A stretch of 64,000 nucleotides of DNA from Candidatus Saccharimonadota bacterium (GTDB lineage Bacteria > Patescibacteriota > Saccharimonadia > Saccharimonadales > UBA10212). The stretch lies in NCBI GenBank assembly GCA_016176605.1, contig JACOWW010000002.1:336968-400967 (forward strand). Reading direction: 5' to 3'. Of the stretch, positions 1-64,000 are shown in pieces. Numbering within the stretch: the first letter of the stretch is position 1; each line of letters starts with the position of its first letter. Under the pieces are notes generated by a model. It was given only the letters and a program-made list of their open reading frames with translations, was not told where the DNA came from and did no database searches. The position numbers were made by a program, and so were the translations under genes.

Positions 1-817
1 GCAGTTCAGCCACCGCCCCGCCGAGCCCGCCGGCAATTTGTGCTTCTTCGGCGGTTATTACGTGGCGGGTCTTGGCGGCGCTATTCAATATCACTTCTTC
101 GTCCAGCGGTTTTATAGTCGAAATATGGACTACTTCGACGCTTATGTACTTGTGGGCCAGTAGTTTGGCAGTTTCCAGCGCCTGATAGGTCATTGTTCCG
201 GTTGCTACAATCGTCACATCCGTACCGGCCCTAAAGACATAACCTTTGCCTATTTCAAACGGCGTGTGCGGCGAGGTAAAAACCGGCGTTGCTTCGCGCG
301 CCAGACGCATATAATTCGGCCGCTTGTCAGCGGCCATGGCCAGCGTGGCTTTTTGGGCCTCGACGCTGTCGCAGGGCGCGATGACGACCATATTAGGCAG
401 CGCCCGCATCAGGGGGATGTCTTCCAGCATCTGGTGGGTAGCACCATCCGGGCCGACACTAACCCCGGCATGCGAGCCAATGATTTTTACCGGCCGGTCA
501 TTCAAGGCAATTGTAGTGCGGATTTGTTCCCAGTTGCGCCCGGGACTAAAGGCGGCATAGCTGGAAACGAACGGTATTTTACCCATGGCCGCCATACCAG
601 CAGCGACTGTTACCAGGTTTTGTTCGGCCACACCGACTTGTACGAACCTCTCAGGAAATTCTTCGGCGAATAGATGCATCTGAGTTGATTCTGTCAGGTC
701 GGCGCAGAGAGCCACCACATTTTTATTGCGCTTGCCAGCTTCCAGCAACCCCATACCAAACCCCTTTCGCAGGGAATCCTTTTCGCTCCAATCATGCTTA
801 AAGTGCATCTCAGGCAT
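1..817 (-). CDS. Transketolase C-terminal subunit (partial, runs off window edge)
   Basis: Reverse-strand translation from ATG at 817 reads MPEMHFKHDWSEKDSLRKGFGMGLLEAGKRNKNVVALCADLTEST..., typical of the transketolase pyrimidine-binding/C-terminal half. Confidence 0.9.
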   Translation of the reverse strand, partial: MPEMHFKHDWSEKDSLRKGFGMGLLEAGKRNKNVVALCADLTESTQMHLFAEEFPERFVQVGVAEQNLVTVAAGMAAMGKIPFVSSYAAFSPGRNWEQIRTTIALNDRPVKIIGSHAGVSVGPDGATHQMLEDIPLMRALPNMVVIAPCDSVEAQKATLAMAADKRPNYMRLAREATPVFTSPHTPFEIGKGYVFRAGTDVTIVATGTMTYQALETAKLLAHKYISVEVVHISTIKPLDEEVILNSAAKTRHVITAEEAQIAGGLGGAVAEL

Positions 818-910
818 CGAAGGCTCCCTTCGATGGAGAAACTAGAAAATAGGAAATAGTAAATAGTCGAGCTAATTCCTGATTTCTAATTACTAATTGC
901 TGGGCGCGGT

Positions 911-1822
911 TCATTGGTGTTCCGATCTGATTTTACCCTGCAGCGTCCGGAGTTCTTTTAGGGCCTTCATTGCCTCTTCGTGGCCGGGTGGTTTGCCATG
1001 CCAATGAAAGTCCTTTTCCATAAAATCAACACCTTTACCCGGAATGGTGTGGGCGATAATGACGACCGGTTTTTCGGTCACGGCTTTGGCCATTTCCACC
1101 GCGCTGATTATTGCCTCGATGTCATTGCCGTTAATATTTAATGCAAACCAGCCAAAAGCTTCCCATTTAGCCTTTAGACTTTCTAGAGGCATAACTGATT
1201 CGGTGGGGCCATCAATCTGGATATTGTTGCGATCTACGATAGCTATAAGATTGCCCGGATTATATTTAGCGGCCAGCATGACGGCTTCCCAGCTGTTACC
1301 TTCATCCAATTCACCATCGCTCGTAATTACATACACCCAGCGATTGCGTACGTCGTCCATTTTCAGCGCCAAAGCCATCCCTGTAGCCTGGGACAAGCCG
1401 GAACCGAGCGGACCGCTAGTAGTCTCCATGCCCGGTAGGCGCAAGCGTTCCGGATGCCCCTGCAACCTTGAGCCGAACTTGCGAAGGGTTAGCAGTTCAG
1501 CCTTTGGAAAATAACCGGCGTGGGCCATCGTCGCATAGCGTACCGGCACGCAGTGGCCATTGGAAAGAATTAAAATATCACGTCCATCCCAATCAGGATT
1601 TTTGGGGTCGTGCTTCAAGCTGTGAAAATAAAGAGCTGTAAAAATGTCGGCCAGTCCCAGCGGGCCAGCCGAATGTCCGCTGCCGGCCTGCTCCAGCATC
1701 TTAATGATATCCATCCGGATATCATTAGCTCTTTGCTCCAACTCTTTGATTGAATATTGGTGTGGCATATCGGTCATTTCGCTTATGACTATACAAATAT
1801 TCTCCCATCTAATCAAAACCAC
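911..1822 (-). CDS. Transketolase N-terminal (TPP-binding) subunit
   Basis: GSGHSAGPLGLADIFTALYF, TSDGELDEGNSWEA, IVDRNNIQIDG motifs; true start may be the internal MPHQYSIKEL. Confidence 0.93.
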   Translation of the reverse strand: MVLIRWENICIVISEMTDMPHQYSIKELEQRANDIRMDIIKMLEQAGSGHSAGPLGLADIFTALYFHSLKHDPKNPDWDGRDILILSNGHCVPVRYATMAHAGYFPKAELLTLRKFGSRLQGHPERLRLPGMETTSGPLGSGLSQATGMALALKMDDVRNRWVYVITSDGELDEGNSWEAVMLAAKYNPGNLIAIVDRNNIQIDGPTESVMPLESLKAKWEAFGWFALNINGNDIEAIISAVEMAKAVTEKPVVIIAHTIPGKGVDFMEKDFHWHGKPPGHEEAMKALKELRTLQGKIRSEHQ

Positions 1823-1832
1823 CCGCTTAATC

Positions 1833-1842
1833 TACGATCGTA
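1833..1842. promoter_or_regulatory. Palindrome TACGATCGTA between divergent tkt and PaaX-like gene (candidate operator)
   Basis: Perfect 10-bp palindrome; the same core recurs at 2444-2459. Confidence 0.45.
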
Positions 1843-1853
1843 CATTTTAGTGT

Positions 1854-2435
1854 ATGATTTTAGATATGGGTAAATACATTTGGCCACGGCAATTGGGCGA
1901 AGCAACCATTTGGTACCTCGAAATTTTGTCCGGCAAACGAAAGTTAAGTATAGATGCACTGATCGCCGAACAAATTCGCGATAATACAACTTTTCGACAC
2001 AATCGTGACAAAGCCAGACGCCGCATAGTCTACCTGGTCAATACTGGGCTGGTGAAAAAAAGTGGACGTTACCAAAATGCAGTTTATGAACTTACTGATA
2101 AGGGCCTAGAACGTTTGGAACAGTTATCTATGCAAAAATTAAGAGCAAGAGTAGATAGCTGGGATAGAAAATGGCGCCTGGTATTGTTTGACATTCCAGA
2201 ATCGGCCCGTCTGGCACGCGATCAAATAAGGCGACTTTTAAAGGAACTTGGGTTCCAACAATTGCAGCTAAGCGTTTGGGTCCACCCACTGCCGTGCTTA
2301 GAGTACTTCAAAGAAATTCAGCGAGCATATGGGATTGCAGACCATCTATTCATCGTCCAATCATCCGAAGTTAACATTCCACGCTCAATAGTTGCACACT
2401 TCCAGCGTCAATATCCGAAATTACATATAAAATAA
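1854..2435 (+). CDS. PaaX-like / Cas2-like-domain transcriptional regulator
   Basis: N-terminal winged-helix-like part plus WDRKWRLVLFDIPESARLARDQIRRLLKELGFQQLQLSVWVHPLPC, typical of CPR PaaX-type regulators. Confidence 0.75.
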   Translation: MILDMGKYIWPRQLGEATIWYLEILSGKRKLSIDALIAEQIRDNTTFRHNRDKARRRIVYLVNTGLVKKSGRYQNAVYELTDKGLERLEQLSMQKLRARVDSWDRKWRLVLFDIPESARLARDQIRRLLKELGFQQLQLSVWVHPLPCLEYFKEIQRAYGIADHLFIVQSSEVNIPRSIVAHFQRQYPKLHIK

Positions 2436-2443
2436 CCTGCTCT

Positions 2444-2459
2444 ATCTACGATCGTAGAT
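2444..2459. promoter_or_regulatory. Palindrome ATCTACGATCGTAGAT downstream of PaaX-like gene
   Basis: Perfect 16-bp palindrome sharing the TCTACGATCGTA core with 1831-1842. Confidence 0.45.
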
Positions 2460-2485
2460 TTATTAGGTTATTTATTTAATGTGCG

Positions 2486-3130
2486 TTAGGTGGTGCCGGT
2501 TTCGTCGGCTATCCTCTGCAGGACGCGAAACGCCCGCTCAGGTTCTTTGGCTTCCTGGATAAAGCCCCCGACGTTAAATACATCCACACCACCGGCCGCC
2601 AGCTGTGAAATATTTTGCTGGTTAATGCCGCCGTCCCAGCCAATTTCTATTTCCGGTTTATGGTTTTTTATAAAATGGATTTTCCGTAGTAAGTCAAGGT
2701 TGGCATGGCCGCCGTATTGGCCCAAGTTACCGCTAAAAATCAATACGTGATCTATTTTTTGCAGCGCCCCGGCAATAGTTTCCGGCCTGGTTTTTGGCAA
2801 CAAGGCCACACCTACCTTGACGCCGCGTCTGTGGCAATGGTTTTCAAAAACCTCAAAGTTGCCCTTGGCCTCGGCATGGACGATTACTACGTTAGGCTGG
2901 TGCTCCAAAATTTCTTGTACAGCCGGGAAAGGATCTTCGTACATAAGATGAAAATCGGCCTTTAGGCCGACCGGCCACCAAGCCTGCTTTGGTTTCACGG
3001 TCTGGTGGGACGTGAACTTGCCGTCGGTCAGGTCAATTTGGATGCGGTGCGCAAAGTGCGCCACTTTTTCTACCTGTCGGCGATACTCATCTTCGTCACT
3101 GGCTAATATTGATGGGCAAATTATTGGCAT
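2486..3130 (-). CDS. rpe: Ribulose-phosphate 3-epimerase
   Basis: PSILASDEDEYRRQVEKV, IQIDLTDGKF, IGWDGGINQQNISQLAAGGVDVFNVGGFI. Confidence 0.88.
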   Translation of the reverse strand: MPIICPSILASDEDEYRRQVEKVAHFAHRIQIDLTDGKFTSHQTVKPKQAWWPVGLKADFHLMYEDPFPAVQEILEHQPNVVIVHAEAKGNFEVFENHCHRRGVKVGVALLPKTRPETIAGALQKIDHVLIFSGNLGQYGGHANLDLLRKIHFIKNHKPEIEIGWDGGINQQNISQLAAGGVDVFNVGGFIQEAKEPERAFRVLQRIADETGTT

Positions 3131-3132
3131 AG

Positions 3133-3624
3133 TTATCTTTCGTCAAGTTTTTGGTTACGCCGCTGGTGGCGGTTTTCGCCGGAAAAAGGCGTTTCCAGCC
3201 ATAGCTTTACTACGTTTTTAATATCTTCAAGGCTGACAAAGCTGGCGCCCAAGCTCAGCATATTGGAATCGTTATGCGTTCTGCTCAAGCGGATGACTTC
3301 CAGCGGGTCGTGACTGGTCCGGCCGTGGGCATCCACCACCTTGCGAGCCACTGCCGGACCGTAATAGACCGCGCAGCGCACACCTTTTACGCGATTGGCG
3401 GCCATGGCTTCGCCCTGGCCGCTGCGGCCAATGATAATACCTCGCTCACAGCCGCCGTTGGCAACGGTTTTAGCGGCCGGGAAGATAAAATCTGGATAAT
3501 CGTCATTAGGTTTTAAACTGACCGGGCCAAAATTATGGCATTTATGGCCGAGTGATTCTAAAAAGGCCTCCAGCTCTTTTAGCTGTTCAAAGCCGGCATG
3601 GTCGGTCGCCAGCGCCAAAGTCAT
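3133..3624 (-). CDS. rpiB: Ribose-5-phosphate isomerase B / RpiB-LacAB family
   Basis: LATDHAGFEQLKELEAFLESLGH, RGIIIGRSGQGEAMAANRVKGVRCA. Confidence 0.92.
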   Translation of the reverse strand: MTLALATDHAGFEQLKELEAFLESLGHKCHNFGPVSLKPNDDYPDFIFPAAKTVANGGCERGIIIGRSGQGEAMAANRVKGVRCAVYYGPAVARKVVDAHGRTSHDPLEVIRLSRTHNDSNMLSLGASFVSLEDIKNVVKLWLETPFSGENRHQRRNQKLDER

Positions 3625-3761
3625 AGCGCGCCTCTGGCGCCATTAACCATTTTCCTTTTACCTTTTACCATACATTTACCATTAGCCATTAACCATTGAC
3701 TGTCATGGATAACGGTAAACGGATAACGCACGGTGAACGGTAAACGGTAAACAGTAAACAT

Positions 3762-5048
3762 TTAAAACCTGTGGATGCCGTCAATGTTTTTACCGCTACC
3801 AAACGGATCATCGCTTGGTTTAGATACAGCCGGCGGCCGATTAGGAATCAAGGGGGTCTCCTCAGGAGAAACCGGTGGGTTCTCGGGTGAGGGAGGTTTA
3901 TCTTCTTTTGGCTCTTCCAGTAAACTATCGTGTGGCGGTTCAAGCAGAGGTTCTTCCTCTTTTTTTTCAGGTCCTTTATCGTCTGTTCCCTGTGGGCGTG
4001 CTTCTGCTTGTGGTGTCTGCTCAGTTTTTGGCAGTTGGCGCGCCACATCAGCCGTCAGCTCTACCAGCCGGTTGCAGTAGCCCCATTCATTGTCATACCA
4101 GGCCACGACTTTCACAAAGTTGCCTGTTACGACGTGCGTCAGCTCCAAATCAACAATGGCCGAATGGCTATTGCCAATATAGTCGGTACTGACCAGCGGT
4201 TCTTCGCTGACGGCCAAAATGCCCTGGAAATAAGGCTCGGCAGCAGCTTTTTTAAAAGCTTCGTTGACTTCATTAACTGTCGTATCTTTTTTTACTAAGA
4301 CAGACATATCGATTAGCGAGACTACGGGGGTAGGCACCCGGATGCTCAAGCCCTCAAATATGCCTTCTACAACTGGTAAAGCCTGGGCCACGGAAATCGA
4401 GGCGCCAGTGGTTGTCGGGACGATGTTACTGGCCGCGTTGCGGGCTTCGCGGAGGTCCTTGGCCGGCGCGTCCTGCAGGCGCTGGCTGGCCGTATAGCTA
4501 TGAATTGTCGTCATCATGGCTTTTTCGATGCCAAAATTTTCTTCCAAAACGGCCATCACTGGCGCTACGCAGTTTGTGGTACAGGAGCCGTTATTAATTA
4601 CTTCGCCGGCTGTTTCGATGGCTTCTTCGTTGACCCCCAAAACAACTGTGGCCGAGCCATCGCCTTTGGCCGGCGCGCTGATTATTATTTTCTTGGCGCC
4701 GGCATCAATATGCACTTTGGCTTTCTCTGGGTCCACAAACAGACCAGTAGATTCAATGACGATGTCGACACCCAGGTCTTTCCACGGCAAAGCCGCCGGA
4801 TCCTTTTCGGCCAAGACTTTAATTTTCTGGTCTTCAACAAGTAGATTTTGTTCGTCAAAACCGACTTTGCGGTGGTATTCACCATAGTTACTGTCATGTT
4901 TTAGCAGATGCGCTAATGTCTTAGTGTCGCTCAGGTCATTAACAGCTACGATTTCTAGGTCCGGTCGCTCAAAAGCGATTTTAAAAGCGTTGCGGCCAAT
5001 CCTTCCGAAGCCATTTATTGCGATCTTGGTTTTGTTCACGGAAGCCAC
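3762..5048 (-). CDS. gapA: Glyceraldehyde-3-phosphate dehydrogenase with Pro/Glu/Lys-rich C-terminal tail
   Basis: KIAINGFGRIGRNAFK, NGSCTTNCVAPVM, WYDNEWGYCNRLVEL; tail of about 95 aa follows the normal GAPDH end. Confidence 0.97.
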   Translation of the reverse strand: MASVNKTKIAINGFGRIGRNAFKIAFERPDLEIVAVNDLSDTKTLAHLLKHDSNYGEYHRKVGFDEQNLLVEDQKIKVLAEKDPAALPWKDLGVDIVIESTGLFVDPEKAKVHIDAGAKKIIISAPAKGDGSATVVLGVNEEAIETAGEVINNGSCTTNCVAPVMAVLEENFGIEKAMMTTIHSYTASQRLQDAPAKDLREARNAASNIVPTTTGASISVAQALPVVEGIFEGLSIRVPTPVVSLIDMSVLVKKDTTVNEVNEAFKKAAAEPYFQGILAVSEEPLVSTDYIGNSHSAIVDLELTHVVTGNFVKVVAWYDNEWGYCNRLVELTADVARQLPKTEQTPQAEARPQGTDDKGPEKKEEEPLLEPPHDSLLEEPKEDKPPSPENPPVSPEETPLIPNRPPAVSKPSDDPFGSGKNIDGIHRF

Positions 5049-5190
5049 ACCCTTCAGTTATTGCTAATGCTTCGCCCCGTTTTAAAACCTGAGTGGAGAA
5101 GAGGGAGAATATCCCTATTTCGAAACATAAAGTTTTAGTGCGGGGTTTATCTTTGATTATTGTACGAGCTAATGCTTAACGGTGCAACAG

Positions 5191-5781
5191 TTACCGATTT
5201 ACTTCCTTACCCTGGAACTCTGGCAGATTAATCAGCCCTTCAAGGCTGTCGGCTTTTTCAAAAACATCCATGCTTTCACCTAGGTATCCTGATTTAGTAA
5301 TCACAAAGTTCTTGGCATCATCAAAAGCGAGTTCTTTCAAGGTTATTTTTTCACCGATATCCAGTTGCGGCTTAGCTGTTTTGCGACCGTCCCACGCTAT
5401 ATAAAAATATATGAACCACTCTAATTTAGAGTGCGGTTGCGTGACATTAACCAGTTTCCAATTCGCAAAATCATAGCCAGTCTCTTCTTTGACTTCCCGT
5501 TTAGCTGCCGACAGCGTGCTGTCTTCGTCAGCATCAACCCGTCCGCCGGGAAAACTAAGCCGCGTCCCACTATGTGGTTGCTCATCTTCAATCGTTAATA
5601 TCTTGTCGACTATAATCGGAATGACTGTAACCGTATCGGGCCTTTTGAGCATCTCGAAAGTGTGTTCTGAGCCATCAAACATTTTTTGGGGCCACTGATA
5701 AACATCAAAAATCTTACCTTTAAAGACGCACTCCGCGCTGTCTGGAATTAAAACAGCGTCTTTAGGGACAAGTTTTTTCAT
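5191..5781 (-). CDS. NUDIX hydrolase
   Basis: Nudix-box-like GGRVDADEDSTLSAAKREVKEETGY. Confidence 0.88.
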   Translation of the reverse strand: MKKLVPKDAVLIPDSAECVFKGKIFDVYQWPQKMFDGSEHTFEMLKRPDTVTVIPIIVDKILTIEDEQPHSGTRLSFPGGRVDADEDSTLSAAKREVKEETGYDFANWKLVNVTQPHSKLEWFIYFYIAWDGRKTAKPQLDIGEKITLKELAFDDAKNFVITKSGYLGESMDVFEKADSLEGLINLPEFQGKEVNR

Positions 5782-6323
5782 CAGGAATTTTTGGCACGGG
5801 CGATGGATTCTTGGATGACTTTTTTGGCTTCAACGGCGTCGCCCCAGCCTTTGAACTCAACCTTGACTCCTTGCCAGTTGTTTTTCCAATCTTTGTAGTG
5901 GGCATAAAATTGTTCAACGACTTTCTTCAGGTTTACACCCTTGTCCGATAAATCAGATAAGTCGTGCAGATGGTCTTTGCTGATATCGTTGGCAGGCACT
6001 AAAATCAACTTTTCATCGCCTTCTCCCTCGTCAACCATAAACAGAACGCCAATCGGCCGGGCCGGTACTACCGCGCCGTGCACCACCGGCTCGTCAATCA
6101 ACAACAGGCCGTCCAGCGGGTCCCCGTCCTCGCAAAGCGTGCCCGGAATATAGCCATAGTCGGTCGGGTAGGTAGCAGTTGTGCCATTTACCCTGTCCAG
6201 CGTCAGCTTCCCGGTATTTTTATCGAATTCATATTTGTTGCGCCCACCGCCTCTTTGAATTTCAATAATCAGGTTGACTACATCCGGCGGATTTTCACCT
6301 GCCGTAACTTCTTGGTATGCCAT
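5781..6323 (-). CDS. ppa: Inorganic pyrophosphatase
   Basis: NKYEFDKNTGKLTLDRV, YPTDYGYIPGTLCEDGDPLDGLLL. Confidence 0.96.
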   Translation of the reverse strand: MAYQEVTAGENPPDVVNLIIEIQRGGGRNKYEFDKNTGKLTLDRVNGTTATYPTDYGYIPGTLCEDGDPLDGLLLIDEPVVHGAVVPARPIGVLFMVDEGEGDEKLILVPANDISKDHLHDLSDLSDKGVNLKKVVEQFYAHYKDWKNNWQGVKVEFKGWGDAVEAKKVIQESIARAKNS

Positions 6324-6387
6324 AATGTCCCTTGCTATTTTCTGGTTAATAATTCTTGTTTTCTAGCCATATTGTACTATATGAATA

Positions 6388-6972
6388 ATGATTATTATCG
6401 GCCATCGCGGCGCCCGCGGGCTGGCGCCAGAAAATACGCTGGCCAGTATCAATAAGGCGCTTGAGTTCAAAGTTGATTGGGTTGAGTTCGACGTCCGGGT
6501 AAACAACAAAGGAATCCCTGTTCTTTGTCACCCAAAAAGAATAAAAAATGGACTAACAACTTTAGAGCAAGCGTTAGCGGCAGTTAATGGCCGCGTCCCG
6601 ATATATATTGAGGTCAAACGGAAAGTCAATCTAAATCCGATAATTAAGTTACTGAAAAATTATCGCTACGATTATTTACTGGCATCAAAAAGCCAAAAGA
6701 CGCTGCTACAGCTGCATAAAAACCTCCCGGCTGTACCTAAAATCGTCATTGAACCTTGGTCTGGTATCCGCGCCACTGCGCGAGCCAAACAGTTAAACAC
6801 CGAGTTTATAGCCATGAACCAGTCATTTTTATGGTCCGGCTTTATTGCCAGTATGAAAGACCGTGGTTATGAACTTTACACCTACACGCTAAACAATCCC
6901 AAAAAAGCCAAGCGCTGGGCCAAGCACGGTTTGGCTGGCGTAATTACCGATTTTCCTGACCGCTTTAAGTAA
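6388..6972 (+). CDS. Glycerophosphodiester phosphodiesterase family protein
   Basis: IIIGHRGARGLAPENTLASINKALEFKVDWVEFDVRV; C-terminal GVITDFPDRF. Confidence 0.92.
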   Translation: MIIIGHRGARGLAPENTLASINKALEFKVDWVEFDVRVNNKGIPVLCHPKRIKNGLTTLEQALAAVNGRVPIYIEVKRKVNLNPIIKLLKNYRYDYLLASKSQKTLLQLHKNLPAVPKIVIEPWSGIRATARAKQLNTEFIAMNQSFLWSGFIASMKDRGYELYTYTLNNPKKAKRWAKHGLAGVITDFPDRFK

Positions 6973-6990
6973 CCTTGGTATTTTGTTGGC

Positions 6991-7085
6991 CAAGGGAAAG
7001 GTAGTAGCCGCGGTCCTACCAAGTGGGATTGGACTTACTCCAAAGCGGCGTTGAAGGAAAACCGTAGGTTGTTCTTCAATACAGC
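6991..7085 (+). ncRNA. Structured RNA candidate, family 2 copy E
   Basis: GGGAAAGGTAGTAG...TTGGACTTACTCCAA...TTGAAGGAAAACCGTAGGTTGTTCTTCAA; matches copy at 39301 with compensatory stem changes. Confidence 0.5.
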
Positions 7086-8068
7086 TGGGGGTGGCCGACC
7101 ACTGCTTGAGGTAGCGGCCCGCGTTCTTGCATTTCAAGATACTCTCTTATCATAAGTGCTGCCGTAGCCCCTTCGCCGGAAGCGCTGGCAATTTGCAAGG
7201 TCGCGCCACTTCTTACGTCACCAGCACAAAAAATGCCTGGCACATTAGTCATTAAATGCACATCGGTTTTAACAAAGCTACGTTCGTCCAGTTCAACGCC
7301 GCTGCCATCTAAGAACTTAATATTCGGCAGCAAGCCCACAAAAACGAAGACGCCATCTGTTGGGAATTCTATTTTCTTTCCTGAAACAGTGTCTGTGCCA
7401 ACAACCTTAGTGACTTTTCCTCCGCCAGCTGGCGGATCGCCGGCAATTTCATCAGTAGTAACGCCTAAATGCACCGTGATTTTATCCTTGTGCTTTTCCA
7501 GCTCCTTTACCAGCACATCGCTAGCTCGCAGTTTGCTGCGCACCAGCATATCAATATGGCTGGCGAACTTTGTTAGAAAAATGCTTTCCTGGACCGCCGA
7601 GTTGCCGCCGCCGACAACCACTAATTTTTTGTCGCGGTAAAAAGCGCCGTCGCAGGTGGCGCAATAATGTACACCGCGGGCGTAGTACTCCTTCTCACCG
7701 GGTACACCAATTTGCTTGTATTCACTGCCAGTAGCTATTAGCACTGCTTTGGCGTAGATATCACCCTCGGTGGTGGCTAATTTTTTAAGTTTGCCTTGGT
7801 CTTCGATATTCTGGACTTCACCTAGCTCGATTTTAGCGCCAAAGCGTTCGGCCTGCTTGCGCATCTGCTCGGACAATTCTAGGCCGGAAATACCGTTTTC
7901 AAAGCCAGGATAATTGTCTACCCAGTCTGTTACAGCCGCCAAACCGCCAATCGCGCCTTTTTCAAACAAAAGAGTATCAATATCTTCTCGGCAGGTATAA
8001 ATTGCGGCACTAAGCGCCGCCGGCCCGGCACCCACAACCACCAAATCGTGCGTAGTCTCATTTATCAT
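7076..8068 (-). CDS. trxB: Thioredoxin reductase
   Basis: VVGAGPAALSAAIYTCRED, CATCDGAFYRDKKLVVVGGGNSAVQE, GIFCAGDVR. Confidence 0.96.
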   Translation of the reverse strand: MINETTHDLVVVGAGPAALSAAIYTCREDIDTLLFEKGAIGGLAAVTDWVDNYPGFENGISGLELSEQMRKQAERFGAKIELGEVQNIEDQGKLKKLATTEGDIYAKAVLIATGSEYKQIGVPGEKEYYARGVHYCATCDGAFYRDKKLVVVGGGNSAVQESIFLTKFASHIDMLVRSKLRASDVLVKELEKHKDKITVHLGVTTDEIAGDPPAGGGKVTKVVGTDTVSGKKIEFPTDGVFVFVGLLPNIKFLDGSGVELDERSFVKTDVHLMTNVPGIFCAGDVRSGATLQIASASGEGATAALMIREYLEMQERGPLPQAVVGHPQLY

Positions 8069-8181
8069 TTTACATTTACCATTTTACATTGATTTCTCAT
8101 TTTACATTTACTATTGGTTTAAAATGCCATCTGATAAATGGCAAATCAATGCTAAATGTGAATTGCTAATTGAAAAATTGC

Positions 8182-8430
8182 CTAGGCTATGGCGGGGGCG
8201 AGACGGGAAAGATTATAGCCAATAACTACATCCTTCGTGTCATCTTGTTTGGTGACTATAGTAACCGGCACTGTCAGAGCGCCGCTCATCTCAAAAACTT
8301 TGGCTTGCTGGTCTGGATGTTCTTCTAAATTAACTTCGTCGTATGCGAGTCCCTTGCTGGCTAAATATTGCTTTACCATGGGGCAGTAAGAGCAAGTGTT
8401 TGTGGTGTAGATAGTGATATTTTTGGGCAT
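8182..8430 (-). CDS. Glutaredoxin-like protein
   Basis: ITIYTTNTCSYCPMVKQYLASKG, CxxC and TVPVTI motifs. Confidence 0.88.
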   Translation of the reverse strand: MPKNITIYTTNTCSYCPMVKQYLASKGLAYDEVNLEEHPDQQAKVFEMSGALTVPVTIVTKQDDTKDVVIGYNLSRLAPAIA

Positions 8431-8566
8431 TTAAGAGACCCTCCTTCGGGCTGTTTGTTATTTAATTTTGTAATTTGCGTGTTGTTTTCTTAAAACTAAT
8501 ATTAGTGTACATTGTGTTAGAGTTTAACGTCAATACACTATATATTGTGTAATTCGCACCATTTAT

Positions 8567-8740
8567 CCCCCATACCTTCACACTTGGATGCAGTGCAAGG
8601 AAGCAACGAGCAGCAAGCGAGCCGTACAAAGACGTACGGTGAGCGAGCGGCGCAGGTAGCTGACACAGCAATGCACCAAGAGCCAGTCAGTATGCCTGGC
8701 TCCGCTAGGCAACAGGACTGGCGTTGTGTAGGTATGGGGT
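8567..8740 (+). ncRNA. Structured noncoding RNA candidate
   Basis: Closing helix CCCCATACCT(8568-8577)/AGGTATGGGG(8730-8739); hairpins CCGTAC-N6-GTACGG and GCCAGTC..TGCCT..AGGCA..GACTGGC; TATATT box upstream; strand uncertain. Confidence 0.45.
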
Positions 8741-9258
8741 TATTTTACGTCGAGGAGGGTTATGTCGAAGACTAAATCGGCGTTAGCTGGGATGTTCGAC
8801 CCCGGCGGCGGGTTGGCGCCATATGCTAAGTCCGCCGGAATTAACAACCGGCGCTGACCGTTGACCTTCATACCCGGTACGCCCTCAACCCAGCCCTTTA
8901 TTACCTGATTCAGGCCAAAACTAACAGGTTGGCCGCTATCGAGCGAACTTTGAAAAATAACACCTGTGGCCGCCACCGCGCCGGTGTAGTGAACAGTAAC
9001 CGTGCTGTCCGGTTTGGCTTCAGCGCCATCACCAGCTTTGATATCTGTTTTTTGCAGCGAATCTATACGGTCAATTGGTGTAAAGTCGCTGAGTTTTGTG
9101 CCTTGAAGCGTTGGTCCTTGGGGTTTATTGGCCACTTGGCTAGAATCCTCCTTTTGGTGCGTCGCCTGCCAAAAAGCCCACACACCTACACCCAAACCAG
9201 TGCCCAGGAATAGTACCGCCAGAAATAGCCAGCCGGCACGCCTTAGAAAACTTCTCAT
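8740..9258 (-). CDS. FKBP-type peptidyl-prolyl isomerase with N-terminal TM segment
   Basis: TVTVHYTGAVAATGVIFQSS, VIKGWVEGVPGMKVNGQRRLLIPADLAYG. Confidence 0.93.
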   Translation of the reverse strand: MRSFLRRAGWLFLAVLFLGTGLGVGVWAFWQATHQKEDSSQVANKPQGPTLQGTKLSDFTPIDRIDSLQKTDIKAGDGAEAKPDSTVTVHYTGAVAATGVIFQSSLDSGQPVSFGLNQVIKGWVEGVPGMKVNGQRRLLIPADLAYGANPPPGSNIPANADLVFDITLLDVK

Positions 9259-11817
9259 TCATATCCTCTCTGCTTTAAATTTAGCTTTGGCGTCAATTGC
9301 TATTTTATCAAGAACTTTATTCGCTTCCGCCGTAGTCATTGTCTTTCCAGGGTGCGACAAAACAATATGCCAGGTTGTTTGTTTGCGGCTTTTATCTTCA
9401 GAGCGCTGGTAAATATCAACCGGGCTTAACCAGTGGTTGTAGCCGTGATCGTCCGATATCCTTCCCAGAGTCTTCATAACAAAATCAGTTAATTCGCCGT
9501 AGCTTAAGTCCGTAGCTGTGCGCAAACATATGTCCTGCTCGACAGCTGGAAATTTATTGAGCGGACGGTAATCGACGGTTTTAACAGCCAGACCTTGAAT
9601 TACAGCTAAGTCGAGTTCTGCCTGAGCTGTTCGAGGTGGCAGCTTCAGTTTGGCTCGTAAATTTAAAGAAGGTTCTCCGCTCAAACCAACAATATTATCG
9701 CCACTATAAATTACCGCTGATCGCCTAGCTTCAAATGCCTGAGCAGCTATAAACCATGCGCGTGGTAACTTTTTCACATTTTCTAACATGTTAAATTGCG
9801 CGGATTTGATACCAACTTTTTGTATTAAATAGTCACTAAACTTTTTGGCAACAAAATAAGGAGCGCCCCAATTAGGGGGGTTCTGTAGTGTAGTTATGAC
9901 CATTGCCAAACGCTCGAGCTCTGTCGGCAGCTTTTCTTTATCGAGGACGTTTTTAATATGCGCTCGCCCAATCTCATAAAGTGCAAAATGATCTGAACCA
10001 GCTTTGATATTGGGGTAGACTTTTTCCAACAAGCTGGGCGTCAAACTCAACCTGTAATATTGCAAGTCTGGGCTCAGAGCGTTACGAATATGGTAGGCGT
10101 CTTTAATGTCCTGGCCGGCTTTTTCGATGAGCGAACCATGCACAAAACTGTATGTTAAAACTTCGTTGGCGCCGGCCGCCAATAATATTTGCCTGGCGCG
10201 GTCCTTAAAGGTCAATTTTTCATTTACGGCCGCTGGGGTAAGGTCTTTTTTTGGCAGCTCCAGCGGGAGATGGTCGTAACCGTACAGCCGGCCGACTTCT
10301 TCGACAATGTCTTCCGGTATTACTATATCTGTCCGCCAAAAAGGCACATCGATTTTTAATGCATCTTCGCTAGCTTGTACTTTGAATTCAACATTTTCCA
10401 GCAGCTTTTTGATTTGTGAAGCTGTAAGCTTCAGGCCTAGCCGCTCATTAATAAACTGAGTAGTGGTTCTAACTTGTGGCGCAGGTTTTAAACTGCCTTT
10501 TAAGTCGTAGATACTGCGGGCCGGCAGGCCGCCGCTTTCATGGATCACAAAATCAACCGCCCGAGCCAGCACCCGGTCATTCTGCCACGGCGACTGATTT
10601 TTAGTAAATCTTGTCGCTGCATCTGTGAATAATCCGTATGTCATAGCTGTTTTACGGGTTACGTTCATATCAAAGGTGCCGACTTCAAGGATTATATTTT
10701 TAGTATTTTTATCAACTTCCGTGGCTGCCCCGCCCATGACGCCAGCCAAACCAATGGCCTGTTTGTTGGTGGCAATCACCAGTTCTCCGCCCTCAAGTGT
10801 GACAACCTTGCCGCCAAGCAACAGCAGCTTTTCGCCAGTTTTGGCTTGGCGCACAACTATATGAGCCATGCTGCCGCTGCTGACACCTTTAACTTTGTCG
10901 TAATCGTAGGCGTGTATCGGCTGGGCGGTTTCCAGCATCAAGTAGTTTGTTATATCGACAATGTTGTTGATGGGGCGGACACCAAGCCGCGCTAAATAAG
11001 ACTGGATCTCCATGGAAGACGGGGCGATTTTAACGTTTTTAACTACCTGCAGCATAAAGTGCGGCACCAGCTTGGGAATTTCGTTTTTGGCGCCCAGTAG
11101 TTGGGCGTCAGTCTTGTGGCTACCGGTCGTTTTGTCACCCAAATACCACTTGGGCGAGCGGAAAACCATGTTCTGGACGCCGGCCAGTTCGCGGGCAACG
11201 CCTAACATGCCAAATAAGTCCGGACGATGCGTAAACATCTTATTTTCAATGTCAATGATGTAGTCATCTAAGCCGTAGACCTTCGCAAAAGGCATCCCTG
11301 GTTTGATGTTTGAAGTTTGGTTTTTGGACTTTGTATCCTCGATAACGAGGATACCTGTATGGTCATCACCCAGAGCCAGCTCCTGGAGGCTGGCGATCAT
11401 GCCGTTACTGACTACGCCCCGGATTTCCTTCGCCTCCAATACGAACGGTTCTTTATCGACAGTTGAAGGCACGGCCACACCGGGTGGCATCCAGACAACT
11501 AGTTGGCCGGCAGCAACATTCGGCGCGCCACAAACAACCTCGATCATTCCTTTACTGTCACGTTTTACTTTTTTGACAGCTTTTCCATCGTCAATTAAAC
11601 AGACACTCAACTTGTCAGCGTTGGGGTGTTTTTGGCATTTAACAACTTTAGCAACCACGATGCCTTGATATTTTTTACCAATATCAATAACTTCTTCGAC
11701 TGCCCCAAGCTGGGCGCCGATTTTTTCGACCAAAGCCTCAATACCATCCGGCATCGGATCTGCCGAACACTGATCGTTTTTGATTATTTCTCTAATCCAA
11801 TTAATACTAACTTTCAT
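9259..11817 (-). CDS. pheT: Phenylalanyl-tRNA synthetase beta subunit
   Basis: Full-length PheT architecture (tRNA-binding, B3/B4, B5, FDX-ACB); KVYGLDDYIIDIENKMFTHRPDLFGMLGVARELAG. Confidence 0.97.
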   Translation of the reverse strand: MKVSINWIREIIKNDQCSADPMPDGIEALVEKIGAQLGAVEEVIDIGKKYQGIVVAKVVKCQKHPNADKLSVCLIDDGKAVKKVKRDSKGMIEVVCGAPNVAAGQLVVWMPPGVAVPSTVDKEPFVLEAKEIRGVVSNGMIASLQELALGDDHTGILVIEDTKSKNQTSNIKPGMPFAKVYGLDDYIIDIENKMFTHRPDLFGMLGVARELAGVQNMVFRSPKWYLGDKTTGSHKTDAQLLGAKNEIPKLVPHFMLQVVKNVKIAPSSMEIQSYLARLGVRPINNIVDITNYLMLETAQPIHAYDYDKVKGVSSGSMAHIVVRQAKTGEKLLLLGGKVVTLEGGELVIATNKQAIGLAGVMGGAATEVDKNTKNIILEVGTFDMNVTRKTAMTYGLFTDAATRFTKNQSPWQNDRVLARAVDFVIHESGGLPARSIYDLKGSLKPAPQVRTTTQFINERLGLKLTASQIKKLLENVEFKVQASEDALKIDVPFWRTDIVIPEDIVEEVGRLYGYDHLPLELPKKDLTPAAVNEKLTFKDRARQILLAAGANEVLTYSFVHGSLIEKAGQDIKDAYHIRNALSPDLQYYRLSLTPSLLEKVYPNIKAGSDHFALYEIGRAHIKNVLDKEKLPTELERLAMVITTLQNPPNWGAPYFVAKKFSDYLIQKVGIKSAQFNMLENVKKLPRAWFIAAQAFEARRSAVIYSGDNIVGLSGEPSLNLRAKLKLPPRTAQAELDLAVIQGLAVKTVDYRPLNKFPAVEQDICLRTATDLSYGELTDFVMKTLGRISDDHGYNHWLSPVDIYQRSEDKSRKQTTWHIVLSHPGKTMTTAEANKVLDKIAIDAKAKFKAERI

Positions 11818-11947
11818 CCCGTTAGATCTCCCCTCCGGGGCGTATTTCTGACGAAATCCTAGGTCTAACGGGATAGACCCCGTTAGAAGTCTGATTTGCT
11901 TGTAAATCAGAGCTTGATGAAATCATGCAACTTCTAATCGGGGTCAT
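11815..11947 (-). promoter_or_regulatory. pheT leader element L1 (three-way-junction domain plus start-codon hairpin)
   Basis: GACCCCGATTAGAAGT/ACTTCTAACGGGGTC helix, TCTGATTT/AAATCAGA hairpin, then CCCGTTAGA and TCTAACGGGATG arms. Confidence 0.6.
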
Positions 11948-12966
11948 GCGAATTGTCTCAGGAATTTTAAGTTGCCAGAGTGGAAGTGGCGAACGTCTTC
12001 GATGTTGTATTTCAGCATCACCAGCCGGTCAATGCCAAAGCCCCAGGCAAAGCCTGTATATTTAGCGGGGTCAATGCCGCCTTCGCGTAAAACGTTGGGA
12101 TGAATCATACCGCAGCCACCAAGTTCTATCCAGCCAGTATGACTACAAACATTGCAGCCCCGTCCCTCGCAAAATATGCAACTGGCGGCAAACTCAAAAC
12201 TTGGCTCGGTGAATGGAAAATAAAAAGGCTGGATTTTAATTTTGATTTCGCGTTCATAATAGCTGGATAGCCAAGCTCTAATGGTAGCTACCAAATGGCC
12301 GGCATGTATTCCTTTATCGACATAGACCCCCTCAAGCTGATAGAAAGTGTGTTCATGGCGGGCATCCAGATCTTCATTTCTAAAAACCCGGCCCGGGATT
12401 ACTGCCCGGATGGGGATTTCCATACTTTTAAAAACCCGGTTTTGCATTATCGAAGTATGAGCCGGTGCTACTAGGTCTTCATCAGTGACAAACGTATCGT
12501 ATTCATCACGAGCTGGATGGTCTTTGGGGAAATTAAGTGAACCGAACATATGGTAATCATCATCAAGTTCACGCGATTCAACAGCCGCAAAACCCATCCG
12601 ATAAAAAATATCTAAAATTATATCGAGCTCGGTCATCAGCGGATGGCGGCTACCATTTTCCGCCGGCAGCAACTTAGGCCGGTTTTCCGGCTTTACATTC
12701 ATATCAAACGGAGCAGTAACATCGATTGAGGTTACAGGTGACAGGTTACTGGTTACAGATTTTCGCACCATGGATTCGAGTTCTTTTTTGAGTTCATTGA
12801 TTTCCTTTCCAAAAGAAGCTCGTTCGTCGGGTGGCAAAGTTTTTATTCGGTCATATAAAGCCGTCAGTTCAGCTGCACGTAAAATAGCCCGCTTATCTTT
12901 TAGCTTGGCAAACTTTTCGTGCAGTTGCTTGGCAACCTCAGCAATCTCCGGGTTTTTGTACTCCAT
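11944..12966 (-). CDS. pheS: Phenylalanyl-tRNA synthetase alpha subunit
   Basis: DVTAPFDMNVKPENRPKLLPAENGSRHPL, HEHTFYQLEGVYVDKGI, GFGIDRLVMLKYNIEDVRHF. Confidence 0.97.
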   Translation of the reverse strand: MEYKNPEIAEVAKQLHEKFAKLKDKRAILRAAELTALYDRIKTLPPDERASFGKEINELKKELESMVRKSVTSNLSPVTSIDVTAPFDMNVKPENRPKLLPAENGSRHPLMTELDIILDIFYRMGFAAVESRELDDDYHMFGSLNFPKDHPARDEYDTFVTDEDLVAPAHTSIMQNRVFKSMEIPIRAVIPGRVFRNEDLDARHEHTFYQLEGVYVDKGIHAGHLVATIRAWLSSYYEREIKIKIQPFYFPFTEPSFEFAASCIFCEGRGCNVCSHTGWIELGGCGMIHPNVLREGGIDPAKYTGFAWGFGIDRLVMLKYNIEDVRHFHSGNLKFLRQFA

Positions 12967-12981
12967 GTCGGTATTAGTATA

Positions 12982-13140
12982 CCCGGAAGTAGACTTTCGA
13001 GTCAGCCCGTCTTTGCCTGATACTTATTATTCGGCAGCAAGACTATCTATTAAGTGGAAGACTTCTCACTCATCCAAAGCTCAACTGACGAGCTGAAACT
13101 CACATGGATAGTCGAATAATCTCGAAAGCTCACTTCCGGG
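12982..13140. ncRNA. Structured element upstream of pheS
   Basis: Long-range arms CCCGGAAGTAGACTTTCGAG / CTCGAAAGCTCACTTCCGGG, nested ATTATTC/GAATAAT and GACTATC/GATAGTC helices, AGCTC-GAGCT hairpin. Confidence 0.4.
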
Positions 13141-13294
13141 ATAACAACTTCCCGCCCCTGATACGTACTTGCTAGTATGCTATTTCTATGGTAAAATAAA
13201 AACACATTTCGTTGGAGTGTCGTTTCGCAACAGTGAAGCACTAAACACCCGCGAAACGCACCCCAAAATTCGACAGAGTAGAAAGGAGAATACC

Positions 13295-13804
13295 TTGATC
13301 ATCAAGGTAGTTGCCGAGCTGGAGTACAGGGATTGGTCTGAGATCGAGATCCACATCAGCGCCAAGCTCCTACACCGCGGCAGTCCGCAGGCTTTCACGA
13401 ATCCTGAGTGGCTTCGAGAGCACGCAGGCGACGAAGATCCCTTCACGAACTTCGGGAATGAGCTGCTCGAGAGGCTGGACATCATCGGCGTCTCGTCAAT
13501 GTTCAGCCCCTACTGCGTGAAGGTCACCATCCCGCCGATCTTCGGCATGATCGGGACTATCTGGGAGATCGTCCAGGCCGTCCACGCAGTCGTCGAGAAC
13601 AGCCCGGAGCATACCGGCATCGCATTCGGCGTGATGAGAGCCGACAACCTGTTCGAGGCGGTCGACTACATCGAAGACCCCAGCCGGGAGCAAGTCGAAG
13701 CGATGTTGAACGAAGTCGTTCCCACACTGGGCGTCACACCGGTGCGCAGTCGAAGGGGCAACCCACTCGACGAACCATCACGCTCGAGCAAGATCAGCGA
13801 CTGA
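13295..13804 (+). CDS. Hypothetical protein of GC-rich cassette (TTG start)
   Basis: AAAGGAG SD 7 nt before TTG; uninterrupted GC-rich ORF LIIKVVAELEYRDWSEIEIHISAKLL...; listed ORF 13169-13804 is the same frame. Confidence 0.65.
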   Translation: MIIKVVAELEYRDWSEIEIHISAKLLHRGSPQAFTNPEWLREHAGDEDPFTNFGNELLERLDIIGVSSMFSPYCVKVTIPPIFGMIGTIWEIVQAVHAVVENSPEHTGIAFGVMRADNLFEAVDYIEDPSREQVEAMLNEVVPTLGVTPVRSRRGNPLDEPSRSSKISD

Positions 13805-13839
13805 ACCAAGCCGAACCCCCCCCCGAAAGGAGGTGAATC

Positions 13840-14097
13840 ATGGCATCAGTGCGCACCGACACGGATACGGCCCGGCAGATCAAGGCGATGGCCCAACTCC
13901 GCGGGATCAGCGAGGAGGAGTTTGCCGCCGAGATCATCCGCCAGTATGGCGAAAACCACGCTGACGAACTCCGTGCAGGGATGGAACACCTGAGCCGATC
14001 GAAGTCCACTCGTAGAACCACCAGGCTCCTTCGGGTGTTGAGCACACCAGAAGGCGCCGCTGTTCTCGCGAGGCTGTACCCGCCCACCACGGCGTAA
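13840..14097 (+). CDS. Small hypothetical protein of GC-rich cassette (RHH-antitoxin-like N-terminus?)
   Basis: AAAGGAGGTGA SD before ATG; MASVRTDTDTARQIKAMAQLRGISEEEFAAEIIRQYG. Confidence 0.65.
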   Translation: MASVRTDTDTARQIKAMAQLRGISEEEFAAEIIRQYGENHADELRAGMEHLSRSKSTRRTTRLLRVLSTPEGAAVLARLYPPTTA

Positions 14098-14103
14098 GAG
14101 CAA

Positions 14104-14138
14104 TGACGCCGGGCGGAGAAGCTCTCCGCCCGGCGTCA
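14104..14138 (+). terminator. Hairpin closing GC-rich cassette
   Basis: Perfect stem GACGCCGGGCGGAGA-AGC-TCTCCGCCCGGCGTC; no clear T-tract. Confidence 0.55.
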
Positions 14139-14256
14139 CGCTCCGTCTACTCTGTCGCTTAACCAGAAAGCTTAAACTCTTAAGCTTTGTGGCTAAGCCA
14201 AAGCTGTAACCCGTAACCTGTCACCTGTCACCTTTCTCGTTTATACTTAAACGTAA

Positions 14257-15573
14257 ATGGACAAAGAGAAACTGCTTGAGCAAGCCAAGGAATTTTTAAA
14301 GCTCAACGATCGCGGCAGTTTCACAGTGCCAGCTGGCGAGTTGTATCCGCACCAATGGCTGTGGGACAGCTGTTTCATATCCATTGGCTTGCGCCACTTG
14401 GATATTGAACGAGCTAAAACCGAGCTTCAGAGCTTACTGCGCGGCCAATGGAGCAATGGCATGATGCCTAACATCATTTTTAGCGAAGGGAAGGAATATC
14501 ACCGAGACCGCGAACTATGGCGCAGTTACCTCAGCCCCTACTCACCCGATAAAATCGCTACCAGCGGCATCACCCAGCCACCGATGCTGGCCGAAGCGGT
14601 GGTAAGGGTCGGCGATAAAATGAAACTGCCCGAGCGCCGGACTTGGTATAAAACGATGTTCCCCTCATTGCTGCGCTACCATGAATGGTTATATGCCGAC
14701 AGGGATCCGCATAAAGAAGGACTGATCATACTATTGCACCCTTATGAGGCGGGCCTGGATAATTCGCCGCCCTGGATCAGTGAAATGCGCAAGCACAGCA
14801 TGCCATGGTGGGTTCGCTTGATTGAAAAACTACATCTTGACGGCGTAGTCGAGCTAGTCAGGCGTGACACACGCCACATCCCACCAGGCCAAAGAATAAG
14901 TAACATTGAGGCAATGGTCCAATGGTCGGCCCTACACCGGCTGCGGCGCAAAGCCTACAATTCTGAAGCACTGATGAGCCGGGCGCTCTTCGCCGTCGAA
15001 GATTTAGCCTTCAATTGTATCCTGGTCCGCGCCAACGAACATTTGCGAAAAATTGCCGAAACTATCGGCCGCCCTCTGCCTGAGGAGCTTTCTGGGTCAA
15101 TGATTAAAACTATCGCCGCGCTTGACCACCTTTGGGATGAAACCAAAGGTATTTACTATAGCCGCAGTTTTATCAGCCATAAGCTAATAGAAGAACCAAC
15201 CATTATGACTTTGTTGCCTCTTTACGCGGGCTGCATTAGTAAAGAAAAAGCAGCCCGGTTGGTCGAACTGCTGGCCAGCCGTAAATGGTTTAAGGCCAAC
15301 TGGCCAGTACCTAGCGTGCCATTTAATTCTTCATACTTCGATCCGCTCAAATATTGGCAAGGCCCGTCTTGGGTTAATACTAACTGGCTAATAATCGACG
15401 GCCTGCGGCGTTATGGCTTCAACAATGAAGCTGAGAATTTGCTAAGAAAGACCTTAGAGCTCGTGGCAAAAAGCGGCATGTGGGAGTATTTTAGCCCTAT
15501 CAATGCCGAGCCGGCCGGCGCGCCGAACTTTTCCTGGACCGCCGCCCTCATCATCGACTTTCTCCAATCATAA
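14257..15573 (+). CDS. GH63-like / glucosylglycerate-type glycoside hydrolase
   Basis: YPHQWLWDSCFISIGLRHLD, YWQGPSWVNTNWLIIDGLRRYG, (alpha/alpha)6-type glycosidase motifs. Confidence 0.75.
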   Translation: MDKEKLLEQAKEFLKLNDRGSFTVPAGELYPHQWLWDSCFISIGLRHLDIERAKTELQSLLRGQWSNGMMPNIIFSEGKEYHRDRELWRSYLSPYSPDKIATSGITQPPMLAEAVVRVGDKMKLPERRTWYKTMFPSLLRYHEWLYADRDPHKEGLIILLHPYEAGLDNSPPWISEMRKHSMPWWVRLIEKLHLDGVVELVRRDTRHIPPGQRISNIEAMVQWSALHRLRRKAYNSEALMSRALFAVEDLAFNCILVRANEHLRKIAETIGRPLPEELSGSMIKTIAALDHLWDETKGIYYSRSFISHKLIEEPTIMTLLPLYAGCISKEKAARLVELLASRKWFKANWPVPSVPFNSSYFDPLKYWQGPSWVNTNWLIIDGLRRYGFNNEAENLLRKTLELVAKSGMWEYFSPINAEPAGAPNFSWTAALIIDFLQS

Positions 15574-15577
15574 AGTT

Positions 15578-15780
15578 GTTAAGCGAGCCCCTAATTTTTT
15601 CAGGCATCTGGCGAGGCCTGATTAGACGTTGTCAAAACAAAGCGGGCTTGGCTGGTTTCGGCTGTTTGACGATGTAAAGTTGCCAGTGGCAAGTTTACGA
15701 GGAGTTCCGAAGGCAAGCTTTGGCTTTGAGCAACAGCTACTCACGACGAGACAGCATCTGAAAAAATTAGGGACGAGCGT
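15578..15780 (+). ncRNA. Structured RNA candidate, family 1 copy A
   Basis: Perfect 15-bp closing helix CCCTAATTTTTTCAG/CTGAAAAAATTAGGG (15589-15603/15758-15772); internal hairpin GTAAAGTTGCC-AGT-GGCAAGTTTAC. Confidence 0.6.
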
Positions 15781-16838
15781 TATTCTTCGTCTAGGTTGGG
15801 GCGGTCGAGGAGCATTGGTTCAACGCTAGGGCTGGTTTCGGCGATTTTAACTACATCCTTGTCTATCTTCCCCAGTTCTTTGTAAGTTACGTTAAAATGC
15901 CCGACTGTCGTACCAAGAGAATTGCCGAGCTTTTGCATATAACCGTTATGGGCGACGAGGTGCCGGCTTAGTTGCTCAATGTTCTTACGAATTTTTTCGG
16001 TATCTTTATGAATATCTATAGAGCGCAGACCCTGGACGATAATCTGCAGCATGGCACTCAGTGTGCTGGGACCGACGATAGTAACTTTTTTGTCCTTGGC
16101 CGCATATTGCATCAGGTTGCGCCCGGAAACTCCGGCTGCGCCGACTTTGTTGGCCAAAAGATCATAATAAATCGCCTCACTGGGTATAAACATCAGCGCC
16201 TGGTCCAGCGTACCTTTGGCTGGTTTTATATACTTGGCCGTTTCATCAATCCGCCGCTTTAAGTCTTCCTTAAAAGCCCGTTCCAACACGACTCGTTCTT
16301 CCGGTTTGGCGTCAAGCAGGCGGTTGTAGTTTTCCAGGCTAAATTTACTATCTATTGGCAACAGTTTGTCGTCTAATTTGATTACCGCGTCTACTGTCAC
16401 GCCTTCGCCCATTTTGTACTGCAGCTCGTAAGTTCCCGGCGGCAACAGGTTTTTAAGAATTTGGTCCAAGTAATATTCCCCCAGCACGCCGCGCTGCTTG
16501 GGGTTTTGAAGGACATTTTGTAGGGATTTTAATTCGGAAGCAATATCGCCGACATTTTTATTTGTTTTATCCAGTTCGGTCAGCTTTTGGGTAACATCGG
16601 TGATAATCTTGGCGCTGGCTTGGAATTGGGCGGTCATCTGTTTATTGCTTTGGCCCAGCTGCTCGGTCAGCTGTTTTTGCAGCCCTTCTTTTAGTTGGGT
16701 AACATTTTCGCTAATTTGAGTCAGATCAGCCTTGAGCAGCAGGTGGGCATCGGTAGTTTTAGGTTTTCGGTTTTGCCATACAATAATAGCCGCCAGGGCC
16801 ACAACCAGAACACCTGAAATTATTACTGCCACCAGCAT
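15780..16838 (-). CDS. rmuC: DNA recombination protein RmuC family
   Basis: KQRGVLGEYYLDQILKNLLP, LPIDSKFSLENYNRLLDA, MFIPSEAIYYDLL, VGPSTLSAMLQIIVQGLR. Confidence 0.92.
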   Translation of the reverse strand: MLVAVIISGVLVVALAAIIVWQNRKPKTTDAHLLLKADLTQISENVTQLKEGLQKQLTEQLGQSNKQMTAQFQASAKIITDVTQKLTELDKTNKNVGDIASELKSLQNVLQNPKQRGVLGEYYLDQILKNLLPPGTYELQYKMGEGVTVDAVIKLDDKLLPIDSKFSLENYNRLLDAKPEERVVLERAFKEDLKRRIDETAKYIKPAKGTLDQALMFIPSEAIYYDLLANKVGAAGVSGRNLMQYAAKDKKVTIVGPSTLSAMLQIIVQGLRSIDIHKDTEKIRKNIEQLSRHLVAHNGYMQKLGNSLGTTVGHFNVTYKELGKIDKDVVKIAETSPSVEPMLLDRPNLDEE

Positions 16839-16869
16839 ATTTATATTGTACCCTTAAACAATTCTTGGC

Positions 16870-17415
16870 TTAAATGCCCTTATCGCGTTGATACAAAACT
16901 GCAATTCTCTGCTCTAATAATGGAGCTTGATCTTCTAGCCGGGGGTCATCTTCAAAAAGCAACGCGCGAGCGGATTTATATTTGCTTCGGGCGTAGTCAG
17001 CATGATCTGGTTTTAGGCGAGCCAATCGAAACTCATTAGCGTTATCTAAATTGTCAGCTAATTTAACTATCTTTGCCATATGGTTGGTTTTTGCCCTTCT
17101 TATTCTATCATCGTAACTCTCACCTTCGGTCTCGGTAAGGGCAAGCACAGCTTCGATCACTTGCTCCGAACATCCTAATTGCCTCAACTGTTCCTCTGTC
17201 AACTTAGTATCCTCTAGCGTATCGTGTAAAACACCTACCATTTGGATATCCTCTCCATATGGTTCGAGCGCTTCCATAACTCGTAATGGATGTTCGATGT
17301 AAGGACTCAGTCCGCTCTTGCTCATCTGCACTGAATGAAGCTTCTTGGCCAGCTCTATAGCAGAGCCAAGGTTAAATTTTGGCCTTGGCTGCTCGACTTC
17401 CTCCCCAGCAATCAT
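16870..17415 (-). CDS. HD-domain protein (RelA/SpoT-type HD phosphohydrolase)
   Basis: YIEHPLRVMEAL, VGVLHDTLEDTKLTEEQL, VKLADNLDNA. Confidence 0.85.
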   Translation of the reverse strand: MIAGEEVEQPRPKFNLGSAIELAKKLHSVQMSKSGLSPYIEHPLRVMEALEPYGEDIQMVGVLHDTLEDTKLTEEQLRQLGCSEQVIEAVLALTETEGESYDDRIRRAKTNHMAKIVKLADNLDNANEFRLARLKPDHADYARSKYKSARALLFEDDPRLEDQAPLLEQRIAVLYQRDKGI

Positions 17416-17430
17416 CTTTTAATTATAACC

Positions 17431-18228
17431 TTAGGCTAATCGGGTGACGAGGAACATAAGGGCGGCGCCTAGCACAGTTAGACCGATAGTCCACCTTGAG
17501 GATTTTTCACTGTGTGCCTGGGGCAAAATGTCGCTAGCGCCGATGTAGAGCAAGAAGCCGGCAAAAAAGCCTAAATAAATAGCCAGGATAGCTTCTGATA
17601 AGCTAAACAAAAGTGAGGTCAAACCGCCAACAATTGGCATAGCGGCGGCAATCAGCAGCATCATCTTGGCCCGACCGGGTTTATTCTGGTGGTAAAGCAT
17701 GACATTGGTGGTATTAAATCCATCGGCAAACCGGTGGCCAATAACCGCAATGGCTACCGCCAGCCCAACCGCGCTGCTGATTTGGAAGGCCAGGCCAATG
17801 CTCAGCCCGTCCAAGAAACTATGTCCAGACAGCGCCACTGCCCCAGCTACACCAACATAAGGGTGTTGGTGCGGACCGTACTTGGCTTCTTGGGCATGAT
17901 GGATAAGGATGCTTTTTTCAATGATATGAAAAAGTAAAAAGCCGATAACGAGGGTTATCATTGGCCAGATTGGCTCAAGTGCTTGGGTTTGGGCTATTTC
18001 AAATATCTCCGGCAGCAGGTCAAAGGCCACCAGGCCCAAAATTAAACCTGCCGTAAAGCCTAGAGCCAAGTTCAGTTTTTGGCGGCTGCGAAAAGCTAGC
18101 CAGCCTCCCAGTAGCGCGGCGATCGAAGCGCAAACCGTTAACAAAAACACAGTCATACTAAAAATCTTAGTCAGCCAATCAAGTCTTTGCAAATTTGTCG
18201 CAATTTTGGCAAAATTAGACCAATGCAC
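17431..18228 (-). CDS. ZIP-family metal transporter
   Basis: SGHSFLDGLSIGLAFQ and IGHRFADGFNTTNVM metal-binding TM motifs; probable start at about 18156. Confidence 0.88.
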   Translation of the reverse strand: MHWSNFAKIATNLQRLDWLTKIFSMTVFLLTVCASIAALLGGWLAFRSRQKLNLALGFTAGLILGLVAFDLLPEIFEIAQTQALEPIWPMITLVIGFLLFHIIEKSILIHHAQEAKYGPHQHPYVGVAGAVALSGHSFLDGLSIGLAFQISSAVGLAVAIAVIGHRFADGFNTTNVMLYHQNKPGRAKMMLLIAAAMPIVGGLTSLLFSLSEAILAIYLGFFAGFLLYIGASDILPQAHSEKSSRWTIGLTVLGAALMFLVTRLA

Positions 18229-18639
18229 TACGAGAACTTGAAGGCCATACTAAAAAGGGACGGTTCAAGCCTAACCAAACCACGCAAAATTGTTTTTGAC
18301 CTTTTGCTGGACCAGGAACCGCAGAGCATGCAAGTCCTTGCCCGCCGCGCCGAAGATAAAGTTAACCGGGCGACTGTTTACCGGACAATCGAACTATTTG
18401 AGCGTCTTGGCATAGTCCATCGCCTAAATATCGGTTGGAAATACAAGATTGAACTTTCTGACATCTTTGCCGAACATCACCACCATTTTTATTGCACAAA
18501 TTGTGGCGCGGCCACTGCTATCACTTCTAACGCCATGCTGGAGACTATGATTGACTCACTAGCCAGCAAAGAAGGCCTCAATCCCAGGGGTCATCAATTA
18601 GAAATATATGGACTTTGCAGCCGCTGCAACGCTCGCTAG
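18187..18639 (+). CDS. Fur-family (Zur-like) regulator
   Basis: LTKPRKIVFDLLLDQEPQS, VNRATVYRTIELFERLGIVHRL, CxxC pairs; probable start MHYENLK at 18223. Confidence 0.9.
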   Translation: MQICRNFGKIRPMHYENLKAILKRDGSSLTKPRKIVFDLLLDQEPQSMQVLARRAEDKVNRATVYRTIELFERLGIVHRLNIGWKYKIELSDIFAEHHHHFYCTNCGAATAITSNAMLETMIDSLASKEGLNPRGHQLEIYGLCSRCNAR

Positions 18640-18642
18640 ACA

Positions 18643-20085
18643 CTAGGCCGCTACTGAAGCTTTGATTTTCTTGTTTTGCAAAACAATTAAAGCCACTACC
18701 ATGGCTGCCAGCGCAAACCCAAGACCAATGTAAAAACCGCTATGAAAACCGTCCACCCGAGCCTGCGGAACAGTTGCTCCGGTAGATATGGCTTGCTTGG
18801 TGGTCGAGGCGGCGACAGCTGAAAGAACCGCCAGGCCAATGGCACCGCCGACTTGCTGGGCTGTATTAAGCACCCCCGAAACTAAACCGGAAAACTGACG
18901 AGCTACGCCGGACGTAGCAGCCAGTGTTAAGGGTACGAAAGACAGTCCCATACCGACCGCCGAAACGATTAACCCCGGCGCGACATTGTGCCAATAATCG
19001 CCGCCAACCTGCAGTACTTGGGCATTAATAAACAAACCGCTAGCCAATATGATTGGTCCGATAATCAGCAGCGGCTTATAGCCTATTTTAGATACCAGCT
19101 GGGAAGAAATAGCCGCGCTAATAGCAATTACAAACGGCACTATCAAAAAGCTAACACCCGCCTTAATCGGCGAATAGCCTAAAATCGTCTGGATATACAG
19201 GGTCATAAAGAAAAAGGTTGCGAACATACTGGCAGCGATGATTAAAGCAATTGAGTTGCCGCCGGAAACGTTGCGGTCCTTAAACAGCGCCAGCGGCAGC
19301 ATTGGATGGTCGGACTTTAATTCGTCGCGTAAAAAAATAAACCCTAAAACCGCACTCAGAGCCAAGAAGCCAAGCACAACCGGCGAACCCCAGCCGTTAA
19401 CCGGAGCCCTGGAGAGGGCAAATACCAGCGCCATCAGTCCGCCAGTGGCCGTCAGCGCCCCAAATTGATCAAGTTTAATTTTCCTCTTCGCTGCACCAAC
19501 ATGGTGCGGCAGTAATCTTAGCGCAGCCAGGACCACCAGTATGCCAACCGGCACGTTTACAAAGAAATTCCAGCGCCAGCCAAGATATTCTGTCAATATG
19601 CCTCCCAAGAGTACACCGACCGCCGCACCGCTGGCAGTGACAGCCGACCAAACGCCTAAGGCTTTATTGCGCTCTTTGCCCTCACTAAATTCAGTCAAAA
19701 CAATAGACAGTGCAGTGGGCGTCATGAAAGCGGCCGCCAGACCTTGCAGGCCTCGGAAAATTATTAGCCAAAGTTCGGATTGCGCCAAACCGCAAAGCAG
19801 TGAGGCCGCCGCAAAAAAACTAACCGACAACATAAATATTTTGCGCCGGCCAAATAAGTCAGCCATCCGACCGCCAAGCAGTAAAAAACCGCCAAAGGTT
19901 ATGGAATAGGCTGTTATTACCCACTGCAGGTTGTTGGGGGCAAAGTTTAATTCGCGGGCCAGGCTTGGCAACGCTACATTGACTATTGTTACGTCTAATA
20001 CGACCATGAAAAAAGACAATGCCAACAACGCTAAAATCACCCACTTGTTTTGCGAATGCTTTGATAATGTTTTTTTACGCGCCAT
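18643..20085 (-). CDS. MFS drug transporter, EmrB/QacA (DHA2) family
   Basis: ALSFFMVVLDVTIVNVALPSLARELNF, 14-TM-like hydrophobicity. Confidence 0.93.
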   Translation of the reverse strand: MARKKTLSKHSQNKWVILALLALSFFMVVLDVTIVNVALPSLARELNFAPNNLQWVITAYSITFGGFLLLGGRMADLFGRRKIFMLSVSFFAAASLLCGLAQSELWLIIFRGLQGLAAAFMTPTALSIVLTEFSEGKERNKALGVWSAVTASGAAVGVLLGGILTEYLGWRWNFFVNVPVGILVVLAALRLLPHHVGAAKRKIKLDQFGALTATGGLMALVFALSRAPVNGWGSPVVLGFLALSAVLGFIFLRDELKSDHPMLPLALFKDRNVSGGNSIALIIAASMFATFFFMTLYIQTILGYSPIKAGVSFLIVPFVIAISAAISSQLVSKIGYKPLLIIGPIILASGLFINAQVLQVGGDYWHNVAPGLIVSAVGMGLSFVPLTLAATSGVARQFSGLVSGVLNTAQQVGGAIGLAVLSAVAASTTKQAISTGATVPQARVDGFHSGFYIGLGFALAAMVVALIVLQNKKIKASVAA

Positions 20086-20199
20086 TTAACCCCTGCCTAG
20101 TTTGGCCTAGATGCAATTCCATCAAGTATAGCGACGTTTAGTTTTTTTGCAAAAGTAAAAAATACTTAACCTGTTAAGTAATTTATACTTTTCTTTCCT

Positions 20200-20281
20200 G
20201 AGGTCCGACTTTGGAAAAAGACAGGTAAATCTTAGTAGTTATAACTTGCAAAACTCTTTGTTTTTTCCAAGGTCGGACCTC
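20200..20281 (+). promoter_or_regulatory. Large leader hairpin upstream of NDH-2-like gene
   Basis: 20-bp arms GAGGTCCGACTTTGGAAAAA / TTTTTCCAAGGTCGGACCTC (one G-U) with 42-nt loop. Confidence 0.5.
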
Positions 20282-20316
20282 CCAATAATCAATGCTTTGG
20301 GATAAACTAAGGCTAA

Positions 20317-21507
20317 ATGGCGACTAAAAAAAAGAGGGTGCTAATTTTAGGGGGTGGATTCGGTGGTATAAAAGTGGCCCTGGAGCTGGCTGGACACCCT
20401 GATTATGAGATAACGCTTGTTTCTGACCAGGACAACTTCCGTTACTACCCTCAGCTTTACCATGCCGCCACCGGCGGCAGCCGCTATGCCTCAGAGATTC
20501 CGCTTCAAGAAATTTTTGCCGGCAAAGACATCCGCTTGGTCAAAGGCAGCGTCAAAAGGCTTGATCGCCAGACCAAGGCTATCGAATGCCGCGCCGGCAA
20601 AAAGTATAAATTTGACAGTTTGGTTGTAGCACTTGGCGTAACTACTAATTTCTTCGGCATAAAAGGCCTGGCGCAAAACGCCTACGGTATCAAAACGCTT
20701 GATGAAGCCAAACGCCTGCGGGCACACTTGCATAAACTAATAGCCGACGAAGGCCAGCCCGACCTTAATTATATTATTATTGGCGGCGGATCAACGGGCG
20801 TAGAACTGGCGGGAGCATTACCCGCTTACCTACAACTTATTATGAAAAATCACGACATAAAGGATAAATCACTGCACATTGAACTAGTCGAAGCTGAAAA
20901 AAGAGTTCTGCCAAAGCTGCCGAGGAGCTATTCCCAAGCCGCCCAGAAACGCCTGCGCCGTCTAGGTGTAACCCTGCATCTCGGACAAAAAGTGGAGGCC
21001 GAAACGGCTGATGCCTTGCGCGTTAACGGACGTAATATTAAAAGCCACACTGTGGTTTGGACAGCTGGCGTCACCAACCACTCATTTTTTAAAGATAACG
21101 AATTTCATCTAACCTCGCAGGGCAAAGCCATTGTCGACCAATACCTCCAAGCTGAGCCAGACATTTACGTAATTGGCGATAACGCTGACACCAAATATTC
21201 CGGTATGGCCCAAACAGCGTTATATGATGGCAAGTTTGTTGCTGGGCATTTGAAAGCTGCGGCAGAAGGCAAAAAAATTAGACCGTACAAGGCCAAGAAG
21301 CCGGTCTACATCACACCGGTTGGGCCGCACTGGGCGGCGGTCCTTTGGGGTAAAACCCATATTTATGGCTTCCTGGGCTGGATTTTACGCAGCGCCGCCG
21401 ATTTTATTGCCTACCACGACCTACAACCCTGGTGGAAAGCTAGTAAACGCTGGCGCACAACCTTCGATACTGAGGAGGATTGTCCAATCTGCTCAGGCAA
21501 GCGTTAA
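20317..21507 (+). CDS. NAD(P)/FAD-dependent oxidoreductase, type II NADH dehydrogenase-like
   Basis: VLILGGGFGGIKVALELAGH, IIIGGGSTGVELAGALPAY, YVIGDNADT. Confidence 0.9.
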   Translation: MATKKKRVLILGGGFGGIKVALELAGHPDYEITLVSDQDNFRYYPQLYHAATGGSRYASEIPLQEIFAGKDIRLVKGSVKRLDRQTKAIECRAGKKYKFDSLVVALGVTTNFFGIKGLAQNAYGIKTLDEAKRLRAHLHKLIADEGQPDLNYIIIGGGSTGVELAGALPAYLQLIMKNHDIKDKSLHIELVEAEKRVLPKLPRSYSQAAQKRLRRLGVTLHLGQKVEAETADALRVNGRNIKSHTVVWTAGVTNHSFFKDNEFHLTSQGKAIVDQYLQAEPDIYVIGDNADTKYSGMAQTALYDGKFVAGHLKAAAEGKKIRPYKAKKPVYITPVGPHWAAVLWGKTHIYGFLGWILRSAADFIAYHDLQPWWKASKRWRTTFDTEEDCPICSGKR

Positions 21508-21512
21508 TTTTT

Positions 21513-22046
21513 TTATTTTGGCTCTTCAGAAGTAGCCGGTCGGGGAGCTTTTTTGTAGGCAAGGTGCCGCTTTAGTCCGTCAAGTCGGTCAATATGCGGC
21601 AGAAAACTGTTGAGCAAAGTTGAAAATTGCCGGTTAGGCACAACAATTCGGCCAAGTTTATTTTTACTCTGTAAGTATTCATAAAGCCCGTAAAAATCGC
21701 CGTCGCCGGAAACGACTATGGCTTTTTCGTAATTAGGGTATTCAATCATGGTGTGCAGTACCAAGTCGGCGTCGATATTACCCTTCACTGTCCCCTCTTT
21801 ATGCTCGACAAGGGGTTTTAAAACCAGATTGTACCCCATTGACTGCAAATTAGCATAAAGGTCAGCTTGATCTTCTACCATTCCCAGGAAAAAGTAGGCT
21901 TTGGTGACGTTGTATTTACGCTGCAAATGGTAGTGGAACTTGCGAAAATCCAGGTTCCACCCCAGTTTTTTAATGCCCATATTAAGGTTCTGCCCATCAA
22001 TAAACGCAAAGTTCCCGCGCTTCTTTGTTTTTCCTAGTTCACTCAT
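21513..22046 (-). CDS. NYN-domain (LabA/DUF88) protein
   Basis: AFIDGQNLNMGIKKLGWNLDFRKF, KAIVVSGDGDFYGLYEYLQ. Confidence 0.88.
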   Translation of the reverse strand: MSELGKTKKRGNFAFIDGQNLNMGIKKLGWNLDFRKFHYHLQRKYNVTKAYFFLGMVEDQADLYANLQSMGYNLVLKPLVEHKEGTVKGNIDADLVLHTMIEYPNYEKAIVVSGDGDFYGLYEYLQSKNKLGRIVVPNRQFSTLLNSFLPHIDRLDGLKRHLAYKKAPRPATSEEPK

Positions 22047-22150
22047 CCCATTAGAGCCCTAACAGACATAGTTTAATGATAGACGATATTTGAGTGATAA
22101 ACATTACTTACTTTCAACCGTTCGCCCTCAGAGCCTCTAACGGGATTCAT
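22044..22150 (-). promoter_or_regulatory. Start-codon hairpin leader L3 with 25-aa leader ORF MNPVRGSEG...
   Basis: ATCCCGTTAGAG (rc of 22135-22146) pairs with CTCTAATGGGAT overlapping gene start ATG; uORF 22073-22150. Confidence 0.5.
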
Positions 22151-22431
22151 AAAAGTTTTCCTAATTTTACCACAATCCTTACAGGGGTTGTAGGGTTATA
22201 GGGTCGTAGGGTTGTAGGGTTTTTAACACGCACCGGCGACTATCCCATCATAGCAAGTATTGTTTAGCAGTCTTCAGCGCCGAATGTCGTCCAACAGGTA
22301 TCTGGCTGTTTGTTATTGTTGTTTACCGAATCAATTGCACCCTTGATGAGTATTGCCGCTATGATTACCACCAATATGCCTATTAATAATTGCCTAGCCG
22401 TTACTGGTCTATCCATTGAGTAGTTTCTCGC

Positions 22432-22950
22432 TCACCCTTTTATTATATGCCAGATAAATACTACTGCGCCCGTAAATAACCCGCCAGCAAGAAATGAGTA
22501 TTTATCAAGTATCACTTGGATAATCCCAAAAGGTGGAAAGCTTATAAAAGTCATGCCCTTTTCAGTAACACGAAGTGTTTTATCTGAGTCTGCAATTAAG
22601 AAGCTAGCCTCAATACACCACGAAGCTATATCATCAGCTCTACGCTCGGACACCCATCTCCTATTTTTTGCATAGTCTTTTAATAGAGGAATTATTTGAG
22701 GGGATAGTCTTCCTATTTCACCTTTGGGGTGTTCTTTACCAGATTTTTCAAAGATTTTCTCGGCCTTACGAGTGTCTTTAAAAACATACCTAGTGAACCT
22801 GTACATGCTAATGATGTAGGTCATACGCTGAATTATACCCCCAACAAGGGGAAGTCTACTTGCTGTCATGGGATAGTCTCGCTCGACTTTCTCATATTCA
22901 GTAGCTGTTAAGCGAGCCCCAATCCTTTTAGAACATCTAACGAACGGCAA
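22432..22950 (-). CDS. Conserved hypothetical protein
   Basis: Intact ORF; probable true start MTASRLPLVGG at about 22869. Confidence 0.5.
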   Translation of the reverse strand: MPFVRCSKRIGARLTATEYEKVERDYPMTASRLPLVGGIIQRMTYIISMYRFTRYVFKDTRKAEKIFEKSGKEHPKGEIGRLSPQIIPLLKDYAKNRRWVSERRADDIASWCIEASFLIADSDKTLRVTEKGMTFISFPPFGIIQVILDKYSFLAGGLFTGAVVFIWHIIKG

Positions 22951-23060
22951 CTGGTAATAGAGCGAACATATTGCCGTAAGCAGTCTTGGTCTGCTAAGTG
23001 CAGCCCGAGTATATTATCGCTTATTGGCGAAATGTACCCGGCGCGAAGCGGGCTGCTCTA
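22903..23060. ncRNA. Structured RNA candidate sharing TTAAGCGAGCCCC with family 1
   Basis: ACGGCAA/TTGCCGT (22944-22950/22971-22977), AGCAG/CTGCT (22979-22983/22991-22995), GCAGCCCG/CGGGCTGC (23000-23007/23049-23056). Confidence 0.35.
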
Positions 23061-23079
23061 GGCAATGTGTGAGCGTATC

Positions 23080-24909
23080 TTACCAACCGCCGCCCCCGCC
23101 GCCTCCGCCACCACCGCCAGCCCCGCCCGAAAACCCGCTACCGCTCGAACTCGATGGTGCAGTGAACACCTGGCCGCTAGACTTGCTAAAGTCGCCCAGC
23201 GAGCTGCTAAGGTAGCCGATATTAAATCCTGTCCAATTGCCGTGGTACCAATCCGGCGGTTGAGTATACAAATCTTTGAACTGCTTAGCCCAATCTTTTT
23301 CCAGTCCAAATAGCATGGCATAAGGCAGAAGTTTTTCGAACAACTTTACTTTCGCCGTGGCGGTTTTGGGGTTGAACGCGTCTTGCTCGGCTATTTTTTC
23401 CGCTCCCTCCGGGCTTTGCAAATACTTCAAACGGTCGGCTTCGGCCATTTTGATATAGTCTTTAAGCCCGAGCAAAGTATCATTGGTCTGTACACCAATT
23501 AGCGTCCGGGCCGGCATAATAAAAGCGAAGGCAAACATCAGCAGCGAAGCGAAAATTAATCCCCCGCCAAGACCGATTAGCGCAAAAGAGGCCAACACAG
23601 CACCAAGGAAGACTGTGCCGATGCCGACCAAAAGCGGCGCGACAGCCCAAAGCATATAGCCGGCCTTGACTTTTTTGGGATCTTTTATGAAGTAGCCCTG
23701 CGCGGCCAACCTGGCCGATAACTTATCTTCAATCGCCTTCATTCCCGTGTAAATATCATTAGTCGCCCGCTTAAAATCAGACAGCTTGACTCTTTTGTTA
23801 AGCGGCAAATCATCGCCAAATACCAGCTTGAGGCCGTCGGCCACTTCCTGGCTGATTTCTTCGGGTTTTTTAATCAGCTCAAGTTCATAGTCTTTAGAAC
23901 CGAACAAGCCCTTTTTTGGTATTTCATACACATTTACATAACGGGCGATCGCCATTTCTATCAGCATAGCGCTGAAGGCTTGACTGCTTAGCGTCTGACT
24001 CAATATAAAATCGGACGCCAGGACCTCAAAATCTTTGGGCGGTTCGTATTCGGGCACTATGATACCCCGGCCTTTGGGGTCATCGCCAAAACTCCGCCAG
24101 CGCCGCAACATCAGGCCGAAAGTCAGAAGTGGCGGTATGGCAACACCAGCGGCCGCCCCAGCAATTTGCAGTTTTTGCATCAACTGCTCACGGGCAATTT
24201 CCGGTCCGGGCACAAATGTGCCTTTATTAAAAGCTAAAACCAGCGTTTGGGTCTGGTAAGGCGGTAGGGCCGAGGCAGCCGAAGTCACCACTACCTCATC
24301 ATTTTTTTGCACACGGTCGATTTCGCACCTTATAGTGCTGCTGCCGTAAACACCGGCATAACAAGCTTGTCTATCCTGCAGACCGTCCTTCAAATCATTA
24401 GGAATGTGGATGCGGGCAGTAACCGCAGCGAAAACCTGCGGCCACTGGTCGCCGTTTATGTCCCAATAGAACTCATCTTGGGCGGGTTGATAATTGATGA
24501 CGTTGCGCATTTCATATTTGATTTTGTATGTTCTTACTCCGTGCACATATTTATCAGCATCGCCGATTTTCAGGACCCTATTATCATTTTGGCGGCTGGC
24601 AGAGTATTTGTATGGTTGCCCATTTTCATCTGTTATGGCAAGAACCTTTAGGCTTAACGTATGGTTTTGATAACGCTCGGGGATGGCCCGCAGTATGCCG
24701 TGGTTTTGGTCAAAGTCCGGGAAACGGGCAACCAGTGTTTCCTCGACGCGCATAAGCGGCGTTTTTTGACTGTCGCGACTCAAATAATAGTCAGCGTCAA
24801 AACTATCAAAAGAAAAATTTTGGGTGTCCAGCGCCGAAATTTTGGCCGGTTGTACGAAAGTCCCGGCAGCGAATAGAACAATTAGCAGGCGCGCCCAAGT
24901 TTTAATCAT
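23080..24909 (-). CDS. DUF2207-type membrane protein with Gly-rich C-terminus
   Basis: Signal peptide, DUF2207-like ectodomain, TM helices, terminal SGSGFSGGAGGGGGGGGGGGW. Confidence 0.85.
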   Translation of the reverse strand: MIKTWARLLIVLFAAGTFVQPAKISALDTQNFSFDSFDADYYLSRDSQKTPLMRVEETLVARFPDFDQNHGILRAIPERYQNHTLSLKVLAITDENGQPYKYSASRQNDNRVLKIGDADKYVHGVRTYKIKYEMRNVINYQPAQDEFYWDINGDQWPQVFAAVTARIHIPNDLKDGLQDRQACYAGVYGSSTIRCEIDRVQKNDEVVVTSAASALPPYQTQTLVLAFNKGTFVPGPEIAREQLMQKLQIAGAAAGVAIPPLLTFGLMLRRWRSFGDDPKGRGIIVPEYEPPKDFEVLASDFILSQTLSSQAFSAMLIEMAIARYVNVYEIPKKGLFGSKDYELELIKKPEEISQEVADGLKLVFGDDLPLNKRVKLSDFKRATNDIYTGMKAIEDKLSARLAAQGYFIKDPKKVKAGYMLWAVAPLLVGIGTVFLGAVLASFALIGLGGGLIFASLLMFAFAFIMPARTLIGVQTNDTLLGLKDYIKMAEADRLKYLQSPEGAEKIAEQDAFNPKTATAKVKLFEKLLPYAMLFGLEKDWAKQFKDLYTQPPDWYHGNWTGFNIGYLSSSLGDFSKSSGQVFTAPSSSSGSGFSGGAGGGGGGGGGGGW

Positions 24910-24945
24910 ATTTAAATTGTACGCTTTTTATAAGCAGTTTTTCAG

Positions 24946-25305
24946 CTAGAAACTGGCCAAGTCTTTATCCAGCTGGGCAGTATCACTAACAGTGTCTATT
25001 TGGGTCTGGTCAAGAGTTTGGGCGGCTTTGTCTAAGTCGCCAACGCTAGTTATATCGGGCGCCAAAGGCACGACCTTAACCGTTTGGGCGGCAGGGGCTG
25101 AGGAACTATCCTTTTGGTTTAGACGATAAATATTCCAACCAGCTAAAGCAACTATCGCGACCACGCCTACGATCACTATTGCTTCGAAAAGCGCGAATCC
25201 TCTTTGGCCTACCCGTTTCATTTTAATCCTCTCCCTCCGTGCTTTGGACGGATTTAACCCCGACAATGAGGTTCTTAACAGCTGTTTTGAATTCTTTAAG
25301 GGCAC
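24946..25305 (-). CDS. Type IV pilin-like (class III-like signal) protein
   Basis: RGFALFEAIVIVGVVAIVALAGWNIY; true start probably MKRVGQ or MKMKRV near 25223. Confidence 0.6.
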   Translation of the reverse strand: MPLKNSKQLLRTSLSGLNPSKARRERIKMKRVGQRGFALFEAIVIVGVVAIVALAGWNIYRLNQKDSSSAPAAQTVKVVPLAPDITSVGDLDKAAQTLDQTQIDTVSDTAQLDKDLASF

Positions 25306-25915
25306 TGTTCATAGCCTTAACATCGGTTTTAAACTCGCTGGCTGCGCCTTTTGGGTCATCGCCCTCGCAGTCAAATGTCACACTGCTGGATATAACCGCG
25401 TCAACGACTGCTTGGGCCGTAGCTTTTTTGGCGTCAACAGCCGCAACTAATTCGTCGTAATTAGACAGTACTTTGCCCTTTGATAGATAGAACGTTTTGG
25501 TCCTGTCAGCGATTGTGCTGAAAAGGTCTATTTTTTTCTGCCCGCGCTCCGCGATGGCATCCATGTGATTGTTTATCTTGTCCTCATGTTCTTGGCATAT
25601 TCTGAGTTTGTTTTCTTCCAGCCTATCTTTAGCTACTTCTAAATTATTTTTGGCGGCTTCGCGTTTGGCTTCAAATTCTTGTTTGGCGGCTTCGCGTTTG
25701 GCTTCAAATTCTTGTTTGGCGGCTTCGCGTTTTTTTTCAAATTCTTGTTTGGCGGCTTCAAGTTTAGCTTCAGCTGCCTTTTTAGCGGTTTCGCTCTGTT
25801 GATTATCGTCACTGCTACCCGATTCGGCCAAAGCCGGCACCGCTGCAAGCGCCAAAGATCCGAAAAGTATTAACAAAATACTTTTTACTGTTAATGCCTT
25901 CTTTATTTTGCGCAT
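25223..25915 (-). CDS. Secreted coiled-coil protein with 11-aa repeats
   Basis: N-terminal signal peptide, then KQEFEKKREAA/KQEFEAKREAA repeats. Confidence 0.7.
   Translation of the reverse strand: MRKIKKALTVKSILLILFGSLALAAVPALAESGSSDDNQQSETAKKAAEAKLEAAKQEFEKKREAAKQEFEAKREAAKQEFEAKREAAKNNLEVAKDRLEENKLRICQEHEDKINNHMDAIAERGQKKIDLFSTIADRTKTFYLSKGKVLSNYDELVAAVDAKKATAQAVVDAVISSSVTFDCEGDDPKGAASEFKTDVKAMNSALKEFKTAVKNLIVGVKSVQSTEGED
25640..25770 (-). repeat. 33-bp tandem repeat encoding KQEFEAKREAA units
   Basis: Repeated gtttggcggcttcgcgtttggcttcaaattctt. Confidence 0.85.
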
Positions 25916-25969
25916 AATAACTTATTGACAATTTTATGCTTAAGCTTATAAATAGTCAACCGGCTGGTA

Positions 25970-27091
25970 TCAAGCAGAAACTACTTGTTCCCATGGCAAG
26001 CCTGGCTTGCCAAAGTGTCCGTACGCGGCGGTTTGCGAGTAAATTGGGCGGCGCAGATCTAGCCTTTCGATAATTCCTCTGACCGAGGTGTCTATTAGCT
26101 TGTCCTTAAAGTCTTTTAGTTCCCTCTCGCTGACTTTGGCTGTGTCAAAAGTATCAATCGTCTGCATTAGCGGCTCGGGTTTGCCGATAACATATGCCAG
26201 CCCGACCTCGCATTTGGTCGCCAAGCCGGCGGCAACGATGTTTTTGGCGATGAAGCGGGCAGCGTAGGCGCCGCTGCGGTCTACCTTACTGGGGTCCTTA
26301 CCAGAAAAACAGCCGCCGCCAACACGGGCATAGCCGCCGTAAGTATCAATGACAATCTTGCGACCGGTTAGCCCGGCGTCACTTTCGGGGCCAGGTATGT
26401 GCCACAAGCCGGTACCATTGACCGTGATATCTTGGTCGCCGGGCAGTTTAAACTTATAATTTTCCAGTACTGGAGCAAAGATTAGTTTAATGACGTCCTG
26501 CCTGACTTGTTTCGGATCGGTTTGTTCATCGTGGGCGACGGCAGCGACCAATTTTTCGATCGCCGCTGGCTTGTCATTCTGATAACGGACTGTCACTTGG
26601 GTCTTGCCGTCCGGACGGAGCCATTTTATCTCCTTTTTTTCGCGGGCTTCGTCTATGCGGCGGGCAAGGGCGTGAGCCAGTATGATAGGCAGCGGCATTA
26701 ACTCTGGTGTTTCGTTACAAGCAAAGCCGAACATCATTCCTTGGTCGCCAGCGCCATCATGGTTTACGCCCATAGCGATTTCTGGCGACTGCTCATGGAT
26801 ATCATTGTTAAACGACGACTCTTGGCTGAAGCCCCAGGCTGGTACGCTGTAGCCAAGGTCTTTGACTTTTTGCCTGGCAATAGCTTCATAGTCGAGTTTG
26901 GCCTTTGTCTTGATTTCTCCGAATAGCGCTATTTGATTAGCGCCAGCAACGGTTTCTATGCCCGTCCGGCTAGATGGGTCTTGGGACAGCGCCGCATCGA
27001 CAATGGCGTCGCTGATGGCGTCGCAAATTTTATCGGGATGGCCGGCGCACACCGACTCGCTGGTAAAAAGCCTGGTTTTGGGCACGCTCAT
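25970..27091 (-). CDS. metK: S-adenosylmethionine synthetase
   Basis: LFTSESVCAGHPDKICDAISDAIVDA, GAGDQGMMFGFACNET, GGGCFSGKDPSKVDRSGAYAAR. Confidence 0.98.
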   Translation of the reverse strand: MSVPKTRLFTSESVCAGHPDKICDAISDAIVDAALSQDPSSRTGIETVAGANQIALFGEIKTKAKLDYEAIARQKVKDLGYSVPAWGFSQESSFNNDIHEQSPEIAMGVNHDGAGDQGMMFGFACNETPELMPLPIILAHALARRIDEAREKKEIKWLRPDGKTQVTVRYQNDKPAAIEKLVAAVAHDEQTDPKQVRQDVIKLIFAPVLENYKFKLPGDQDITVNGTGLWHIPGPESDAGLTGRKIVIDTYGGYARVGGGCFSGKDPSKVDRSGAYAARFIAKNIVAAGLATKCEVGLAYVIGKPEPLMQTIDTFDTAKVSERELKDFKDKLIDTSVRGIIERLDLRRPIYSQTAAYGHFGKPGLPWEQVVSA

Positions 27092-27208
27092 ACTCTATTC
27101 AAAAAAATCTTTATTAGCAAGTTCGGGCGGCCCCAGAACCAAAAACTTGAAGCTCCATAATCTGGTTGCAGACTACTTCGCTCAGGTTTTGGTACGGGGC
27201 AAGCAAGG

Positions 27209-28405
27209 TTATTGAAATAGGTTCAGATCCTTAATTTCATCAGGCAAAAATCCCTTACTGTGTTTGAAGCCAGCCTGCCATTGGTAACTTTTCCCGTAAC
27301 CAAGGTCATTCATCAGCTTTGTCGGTGCGTTGCGCAGGTGCAGCGGCACCGGCAGGTCCGGGTGTTCGCGGGCAGCCAACAGTGCTCTTTTCATAACGTC
27401 CGTTACTTCCCTCGACTTAGGCGCCTTGGACATTATCGTAGCACAGTGGAACAGGTTAAATTGACACTCCGGCATACCAATGCGCTCTACTGCTTGGAAT
27501 GTTGATACAGCTAAATTCAATGCCGCCGGTGCGGCCATACCGATGTCTTCACTGGCAAAAATTACCATTCGGCGCGCGATAAATTTTGGATCCTCGCCGG
27601 CTTGAAGCATCCGCGCCATATAATAAAGCGCAGCTGTGGCGTGACCGGCGCGCATGGACTTTATGAAGGCGCTGATAATGTTGTAGTGGTTCTCACCAAG
27701 TTTATCGTAGCCAGGAATTTTAGCTTGCGCCGCAGTTTCAACTACTTGTCGTGTAATTTTGCCTTTGCTCAACTGCTCCGCCATTTCCAGAGTATTTAGG
27801 GCAATCCGTGCGTCGCCGCCGGACAGTTCGGCAATCTGTTCGATGGATTCTTTGGGTAAGCGCTTAGCTGTTAATTTCTCGGCCCTAGCCACTCGCTTGA
27901 TGATTTCGATAATTTCATCCTTGGATAACGGGTCTAGCACAATCACCCGACTACGGCTTAATAGCGGATTGATAACTTCAAAAGAAGGATTTTCGGTTGT
28001 GGCGCCGATAAGAGTCACCAGGCCGGATTCAACGTGCGGCAGAAAGGCATCTTGCTGGGCTTTGTTGAATCTGTGAATTTCGTCGACGAACAACACTGTT
28101 GCTTGTGAGCCACGGGTAGTATCTCCTTGCTGGTTTCTTCTAGCCCGCTCGACCACTTCAGTAACGTCGGCTTTGCCGGCCATAACAGCCGACATTTCCA
28201 CAAAATCGGCTTTCATTTCATTGGCTATAATTCGGGCCAAAGTAGTCTTGCCGCTGCCTGGAGGTCCCCAAAAAATCAGCGAAAAAGGCTTGCCAGTTTT
28301 TACTAACCTCTGCAACAGCTTACCTTTACCTAGCACATGGGCCTGGCCTACTACCTCACTTAAGCTTTGCGGCCGCATTCTGTCGGCCAACGGCGCCGTC
28401 TCCAT
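27209..28405 (-). CDS. rarA: Replication-associated recombination protein A (RarA/MgsA)
   Basis: LADRMRPQSLSEVVGQ, FWGPPGSGKTTLARIIA, GATTENPSFEVINPLLSR. Confidence 0.96.
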   Translation of the reverse strand: METAPLADRMRPQSLSEVVGQAHVLGKGKLLQRLVKTGKPFSLIFWGPPGSGKTTLARIIANEMKADFVEMSAVMAGKADVTEVVERARRNQQGDTTRGSQATVLFVDEIHRFNKAQQDAFLPHVESGLVTLIGATTENPSFEVINPLLSRSRVIVLDPLSKDEIIEIIKRVARAEKLTAKRLPKESIEQIAELSGGDARIALNTLEMAEQLSKGKITRQVVETAAQAKIPGYDKLGENHYNIISAFIKSMRAGHATAALYYMARMLQAGEDPKFIARRMVIFASEDIGMAAPAALNLAVSTFQAVERIGMPECQFNLFHCATIMSKAPKSREVTDVMKRALLAAREHPDLPVPLHLRNAPTKLMNDLGYGKSYQWQAGFKHSKGFLPDEIKDLNLFQ

Positions 28406-28529
28406 ATTTACATTATACCCCTGTTAGTCACTGTAGCCTCCGCCTGGGCCTTTTTATGCTCCTAAAATACTTAACAAGTCAAGTATTACTAAATTACCCG
28501 ATCGAGTAACTTAGTAATAGCTCTTTCTC

Positions 28530-29276
28530 CTATACTTGTATTCTGTTGAAGCGGTTGACGGCAAAGAATACACAGATGACTAACACCGCCGCAATGACAA
28601 TTAAATCGGTCGGCAGACTAAAGTGCCCTCCCCCAATCATGGTGTGCCGCAATGCATCAACACCATAACTTAGAGGGTTTATAGAAGCTAAAATCCTCAA
28701 CACGTCCGGCACGTTGGTTAGAGGATAGAGTGCGCTGGAAAGAAAGAATAGTGGAAAAATCAAGAAATTGTTGATGGCCTGGAAGCCCTGGAAATCTTCG
28801 ACCATGCTGGCCAGCCCCGCGCCAAAGCTGGCTAAAGTTAAAGCCAGGGCCATAACGATCAGCAGCGCCAGAGGCAGCAGCACCCAGTTCTGGGGCCGGA
28901 AACCAAAAGCGACGGCCACGATAAAAACCACAAGAGCTTGAATTATTGAAATAGTTGTCCCGCCCAAAGCGTTTCCCAGCAAAACTTTCACTCTTGGGAC
29001 GGGTGCGACCAGCATTTCTTTCAAAAACCCAAAACGCTTATCGAAAAGAATCTGAATACCCCAAAAAACGCCGGAAAATAGTAGAGTCTGCAAAATAATG
29101 CCAGGCACCAAAAACTGCAAATAATCCCCTTGCCCGGCCCGCTCAAAAACGGCACCAAGCCCATAACCGAGCGCCAGTAGGAACAAAATAGGCTGACCAA
29201 TGCTGCCGAAAATGCGGGAACGGGTGCGTAAATACCGCTTCATCTGCCGCCACCAAAGGATGTAAATAGCGTTCAT
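28530..29276 (-). CDS. ABC-2 type transporter permease
   Basis: RSRIFGSIGQPILFLLALGYGLG, six-TM ABC-2 pattern, adjacent ATPase. Confidence 0.9.
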   Translation of the reverse strand: MNAIYILWWRQMKRYLRTRSRIFGSIGQPILFLLALGYGLGAVFERAGQGDYLQFLVPGIILQTLLFSGVFWGIQILFDKRFGFLKEMLVAPVPRVKVLLGNALGGTTISIIQALVVFIVAVAFGFRPQNWVLLPLALLIVMALALTLASFGAGLASMVEDFQGFQAINNFLIFPLFFLSSALYPLTNVPDVLRILASINPLSYGVDALRHTMIGGGHFSLPTDLIVIAAVLVICVFFAVNRFNRIQV

Positions 29277-30118
29277 CGTAGTCTTCGGTTTAACAGGGCG
29301 CCGCGGACATTCAGGCCGCTAAAATCTTCGCTTACCTCATCTCGGATACCTTCGCCTGTCAGCTTCAAATAGGCCTGTTCGAGAGTTTTGGTTTTGGTCT
29401 TTTCGGTCAATTGCTTGGTCGTGCCTTCGGCGACAATCTTACCGTGATCGATAATGGCGATACGTTCCGCTATCTGCTCGGCTTCGTCTAAGTAATGGGT
29501 AGTAAAGAAAATGGTCATTCCTTCATTTTTGCTGAGTTTTCTAACATAGTCCCACAGCACATTACGAGTTTGGGTGTCGAGCCCAAGCGTTGGCTCATCC
29601 AGGAATAAAATCTTAGGATGATGCAGTAAACCGCGGGCGATTTCCAGCCGCCGGCGCATGCCACCTGAAAAAGTACGCACCAGCGAATCGCGGCGTTCCC
29701 AAAGATCAACTAATTTCATTAGATCTTCAATTCGTTTTTTATGCCCCGCTTTAGGCACGCCGTATAAAACGCAGTGAAATAACATATTTTCATAGGCCGT
29801 CAGTTCTTCTTCTAATGCTGGATCTTGAAAGACAATACCGAATGATTTGCGGGCACTGGCTTGGTCTTTTGTTACGTCGTGGCCATTAAGTAATAGCTGG
29901 CCGCTGGTCGGCCGCAGCATGGTGGTCAACATTTTGATGGTGGTGCTTTTGCCAGCGCCATTGGGACCAAGAAATGCAAAAATTTCACCCGGCATAACCC
30001 CAAAATTGACATGGTCAACCGCTTTGATATCTCCGAACGTCTTAACCACATCCCGCGCCTCAACCGCATACTTTGAACTCATACGAATATTTATTATACA
30101 AGACCGTAGTCCATTCAC
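29273..30118 (-). CDS. ABC transporter ATP-binding protein (DrrA-like)
   Basis: FLGPNGAGKSTTIKML, FSGGMRRRLEIARGLLHHPKILFLDEPTLGLD; probable start MSSKYAVEARD. Confidence 0.93.
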   Translation of the reverse strand: MNGLRSCIINIRMSSKYAVEARDVVKTFGDIKAVDHVNFGVMPGEIFAFLGPNGAGKSTTIKMLTTMLRPTSGQLLLNGHDVTKDQASARKSFGIVFQDPALEEELTAYENMLFHCVLYGVPKAGHKKRIEDLMKLVDLWERRDSLVRTFSGGMRRRLEIARGLLHHPKILFLDEPTLGLDTQTRNVLWDYVRKLSKNEGMTIFFTTHYLDEAEQIAERIAIIDHGKIVAEGTTKQLTEKTKTKTLEQAYLKLTGEGIRDEVSEDFSGLNVRGALLNRRLR

Positions 30119-30248
30119 CGTTCACCGTTATCCGTGCGTTATCCGTTTACAGTTATCCATGAAGCTCAATGGTTAATGCCTGCCCTCCGTAACCTTGGTG
30201 AAGGAGGGGCTAATGGTAAATGTATGGTAAAGGGTAAATGGCCAATGG

Positions 30249-31577
30249 TTAATGGCCGATAATATCGGCGATGGGGCTACCAGGCTTATATGTTTTTAGG
30301 TCGTCGGCGTTCAGTGCCCAGCACTCCAGCACCGGCTGGAGGATTTGCCAACTGGCCAGCACCTCTTCACTGCTGGCAAACAAGCTGTGGTTGCCGCGCA
30401 TGGCATCAACTATAACCATTTCATAAGCATCGGGTAAGCGCCCAGGAAAGTGCTGATCATAATCAAAACTCCACTTGAGTTTTTGCAGTTTCCGTTCGTA
30501 GCCTGGCTCTTTGGCCCACAGGTCTAACTCAATGCCTTCGTCTGGTTGGATTTTAAAAGCTAATTCGTTGGCGGCCGATGCCGAAGTCTTTTTGAAATTG
30601 ACTCTAATCTCTGTTAATTTCCGATCCAAATTCTTGCCAGTCATAAGCCTTACTGGCACGCCTTGCCATCGAGGATCGGTGGACTGAAACTTTAGGGACA
30701 CGAAAGTTTCCACGGCGCTGCCGGGATTACTGACTTCAGCTTGATAGCCTTCATATTGCGCCCGCTGGACAACTTCTGTGCATTTGTCTTTGGATATTGG
30801 TGCAATAGCCTGAAGGGCGGCCAGGCGGCGGCGGGGAATTTCATCAAAATCAAAAATGTCACTGCACGGTTCCATCAAGACAAGCGCGGTTAATTGTAAT
30901 AAGTGACTTTGATAATCACGCAGTGCGCCTGTGCTCTCATAAAAATGGGCGCGGCCTTCAATGCCAATTTTTTCGCTAGCTATAATTTCTACGCTTTCTA
31001 TAAACTGGTTGTTCCAGATGTCGCGGAAAATCGTGTTGCTGCCTAAAAAAACGGTGATATTTTGAGCCATTTCTTTGGCCAGGTAATGGTCGATGCGGTA
31101 AACTTGGTCCTGCGAAAAATATTTACCGATATGCGCTGCCATCTCCTGGGCCGAGCGCAGGTCATAACCAAAGGGCTTTTCGAGCAGTAACTTTGTGTAA
31201 GATTTGCTTAGGCCAGATTTACCCAGCCAGCCAGCGATGGCCTCAGCCGCAGCCGGTGGTACCGATAAGTAAAAAATGACTTGGGGTTGTTGTGAGAATT
31301 CCTGGCTTAATTTTTCTAAGCGGCCTTTAAGTTTTTCGTAGTCTGCCCCATCTGATAAGTTCATAGTGAACATCTGGCTATAGTCCTTGAGGTTTTTTTC
31401 GCCGGCGCCAAAGACTTCATCAACGCCCACTTGGCGCCGGGAAACCCCTAAAACTTTGAAGTCCTTGCCAATATCGGTGCTTTTACAAATTTCGGACAGG
31501 GCTGGCAAGAGGAAGCGGCGCGATAAATCACCGGTGATGCCAAAAATAACTAATATCGTCGGCGGTAATTTTTCCAT
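30249..31577 (-). CDS. zwf: Glucose-6-phosphate 1-dehydrogenase
   Basis: VIFGITGDLSRRFLLPAL, LLEKPFGYDL, YRIDHYLAKEMAQNI. Confidence 0.96.
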   Translation of the reverse strand: MEKLPPTILVIFGITGDLSRRFLLPALSEICKSTDIGKDFKVLGVSRRQVGVDEVFGAGEKNLKDYSQMFTMNLSDGADYEKLKGRLEKLSQEFSQQPQVIFYLSVPPAAAEAIAGWLGKSGLSKSYTKLLLEKPFGYDLRSAQEMAAHIGKYFSQDQVYRIDHYLAKEMAQNITVFLGSNTIFRDIWNNQFIESVEIIASEKIGIEGRAHFYESTGALRDYQSHLLQLTALVLMEPCSDIFDFDEIPRRRLAALQAIAPISKDKCTEVVQRAQYEGYQAEVSNPGSAVETFVSLKFQSTDPRWQGVPVRLMTGKNLDRKLTEIRVNFKKTSASAANELAFKIQPDEGIELDLWAKEPGYERKLQKLKWSFDYDQHFPGRLPDAYEMVIVDAMRGNHSLFASSEEVLASWQILQPVLECWALNADDLKTYKPGSPIADIIGH

Positions 31578-31784
31578 GTTTATAAGTATACTCGGAGCCA
31601 GCGTAAAACCAGCGCTGACCCTTGAATAATAAGGAGTTGGCTGTTATACTGCCACACGAATGAGTTTTAGGGGACGAGAAACGACCGGTCCGCCAGCTGG
31701 CGGATATCCAGCCGTTCGCACCGCTATGCCCGGTAGCGAGTCCGCCGAGGCGGATCTACTACCGGGTAGGGGTGGGAGCTAGCA

Positions 31785-32600
31785 GTGCTAGTTCCGTTTT
31801 TTGCCGCCGAAGGAGCCGCGCCGCTAGCGGCCGAAAAGCTTTTTAATATCGGCCCATTTTCTTTTACTAACAGTATGCTGTTCGGCCTGATAACGGTCGT
31901 CTTTACACTTACCATTTTTGGCCTGGCCGCCCGCGCCAGCCACACCTGGCCCAAAAGCCGGCTGGCCTTTTATATCGAAAGTTTGGTAGAGCTAGTTTTT
32001 AATTTAATGACCGAAAGCTTTGGCGACCGTAAAAAAGCCGCCCGCCATTTTCCGCTGCTGCTAAGCCTTTTTATTTTTATTCTAGCTGCTAATTTAAGCG
32101 GTCTGCTGCCGGGCGTCGGCAGTTTGTCGGTCAATGTCAATGGAGAGCATACTTCATTATTTAGAGCCTTCACAACTGATCTCAATTCGACTCTGGCCAT
32201 GGCTGTTTTGAGCCTGAGTGTCGTGCATATCTATGCCCTCAGGGAGCTTGGTGGTGTCGGCCGGTTCCGGCATTATTTTTCGGGTAATTTACTCAACCCC
32301 ATGAACATATTAATTGGGATAAATGAGGTCTTTGGCGAAGTGCTGCGGCTGGTAACGCTATCGCTGCGGCTTTTTGGAGTTATTTATGGCGGCGAGGCTT
32401 TGCTGCACGCCATTTCGCAGCTGGCTGGCAATTTTGCCTGGGCAGCCTCATTGCCTATCTTTTTTCTGGAAATATTTTTCTCGCTCGTTCAGGCCTATTT
32501 GTTTATGATGTTAACAGCCACCTATCTGGTGATGGCGGTGTCGCATGAAGGTGAAACCAAATCGCACTCGCCTCAACCGGCAACAGCGGGAGGGTCATAA
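31785..32600 (+). CDS. atpB: F0F1 ATP synthase subunit a
   Basis: LSLRLFGVIYGGEALLHAI, operon position. Confidence 0.94.
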   Translation: MLVPFFAAEGAAPLAAEKLFNIGPFSFTNSMLFGLITVVFTLTIFGLAARASHTWPKSRLAFYIESLVELVFNLMTESFGDRKKAARHFPLLLSLFIFILAANLSGLLPGVGSLSVNVNGEHTSLFRAFTTDLNSTLAMAVLSLSVVHIYALRELGGVGRFRHYFSGNLLNPMNILIGINEVFGEVLRLVTLSLRLFGVIYGGEALLHAISQLAGNFAWAASLPIFFLEIFFSLVQAYLFMMLTATYLVMAVSHEGETKSHSPQPATAGGS

Positions 32601-32626
32601 AAAATGTTAATTAATAATAACCCACC

Positions 32627-32647
32627 ATCCCGACGATACGTCGGGAT
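32627..32647. repeat. Hairpin palindrome ATCCCGACG-ATA-CGTCGGGAT between atpB and atpE
   Basis: Perfect 9-bp arms. Confidence 0.8.
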
Positions 32648-32667
32648 TGCGGGCGAAGGGAGTAACT

Positions 32668-32880
32668 ATGGATATAGATCCATCATTAATTAAGGGGCTA
32701 ACCATCGGCCTGGGCGCCATCGGCCCGGCTATCGGTATCGGCCTGATCGGCGCAGCCGTGGTCAGCGCAGTCGGCCGCAACCCGGAGATCCAAGGTAAAA
32801 TCCTGTCCACGGCATTCATTATGATCGGCTTGGTCGACGCCGTCTTAGCTTTTGTCCTGCTTATCCTGTTTACCACGTAA
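32668..32880 (+). CDS. atpE: F0F1 ATP synthase subunit c
   Basis: MDIDPSLIKGLTIGLGAIGPAIGIGLIGAAVVSAVGRNPE; downstream start in ORF 32647-32880. Confidence 0.94.
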   Translation: MDIDPSLIKGLTIGLGAIGPAIGIGLIGAAVVSAVGRNPEIQGKILSTAFIMIGLVDAVLAFVLLILFTT

Positions 32881-32891
32881 GGGGTCCGTAA

Positions 32892-33428
32892 TTGCTTAAT
32901 ATTCCAACACAATTTGCTGAAGTTAGCAGTTCCGAAAGCGGAATTGGGGCTTTTAATATCAATCTTAAGTCCTTTATCTTCCAGTTGATTACCTTCGTGA
33001 TCGTACTGTTGGTGTTTAAGCGCTGGGTTTTGCCGCCGCTTATTAAGACACTTGAGGACCGCCGTCAAACGCTCGAAAAAAGTTTGATCCAAGCTAAAGA
33101 AACAGAGGAGGCGCTGGCGCGGGCCGAGGCCAAAGCCGAAGAAATTATTACCAAAGCCAGGACTCAAGCTGACAACGCCCTGCGTGATGCCAAGAAATCG
33201 GCTGAGGGGGTCATTGTTGATGCCGAAACGGCTGCCGCCCAGCGGGCAGCGTTGATTATCAAAGATGCCCAGGCCCAGCTGGCGCAGGAGCGAGCTAAAC
33301 TGCACGAGGAGCTAAAGGCTGAATTGGCTGAACTCGTAGCCAACGCGACCGAGGTTGTCCTGCGCCAAAAACTCGATGAAAAGAACGACCGTAAACTAAT
33401 AGAGCAGTCGCTTAGGGAGATAGCATGA
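32892..33428 (+). CDS. atpF: F0F1 ATP synthase subunit b
   Basis: TM segment then long charged coiled coil, operon position. Confidence 0.92.
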   Translation: MLNIPTQFAEVSSSESGIGAFNINLKSFIFQLITFVIVLLVFKRWVLPPLIKTLEDRRQTLEKSLIQAKETEEALARAEAKAEEIITKARTQADNALRDAKKSAEGVIVDAETAAAQRAALIIKDAQAQLAQERAKLHEELKAELAELVANATEVVLRQKLDEKNDRKLIEQSLREIA

Positions 33429-33823
33429 GTCTAAGACTATCTCGCCGCGCTCTGGCTCGCTACGCCACTGACCAGTTACTATCTGGTAGTTCGGCCAAGA
33501 CTATTGCCAAGCATTTAGCGGCTGTTTTGATCGACAGCCGCCGCGAAAAGGACGCTCAGCCGCTGCTGGACGATATTAACTATGAGCTGCAGAGCCGCGG
33601 CCAGCTGGCGTCGGCTACGGTAACTACTGCCAGCCAGCTGCCAGCCAGCTTAAAAAACGAGGTTGCCGACCTGGTTAAAAAACTAGCTGGGGTACGGCAA
33701 GTTATTGTGGATGAACGAATAGACAAGGCAGTTATTGGTGGCGTTCGGGTGGAAACGGCCGACCGCACATGGGATAAAACAGTCACTGCCCAACTTAATA
33801 AACTCAAGGAGATAACATCGTGA
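33425..33823 (+). CDS. atpH: F0F1 ATP synthase subunit delta
   Basis: Operon position; C-terminal DKAVIGGVRVETADRTWDKTVTAQLNKLK. Confidence 0.88.
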   Translation: MSLRLSRRALARYATDQLLSGSSAKTIAKHLAAVLIDSRREKDAQPLLDDINYELQSRGQLASATVTTASQLPASLKNEVADLVKKLAGVRQVIVDERIDKAVIGGVRVETADRTWDKTVTAQLNKLKEITS

Positions 33824-33929
33824 CTACGTCACTCCATTTATCATTTACCAAATGTTCTCTGTTCAATGTTAAATTAATGTTTAATGTTCAATGTGAATTG
33901 ATCAATGAGCCGACGCTAGGAGGCGTGTA

Positions 33930-35483
33930 GTGGCGAAGCTCGATACGCAAGTAAAATCACTAGCCGAAGAAGTCCAAAGTGCTATTGCCAAGCTCAAGCA
34001 GCAAGGCCAGGAAAAATCTTCGGGCATTGTTACCCGCGTCGGTGACGGCGTAGCCTGGATCTGGGGCTTGCGCGACGTCGGCTACGCCGAAATGATCGAG
34101 ATCGAAGGTATAAGCGGCAAAGTCACTGCCTTCGCCCTCAATTTACTAGAGGATGAAATTGGTGCCGTACTGCTGGGCGAAGACGAAGAAGTACGGGCTG
34201 GCGCCCGAGTTCGCACCAGCGGCCAAGTTTTGTCTGTGCCCGTCGGACCGGAATTGGTTGGCCGTGTGGTCGACCCCTTGGGCCGTCCGTTAGACGGCAA
34301 AGGCGCGATAAAGACCAAGGCTTATGGTGCTGTCGAAAATCCAGCGCCTGGCGTTATAGATCGCAAGAGTGTCCACGAACCTCTATTAACCGGAGTTACA
34401 GCCATCGACGCCATGGTACCTATCGGCCGCGGACAGCGTGAGCTGATTATCGGCGACCGCCAGACCGGTAAGACAGCCATTGCCGTCGATACCATGATTA
34501 ACCAAGCCAAACAAAAAACAGATGTTATCAATATCTATGTGGCTATCGGCCAAAAAAATGCCCGTATTGCCCGCTTGACCGAGCGCCTCAAGCGCGAAGG
34601 TGTGATGGACCAAACAATTATTGTCGCTACCAGTGCTTCGGACCCAGCTTCGCTCCAATACTTGGCCCCTTATGCTGGCGCAGCTATTGGCGAATGGTTC
34701 CGCAATAATAAGGGGCACGCTTTAATTATTTATGACGATCTTTCCAAACATGCTGTAGCCTATCGGCAAATGTCGCTGCTGCTGCGCCGACCACCCGGCC
34801 GCGAAGCTTACCCTGGCGATGTTTTTTATCTACATTCGCGGCTACTGGAACGTGCCGCCAAGCTGTCTGATAAATTAGGCGGCGGCAGTTTAACGGCCCT
34901 GCCGATTATCGAAACCCAGGCCGGTGACGTGTCAGCTTATATACCGACCAACGTTATTTCTATCACCGACGGCCAAATATATTTGGAAACTGATCTCTTT
35001 TATCAGGGTATTCGTCCGGCCATCTCGGTCGGCTTATCTGTCTCGCGCGTTGGCGGCGCCGCCCAGCCCAAAGCTATCCGTTCGGTGGCCGGCTCGCTGC
35101 GCCTTGACCTGGCCCAGTTCCGCGAACTGGCGGCTTTCTCACAATTTTCTAGCGACCTTGACGCCCAAACCCAGGCCCGCCTGGCCCGCGGCCAGCTGCT
35201 GACCGAAATTTTAAAACAGCCCCAGTATTCATCGCTGGCTATCTGGCAGCAAGTTGCTGGCATTTTGGCCGCCACCGATGGCGCATTTGATGGCCTGCCA
35301 ATCGCAAGTGTCAAGCCAGCCCAGATGGCCTTGCTCAGCGCTCTAGCCCAAAAACATCCAAAAGTTGTTACTGAACTTCAGACTGGTGCCGCCCCCAGCG
35401 AAAGTGTCAAGAAAACAATTATGGACGTTGCTACGCAAATAGCTAAGCAGTATCACGGAGCGAAGAAGGAGGAAACGAAATGA
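33930..35483 (+). CDS. atpA: F0F1 ATP synthase subunit alpha
   Basis: [21 protein letters not shown] start. Confidence 0.98.
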
Positions 35484-35628
35484 CCCCTTCGCTCCAATCT
35501 TCAAACTTCAAACCTCAAACATCAGAAAAATTTCAAATATCAAAGTTCAAACTTTGGTGTTTGGTGTTTGGTGTTTCTTTGATTTTTGATGTTTGGTTAT
35601 TGAACTTTGCCTCCGGAGGAGGCGTTTG

Positions 35629-36495
35629 ATGGCTCAGACTAAGATAATTCAGCGTCGAATCCGCTCGGTTAAAAATGCCAAGCAGATTACTAAGGCCTTG
35701 GAGGTAGTGGCCGCCAGCCGTATGCGCCGGGTGGTTGAGGCCGTAGCGCGCAGCCGAACTTACGGTAACCTGTCAGCCGCAATCATGCGGCGTATTGCCA
35801 CCAGCTATGAAGCCAAGACACACCCTTACTTTGCACCCAGCAGTGATAAACCTACGCTTTATATAGTTATGACTTCCGACCGCGGCCAGGCCGGAGCTTT
35901 CAATTCTAATGTTTTTAACCTGGCACTAGACGATTTTAAAGCGGATAAAGCTCGGCCGCAGGTCTTGGTCTTTGGCCGCAAAGGCGCCCGTTTTTTTGCC
36001 CAACTGGCCGGCATTGACCTAGTTGGAGCTTACGAAGACATTGCTGACATACCCGAAGCTAATGTTTTCTCGCCAGTTTTAGATCTTATCGCCGACGCCG
36101 TGAATGAAGGCAAAACTGGCACTGTTAAGGTTATTTATACCGAGTTTTTGTCGCCGCTAAGCCAAAGAACCACTTCCTTTCAACTGCTGCCAATAGATGT
36201 GCCAACTGAAGCCGAAAACCAGCTGCCCAAAGAAATAGCCTATGAATTCGAGCCGGAAATTGGCGACGTTTTAGATGAAGGCATCAAACTCTATTTTGAA
36301 GCCCACCTGATGCAGGCCAAAATTGAAGCGGCCGCCTCTGAGCACGCTATGCGCATGGTCGCCATGGGCAATGCCAACCGTAACGCTTCGGATCTCATCG
36401 ATGATTTAACATTGGAACTTAATGCTACCCGCCAAGCGGCCATAACACAGGAAATAGCAGAAATAACAGGGGGAGCAGCAGCTATTTCCCAGTAG
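35629..36495 (+). CDS. atpG: F0F1 ATP synthase subunit gamma
   Basis: IIQRRIRSVKNAKQITKALEVVAASRMRR, LNATRQAAITQEIAEITGGAAA. Confidence 0.95.
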   Translation: MAQTKIIQRRIRSVKNAKQITKALEVVAASRMRRVVEAVARSRTYGNLSAAIMRRIATSYEAKTHPYFAPSSDKPTLYIVMTSDRGQAGAFNSNVFNLALDDFKADKARPQVLVFGRKGARFFAQLAGIDLVGAYEDIADIPEANVFSPVLDLIADAVNEGKTGTVKVIYTEFLSPLSQRTTSFQLLPIDVPTEAENQLPKEIAYEFEPEIGDVLDEGIKLYFEAHLMQAKIEAAASEHAMRMVAMGNANRNASDLIDDLTLELNATRQAAITQEIAEITGGAAAISQ

Positions 36496-37967
<1,472 letters not shown>

Positions 37968-37968
<1 letters not shown>

Positions 37969-38393
37969 TGCTTAAGTTTCAATTAGTTTCTATTACGGGC
38001 ACTAAATATGATGACGAAGCTTATGAGGTTTTGGTGCCTACCCGAGCCGGTGTGGTTAGTATATTTGAACAACACATGCCTATGGTTTCAGCCGCCCAGC
38101 CTGGAGTTTTGAGCGTACGCAAAAAAAGCAGCGACCCGGACAGTGCTATGGAGAATTTTGCCATTAACGGCGGCATCGTTGAGGTAGACGGCAAGACTGT
38201 GCGCTTCGTGGCTGACGACGTAACAACCACCGACGAAGTTAGCGAACAAGAAGCGGCGGCGGCCCATAAACGAGCCGAGGAGTTAGTCAAAAACGCGCCC
38301 AACCAAACGGCTCTTCACGAAGCCCACCGCTTGTTGCATCATAGCAGTGCCCAGCTACAAATCGCCAAACTCAAAAAACGCCACCACAGATAG
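37968..38393 (+). CDS. atpC: F0F1 ATP synthase subunit epsilon
   Basis: Operon position, MLKFQLVSITGTKYDDEAYEVLVPTRAGVVSIFEQHMPMVS. Confidence 0.92.
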
Positions 38394-38595
38394 CTCACCC
38401 CTAATTTTCCCGGACGCTGTCTCACCGTGAGTAGTTGCCTGTCAAAAATAAGTTTGGCATTGGAACTCCTCGTGATTTATCCACTGGATAAATCACTTCG
38501 TCAGACAGCCAAAACCAGCCAAGCACACTTATTTATTGACAACATCTAATCAGGGCTTCGGCAGATGTCCGGGATAAAACTAGGGGTTCGCTTAG
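38394..38595 (-). ncRNA. Structured RNA candidate, family 1 copy B
   Basis: Minus strand GCTTGGCTGGTTTTGGCTGTCTGACGA + GTGATTTATCC-AGT-GGATAAATCAC + GAGGAGTTCC; closing helix 38398-38415/38567-38586. Confidence 0.6.
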
Positions 38596-38613
38596 TAATT
38601 ACTAAATACAAAC

Positions 38614-38637
38614 AAATGCTTGACTAGTCAAGCATTT
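38614..38637. repeat. Perfect 24-bp palindrome AAATGCTTGACTAGTCAAGCATTT
   Basis: Perfect dyad; related palindromes at 20163, 28466, 41609, 48982. Confidence 0.85.
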
Positions 38638-38675
38638 TTACGGTGGATTGGTTTACTTTTTGCTATGATTGACTT

Positions 38676-39311
38676 GTGATTGAGCATATCTGGTTTGATT
38701 TTGGCGGTACACTTTACAAAGAAACTTCTAAGTTCAATAGCATTCATGACAAGCATCGATATGCGATCTATGCTGGATTAACCAATCAGCCAGATCTCCG
38801 TATAGCTAAACGAAACTACGATAAACTTTACAAGAAATATGGCAGTAACTCCGCAACCTTTAGATCACTCGGTGTTCCCTCTGACTACTGGATGAAGGAG
38901 TTCGAGAAATTAGATCTAGCCGATTTGCTTAAACCCAACTCTGAAATAATTAATACACTCAGGGTAATTAAAGAGAGGGTACCAATATCTCTTTTTACCA
39001 ACATTCGACCGGCAAAAATTGAGGATATGCTAGGAAAACTAGAAATACCGGTTGATTATTTTACTCATATGCTAAGTGGCGATGATGTTAAGGAAAGAAA
39101 ACCACATTTGGAAGGATTTCATAAAATGGTAAGTTTATCTGAACTTCCTGCTGATAAAATCATGTATGTCGGTGATAGGATTGATGTCGATATTAAGCCT
39201 GCCAAACAAGTCGGTATGGTAACCTGTCTTGTTTGGTCTACCTCGTCAGTAGCAGATTATTCAGCGCCTTCTTTCGGAGATTTATGGGAAATAGTCCTTA
39301 GGGAAAGGTAG
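38676..39311 (+). CDS. HAD-family hydrolase
   Basis: IWFDFGGTLYKE, SLFTNIRPAKIEDML, KIMYVGDRIDVDIKPAKQVGM. Confidence 0.88.
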   Translation: MIEHIWFDFGGTLYKETSKFNSIHDKHRYAIYAGLTNQPDLRIAKRNYDKLYKKYGSNSATFRSLGVPSDYWMKEFEKLDLADLLKPNSEIINTLRVIKERVPISLFTNIRPAKIEDMLGKLEIPVDYFTHMLSGDDVKERKPHLEGFHKMVSLSELPADKIMYVGDRIDVDIKPAKQVGMVTCLVWSTSSVADYSAPSFGDLWEIVLRER

Positions 39312-39480
39312 CAGTGAGCGGTCCGCTTGCAAAAGCAGAGCTGGATTTATTCCAGCAGCGAACGCCGGAGGAAAACCGTAGGTTGTTTTCTGGAATTATG
39401 AAAACGGCCTTTCGTGGTCCGGACTTGTATGTAGCTGGATGTAATATTTATCGCAGCGCCGGATGAAAGACCGCTTCATT
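39301..39480 (+). ncRNA. Structured RNA candidate, family 2 copy D
   Basis: GGGAAAGGTAGCAG, GCTGGA-TTTAT-TCCAGC, CCGGAGGAAAACCGTAGGTTGTTTTCTGG (39365-39393); AGCGGTC/GACCGCT long-range arms. Confidence 0.5.
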
Positions 39481-39535
39481 TCATCGCCTCCACCCGCTAC
39501 AGCGGATGATACCCGAAAAACTAATTGAAACGCAC

Positions 39536-39715
39536 TTAGGCCAGATGGTGCTTAATCTTGCGCCAGCGTCTAGCTTGTAACCTGCGGGAACGCTCCTCCC
39601 AATGGTCGCTGATGTCTTGAAGATCATCAAAGCTGAGCGAAGATACACTAACGGGGGAACTGATGACCCGGTGTTTACGTAGGTCTCCGGTTCCCTTTAC
39701 GTGCCACTTCTTCAT
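39536..39715 (-). CDS. Small basic protein (59 aa), hypothetical
   Basis: Reverse strand MKKWHVKGTGDLRKHRVISSPVSVSSLSFDDLQDISDHWEERSRRLQARRWRKIKHHLA with GGGGGTGAG SD; below the ORF-track cutoff. Confidence 0.5.
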   Translation of the reverse strand: MKKWHVKGTGDLRKHRVISSPVSVSSLSFDDLQDISDHWEERSRRLQARRWRKIKHHLA

Positions 39716-40075
39716 TACTCACCCCCTAACACTCTTGCTCGACGTACCACAAGCATAATGGAGCGCTTTAAACACGGCTGTAAAGTTTTTATAGCGCGGT
39801 GTGTGAAATACCAATCAATGCTAGTGTAAGTTTTCTCACAATCATTACCCATCCAAAGTAATATACTTTCTTGGTTCGTTTAGTTAATTCTCCTTATTGA
39901 TCCTAGCCCGTGAGACAACAAAAACGGGCTGGTTTTTTAAGTCGCGGGCATCCGAACCAGCCTGTTTGGACTGATAATTTTTCCTAGCTGGTTACGCACA
40001 GTAAAATATTTCACTGCGCTAAACAACCTTTTAGGGATAATAGGTAACGAAGAATAACAATTAAGAGGGGTAAAT

Positions 40076-40279
40076 ATGCCGAAACGTAAATCAAAATTTT
40101 TGGGCCGTCCACGATTTTTTTCGACTACAGATAAGTCTATTGCCCGCCTGCACCGCAACCATAAGGATTTATCAACCAAAATCAATCAGAGCAGGGAGAA
40201 TGGAGACTCAGCGCAAAAAAATAAATACCGTCAGACTAACAAAAACTCCAGCCATAAGTACTCTACCGAGACGCATTAA
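40076..40279 (+). CDS. Small basic hypothetical protein
   Basis: GAGGGG upstream of ATG; MPKRKSKFLGRPRFFSTTDKSIARLHRNHKDL. Confidence 0.45.
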   Translation: MPKRKSKFLGRPRFFSTTDKSIARLHRNHKDLSTKINQSRENGDSAQKNKYRQTNKNSSHKYSTETH

Positions 40280-40302
40280 CCAGCCGGGCATACGAATTTC
40301 AG

Positions 40303-40722
40303 CTAGCTTCGATGCTGTTTAGCTTTTTTTGAAGCTGCCCAAAATTTCTTTATTAATGTAGCGTCACTACGGTCAAGTTGGCGCGAGATGGCCCACATGT
40401 CAACCGGTTTGTCGCCTTCGTTGCGGTGCGAGCGCGGGACTTTAGGCGCGACCCGTACCACCGAGCCGGCCGGAACTTTTTTAATATCGTCGCCAAAACG
40501 CATAGTCAGCGTGCCTCTGGTAATTATGTATATTTCTTCTAGCTCATCATGGTAGTGACCTGTGCTCTGCTCAAAATCTGAGTGCGGCGGGATACGGATT
40601 AACGTCGCTGCCAGCTGCTCGGAACCGAGCGCCTGGGTTAATCTGCGGAATTCCCCGGGCACGTCAGTACCTTCATAATAATCTTTAACATCATCAGCCT
40701 TGACAATCGTGAAATTACTCAT
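40303..40722 (-). CDS. Cupin-domain protein
   Basis: HYHDELEEIYIITRGTLTMRFGDDIKKVPAGSVVRVAPKVPRSHRNEGD. Confidence 0.85.
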   Translation of the reverse strand: MSNFTIVKADDVKDYYEGTDVPGEFRRLTQALGSEQLAATLIRIPPHSDFEQSTGHYHDELEEIYIITRGTLTMRFGDDIKKVPAGSVVRVAPKVPRSHRNEGDKPVDMWAISRQLDRSDATLIKKFWAASKKAKQHRS

Positions 40723-40741
40723 TTGTTTTAACTATAATACC

Positions 40742-40815
40742 TGGCTCCCGGACTTGGACTCGAACCAAGATTACCAGATCCAGAGTCTAGCGTCCTACCA
40801 TTAGACGATCCGGGA
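40742..40815 (-). tRNA. tRNA-Gln (anticodon CTG)
   Basis: TCCCGGA..TCCGGGA acceptor stem, CTAGA-CTCTGGA-TCTGG anticodon arm, TTCGAGTC T-loop, encoded CCA. Confidence 0.93.
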
Positions 40816-40870
40816 CTATTTACCCCTGTAATTATACCCAAGCTACCCAGCAACTCCAAAGGCTACTATA

Positions 40871-41371
40871 ATGTGTTCAATGGGAAACATTAACCGGGAA
40901 TACTTACGGAGCGTTATTTTTGGCATCGAAGACAGTTTGGTTTCTACAACTGGTTTGATAGCTGGTATTAGTATTGGCGCCGAAAGCCGGAGAGTTGTCC
41001 TGCTGGGCGGTATCGTAGCGATAATGGTCGAAGCGGTGTCTATGGGCGCCGGTGAGTATTTAAGCGATGATGCAGTTGCAGAGCTAGACAAAATAAAGCG
41101 CCATAAAGACAAGCCGATGGTTAGCGGGTTCTTAATGTTTTGCTCCTACCTATTAGCTGGCTTGGTGCCTCTTTTGCCAATTGTTTTCTTTGTCTACCCA
41201 TCGTCAATTTGGGTCAGCGTGGTTCTGGCGCTGGCCGGCCTATTTTTGCTTGGATTTTTAAAGGGTAAGGTATTAAAGACCAGTCCCTTTAAGGGCGGAT
41301 TAAAGATATTAATTGTCGGCGGTGTGGCTACTGCTTTTGGCTTACTGGCAGGTTACTTGTTCAAAATTTAG
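40871..41371 (+). CDS. VIT1/CCC1-family membrane protein
   Basis: IFGIEDSLVSTTGLIAGISIGAESRRVVLLGGIVAIMVEAVSMGAGEYLS. Confidence 0.88.
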   Translation: MCSMGNINREYLRSVIFGIEDSLVSTTGLIAGISIGAESRRVVLLGGIVAIMVEAVSMGAGEYLSDDAVAELDKIKRHKDKPMVSGFLMFCSYLLAGLVPLLPIVFFVYPSSIWVSVVLALAGLFLLGFLKGKVLKTSPFKGGLKILIVGGVATAFGLLAGYLFKI

Positions 41372-41373
41372 AT

Positions 41374-41622
41374 ATGAAAAAAATAGCTAAACTGGTCCGC
41401 AAAATAGCTGTCGCCGCCGTTGGCTTTGTGGTTTTGGCCATTGGGCTAATACTTATTCCTTTGCCTGGCCCCGGTATTTTAATAACTTTGGCCGGACTTT
41501 TTATTTTATCTTTGGAATTTACCTGGGCCGAGAAACACCTCGATAGAGCCAAAAATGCCGCCAATAAAGTCGTTGAAAAAGCCAAAGCCAAAAACAATAA
41601 ACCCCCTAAAATACTTGACTAG
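41374..41622 (+). CDS. PGPGW-type small transmembrane protein
   Basis: VGFVVLAIGLILIPLPGPGILITLAGLFILSLEFTWAEK. Confidence 0.8.
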   Translation: MKKIAKLVRKIAVAAVGFVVLAIGLILIPLPGPGILITLAGLFILSLEFTWAEKHLDRAKNAANKVVEKAKAKNNKPPKILD

Positions 41623-41632
41623 TTAAGTATTT
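41609..41632. terminator. 24-bp palindrome between convergent genes (probable bidirectional terminator)
   Basis: AATACTTGACTAGTTAAGTATT core, one G-U, between PGPGW gene and sodA ends. Confidence 0.5.
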
Positions 41633-42228
41633 AACCGTTGAGCGACGACATCCCAATTTACTACTTGCCACCAAGCTTCGACATATTCAGGCCGGCGGTT
41701 TTGGTATTTGAGATAATAAGCATGTTCCCAAACATCCAAGCCCAAGACTGGTATCTTACCTTCCATTATCGGACTGTCTTGGTTAGCCGTTGAATAAACT
41801 TCGAGCGTATCGCCATCCTGGACCAGCCAGGCCCAACCAGAACCGAAACGGCTGACAGCCGTTTCGGTCATCTTGGCCTTGAATTCGTCTAAACTGCCAA
41901 AAGTGGCCTTCAGCGCGTCGGCTAATTTACTATGATGTTCTTTTGTACCCCCAGGCTTCATGCTCTCCCAAAATAGCGTGTGGTTATGATGTCCGCCGCC
42001 GTTGTTTTGGACAGCCGTACGGATATCTTCCGGCACGTCTTTTATGCCGTTAAGCAATTCTTCGATAGTTTTAGTCTGCAGATTGGGATATTTTTCCAGT
42101 GCCGCGTTCAATTTATCGACATAGCCGGCGTGATGCTTATCGTGGTGGATTTCCATTGTTTTAGCATCAATGTGCGGCTCCAACGCCTCAAACGTATAAC
42201 CCAAATCCGGCAACTTATACATATTCAT
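41623..42228 (-). CDS. sodA: Superoxide dismutase [Mn/Fe]
   Basis: [61 protein letters not shown]. Confidence 0.96.
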
Positions 42229-42347
42229 TCTCCTAACATCATTATACCCTATGATATCAGCCGCTAAACGACCCAGAATTTCGACGATCGTCGAATTTTT
42301 AGGTCATTTTCTAGTACGTACACGTAGTACATAATGCTCTCAAAGTC

Positions 42348-43022
42348 TCACTTCCGGGTTTGCTGCTGCTGGCGCCATTTGGCGATTTCGGCGTGATGGC
42401 CAGACAGGAGAACTTCTGGAACCTTTAGACTTCGGTACTCTTCTGGGCGGGTGTATTGCGGGTACTCAACTATGCCAGCCTCACTAAAACTTTCTTTTTC
42501 AGCGCTGGTTTCACCGCCTAAAACGCCCGGAACTAGGCGGGTAACAGCGTCAACTACAACCATGGCCGGCAACTCGCCGCCGGTTAGAACGTAGTTGCCA
42601 ATAGAAATTTCTTCATCTACAAACTCGACTACTCTTTCGTCATAGCCTTCATAGCGTGCACAGACTAAAATGATATCTTCCAGCTTTGATAATTTACGAG
42701 CTTTGGCCTGGTCGAACTTTTTTCCTCTCGGCGTCATCAAAATTACTTTCGACTTTTTTACCCTGAGCTTGTCGAATGGGCGACTTTTGACTTTCGACTC
42801 TGCGGCTTTGATTGCCGCCACTAATGGTTCCGGCCGCAATACCATGCCATCACCGCCGCCATAAGGCGTATCATCCACTTGTTTTCTGGGACCTATGCCG
42901 AAATCCCGCAGGTTGATGAGCTTATACTCGACCAGTTTTTTGTCCTGCGCCTTCCACAGCATACTGGTATTGAGCACACCCTCAAACATCTCCGGAAAAA
43001 GAGTTATAATCTGAATTTTCAT
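42348..43022 (-). CDS. trmD: tRNA (guanine-N1)-methyltransferase
   Basis: IQIITLFPEMFEGVLNTSMLWKA, CARYEGYDERVVEFVDEEISIGNYVLTGGELPAMVV; PFDKLRV-type insert. Confidence 0.96.
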   Translation of the reverse strand: MKIQIITLFPEMFEGVLNTSMLWKAQDKKLVEYKLINLRDFGIGPRKQVDDTPYGGGDGMVLRPEPLVAAIKAAESKVKSRPFDKLRVKKSKVILMTPRGKKFDQAKARKLSKLEDIILVCARYEGYDERVVEFVDEEISIGNYVLTGGELPAMVVVDAVTRLVPGVLGGETSAEKESFSEAGIVEYPQYTRPEEYRSLKVPEVLLSGHHAEIAKWRQQQQTRK

Positions 43023-43025
43023 ATT

Positions 43026-43535
43026 CTATACTGTTGCTCTGGCATAAATAATGATTACTAACCCAGCCCCCAGTAGGAATAGGCCCATTCCCTCAATGAG
43101 GCTTAACCTCTCCTTGAATATAAAATAGCTAAGTATAGTCGACAGAAAGATTGCACCGCCAAAAACTATCGGTGCTACAACGCCAACTTTATTTATTGAA
43201 TAGCTCTTAGTGAGCGCTAGTGTAAACAGAGCTATCAGGAGTCCAGTTATTACTGCCATTACTACACCGAATTTCTGGCTGCTAAAGGTCTTTTTGCTCA
43301 GAACAGGAATAATTACAGCGATTGGAATAACTGCCGAGACAAGATTACTAATAGCAGCTACAAGATTTGTGTTAGCGTGTCGAGACGCGGCGGCCCCAAC
43401 TAAAATAGCCCCTGTATAAAAAATCAGTGCCAGGAATATATAGATCACTTTTCTAATTGTATCAAGAAAAAATGGGTCCTGGCATCGGTAAAGACAGATG
43501 AATCCAGAATTATTCGGGCATGCGGAAGCTACCAA
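43026..43535 (-). CDS. EamA/DMT-like membrane protein
   Basis: Four hydrophobic segments, ILSYFIFKERLSLIEGMGLFLLGAGLVII; probable start MIRK or downstream. Confidence 0.7.
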   Translation of the reverse strand: MVASACPNNSGFICLYRCQDPFFLDTIRKVIYIFLALIFYTGAILVGAAASRHANTNLVAAISNLVSAVIPIAVIIPVLSKKTFSSQKFGVVMAVITGLLIALFTLALTKSYSINKVGVVAPIVFGGAIFLSTILSYFIFKERLSLIEGMGLFLLGAGLVIIIYARATV

Positions 43536-43683
43536 GGTAGCGGATGATGTAAAACAGTCTGTCCTTGGGCGCCACCGGCTGTCTGACGAAAATAGACTGC
43601 CAGTGGCAATCTATTGAGAAGTTCCGGTGACAAAGACTGGTTTTATCATCAGACGCGTCGAGTAGCTGGAGCCGCCCGAGAGG
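43513..43683 (+). ncRNA. Structured RNA candidate, family 1 copy C (diverged)
   Basis: GGCTGTCTGACGA-AATAGACTGCC-AGT-GGCAATCTATT-GAGAAGTTCC; outer CACCGG/CCGGTG and GATGAT..AGTC/GACT..ATCATC helices. Confidence 0.5.
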
Positions 43684-43750
43684 TTTTGCATACTTTTGAC
43701 GGACCAAAAGTATGAATAATTTGTTTCTTTGGAAAAGAAGTGGCTAGTTT

Positions 43751-44308
43751 TTAGACATCCAGATCGTCTAGATCAGCCAGTTCCTTGCGCGTGCGGCTGA
43801 TGACATCTGAATGGTCTTCGGTTTTGGCTTCGATTTTCTCAAGATCCTCTTCCTCAGAAACATCAACTTCCGGAGTTGGCTGTGCAGATTCTTCTTTAGG
43901 CTCTTTCTTGGTCTCAACCTCTTCTTCATCAGCTAAAACGGTCGTATCATCGGCAGTCGTATCGTCAGCAGTACTGCTAGCGGCAACCGGAGTCTGTTCT
44001 TTGCTCTCTGCCCTCTGTTCTTTGTTCTCTGTTCTTTGTTCTCTGCTTTCTGGCGGCGGGCCGGTGTCAATTATTTTCAGGTTGTAGCGGGCGTCGTTTT
44101 TAGTGCCCAATGCCCGCAGTAACGTACGGATGCTTTGGGCTGTTGCACCGCGTTTGCCAATCACCCGGCCTAGATCTTCCGGGTTCACGGAAAGTTCTAA
44201 CAAAACGCCTTTTTCATCGATGCGGCGTTCGATTTTGACTTCGTCTGGATGGCCGACTATGGATTTGATGATATATTCTATGAATTGCTGGTCTATACTA
44301 ACTGCCAC
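43751..44308 (-). CDS. khpA: KH-domain RNA-binding protein (KhpA/YlqC family) with acidic extension
   Basis: LELSVNPEDLGRVIGKRGATAQSIRTLLRALG; operon with rpsP and trmD. Confidence 0.88.
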   Translation of the reverse strand: MAVSIDQQFIEYIIKSIVGHPDEVKIERRIDEKGVLLELSVNPEDLGRVIGKRGATAQSIRTLLRALGTKNDARYNLKIIDTGPPPESREQRTENKEQRAESKEQTPVAASSTADDTTADDTTVLADEEEVETKKEPKEESAQPTPEVDVSEEEDLEKIEAKTEDHSDVISRTRKELADLDDLDV

Positions 44309-44346
44309 GGTATTTCTCCTACATTGTTAATAATTTGATTATACAA

Positions 44347-44826
44347 CTATTCTGATGGCTGCTCGGGTTCGATTGGGGCTGATTCAGTCGTTTCTTCTTT
44401 ATTTGGCTCAGCAGCTGCTTCCGGTTCTTTAGCAATAGCCTCCGCTTCAGATTGCTCAGTTTTTTCCTCAGTTGTTGGAGCCGCTTCTTTAGCAGCCGGC
44501 TCGGGCCCCCCTGCCGGGCGGGTGCTGCGGCGCTTGTCAGGATTGCGGATTTTACCCGACTTTGGTGCTGAAGCTTTAAACCAAGCTGGCAATTTTATGC
44601 CTTCCTTTTGCAATAGTCTTGCCACTCTGTCTGACGGCTGAGCGCCACTGGTTAGATAGGCGCTTATTTTTTCGCCGTCCAAGGCAGCCGTTTTGGTATG
44701 CGGGTTATAGCTGCCGACGTAGGCTATCACTCGTCCGCTCGATGGATGAAAGCGGCTGTCTTGAACTATCACCCTAAATTGGGCGTGTCCACTACGGCCC
44801 TTCCTTTGCATCCGTATGGTTAGCAT
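44347..44826 (-). CDS. rpsP: 30S ribosomal protein S16 with acidic C-terminal extension
   Basis: MLTIRMQRKGRSGHAQFRVIVQDSRFHPSSGRVIAYVGSYNPHTK. Confidence 0.94.
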   Translation of the reverse strand: MLTIRMQRKGRSGHAQFRVIVQDSRFHPSSGRVIAYVGSYNPHTKTAALDGEKISAYLTSGAQPSDRVARLLQKEGIKLPAWFKASAPKSGKIRNPDKRRSTRPAGGPEPAAKEAAPTTEEKTEQSEAEAIAKEPEAAAEPNKEETTESAPIEPEQPSE

Positions 44827-44879
44827 GTCCAGGCTATTTTACAGATAAGGGGTAAAAAAATCAATCCTTGTTAGCCGCG

Positions 44880-45581
44880 CTATTTTTCTTTGGAGTAATT
44901 TTTGAGGGCTTGGGTAGCGGCGGTAACTTGGGCGGCTTGCTTGGACGGACCCTCGCCTTGACCTTTCAGCTCGTCATTGACATAAACGCCCACAACAAAC
45001 TTTTTGTCGTGGTCCGGCCCTTCTTCGCTAGTAACTTTATAGATAGGCGTGAAGCCTTCGCGGCTTTGAACCATTTCTTGCAGGCGTGATTTAGGGTCCA
45101 GCCATGAACCGTTTTGCAGTATTTCCGGCAAAGTCGGCAGCAAAGTGCGACTGATAAAATCTTTAGCCGCGTCGTAACCCTGGTCTAAATAAAGAGCGCC
45201 GACAACCGCTTCGTAACAATTAGCCAATATTTGTTGGCGGGCCCGTTCGCTACCTCTTTTTTCGCCGCGCGAAAGCCTTAGCAATGCTTCAAAGCCCTCA
45301 CGGTCAGCAGCTGTGCTGATACTTTCTGTCCGCACTAGTGCACTGCGCCAGTTGGTCAGAACACCTTCCGGCTCTTTGAAGTTGTTATACAGGTGTTGGG
45401 TTACTACCAGCTCTAACACCGCATCGCCTAAGAATTCCAGACGCTCGTTATGGTTTTTGGCAGTCGATTTATGTTCGTTTAAGTATGAACGGTGGGTAAA
45501 GGCGGTAATCAGTAATTCTAGGTCAGAAAAACCGCCAAAATGCTTACCTGCAAAAGCCCTGTACTTAGTAGTATCCATCAA
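44880..45581 (-). CDS. rnc: Ribonuclease III
   Basis: AFTHRSYLNEHKSTAKNHNERLEFLGDAVLELV, C-terminal dsRBD. Confidence 0.97.
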   Translation of the reverse strand: MMDTTKYRAFAGKHFGGFSDLELLITAFTHRSYLNEHKSTAKNHNERLEFLGDAVLELVVTQHLYNNFKEPEGVLTNWRSALVRTESISTAADREGFEALLRLSRGEKRGSERARQQILANCYEAVVGALYLDQGYDAAKDFISRTLLPTLPEILQNGSWLDPKSRLQEMVQSREGFTPIYKVTSEEGPDHDKKFVVGVYVNDELKGQGEGPSKQAAQVTAATQALKNYSKEK

Positions 45582-45681
45582 ACGAAGCTCCTTTCAGTCG
45601 CAAAAATTAGAAAATAGGAACTAGAAATTAGGAAAATTACTAATTGCTTATTTCTAATTGCTAATTGCTTAATGCGAAGCA

Positions 45682-46206
45682 TTACAGTCCTTGTTTCCTT
45701 ATCTTCTTTAGTCCTAACAAAATAAGCTTACCTATATCTTCGTACTCTATTTTATCTAGCGCATCGTTCGCCGACATCCAAGCCAGATTGGTCATCCATT
45801 TTTCTTTTTTAACGCTATGGCTTTTACCTTTGGCCTGGACTAGAAAAATGTCTGTTGTCATGAGTACTAAGCTGCTGTTTCGGCGGTAGCGGAAGTTGAT
45901 TTTGCCCAGCCAATCTAGCACTTTCATCTCTTGCAAGCCAGTCTCTTCGCGTATTTCCCGCTCGGCCGCCACGCGCGGTGTTTCGCCCTCTTCGATATGA
46001 CCTTTAGGTATAGTCCAGCGGTTCTTACTATCTTGTATAAGCAAGATTTCGACGGCCTTTGGCTGATTGGCTACGCGCCGCCGCGTATCAGACGGTGCGG
46101 GGCGGCGGAAGATTACACCGCCGGCTGTTGGTTCGCGAACCACTTCATTGATGGCCGGACGTCTAACTAGTCTTCTAAATCCCTGGAAGGGCCTTGGTCT
46201 TTTCAC
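45682..46206 (-). CDS. NUDIX hydrolase
   Basis: RWTIPKGHIEEGETPRVAAEREIREETGLQEM. Confidence 0.9.
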   Translation of the reverse strand: MKRPRPFQGFRRLVRRPAINEVVREPTAGGVIFRRPAPSDTRRRVANQPKAVEILLIQDSKNRWTIPKGHIEEGETPRVAAEREIREETGLQEMKVLDWLGKINFRYRRNSSLVLMTTDIFLVQAKGKSHSVKKEKWMTNLAWMSANDALDKIEYEDIGKLILLGLKKIRKQGL

Positions 46207-46254
46207 ACTCGCTCCGCTCGCTCAATAATTAATAAGCAATAATCGGTAAACATT

Positions 46255-46728
46255 TTACTTACTCTTACTTTTTTGACTTTTCTGTTTTTTGTTTTTTGTT
46301 TTTTGCTCTTTGTTTCTAAGGACTGTGCCCAGTACCCCGTTGACGAATTTCGAAGAGTTGTCGCCGCCAAAAGCCTTGGCTAACTCGACTGCCTCGTTAA
46401 TTGCTACTTTGGGCGGCACATCTTCAGCAAAAATTAGTTCGTAAACACCGATGCGCAATATGATACGATCAACCCTGGCAATCTGTTCTATCGGCCACTC
46501 TGGAGCCACCGGGCGGATGATATCGTCAATTGCCTGTTGGTGGTCCGAAACGCCCTTTACCAGCCGCTCGATAAATTGCTTGTCGTCAATCGTCTCCCGG
46601 TAACGTTCGATATTACGGGCTAAGACTTCTTTGAGCTTGGCGGCTTTGTCCTCACACTCGCGGCGAAAATCCTCTTCGTAGAGGGTTTGCAGCGCGACTA
46701 TGCGGCCTAAGTGTCGGTTAGCGCTCAC
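46255..46728 (-). CDS. nusB: Transcription antitermination factor NusB
   Basis: [41 protein letters not shown]. Confidence 0.94.
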
Positions 46729-46793
46729 AGTATTTGCTCATTTGTTAAGTTGATCCTTACTTACATTATACCGTACCGGATAGGGATACAGGG

Positions 46794-46937
46794 TTATAGG
46801 GTTGGAGAGTTTGATTTTTTCTTTAGATTTACTCTTACCGGGCTCCTAGCGTTGACACGCTTTGCTAGCTTACTAACTAAATGGCTGCGGCGCATGCCGG
46901 TGCGGCGCGAACTAGTTCGTTTCTTGGGTTTTCCCAT
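46794..46937 (-). CDS. rpmF: 50S ribosomal protein L32 (47 aa; missed by ORF cutoff)
   Basis: MGKPKKRTSSRRTGMRRSHLVSKLAKRVNARSPVRVNLKKKSNSPTL; AAGGAG SD. Confidence 0.7.
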   Translation of the reverse strand: MGKPKKRTSSRRTGMRRSHLVSKLAKRVNARSPVRVNLKKKSNSPTL

Positions 46938-47059
46938 AAAAATACTCCTTGGGCCAGTTTACTTAGTACCTTGTAGCTTGGGTTCATTTTAGCAAAACGC
47001 TGATATTTCGGCAATCGACTTGTATAGTCCTTAAAAGCTTGTATAATTTATGTCTTGTG

Positions 47060-47341
47060 ATGGATCGAAGCCTTGAAGACTTGCTGGAAGGCCCTGACTA
47101 TACGACTACGTGGTTTGGGAACGGCCGGACTGCCGAACTGCTTGGAAGGGTCAAGCTGGCTGGCGGCTTGGTTTTAATGATGGCCGATGTGGTGATTTTA
47201 GAAAAATGTCTGGGTCGCAAGTATGATCCAGTCCATGATGCGCCACACCGAAATCTTGAATACAATCCTTGGGGGGCTAATCCAAATAGCCCAACTTATC
47301 CGTACGAACTGGAACTTTCACCTAGAAAATGGGCTAAATAA
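47060..47341 (+). CDS. Hypothetical protein
   Basis: ORF MDRSLEDLLEGPDYTTTWFGNG...; ends inside the leuS 3' end. Confidence 0.4.
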   Translation: MDRSLEDLLEGPDYTTTWFGNGRTAELLGRVKLAGGLVLMMADVVILEKCLGRKYDPVHDAPHRNLEYNPWGANPNSPTYPYELELSPRKWAK

Positions 47342-50300
47342 CCAAACTAACCAAGCGGCCGGGAACATAAATTGCTTTTTTAACCTTCTTACCAGCCAGA
47401 TTTTTTGCGACTTTTTCGTCATTTTTAGCGGCTTTGATGGCTTCTTCTTCCGTGACATCAGCCGGCAGCAATAGTTCAGCGCGCACTTTACCATTGATTT
47501 GTACAGCGATGGTTATCAGTTCTTCTTTAACAAGTTCTTCGTTCCAAGCCGGCCAATTGCTGACGTGAACTGATCCGGATTGGCCTAACTCCGCCCAAAG
47601 TTCTTCGGTTATATGGGGTGCGAACGGCGCGAGTAGCTGTGTTAAAGCAATCAAAGCATCTTTCCAGGCCTCACTTGCCAAAGTAAAGTTGTGCTTGCTT
47701 TTGAGCTTATAAAGATTATTGACGTATTCCATTAAGGCCGCAATTGAAGTGTTGAATCCAAGTTCTTGCATGTCCTGGCTAACCTTTTTGATCGTTTTAT
47801 GGACCGTGCGCATAATTTGCGTTTCCAGCTCGGCATTATGCCCAATACTTTTTGCTTTTTGCTTTTTGCTTTTTGCTTCATCCAAGAATTCTTGGATGAG
47901 CGTCCAAGTACGCTGAAGGAACCTGTAGGTGCCGCCCAGCCCCTCGACGCTCCAGGCCGCGGATTGGTTCCATGGTCCGATAAATAACTCCAGCAGGCGG
48001 ATTGAATCAGCGCCGTAACCCTGTTTGATTAAATTATCTGGTTCGATAGTGTTATTCCAGCTCTTACTCATTTTTTTACCGTCAGGTGCCAATATCATGC
48101 CATGATTGCGTAACGTAGTGAACGGTTCGTCAAAATCAATCAGTTTTTCGTCATACATGACTTTTGTCCAAAAACGGGCGTACAAAAGGTGCATTACGGC
48201 GTGTTCGGCGCCGCCGATGTAGTCATCAACCGGCAGCCAAAAATCTACTTTAGTTTTATCGAAGGCTTTTTTATCATTATGCGGGTCGGCAAAGCGCAAA
48301 AAGTACCAACTAGAGCAGGCGAAGCCATCCATGGTATCTGTTTCACGCTTTGCAGCGGCGCTGCATTTAGGGCATTTTACGTTTACAAATTCAGGTGCAT
48401 TAGCCAATGGACTGTGGCCGTCACCGCTCGGTTCGTAACTTTTAATTTCGGGCAATACGACCGGCAGGTCTTTATCCGGCACCGCTACAGCGCCATCTTT
48501 TGGACAATGGATTATTGGAATCGGTGCCCCCCAGTAGCGCTGGCGGCTAATCAGCCAGTCCCGGATTTTATAATTTACTTTTTCTTTGGCTTGGCCTCTT
48601 TTGGCTAAATCTTTAACAACATTTTCGCGCATTTCACTAGTAGTCATACCGTTGTACTTGCCAGAGTTCTTCACTATTCCTTCGCCAGTGTAAGCTTGTT
48701 TCGGATCGGCATCTTTTTGATCGAAAGTCTGGACAATCGGCAAATCAAACTTTTTAGCAAATTCCCAGTCGCGTTCATCGTGCGCTGGGACGGCCATAAT
48801 TGCGCCAGTACCATAACCAGGTAAAACATAATCGGCAACCCAAATAGGTATCTTTTCTTTGTTGGCTGGATTAACTGCATAGACACCAGTAAAAACACCA
48901 GTTTTTTCGCGCTCGGTTTCCATGCGATCAATTTCTGATTTACGCTCAGCCTGCTCTATGTAATCTTTAACTTCTTTAGAGATGCTTAACTTGTTAAGTA
49001 TCTTGTGTTCCGGTGCCAAGACTAAAAAGGTTGCGCCGTAGATAGTATCTGGCCGGGTTGTAAAGACTTTTATCTTAGGCTCGATGTTGTCGATTATTTC
49101 CGGGAATTCAGTCATCCCACTAGATTCATTAAAGTGCCCCTTACCAATTAGAAATTTGAATGTAGCATTCGGAAAATGTTTCTTATAAAAGTCTATTGAT
49201 GAAACAGAAATATACTTATCATTATCTGAATAATAAATAGTTATTCGGCCAGCTAAGCGGTTTATTTTTTCCCAATCAAACTTTATTTCTGCAAATTTTC
49301 TGACTGCATCCCAATTCACCTCAGGGTATTTTAATTTCAGATGCCTCCAATCTTGCCTGGGATTAACCGGTGCGACTAGGATTAGTCCGTCTGCTTTTTT
49401 ATTGGCAGTCTGCAGCAAGTTCAAGGCAGCTGGAGCGCCCAGGCTATGCCCCGCAATTATTGCACCTTCCTCGAACTCTCCGAGAAGTGTCTTATTCCAT
49501 TCTTCGATTTTTGGGTGATCAGGTGTAGGCATGTTTGGAACTTTTACGATCCAGTTTTTTGAGCCTAAAGTACTCTTCAGCCAGGGAAACCAATTCTCGC
49601 GCTTGTGACCAGATACACCGTGCACTACAAGACACTCTTTCTTCTCTTTCTCGTATATTGAGAAATCTATCTCCGCCCCTTGACTGCGGCCTATCCAGTT
49701 ACGCTGCATGGCTTTGATAGCCTCGGACCAATTAACATTGTCTAGGTCGTCGGCTAGCCTATCGGCGTAGTCTGTGATCTTGAAGAACCACTGTTTCAAG
49801 GCTTTCTTTTCGACTAAATTACCACAGCGCCAGCAGCGACCGTCTTCAACCTGTTCGTTAGCCAGAACGGTTTTATCAAAGGGGCACCACCACTGTAAAC
49901 TTTCTTCTTGATAAGCCAGTCCGCGCTTGTGTAACAGTAAAAAGAACCACTGGGTCCACTTGTAATAGCTTGGGTCGGTGCTGTTTATTTCGCGTGACCA
50001 ATCATAAGAAAAGCCCATCTGCATCAACTGCTGCTTAAAGTTCTCGACATTCTTAGCTACTGCCTCTTGGGGACTAATGCCGGTCTTAATGGCATAGTTT
50101 TCGGCCGGCAAACCAAAGGCATCCCAGCCCATGGGATAAAGTACATTGTCGCCACGCATCCGGTTGTAACGGGCTATAGCATCACCGATGGTGTAGTTGC
50201 GCACATGGCCGACATGCATAGCCGCACCGCTGGGGTACGGAAAATATTCCAAAACATAACGTTTCGGTTTGGTTTTGTCTTCTGTGGCTTGGTAAATCTT

Positions 50301-50360
50301 AGATTTTTCCCAAACTGCCTGCCACTTGGGCTCAATTACCTTCGGATTATACCGCTTCAT
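47334..50360 (-). CDS. leuS: Leucyl-tRNA synthetase with in-frame alpha/beta-hydrolase insertion
   Basis: HVGHVRNYTIGD, CP1 VFTTRPDTIYGATF, GTGAIMAVPAHDERD, KKMSKS; 1008 aa because of about 190-aa insert. Confidence 0.97.
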   Translation of the reverse strand: MKRYNPKVIEPKWQAVWEKSKIYQATEDKTKPKRYVLEYFPYPSGAAMHVGHVRNYTIGDAIARYNRMRGDNVLYPMGWDAFGLPAENYAIKTGISPQEAVAKNVENFKQQLMQMGFSYDWSREINSTDPSYYKWTQWFFLLLHKRGLAYQEESLQWWCPFDKTVLANEQVEDGRCWRCGNLVEKKALKQWFFKITDYADRLADDLDNVNWSEAIKAMQRNWIGRSQGAEIDFSIYEKEKKECLVVHGVSGHKRENWFPWLKSTLGSKNWIVKVPNMPTPDHPKIEEWNKTLLGEFEEGAIIAGHSLGAPAALNLLQTANKKADGLILVAPVNPRQDWRHLKLKYPEVNWDAVRKFAEIKFDWEKINRLAGRITIYYSDNDKYISVSSIDFYKKHFPNATFKFLIGKGHFNESSGMTEFPEIIDNIEPKIKVFTTRPDTIYGATFLVLAPEHKILNKLSISKEVKDYIEQAERKSEIDRMETEREKTGVFTGVYAVNPANKEKIPIWVADYVLPGYGTGAIMAVPAHDERDWEFAKKFDLPIVQTFDQKDADPKQAYTGEGIVKNSGKYNGMTTSEMRENVVKDLAKRGQAKEKVNYKIRDWLISRQRYWGAPIPIIHCPKDGAVAVPDKDLPVVLPEIKSYEPSGDGHSPLANAPEFVNVKCPKCSAAAKRETDTMDGFACSSWYFLRFADPHNDKKAFDKTKVDFWLPVDDYIGGAEHAVMHLLYARFWTKVMYDEKLIDFDEPFTTLRNHGMILAPDGKKMSKSWNNTIEPDNLIKQGYGADSIRLLELFIGPWNQSAAWSVEGLGGTYRFLQRTWTLIQEFLDEAKSKKQKAKSIGHNAELETQIMRTVHKTIKKVSQDMQELGFNTSIAALMEYVNNLYKLKSKHNFTLASEAWKDALIALTQLLAPFAPHITEELWAELGQSGSVHVSNWPAWNEELVKEELITIAVQINGKVRAELLLPADVTEEEAIKAAKNDEKVAKNLAGKKVKKAIYVPGRLVSLVI
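49080..49655 (-). other. RBBP9/YdeN-like serine hydrolase domain embedded in LeuRS
   Basis: CLVVHGVSGHKRENWFPW, GHSLG nucleophile elbow, YYSDNDKYIS, GKGHFNES. Confidence 0.85.
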
Positions 50361-50509
50361 CTCAAGTCTCCTCTGGAAGCATTAACCATTAGCCATTTAC
50401 CATTTACCATTTACCATACATTTACCATTAGCCTGTAACCATTGAGGACGAAAAATGGACAAAAGATAAGGCATGGAAAATAGTGAAAGGTGAATGGTCA
50501 ACGAAATGC

Positions 50510-50600
50510 TGGTTTTAACGGGATAGATCCCGTTAGAAGTCTGATTTGTTAACAAATCAGAGCTTGACGCAGTCGTGCAACTTCTAATCGGGGTCATCTT
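50510..50600 (-). promoter_or_regulatory. leuS leader element L2 (three-way-junction domain)
   Basis: GATGACCCCGATTAGAAGTTGCACGACTGCGTCAAGCTCTGATTTGTTAACAAATCAGACTTCTAACGGGATCTATCCCGTTA, near-identical to L1. Confidence 0.6.
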
Positions 50601-50610
50601 TAACTTTATT

Positions 50611-51921
50611 CTAACAGATAGGCTGGCTTACAGATTCAACGATTTTGCTAAGAGTGTCAGTAAATTTTTTATCGTCGGGTTCAAGCAGCGTCATTCTAAA
50701 ACCGGGTACATAACTATTAAAGCCAGTGCTTAGCGGCACCACGCAAACACCGGTATTTGCCATTAGTTGATAACAAAAACGTTTATCAAAATCATGCTCA
50801 GGAATTTTAGTCAGCTCGGCATCAAGCAATTTTTGAGCTTTAGCGTTAGCAGCTTTTAACTTAAACTTAGATTTTATAAATTTATCCGTTAAGGTCACTG
50901 CCAAATAAAAGGCGCCTTTTGGTTTTATTACTTTGAAAGCGGGGCTACTGTTTAAAACTTTGCAGGCTTCTTCCGCCCTTCGTACATACTTTTGTCGACG
51001 GTTGGACAGGTGTTTGGTATAGCGCAGGTCGCCTAAAATTTTTGGCAGAACAATTTGCGGCAAGGTGGTTGAACAAACCTCTGTCATTTTGGCTTCTTCT
51101 ATGGATTTAGTATAGCGGTCAAAACTTTCGTCGACATGTAGGTTATAAAACTCCAACCAGCCGCAGCGGCTGCCCGGCCAAGGTACTTCTTTAGATAAAC
51201 CGCGCATTATTATTGTCGGCACACCGTCGGTTAGCGCGGCAAGGGGAGTAAAGCCTTCTTGGTCATACGCCAGGTTGGCATAAATCTCGTCAGCTATAAG
51301 AAAAAGTTCGTATTGTCTGGCAATATCAACGAATTGCTGCAAAATTTCTCTCGGATAAACAGCGCCAGTGGGGTTATCGGGGCTTATAAGAAGTAAACCG
51401 GCAATGGTTGGATTGTGTTTTACTTTACTGCGAATATCATCTATATCCGGCATCCATTTGTTGTTAATGTCTAGTTTGTAGGTCAAATGCATTGAGCGAC
51501 CATGAGCCCCTTCGATAGAAGAGTGTGTAGGATAGGCCGGGCTTGGGCCCAAAACACGCGCCACCGGATTAAGCCAGGTGTAGGTTTTGTTAATCGCATC
51601 GCCAAGACCGTTAAAGAATAAAATATTTTCTGGCTTAAGAGTGTTGCCGGTTTCTTCAGTTCTTTGGCGCGCTAAAAATTCCCGGGCTTCATTCAGTCCC
51701 TTGGTCGGCGAATAAGCGTACGAGCGGCTACCATTGTTCACCACGTTTTTGACAATGTCTCTTATCCACCCGGGAACTTCTTCGCCTTTCGCCACAGGGT
51801 CACCAATGTTTTCCCATATGATATCAACACCTGTTGCAGCCAGTCGGTCGGCAAAATCGACAATGCCCCTAATTTCGTAGGCCAGTTCACCAGCCCCCGG
51901 ATGTACAATATCTACCCGCAT
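50611..51921 (-). CDS. Class I/II pyridoxal-phosphate aminotransferase
   Basis: LLISPDNPTGAVYPREIL, LIADEIYANLAYD. Confidence 0.93.
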   Translation of the reverse strand: MRVDIVHPGAGELAYEIRGIVDFADRLAATGVDIIWENIGDPVAKGEEVPGWIRDIVKNVVNNGSRSYAYSPTKGLNEAREFLARQRTEETGNTLKPENILFFNGLGDAINKTYTWLNPVARVLGPSPAYPTHSSIEGAHGRSMHLTYKLDINNKWMPDIDDIRSKVKHNPTIAGLLLISPDNPTGAVYPREILQQFVDIARQYELFLIADEIYANLAYDQEGFTPLAALTDGVPTIIMRGLSKEVPWPGSRCGWLEFYNLHVDESFDRYTKSIEEAKMTEVCSTTLPQIVLPKILGDLRYTKHLSNRRQKYVRRAEEACKVLNSSPAFKVIKPKGAFYLAVTLTDKFIKSKFKLKAANAKAQKLLDAELTKIPEHDFDKRFCYQLMANTGVCVVPLSTGFNSYVPGFRMTLLEPDDKKFTDTLSKIVESVSQPIC

Positions 51922-51923
51922 TT

Positions 51924-53090
51924 TTAAAACTGTTTGAGGTAATTAGTGCTGAAACTGGTTGTAAGTTTTTGCTTGGCCTGCCAGCGTTCTTCAGCCAGAC
52001 TAACTAATTTGCTTACTAAATCAACGTTAGAAATACCGGCTCTGCGCCAGTTGTGGGCATACAGGCCGCCCGGCAGAGGATTAACTTCGTTAAAAAAAAC
52101 TTTGCCAGTTTTGGAATCTATCAAGAGATCAATACGCGCAATGCCGCTACAGCCTAATACTCTATAAACATCTAGCCCTATTTGTTCGGCTTTTTTACAA
52201 AGCTCTTTCGGAAGTTGGGCTGGTAATTCACTGTAGCCTTGGGCTCCAGCTTTCGCACTGCCCTTGCCTTTTTTACCACCCTGCATGTATTTAGTATCAA
52301 AATCGAAAAAATCTTCCGGTTTGGTTAATGGCCTTTCCAATAAAGCAGGTATGGGATCATCATTGCCCATTATCGGCAATGTAGCTTCTATGAGGTTTTG
52401 AACTCCCTGTTCAACAATGATTTTGTCATCATAGTGGGCTGCTACTTCAAGAGCGTTCATTAGTTCGCCTACTTTTTCCACCCTAGAAATGCCAATACTT
52501 GAGCCCGTGTGCGCTGGCTTAACAAACAATGGGTACTTTAGATCCTTAATCTGTTTGAGAACGGTTTGCGGAGTTTTGGAAAACTGTCTGGAATAAAACC
52601 AAACCCACGGATTGCTTTCCACGCCCGAAGCACCAGCAACTTGTTTAGCTAAAACTTTATCCATAGCCACAGCTGACGCCCGAAAATCACAGCCCACATA
52701 CGGCACGTTGGCCATTTCCAGTAGGCCCATCAGTTCGCCGTCTTCGCCGTGGGTGCCATGCATGGCCGGAAAAACAACGTCAATTTTGCGATACATTTTT
52801 CGGCCGGCAAACTGGCTTGATTTAACCAAAGTTAACCCCTTATCAAACAACAGGTGTACTTTCGGCGCCCGGTGCATAAAATCCTCAATCTCGCCGCTTT
52901 GATAAGGTTTTATATCTTTTAACTTATCGTCCCAGTACCAGGAGCCATCCTTGGCAATATAAACAGCTTCGACCTTGTATTGCTTGCTAAGTTCGAGTGG
53001 CTTGATAACGCTAGCCAGCGCCGTAATTATGGAAACATCATGTTCAGTTGAGCGTCCGCCGAAAATCACGGCCACAGTCTTCATCTTCAC
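51924..53090 (-). CDS. ddl: D-alanine--D-alanine ligase
   Basis: VAVIFGGRSTEHDVSIITA, FVKPAHTGSSIGISRV, FFNEVNPLPGGL. Confidence 0.94.
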   Translation of the reverse strand: MKMKTVAVIFGGRSTEHDVSIITALASVIKPLELSKQYKVEAVYIAKDGSWYWDDKLKDIKPYQSGEIEDFMHRAPKVHLLFDKGLTLVKSSQFAGRKMYRKIDVVFPAMHGTHGEDGELMGLLEMANVPYVGCDFRASAVAMDKVLAKQVAGASGVESNPWVWFYSRQFSKTPQTVLKQIKDLKYPLFVKPAHTGSSIGISRVEKVGELMNALEVAAHYDDKIIVEQGVQNLIEATLPIMGNDDPIPALLERPLTKPEDFFDFDTKYMQGGKKGKGSAKAGAQGYSELPAQLPKELCKKAEQIGLDVYRVLGCSGIARIDLLIDSKTGKVFFNEVNPLPGGLYAHNWRRAGISNVDLVSKLVSLAEERWQAKQKLTTSFSTNYLKQF

Positions 53091-53340
53091 TCCTTGAGTC
53101 CTTTTACAGCTATTTACAGGGTTGAACCCTGTAAATAGAGGAAGTGTGTTATAAAAATATTTTCAATCTGTCCGGCCAGATAACCATGCCAGACCTAGAC
53201 CTAATCATAGCGTACTAATATGACTTGTCAACAATTAGTCAATACAATTATCCACAATTAATTGTATGAAACCGGCCAAGACATGCTACGAAAATTGACC
53301 GATCAGTCAATTTTCATAGTAATAGCCCCTATAAAAAACC

Positions 53341-54777
53341 TTACTTGTAATTATCGGGCCAGTCGTTTTGTAGGAGTACCAGATCGCCGGCCGCCACAAA
53401 CTGGTCTAGATGCATGTAAAAATTCAGTGGGTCCTCTTCGATGACAAGCTGGCCTTTATAATTTTTAGCTTTTATGCCATCGACGATTTCATCCGTTACC
53501 GAGTGCCGCATCAAAACAACCAGGTCAGGTTGGGCTCGCGCAACGGCCTCGCCAAGCCGGCGGTGTATGGCGGAGCTATCCTTCCCTTGGTCTACCAAGC
53601 CCGGTGTAACATAAATTTTACGTTTAGCCGGTAATGCCTGTAGCAGTTTAAGTCCGGCATACATGCCCTCAATATTGCCGTTATAGGTATCGTCAATAAT
53701 CCAGGCACCCCCGATTTCGCGTGGTTGCATGCGGTGCTCGAATGGTTTTATCTTGGCAACACCAGTCTCGATTCCTTCTTTGGAAAGGCCAAAGCTATCG
53801 GCCAGCACAGCAGCTATTGCTAAAGGCCCTACTTGGTGGGCACCCAAAAGATCACTCTTTAGCTGGAGAGTTTTGCTATCTTTTTTCATGGTGAAGCTTA
53901 GACCCTTTAGCGAAATTTTTATTTCGGATATTTTCCAGCCGGCCGCCTGCCTTTGGCTATAAGATTGATGGGTTCTTTTAACAAACGGCAAGGCCGCTTG
54001 GCATTCGCCATTAACATAAACATTCTTGTTTTTTAGATAGTCAGCCAGCGAAAATATGTCTTCGCCAGCTCTTTGTAGCGTTTTGTACTTATCCAGATGC
54101 GCGGGCGCCAGTCCGGTGATAATACCAATGTTAGGATGGGTGTTTTCAGTAAAACGGACCACGTCGCCCGGGGCGCCTTCGCCATATTCAATAATCAAAA
54201 CTTCTTCGTCGCCGTCCAAGTTTTTGGCAAACTGGGCATGACTAATCGCCACATTTTTGTTCGCTGGGGTAGCGGCCACTTTTTTACCTTCGCCAAGCAC
54301 GGTCAAAAGTATTTCTTTCATTGTTGTTTTGCCGTAGCTGCCAGCCACCGCAATTTTTACGGCTGGATGATCAATAAATATTTTCTCGGCTCGCTGGACT
54401 TGGAAGCCGGAAAGAGGATTAACGTATAACCACCTTGCAAATACTAAAGGCACAACTATCAAATGCGACCACACTATTGGGATGCTTACTAATAAATCTA
54501 TAGCAAACAGTCCGGCGGGGTCTTTTCTTTTAATCGCTACCACGCCCCAAATCAGCGCGGCTAAAAACTGCCCCAGCATACCTGCTCTAACAACGGACAA
54601 CAACACTGAAGCTCGGCGGGTTTTAACTAGATCCTTGCGACGGGCAACCTGGCTAAAATCTTTTACCCGCCACAACCATTTTAAATAAGCTCCGACTTGA
54701 TATTCGGTGGCCTGCAGCATATAAGCGATGGTTTTCGCAAAATGCAATCGATACATTTCTAAAAATGGGCTAAGCAT
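53341..54777 (-). CDS. murF: UDP-N-acetylmuramoyl-tripeptide--D-Ala-D-Ala ligase-like (Mur ligase)
   Basis: IAVAGSYGKTTMKEILLTVLGEGKKV, HRMQPREIGGAWIIDDTYNGN. Confidence 0.88.
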   Translation of the reverse strand: MLSPFLEMYRLHFAKTIAYMLQATEYQVGAYLKWLWRVKDFSQVARRKDLVKTRRASVLLSVVRAGMLGQFLAALIWGVVAIKRKDPAGLFAIDLLVSIPIVWSHLIVVPLVFARWLYVNPLSGFQVQRAEKIFIDHPAVKIAVAGSYGKTTMKEILLTVLGEGKKVAATPANKNVAISHAQFAKNLDGDEEVLIIEYGEGAPGDVVRFTENTHPNIGIITGLAPAHLDKYKTLQRAGEDIFSLADYLKNKNVYVNGECQAALPFVKRTHQSYSQRQAAGWKISEIKISLKGLSFTMKKDSKTLQLKSDLLGAHQVGPLAIAAVLADSFGLSKEGIETGVAKIKPFEHRMQPREIGGAWIIDDTYNGNIEGMYAGLKLLQALPAKRKIYVTPGLVDQGKDSSAIHRRLGEAVARAQPDLVVLMRHSVTDEIVDGIKAKNYKGQLVIEEDPLNFYMHLDQFVAAGDLVLLQNDWPDNYK

Positions 54778-55522
54778 TTAAAAATTCCTCTACTAATTGG
54801 GCTACGGCTTCTGGTTGCTCTTGATGTAAAAAGTGGCCGCCGTCCATGACTTCTAGTTTCGAGTTCTTAATTGCTGCACTTATCTTTCGTCCATCGGCAA
54901 CAGGCGTATCTCTGTCTTTGGTACCGTATATAAGTAAAGTTGGCGTTTTAATTGTTTGAGCAGCCAACTGGACATCTTCACCAATCATCCTTTTAAACGT
55001 TAATTCCATGTGCGGCAGTAATGTCAGGTCAGAACCGATGGCGCTGTATACTTTTCGCCTTAGCCGACGTCTTTTGTTGGCAGGCAGGAGCATCAAAGGA
55101 GCTTTTGCCGTCTTAGCGGCAGCTTTTAGTATTTTCTTTCGTATAATTTTTTTATTTCGGATACCCGCAGATGCTAAAAGGACTAATTTTTTTACTCTTA
55201 CTTCTTTACTAGCAATAGCATCAATGGCAACAGCTCCGCCGTATGAATGGCCAACTATCGCATATGTTTCATTAATACTGATCTTCTTGAGCCAGTCACC
55301 CACAAACTTAGAGTAATCATTAAGCCCCCAGGCGTGTGGCGGTGCCTGCGTGCCGCCAAACCCCGGTAAGTCCAGTGATAAAACCGTATAATGTTCTTGA
55401 AGAACTTCTGTTAGTTTCGAAAAAGATACACCTGTGTCGGCCCAGCCGGGCAAGCATATTACCACTTTGCCCTTTCCCACTTTTTGATAGTTGGTCATCT
55501 GGCCATTAACAACGACATTCAT
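54770..55522 (-). CDS. Alpha/beta hydrolase
   Basis: ICLPGWADTGVSFSKL, IVGHSYGGAVAIDA, GTKDRDTPV, DGGHFLH. Confidence 0.92.
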   Translation of the reverse strand: MNVVVNGQMTNYQKVGKGKVVICLPGWADTGVSFSKLTEVLQEHYTVLSLDLPGFGGTQAPPHAWGLNDYSKFVGDWLKKISINETYAIVGHSYGGAVAIDAIASKEVRVKKLVLLASAGIRNKKIIRKKILKAAAKTAKAPLMLLPANKRRRLRRKVYSAIGSDLTLLPHMELTFKRMIGEDVQLAAQTIKTPTLLIYGTKDRDTPVADGRKISAAIKNSKLEVMDGGHFLHQEQPEAVAQLVEEFLNA

Positions 55523-55604
55523 CCCGTTAAAGCTCCAATTCGCTGCCGATAGCGAATCGGCAGATTTTAACTTTGATAAAATACTTAGCTCTAACGGGAT
55601 TCAT
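55520..55604 (-). promoter_or_regulatory. Start-codon hairpin leader L4 with 25-aa leader ORF MNPVRAKYF...
   Basis: ATCCCGTTAGAGCT / AGCTTTAACGGGAT arms, second overlapping start ATG; uORF 55527-55604; TATAAT box just upstream. Confidence 0.55.
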
Positions 55605-55802
55605 AAGCACAATTATAGAGCAATTATAGAGTTTTAAGCTGTTTGATTTCGCTATCTGTCAGGTCGCGCTAGTGGCCGGTTTTAAATAAAATCGTCAGCC
55701 CCGCGCCGCGAAGCCATCCCCGCCTGTGCCAAATAAGCATTAAGTCTCATAAGACGTATTTTAACAGGGGCAGTTTTTTTGTATAATATACATCTGTAAT
55801 AA

Positions 55803-55879
55803 GGGGCATTGGCGCAGTTGGCTAGCGCGCTTCAATGGCATTGAAGAGGTCGAGGGTTCGAATCCCTCATGCTCCACCA
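55803..55879 (+). tRNA. tRNA-Ala (anticodon GGC)
   Basis: GGGGCAT/ATGCTCC acceptor with G3:U70, CTTCA-ATGGCAT-TGAAG anticodon arm, GGTTCGAATCC T-arm, CCA encoded. Confidence 0.95.
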
Positions 55880-55922
55880 AAAATAACCCAAAAAACAATC
55901 TGGGTCATTTTTATTATGAATT

Positions 55923-56114
55923 TTAGCTAGCTGCGATGGCAGGAGCTGGTTGGCAAGTACAGTGGACGTCGGCCTGGCCGCAGGCATTGCACTTCATGGT
56001 GCAGTAGCGGTCTGAACCAGCGTGCTTATGGTTGTCGTCGTGCTCGGCTGACTCGCTGCCGCAAATCGCACACTTCCAGCCCTTAGTTTCGCCTTGGCAT
56101 TTTGGACATTGCAT
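55923..56114 (-). CDS. Small zinc-ribbon Cys/His-rich protein
   Basis: MQCPKCQGETKGWKCAICGSESAEHDDNHKHAGSDRYCTMKCNACGQADVHCTC. Confidence 0.75.
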   Translation of the reverse strand: MQCPKCQGETKGWKCAICGSESAEHDDNHKHAGSDRYCTMKCNACGQADVHCTCQPAPAIAAS

Positions 56115-56158
56115 TATACCCCTCCTTTTTGGGTTACTTTTTTTATTATACGCCCAAA

Positions 56159-58246
56159 TTAGAGCTGCAGTCGCCTTAACAGCTGGGCGTTGAGGGCGAC
56201 TATAATTGTCGAGAGCGACATTAAAGCTGCTCCAAGGGCTGGAACCAGCAAAATACCGGCCTTATAAAGCACTCCCGCGGCCAGCGGAATAGCCACCACA
56301 TTGTAGCCGGTTGCCCAAGCTAGGTTTTGCTTCATCTTAGAATAGGTGGCTTTTGACAGTTTAATAACTTTTACGACGTCACGCGGGTCGCTTTTAACCA
56401 GGATTATGTCCGCCGATTTAATAGCCACATCCGTTCCCGCCCCAATCGCTAGACCAATGTTGGCTTGAGTGAGAGCCGGCGCGTCATTGATGCCGTCGCC
56501 TACCATGGCGACACTTTCACCGCGAGCTTGCAGCTGTTTGACCTTTGATGCCTTGTCTTCAGGTTTAACTTGAGCGAAATACTGGTCTAGGTCGAGCTGC
56601 TTAGCAACATACGATGCGACATCTTCTGAATCGCCGGTTATCATAGCAGTTTTAATGCCCATCTTTCTCAATGCCGCAATCACTGGCTTTGACTCTTCAC
56701 GAATTATGTCAGCTAAGGCCAAAGCGCCAATCACATATTTGCCAGCTATCAGATAAACTTCGGTTTTACCCTCTTTGGCTGCTTGTTTCATTTGGTTTTT
56801 AATTGCAGACGGCGCACTAAGCTTATTGTCCTCAATGTAACGAGAGCCAGCCGCAACGTAAGTAGTTTTACCAATTTTACCCTCTACACCTACTCCGGGC
56901 AGGGCTTTAAAATCGGTAGCTTTACTAAATTTTAGTTTTTTCTCCTGAGCTTTTTTAACAATTCCCTTACCGACAATGTGTTCGCTACTAGCTTCCAAGC
57001 TGGCCGCCAGTCGCAGAATATCCTCTTCACTGTACCCCTTGGTTGACCATATGTTCGTCACTCCATGTTCGCCCTTGGTTAGCGTTCCGGTTTTATCAAA
57101 AAGCACCCAATCTAAGTTTCGGGCCGATTCTAAGGCCAGTCTTTTCCTAATCAACAGACCATTACGAGCCGACAAAGTAGTAGAAATCGACACTACCAGT
57201 GGAATGGCTAGTCCTAAGGCATGCGGACAGGCGATGATAAGCACGGTCACGCTCCGTTCCAGGGCAAAGTCGGTGTTTCTTGCCAAAATCCAGACCAAAA
57301 ATGTCAGCAACCCAAACGTTATGGCAACGATTGTCAGAACAAAGGCTGCCTTATCGGCTAGGACCTGCACATTGGACTTGGAGGCTTGAGCCTCGGCGAC
57401 CAAGCGCATGATTCCGGCTAGGGCCGTATTCTCGCCAATTTTTGTGACTTTCACTGTTAAAGAACCGTCCTGGTTGATGGTGCCGGCAATTACCTCATCG
57501 CCTGCTTTTTTGGCGACTGGTTTGGACTCGCCGGTGATGGCTGCCTCATTGACCGAAGAAGTGCCTTCGGTTATCGCACCGTCAACCGGCACAGCCGATC
57601 CTGGCCTGATCAATACCAGATCATTGATTTTAAGTTCACTCACTAAAACAGTCTGTGGCTGGCCATTGACCAATTTTTCGGCCTTGTCTGGCAGCAGTTG
57701 GGCGATGGCATCCAGCGCGCCCTGGGCTTTTTTGATCGAAGCCATTTCCAGCCAATGGCCCAGCAGCATGATGGTTATAAGAGTAGAAAGTTCCCAAAAG
57801 AAGCCTTCGCCAGATATTACAAACTCCGTTCCCACGCTATAGATGTATGCGACGCTGATGGCCATAGCGATCAATGTCATCATGCCCGGCAATTTAGCTT
57901 TCAATTCACCGACGGCACCCCTTAGAAAAACTAGCCCGCCATAGAAGAAAATAACCGTGCTTAGAAGCAGAGGTATCAGATCGGAGCCAGAAAAAACGGG
58001 TGCCGTAAAACCAAATACCCGCTGAATTGTTTCAGAATAAATAAGCACCGGGATAGTTAGCGCAAGACTTAACCAAAACTTATCGCGGAACATAGCTACT
58101 GAATGTCCGGCATGTTTATCGTGCCCCTTTTTATCTTGGGCGGATTCGAGTTGCATGCCACACTTTGGACATTTTCCGGGTTTTTGCTCCATCACGCCCG
58201 GATGCATCGGACACGTATAGTAACCCGCGGTGTTACCGTTATCCAC
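56159..58246 (-). CDS. P1B-type metal ATPase (CopB-like, CPH motif) with N-terminal metal-binding domain
   Basis: YTCPMHPGVMEQKPGKCPKCGMQL, LIIACPHALGLAIPLV, DKTGTLTKG, GDGINDAPAL. Confidence 0.95.
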   Translation of the reverse strand: MDNGNTAGYYTCPMHPGVMEQKPGKCPKCGMQLESAQDKKGHDKHAGHSVAMFRDKFWLSLALTIPVLIYSETIQRVFGFTAPVFSGSDLIPLLLSTVIFFYGGLVFLRGAVGELKAKLPGMMTLIAMAISVAYIYSVGTEFVISGEGFFWELSTLITIMLLGHWLEMASIKKAQGALDAIAQLLPDKAEKLVNGQPQTVLVSELKINDLVLIRPGSAVPVDGAITEGTSSVNEAAITGESKPVAKKAGDEVIAGTINQDGSLTVKVTKIGENTALAGIMRLVAEAQASKSNVQVLADKAAFVLTIVAITFGLLTFLVWILARNTDFALERSVTVLIIACPHALGLAIPLVVSISTTLSARNGLLIRKRLALESARNLDWVLFDKTGTLTKGEHGVTNIWSTKGYSEEDILRLAASLEASSEHIVGKGIVKKAQEKKLKFSKATDFKALPGVGVEGKIGKTTYVAAGSRYIEDNKLSAPSAIKNQMKQAAKEGKTEVYLIAGKYVIGALALADIIREESKPVIAALRKMGIKTAMITGDSEDVASYVAKQLDLDQYFAQVKPEDKASKVKQLQARGESVAMVGDGINDAPALTQANIGLAIGAGTDVAIKSADIILVKSDPRDVVKVIKLSKATYSKMKQNLAWATGYNVVAIPLAAGVLYKAGILLVPALGAALMSLSTIIVALNAQLLRRLQL

Positions 58247-58257
58247 TTTTACTGTGC

Positions 58258-58509
58258 CTACTTGGACGACAAGTCCTCTATTAGCTGTTCAAATTCCTTC
58301 TTGGTAATTTCGCCCTTAGCGTATCGATTTTTAGCGATTGTTAGACTATCCTCGTCCTTACCCTGTTTATCCGACGAACCTACGATCCCCCGAATCAATA
58401 AAACAACAATCGTGATCACAACCAGTGCCCAAAACAACATCATCAAAAGCCCAAATCCCCAGTCGCCGGCATCCATGTGGAAACCATCGCTATAGTGTGC
58501 TAAATGCAT
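58258..58509 (-). CDS. SHOCT-domain membrane protein
   Basis: LTIAKNRYAKGEITKKEFEQLIEDL. Confidence 0.85.
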   Translation of the reverse strand: MHLAHYSDGFHMDAGDWGFGLLMMLFWALVVITIVVLLIRGIVGSSDKQGKDEDSLTIAKNRYAKGEITKKEFEQLIEDLSSK

Positions 58510-58522
58510 TTAGTCCTCCTTT

Positions 58523-58795
58523 CTATTTGCCCCGCCTACTAAAAATTTCCAGGCTCCAGCCCAACACGTAGCCTATTACCCAAAACGAAACAACTAGTGT
58601 TAAGCCACCCCATAGAAAGTTACTCCAGCCCAAGTTAAAGTCACCCAGAACATCAATGTTCATTCCGTGCAGCCACCACTTGGTGACTTTGTAGGAAAAA
58701 TCAGGGAAAATTGTTACGAACGCCGAGCACAAAGTCCAGAGCACCGCCGTTGCTAAGGCAAAAGCACTTGCCAGTTTATTTTTTGTGAGTTTCAT
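58523..58795 (-). CDS. DUF5676-type membrane protein
   Basis: FALATAVLWTLCSAFVTIFPDFSYKVTKWWLHGMNI. Confidence 0.75.
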   Translation of the reverse strand: MKLTKNKLASAFALATAVLWTLCSAFVTIFPDFSYKVTKWWLHGMNIDVLGDFNLGWSNFLWGGLTLVVSFWVIGYVLGWSLEIFSRRGK

Positions 58796-58829
58796 GGTTT
58801 ATATCCTCCTTTCTAATGCTTACGGTTAT

Positions 58830-59321
58830 TTATCGTAATGATACCACCTCTGATGGTTTTATGTATTTGCGCGGATTAGCGCTAAATTTGGCCTGACAGC
58901 CGCTGGCACAAAAATAATAAATTTGGCCGTCGTATTTTGTGGTGTCAAAGGCTTCTGACGCGCTGAGGCGCATCCCACAAACCGGATCCTTGACAATCGG
59001 AAATAGCAGTTTGGCCGGGAATTCATCGCTAAAGCCGTGCTGGTTTTGCAGAAACTGGTAAATCATATCAACGGCTTTGGCGATTTTGTTATCAGCCAGC
59101 GAATAATAGGCCTTTTGGCCTTGGCGGTTGACTTTTACTAACCCGTGATGGCGCAAAAGCGTCAGGTGCTGGGAAAGATTTGACTGGCTAAGGCCCAGCA
59201 TCTGCACCATTTCGTTGACGCTCAATTGCTGGTGCTTTAAAAGCTGTAAGATTTCCAGACGCTTGTGGTTAGCTAGAACTTTGAAAGTTTCTTCTTCCAA
59301 AGCAATTATTTTCTGGTGCAT
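58830..59321 (-). CDS. ArsR-family regulator fused to YHS domain
   Basis: ANHKRLEILQLLKHQQLSVNEMVQMLGLSQSNLSQHLTLLRHHGLV plus DPVCGMRLSASEAFDTTKYDGQIYYFCASGCQAKF. Confidence 0.88.
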   Translation of the reverse strand: MHQKIIALEEETFKVLANHKRLEILQLLKHQQLSVNEMVQMLGLSQSNLSQHLTLLRHHGLVKVNRQGQKAYYSLADNKIAKAVDMIYQFLQNQHGFSDEFPAKLLFPIVKDPVCGMRLSASEAFDTTKYDGQIYYFCASGCQAKFSANPRKYIKPSEVVSLR

Positions 59322-59393
59322 ACAATAATACTAACATATATTTTTATATTCGAATACTTGAATATATCTATTTTTACCTGTAGTATTTAACTA

Positions 59394-59822
59394 ATGCTCT
59401 ACGTTTTTTTGGCGATTAGTCTAGTGTTCATCGCCGGCTTGGCGATAAAGAATTACCTTAAAAACTCTTTTTGCGTTATTTGCGTTGCCGTTGCTTCCAC
59501 CTGGCTGGTGCTGCTTTATCTTTATAAATATAGCGATTTTAATGACCAGATCCTGCTGGGACTGCTGGTCGGCCAAAGTATCACCGGCATTTTTTATTTT
59601 GCGATGAGAAAGCTGCCTAAAGCCTTGCGTATTTTCAGCCTGCCCTTCTTGCTTACCTTAACAGCCATTTTTTACTGGCTAATTACTTCCGAGGTTCTGT
59701 TGCCGGTCTTTGTTCTTTTGGCAGTGTTATGGGTTGGTACTTGGGCCATATTTACTTCCAGAAGTGACCCGGGCAAGAAAAAAATCGCCGATATTTTCGA
59801 ACAATGCTGTGAGGATATATAA
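59394..59822 (+). CDS. Hypothetical 4-TM membrane protein with C-terminal Cys-Cys
   Basis: Hydrophobic ORF immediately upstream of ccdA; ends FEQCCEDI. Confidence 0.65.
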   Translation: MLYVFLAISLVFIAGLAIKNYLKNSFCVICVAVASTWLVLLYLYKYSDFNDQILLGLLVGQSITGIFYFAMRKLPKALRIFSLPFLLTLTAIFYWLITSEVLLPVFVLLAVLWVGTWAIFTSRSDPGKKKIADIFEQCCEDI

Positions 59823-59825
59823 ACA

Positions 59826-60704
59826 GTGGAACTAGTTGCCACCGCTTCGTTTATCACCGCCTTTATTGCCGGCATGGCGGCGTTGTTCGCGCCTTGCTGT
59901 ATCGGTGTACTGTTGCCAGCCTATCTGGCTTCGGTCTTTAGGACCAAAAGCAAAATATTGCTGATGACGTTCGTCTATTTCTTGGGGATCTTGACTATCT
60001 TTTTGCCGTTGGGTCTTGGTGTGGCCGCTTTAAGCAGCTTCTTCACTGATAATCACGGTTTATTCTTTACCCTTGGCGGTGCTTTTATGCTACTGATGGG
60101 CGGGGCTCTGCTGCTTGGCAAATCATTCATGCTGCCAGTTCACGTCCACCCTAAACTGCAAAAATATGATTTTGGTTCAATTTATGTGCTGGGGCTGTTT
60201 TCGGGCGTGGCCACAACTTGCTGCGCACCGGTATTGGCTGGTGTTTTAGCACTATCAGCCCTACCGGGTTCATTGTGGCTAGGCGGCCTGTACGCCTTAA
60301 CTTTCGTGATTGGTATGGTGGTGCCGCTATTTATTATTGCCGTCTTCGCGGACCGCAGCCGCGTTGTCAAAAAGTTCGAATCGCTGAAACGACGCGTCAG
60401 TTATTCCCTTTTTGGCCGGAAGATTTCGCTAAGCCTGTCGCATTTGGTTTCGGGCATTATCTTTAGCGTCTTTGGCTTGTTTATCCTAATTTATGAGCGG
60501 ACCAACCCGGATGTCTTTGGGGCCGGATATCAACTTCAGATCAATCTGTTGGCAGCCCGAATTACCCGCTTCATTGACCGGACGGCCGGCGGAATTCCTG
60601 ACGGACTCTGGGCAGTCTTGTTTGTCCTGCTATTTTTGGCAATTGGCCGTGCCGCTTACCGCCAAGCAACCAGCGAAATAAAGATAAAGGAGCCAAAGGC
60701 ATGA
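59826..60704 (+). CDS. CcdA/DsbD-like cytochrome c biogenesis membrane protein (GTG start)
   Basis: FIAGMAALFAPCCIGVLLPAYLA, GVATTCCAPVLAGVLAL. Confidence 0.85.
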   Translation: MELVATASFITAFIAGMAALFAPCCIGVLLPAYLASVFRTKSKILLMTFVYFLGILTIFLPLGLGVAALSSFFTDNHGLFFTLGGAFMLLMGGALLLGKSFMLPVHVHPKLQKYDFGSIYVLGLFSGVATTCCAPVLAGVLALSALPGSLWLGGLYALTFVIGMVVPLFIIAVFADRSRVVKKFESLKRRVSYSLFGRKISLSLSHLVSGIIFSVFGLFILIYERTNPDVFGAGYQLQINLLAARITRFIDRTAGGIPDGLWAVLFVLLFLAIGRAAYRQATSEIKIKEPKA

Positions 60705-61276
60705 GTAAAAGATTAATCATTATTCTAGTGTTAATTGCCGGCTTAATGTTCGCTGTGGCCCAGCTTACAGATGGCAGCGGCCAAAAAGAATCTAAAGTAA
60801 AAGATCCTCTGGCTACAATGGTTGGCAAGCCGGCCCCCGAGTTCACCCTAAAGTCGCATAACGGAAAGCAATTTACCCTTAACCAGCAGCGCGGTAAAAA
60901 GGTTATACTTTTTTTCAATGAAGGTATTATGTGCTACCCGGCCTGTTGGAACCAGATGGCCGCTCTTGGCAGTGATCCAAAGCTCAATTCTGATCAGGTC
61001 GTTTCGGTTTCGATAGTCAACGACCAAGCCGAGCAGTGGGCGCAGGCCGTCAAAAAAATGCCGGAGCTTGGCAAGGGGTTAATACTTCTAGACACGGACA
61101 AAAGGGTTGTGAATATGTACGGTATGCTTAACCTTCCTTCATCGATGCACAAAGGCGGTATGGCCGGGCATACCTATTTAATCCTGGATGAACAAGGCAT
61201 CGTCCGTTACACGCTGGATGATCCGGCAATGGCGATTCAAAACGAAACTTTAATAAATGAATTAACCAAGTTATAA
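60701..61276 (+). CDS. TlpA/peroxiredoxin-like thioredoxin-fold protein
   Basis: VGKPAPEFTLKSHNGKQFTLNQQRGKKVILFFNEGIMCYPACWNQM. Confidence 0.9.
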   Translation: MSKRLIIILVLIAGLMFAVAQLTDGSGQKESKVKDPLATMVGKPAPEFTLKSHNGKQFTLNQQRGKKVILFFNEGIMCYPACWNQMAALGSDPKLNSDQVVSVSIVNDQAEQWAQAVKKMPELGKGLILLDTDKRVVNMYGMLNLPSSMHKGGMAGHTYLILDEQGIVRYTLDDPAMAIQNETLINELTKL

Positions 61277-61286
61277 TTGGTGGCCA

Positions 61287-61901
61287 ATGAAACTGTATAA
61301 GAAATCACTGGCACCTGCATTAGCCGGCCTGTTCATAGGTGTGCTGGTCATACTTGGCATCAGATTTATTACATACAGTACAGAGGAAGGCGTGCATTAC
61401 CACGCTAACTTCGCTATATACCTAAACGGCCAGCGGGAAGAATTTACGGATATCTTTTATTACATCGGCGCCGAAAGCTGCACCGGCGAGTCAGAACACG
61501 CGACTAACCCTTACGCCCGGGCACACATGCACGATATGATAGGTGATGTCATCCATGTTGAAGACGAAGCTGTCACCTGGGGGCAATTCTTCCAAAATAT
61601 TGGCTGGATAATTGACTCCCAAGTAATCCGCACACCGGATCAAATCTTCCTGGCTGACTCACAAAACAAACTGACTTTTATGCTTAACGGCGAACAGACA
61701 GATAAAGTCATTAACAGTGTGATTGGTGACAAAGACAGACTGTTAGTAGACTTTGGTTCGACCGACAGCCAAACACTGCAAAAAGAATTTGCTTCAATTG
61801 CATCAACTGCCGAAAAGTACAATGACATGAAAGACAGCGGGTCATGCGGCGGTGCCAGCCAAGAAACTTCCTGGAAAGACCGCCTGAAACACATGTTCTA
61901 A
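61287..61901 (+). CDS. Membrane-anchored His-rich hypothetical protein
   Basis: TM anchor, HYHANFAIYLNGQREEF, RAHMHDMIGDVIHV repeated His motifs. Confidence 0.7.
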   Translation: MKLYKKSLAPALAGLFIGVLVILGIRFITYSTEEGVHYHANFAIYLNGQREEFTDIFYYIGAESCTGESEHATNPYARAHMHDMIGDVIHVEDEAVTWGQFFQNIGWIIDSQVIRTPDQIFLADSQNKLTFMLNGEQTDKVINSVIGDKDRLLVDFGSTDSQTLQKEFASIASTAEKYNDMKDSGSCGGASQETSWKDRLKHMF

Positions 61902-61952
61902 TTGGCGCGTTTATTCTACCAAATCCGAACCTATTTTGAACGAAACTAACTT

Positions 61953-62105
61953 GCTCCGCCCCGCCGCCGTTCGCTAACACTCGCCACACTAAGGAAAAGT
62001 TTTGTTCGCATTTCTGATTTTGGGCGCGGCCAATTTTTTCTTCTAAAAGGAAAACAAAACTTTTCTTTGGTGTTCTGCTCTGGACGAGCAGGGCGGCGGG
62101 CTGGC
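61953..62105. ncRNA. Structured element / long inverted repeat
   Basis: 21-nt arms ACACTAAGGAAAAGTTTTGTT (61986-62006) / AACAAAACTTTTCTTTGGTGT (62053-62073); TGCTC-GAGCA hairpin; outer GC-rich arms. Confidence 0.4.
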
Positions 62106-62196
62106 TTCCTTGGTCTGGTTTCGGTCAGTAATTTCGGATAAAATGAGTTCGAACCAAACTGTAAAGACACACCAAAGTGCTACGGCGGAGATTGAA

Positions 62197-62818
62197 ATGT
62201 CCAAGAGTATACTGACCTCAGTGAGTAGTTCTTTTAATAAATTCATCCATATTTGTGTTATCGACGTACACAGACGGAAAGCCGATGTTATATCGACGGC
62301 TGTGGCACTGGCGTTGCTAATTACCGCTACATTGATGGCTCTTAGCGATAACATAGCACAGTGGGAAATAAGCGTTTTTCGGTTTGTTAACAATTGGCCA
62401 GAGGAAACGTCTGGCTATAAAACTACTAGGAGGCGGTGTTGGTATTTATTTTGCCGCCATAGGTATTAAAAATTTCGTCGAGAGGGGCCGGCCAGTCGAT
62501 TTTTTAGGCAACGTAAATTCGCGGGAAGTTTTTGCTGGCGGTTCCTTTGGCTTTACATCAGGCCATGCGGCCGTAGCCGCCACGATTGTGGCCTACACGC
62601 TAGTTTATCTGCCAAAAGGCTGGAGGATAGCCTCGATCGCCGTTTTGGGGATCGTTGCTATTGGCAGGCTATATGTTTCGGCACACTTCCCCTTAGATAT
62701 AATCGGCGGGGCGGCTTTGGGAGTCGCGGTGGCCTCGGCGATTAATTTTATTTTTGGGGTGTCGCCGGATAAAAAGCCGGCGGCGCTGCCCGATAGAACT
62801 ACTGAAAGAGAAAAGTAA
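62197..62818 (+). pseudogene. PAP2-family phosphatase, frameshifted
   Basis: N-part in frame of ORF 62110-62469 (ISVFRFVNNWPE), C-part in ORF 62384-62818 (NFVERGRPVD, FTSGHAAVAATIV, RLYVSAHFPLDIIGG). Confidence 0.7.
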
Positions 62819-64000
62819 ATGACATTCGCCGATTGGCTTTCAGAATTTTGGGGTGATGTTAGTAACGATTACTTGTTAGTTTTACTGCTGATGGTAGCCA
62901 TAAGCACGCTGCTGATTCCATTTTTAAGCAAAAAATACCGAAAATATCTGACAGTTTCGCTTTTAGTTATTGTCTTAACCAGCCTAAGTTCCAATAGAAT
63001 TTTAGCTGCGCAGATTGTCATCAGTACGATTGCAGGTTGGTTTATCGGTTCAGTTATTCAGTTGATTCCGCAGATAAGTAACCGTCTGACTAGTGCTAAC
63101 TATACCGCTGGCATTTTGAAGGAGCATGGAATCGCGGTTAAGTCGGTCGTACCGCTGGCAACAGATGCCCGCGGCTCCAAATCATTTAGGGTTGTTTATC
63201 AAAACGGCCAACAAGCCTTTTTAAAGTTATCAGAGCCGGTACATAAAAATGCCGATGCCCTATACAAGCTTTATAGACAAATGCTTTTTCGCCACGTGGA
63301 AGACGAAACTCCTTACATTAGCACAAAGCAAAAAGTCGAACATGAAGCTCTTATGACGCTTATGGCGCGGGAAGCCGGCGTGCAAACTCCCGGTATAAAA
63401 GAAATAGTCGCCGATCGCCATGGCGAGCAGGTGTACATCTTATTTGATTTTATTAAGGGCAAAACATTGTCTCAAATAAGTAATAAGGACGTTGATGAGA
63501 AAATACTAGCTAGCTTATGGCAGGAAATCAAAAAATTGAGAGCGGCTAGAATAGCCCACCGTGATTTGCGTTGCGCTAACGTGATGATTGATGCTAGCGG
63601 GGAAATCTGGCTGATAGATTTTGGGTTTGCCCAGAGTAGTGCCAGCAAGAGACGGCTAAATATTGATATTGCCGAACTGATAGTATCGCTGGCGTTTATA
63701 GTCGGTCACAAGAAAGCTGTTGACAGCGCGGTTGAGGTATTAGGCAAAGACGTTGTGGAGGAAATAGTGCCGTTCCTACAAGGTCCAGCATTTACCAAAG
63801 CCACCCGGACACAACTAAAAAGGCGCCCGGAATTGCTGAATTTAATCCGGGGTTACGCTGTTGGGAAATCTAGCGCAGCCGATCCCCAACTGCAAAGACT
63901 AGCACGCATTACACCGACTAACGTTTTTATAGCTTTTGGTTTTTTCTTCGGAATTTTCTTCGTTTTACCCCAATTTGGACAACTGGGGCAAATTATTACA
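62819..64000 (+). CDS. Membrane-anchored kinase-like protein (partial, runs off window)
   Basis: ATG overlaps after PAP2 stop; ...RIAHRDLRCANVMIDASGEIWLIDFGFAQSS kinase catalytic motif. Confidence 0.75.
   Translation, partial: MTFADWLSEFWGDVSNDYLLVLLLMVAISTLLIPFLSKKYRKYLTVSLLVIVLTSLSSNRILAAQIVISTIAGWFIGSVIQLIPQISNRLTSANYTAGILKEHGIAVKSVVPLATDARGSKSFRVVYQNGQQAFLKLSEPVHKNADALYKLYRQMLFRHVEDETPYISTKQKVEHEALMTLMAREAGVQTPGIKEIVADRHGEQVYILFDFIKGKTLSQISNKDVDEKILASLWQEIKKLRAARIAHRDLRCANVMIDASGEIWLIDFGFAQSSASKRRLNIDIAELIVSLAFIVGHKKAVDSAVEVLGKDVVEEIVPFLQGPAFTKATRTQLKRRPELLNLIRGYAVGKSSAADPQLQRLARITPTNVFIAFGFFFGIFFVLPQFGQLGQIIT

Follow-up and report, generated by a model that had tools for sequence, protein, structure and literature searches.

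The window analysed here, a 64,000-nucleotide stretch of a contig from a Candidatus Saccharimonadota bacterium (JACOWW010000002.1), contains leuS, the gene for leucyl-tRNA synthetase (LeuRS), on its minus strand. An earlier sequence-only reading of this DNA had described a LeuRS that is continuous over 1008 amino acids despite a serine hydrolase embedded in its CP1 editing domain, and the gene is indeed a single open frame, running from 50360 to 47334 without interruption. The features considered below are as follows.

47334..50360, minus strand: leuS, the LeuRS gene (1008 aa, stop codon included)
49683..50360, minus strand: N-terminal part of LeuRS, ending at NWIGRS and with HVGH within it; 91% identical to the same-genus genome G002
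50216..50205, minus strand: HVGH (residues 49-52)
49074..49655, minus strand: serine hydrolase of YdeN/RBBP9 type, embedded (residues 236-429); in the congener its place is taken by a hairpin tip of six residues, GGTKKT
49443..49445, minus strand: Ser306, the predicted nucleophile in GHSLG (residues 304-308, 49451..49437); 112/112 and 10/10 embedded copies
49218..49220, minus strand: Asp381, the predicted triad acid in YYSDND; D or E in 108/112 and D in 10/10 embedded copies
49134..49136, minus strand: His409, the predicted triad base in GKGHF; 111/112 and 10/10
48576..49067, minus strand: native CP1 editing domain (PF13603), after the insert; 90% identical to the congener over 104 aa
within 48576..49067, minus strand: TTRPDT editing motif (residues 434-439)
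within 48576..49067, minus strand: GTGAIMAVPAHDERD, the HDERD-motif segment (residues 517-531)
48060..48074, minus strand: KMSKS (residues 763-767)

The protein scores 1038.7 bits against the TIGR00396 leuS_bact profile (cut-off 548.4), and Pfam places tRNA-synt_1, the PF13603 LeuRS editing domain (residues 423-585, E=6.1e-64), Anticodon_1 and Ser_hydrolase on it, all above cut-off. HVGH, TTRPDT, GTGAIMAVPAHDERD and KMSKS, which had been thought to look intact, are all present and intact in the LeuRS sequence. An AlphaFold2 model of the full protein, made with an alignment of 27 insert-bearing LeuRSs, has a mean pLDDT of 87 and is predicted to have the LeuRS fold (TM 0.88 to E. coli LeuRS 5on2). 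Solved LeuRSs match residues 1-239 and then from 426 onward, leaving the insert unaligned.

The insert lies in the hairpin with which the CP1 editing domain begins, a few residues ahead of the TTRPDT strand, and the protein reads GAEIDFSI, then the hydrolase, then IKVFTTRPDT. The boundaries first proposed, 49080-49655, correspond to residues 236-427 (49655..49080), and we take the hydrolase to residue 429. Its identification as about 190 residues of RBBP9/YdeN type also held when the Pfam search and the structure modelling that had been proposed as checks were run. Searched alone, the insert matches Ser_hydrolase (PF06821) over profile positions 2-168 of 172 (E=3.7e-20; 73 bits, cut-off 22), a complete domain, and it matches Bacillus subtilis YdeN (PDB 1uxo) by sequence at E=2.8e-15. 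A model of the insert by itself, with 33 relatives in the alignment, reaches a pLDDT of 92.9 and a pTM of 0.90, and its top PDB matches are YdeN (1uxo, TM 0.87) and RBBP9 (2qs9 and 7oex, TM 0.78-0.84), so that the predicted fold is that of an alpha/beta-hydrolase. We read the insert as a domain that probably folds independently of LeuRS. Intein-type families were absent from the Pfam and NCBIfam match lists for the protein.

By alignment, Ser306, Asp381 and His409 occupy the Ser-His-Asp positions of PF06821. In the main clade of embedded relatives (n=112) the serine is present in 112/112, a count that is partly selected since the pattern-found copies were picked on the nucleophile-elbow motif, and the histidine in 111/112, with one gap. 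Among copies found by profile and not chosen by the elbow motif, serine and histidine are present in 21/21, and ten further embedded copies, the window's included, have all three residues (10/10 each). The triad first claimed was thus borne out for Ser306 and His409. Its acid had been left between Asp379 and Asp381, and column conservation selects the latter: the Asp381 column holds 79 D and 29 E in the 112 relatives, whereas the Asp379 column is variable. The glycines of the HG motif and of the elbow vary in some embedded copies. Because the triad is conserved and the fold is predicted, the hydrolase is probably active.

At the insert site, the same-genus genome G002 reads GAEIDFSVGGTKKTIGVFTTRPDT, that is, only GGTKKT and no hydrolase, even though its LeuRS is about 90% identical to the window's on both sides. 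No other genome of the window's 16-genome family has a hydrolase match inside its LeuRS frame, and the window's own genome has no second copy. In the insert's second half the G+C content is 34%, versus 46% for the remainder of leuS. The empty congener site, the absence from the family, the lack of another copy and the low G+C together indicate that the window's insert is a recent lateral gain. The best free-standing match among relatives is about 35% identical, and the plasmids and phages searched held no free-standing source above 60% identity.

Other LeuRSs of the window's family differ in the same region. In five of them (L032, L034, L037, L038 and L041) the N parts are 78-90% identical to the window's and CP1 only 33-48%, as if the CP1 editing domain had been exchanged as a unit; L037, L038 and L041 have FSAHFEAF at the TTRPDT position. 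Three others (L043, L044 and L045, from G012, G005 and G003) carry a NUDIX-like domain, about 150 aa long, downstream of HDERD, a site that is also occupied in many of the phylum's over-long LeuRSs.

Far from being a one-off, the insert belongs to a widespread and recurrently acquired architecture. A degenerate pattern (WIG[KR]SxG, HG and [GA]HSxG), for which no matches are expected in shuffled window sequence, was found in 3 of 393 genomes of the window's order and on 93 contigs of an 84,980-species collection. Two of these matches (L105 and L135) are due to chance, and the remaining 91 are LeuRSs whose corresponding slot contains a hydrolase, a lower bound, as the pattern demands the nucleophile elbow and limited spacings. 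The architecture is therefore not unique to the window. Almost all carriers are Patescibacteria (Kaiser-, Taylor-, Doudna-, Lipton-, Vogel-, Nomura-, Uhr- and Kerfeldbacteria, among others), and seven records are archaeal, mostly DPANN (mostly Pacearchaeota and Woesearchaeota).

A search of 287 genomes of the phylum with a profile built from the inserts extends this distribution to other sites. The 22 best matches all lie inside LeuRS, 18 of them in the CP1 slot and four (family f98) in the loop that follows RQRFWGAPIP. Other matches in long frames lie in LeuRS at a later CP1 site (G495), before CP1 (G609) and in the loop after RQRxWG (G620 and G642), as well as in the IleRS of G642, at the start of CP1, and in the ValRSs of G596 and G400. 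Related hydrolases are thus carried at three LeuRS positions besides the CP1 hairpin. Among the matches listed, 29 of 30 deep insertions are in Leu/Ile/ValRS, 26 of these in LeuRS, and the only one outside an aminoacyl-tRNA synthetase (aaRS) is in a fusion between glycosyltransferases (G547). ValRS was considered as an equally frequent host and rejected, with two over-long ValRS frames (G435 and G433) among 39 genomes. In two contigs (G560:C15 and G554:C1) LeuRS lies within open frames of more than 24,000 aa, where masking is possible.

Comparisons between hosts and inserts suggest different histories for the two. The insert nearest to the window's is that of Candidatus Liptonbacteria nzgw432 (L094), which fills the same LeuRS slot and is 64% identical, in a host LeuRS whose identity to the window's is just 46% in the N part and 53% in CP1. 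The L094 host is itself nearest to that of L138 (75%), which carries an insert of the main clade, and main-clade inserts are only about 25% identical to the window's. The saccharibacterial L154 has a host nearest to the insert-free L236 of the window's order (68%), yet it carries a main-clade insert. The nearest hosts of L188 all have a CP1 hydrolase; its own CP1 slot is a 61-residue loop, and another hydrolase lies at a later site of the same LeuRS. We counted as separate events only insertions at different positions or in different hosts and mismatches between host and insert. A 64% identical insert in a host that is about 50% identical, together with the other mismatches, suggests that the hydrolase domains move and are replaced separately from the LeuRS that carries them. 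In the tree, the main clade of 112 (SH-aLRT 100) is entirely LeuRS-embedded, with no free-standing member in the sample. The same quick tree splits window-type inserts from this clade, but the AU test does not reject the two as one clade (p=0.52), and separate origins of the two types are not claimed.

Serine hydrolases are not the only enzymes found inside these synthetases. NUDIX is matched in 20, Ser_hydrolase in 8, HAD_2 in 4, histidine phosphatase in 2 and Ham1p_like in 1 of 32 Leu/Ile/ValRSs, which were picked for their length or for an embedded hydrolase and, as a selected sample, give no prevalence. The IleRS of G642, examined by eye, combines a hydrolase, a NUDIX domain and a histidine phosphatase, and three IleRSs or ValRSs (L191, L193 and L194) have two to three inserted enzymes each from among hydrolase, NUDIX, HAD and histidine phosphatase. 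A HAM1/XTPase-like domain lies within the LeuRS CP1 of L112 and L190, together with a hydrolase in L112.

The reading we favor is that a YdeN/RBBP9-type hydrolase was acquired laterally into an exchangeable slot, the tip of the hairpin at the start of CP1, and that it may act there as an active aminoacyl or acyl hydrolase coupled to LeuRS, a proposal about which our own judgment is evenly balanced. A role coupled to LeuRS is suggested because deeply embedded copies occur almost only in Leu/Ile/ValRS and because the largest clade has no free-standing member. The likeliest chemistry would be aminoacyl or acyl hydrolysis (of an ester, a thioester or an N-terminal peptide bond) through an acyl-enzyme at Ser306, and the domain could serve as an accessory deacylase or as a leucine-releasing aminopeptidase next to the retained native editing site. 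An aminoacyl ester is a chemical analogue of the substrate of RBBP9. RBBP9 itself, the closest relative to have been characterised, is a serine aminopeptidase that requires a free alpha-amine (PMC8866121). Its amine-binding Glu108, however, aligns by our reading with an Arg in the family profile, where the window's own alignment is gapped, and without conservation of this residue the transfer of RBBP9 specificity is uncertain. The varying position of the insert among LeuRS sites also speaks against a coupled hydrolase, as it gives the domain no constant placement relative to the tRNA 3' end, and there is no evident need for further editing, since the native editing residues are retained in 27 insert-bearing LeuRSs.

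Ranked below this is a less probable but serious alternative, in which the hydrolase is an unlinked passenger that does the unrelated job of free-standing YdeN-like enzymes and LeuRS is simply an insertion-tolerant, always-expressed carrier. Patescibacteria commonly have free-standing homologs of about 190 aa, and of the 22 genomes with an embedded copy, 17 yielded no other member of the family (Fisher p=0.04, given as description only). That LeuRS tolerates insertions in general is also suggested by the other enzymes lodged in such proteins: NUDIX is common at a second site, and domains of the HAD, HAM1 and histidine phosphatase types are present too. What sets the coupled hydrolase above such a passenger is the near-exclusive choice of hosts among the deep insertions listed and, again, a largest embedded clade in which no free-standing protein was sampled.

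The most specific form of the coupled reading, with which its probability overlaps, would make the hydrolase a strict second post-transfer editing site that deacylates mischarged or D-aminoacyl-tRNALeu. We regard this as unlikely. The window's insert is anchored beside the editing strand, the hosts are branched-chain editing synthetases, one IleRS has a hydrolase at the corresponding start of CP1 and the triad is strictly conserved, all of which would fit such a site; but the native editing motifs are kept, hydrolases occur at other LeuRS sites too, the Glu108 of RBBP9 falls on an Arg position of the insert profile, and the inserted NUDIX, HAD, histidine phosphatase and HAM1 domains are not expected to cleave aminoacyl esters. 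Similarly tentative is the broader proposal that Patescibacteria and DPANN share a recurrently refilled LeuRS socket, whose occupant would act in cis as a second deacylase on aminoacyl-tRNA or aminoacyl intermediates and, as a mobile editing module, would be acquired, exchanged and relocated among sites independently of the host. A purely structural role, as a non-enzymatic spacer or a module that binds tRNA or protein, would suit an insertion at a surface hairpin and the variable HG-motif and elbow glycines but is improbable given an essentially invariant Ser and His and an acid kept in nearly all copies. An assembly chimera at the insert junctions has a negligible probability and was rejected, for although the source is one MAG that is 89% complete and G+C drops within the insert, both junctions are in frame, the congener has the empty site, the 64% identical domain of L094 fills the same slot in an independent 840-kb contig, and related domains do so in more than 90 other assemblies, one of them a record titled chromosome (CP066682.1).

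Few known proteins are as constrained as the aminoacyl-tRNA synthetases, yet here an apparently active enzyme has repeatedly entered the proofreading domain of LeuRS and been swapped among lineages as a module, with the architecture recurring in roughly 100 further ultra-small bacteria and archaea. If the coupled hydrolase acts on aminoacyl compounds, it would give very reduced genomes a new level of quality control in translation or of amino-acid supply; if it does not, LeuRS would be a natural scaffold on which unrelated enzymes dock. Our search, which covered an open-access library, found no published description of a serine hydrolase inside LeuRS, and the word 'hydrolase' is absent from AARS Online (PMC11580382). 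This agrees with the earlier statement that no described aaRS with a serine hydrolase embedded at this site was known. The comparison across genomes shows the insert to be widespread; a previously described subtype was not found in the library searched.

Extra domains in aaRSs are already known, and what is new is a recurrent, exchangeable serine hydrolase in the editing region of LeuRS. The window's enzyme shares with bacterial LeuRS (TIGR00396; 1h3n, 5on2) its full length, CP1 editing domain, HVGH, KMSKS and TTRPDT, whereas at the position of the hydrolase the canonical enzymes have just a short hairpin. YdeN aligns over nearly the whole inserted domain and shares its triad and predicted fold (PF06821; TM 0.87 to 1uxo) but is a free-standing protein of 192 residues. 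Human RBBP9, a serine aminopeptidase, is likewise similar in fold (2qs9 and 7oex) and triad positions; it too is free-standing, and its amine-holding Glu108 falls on an Arg position of the profile, as described above. Patescibacterial LeuRSs with a NUDIX domain (e.g., G003, G005 and G012) also have a foreign hydrolase in the editing region, but NUDIX is another fold and enters at another point, later in CP1. NCBIfam NF040702, compared by family name only, is a class I aaRS, an IleRS, that resembles the window's LeuRS in carrying an enzyme domain, which is a GNAT domain instead of a serine hydrolase.
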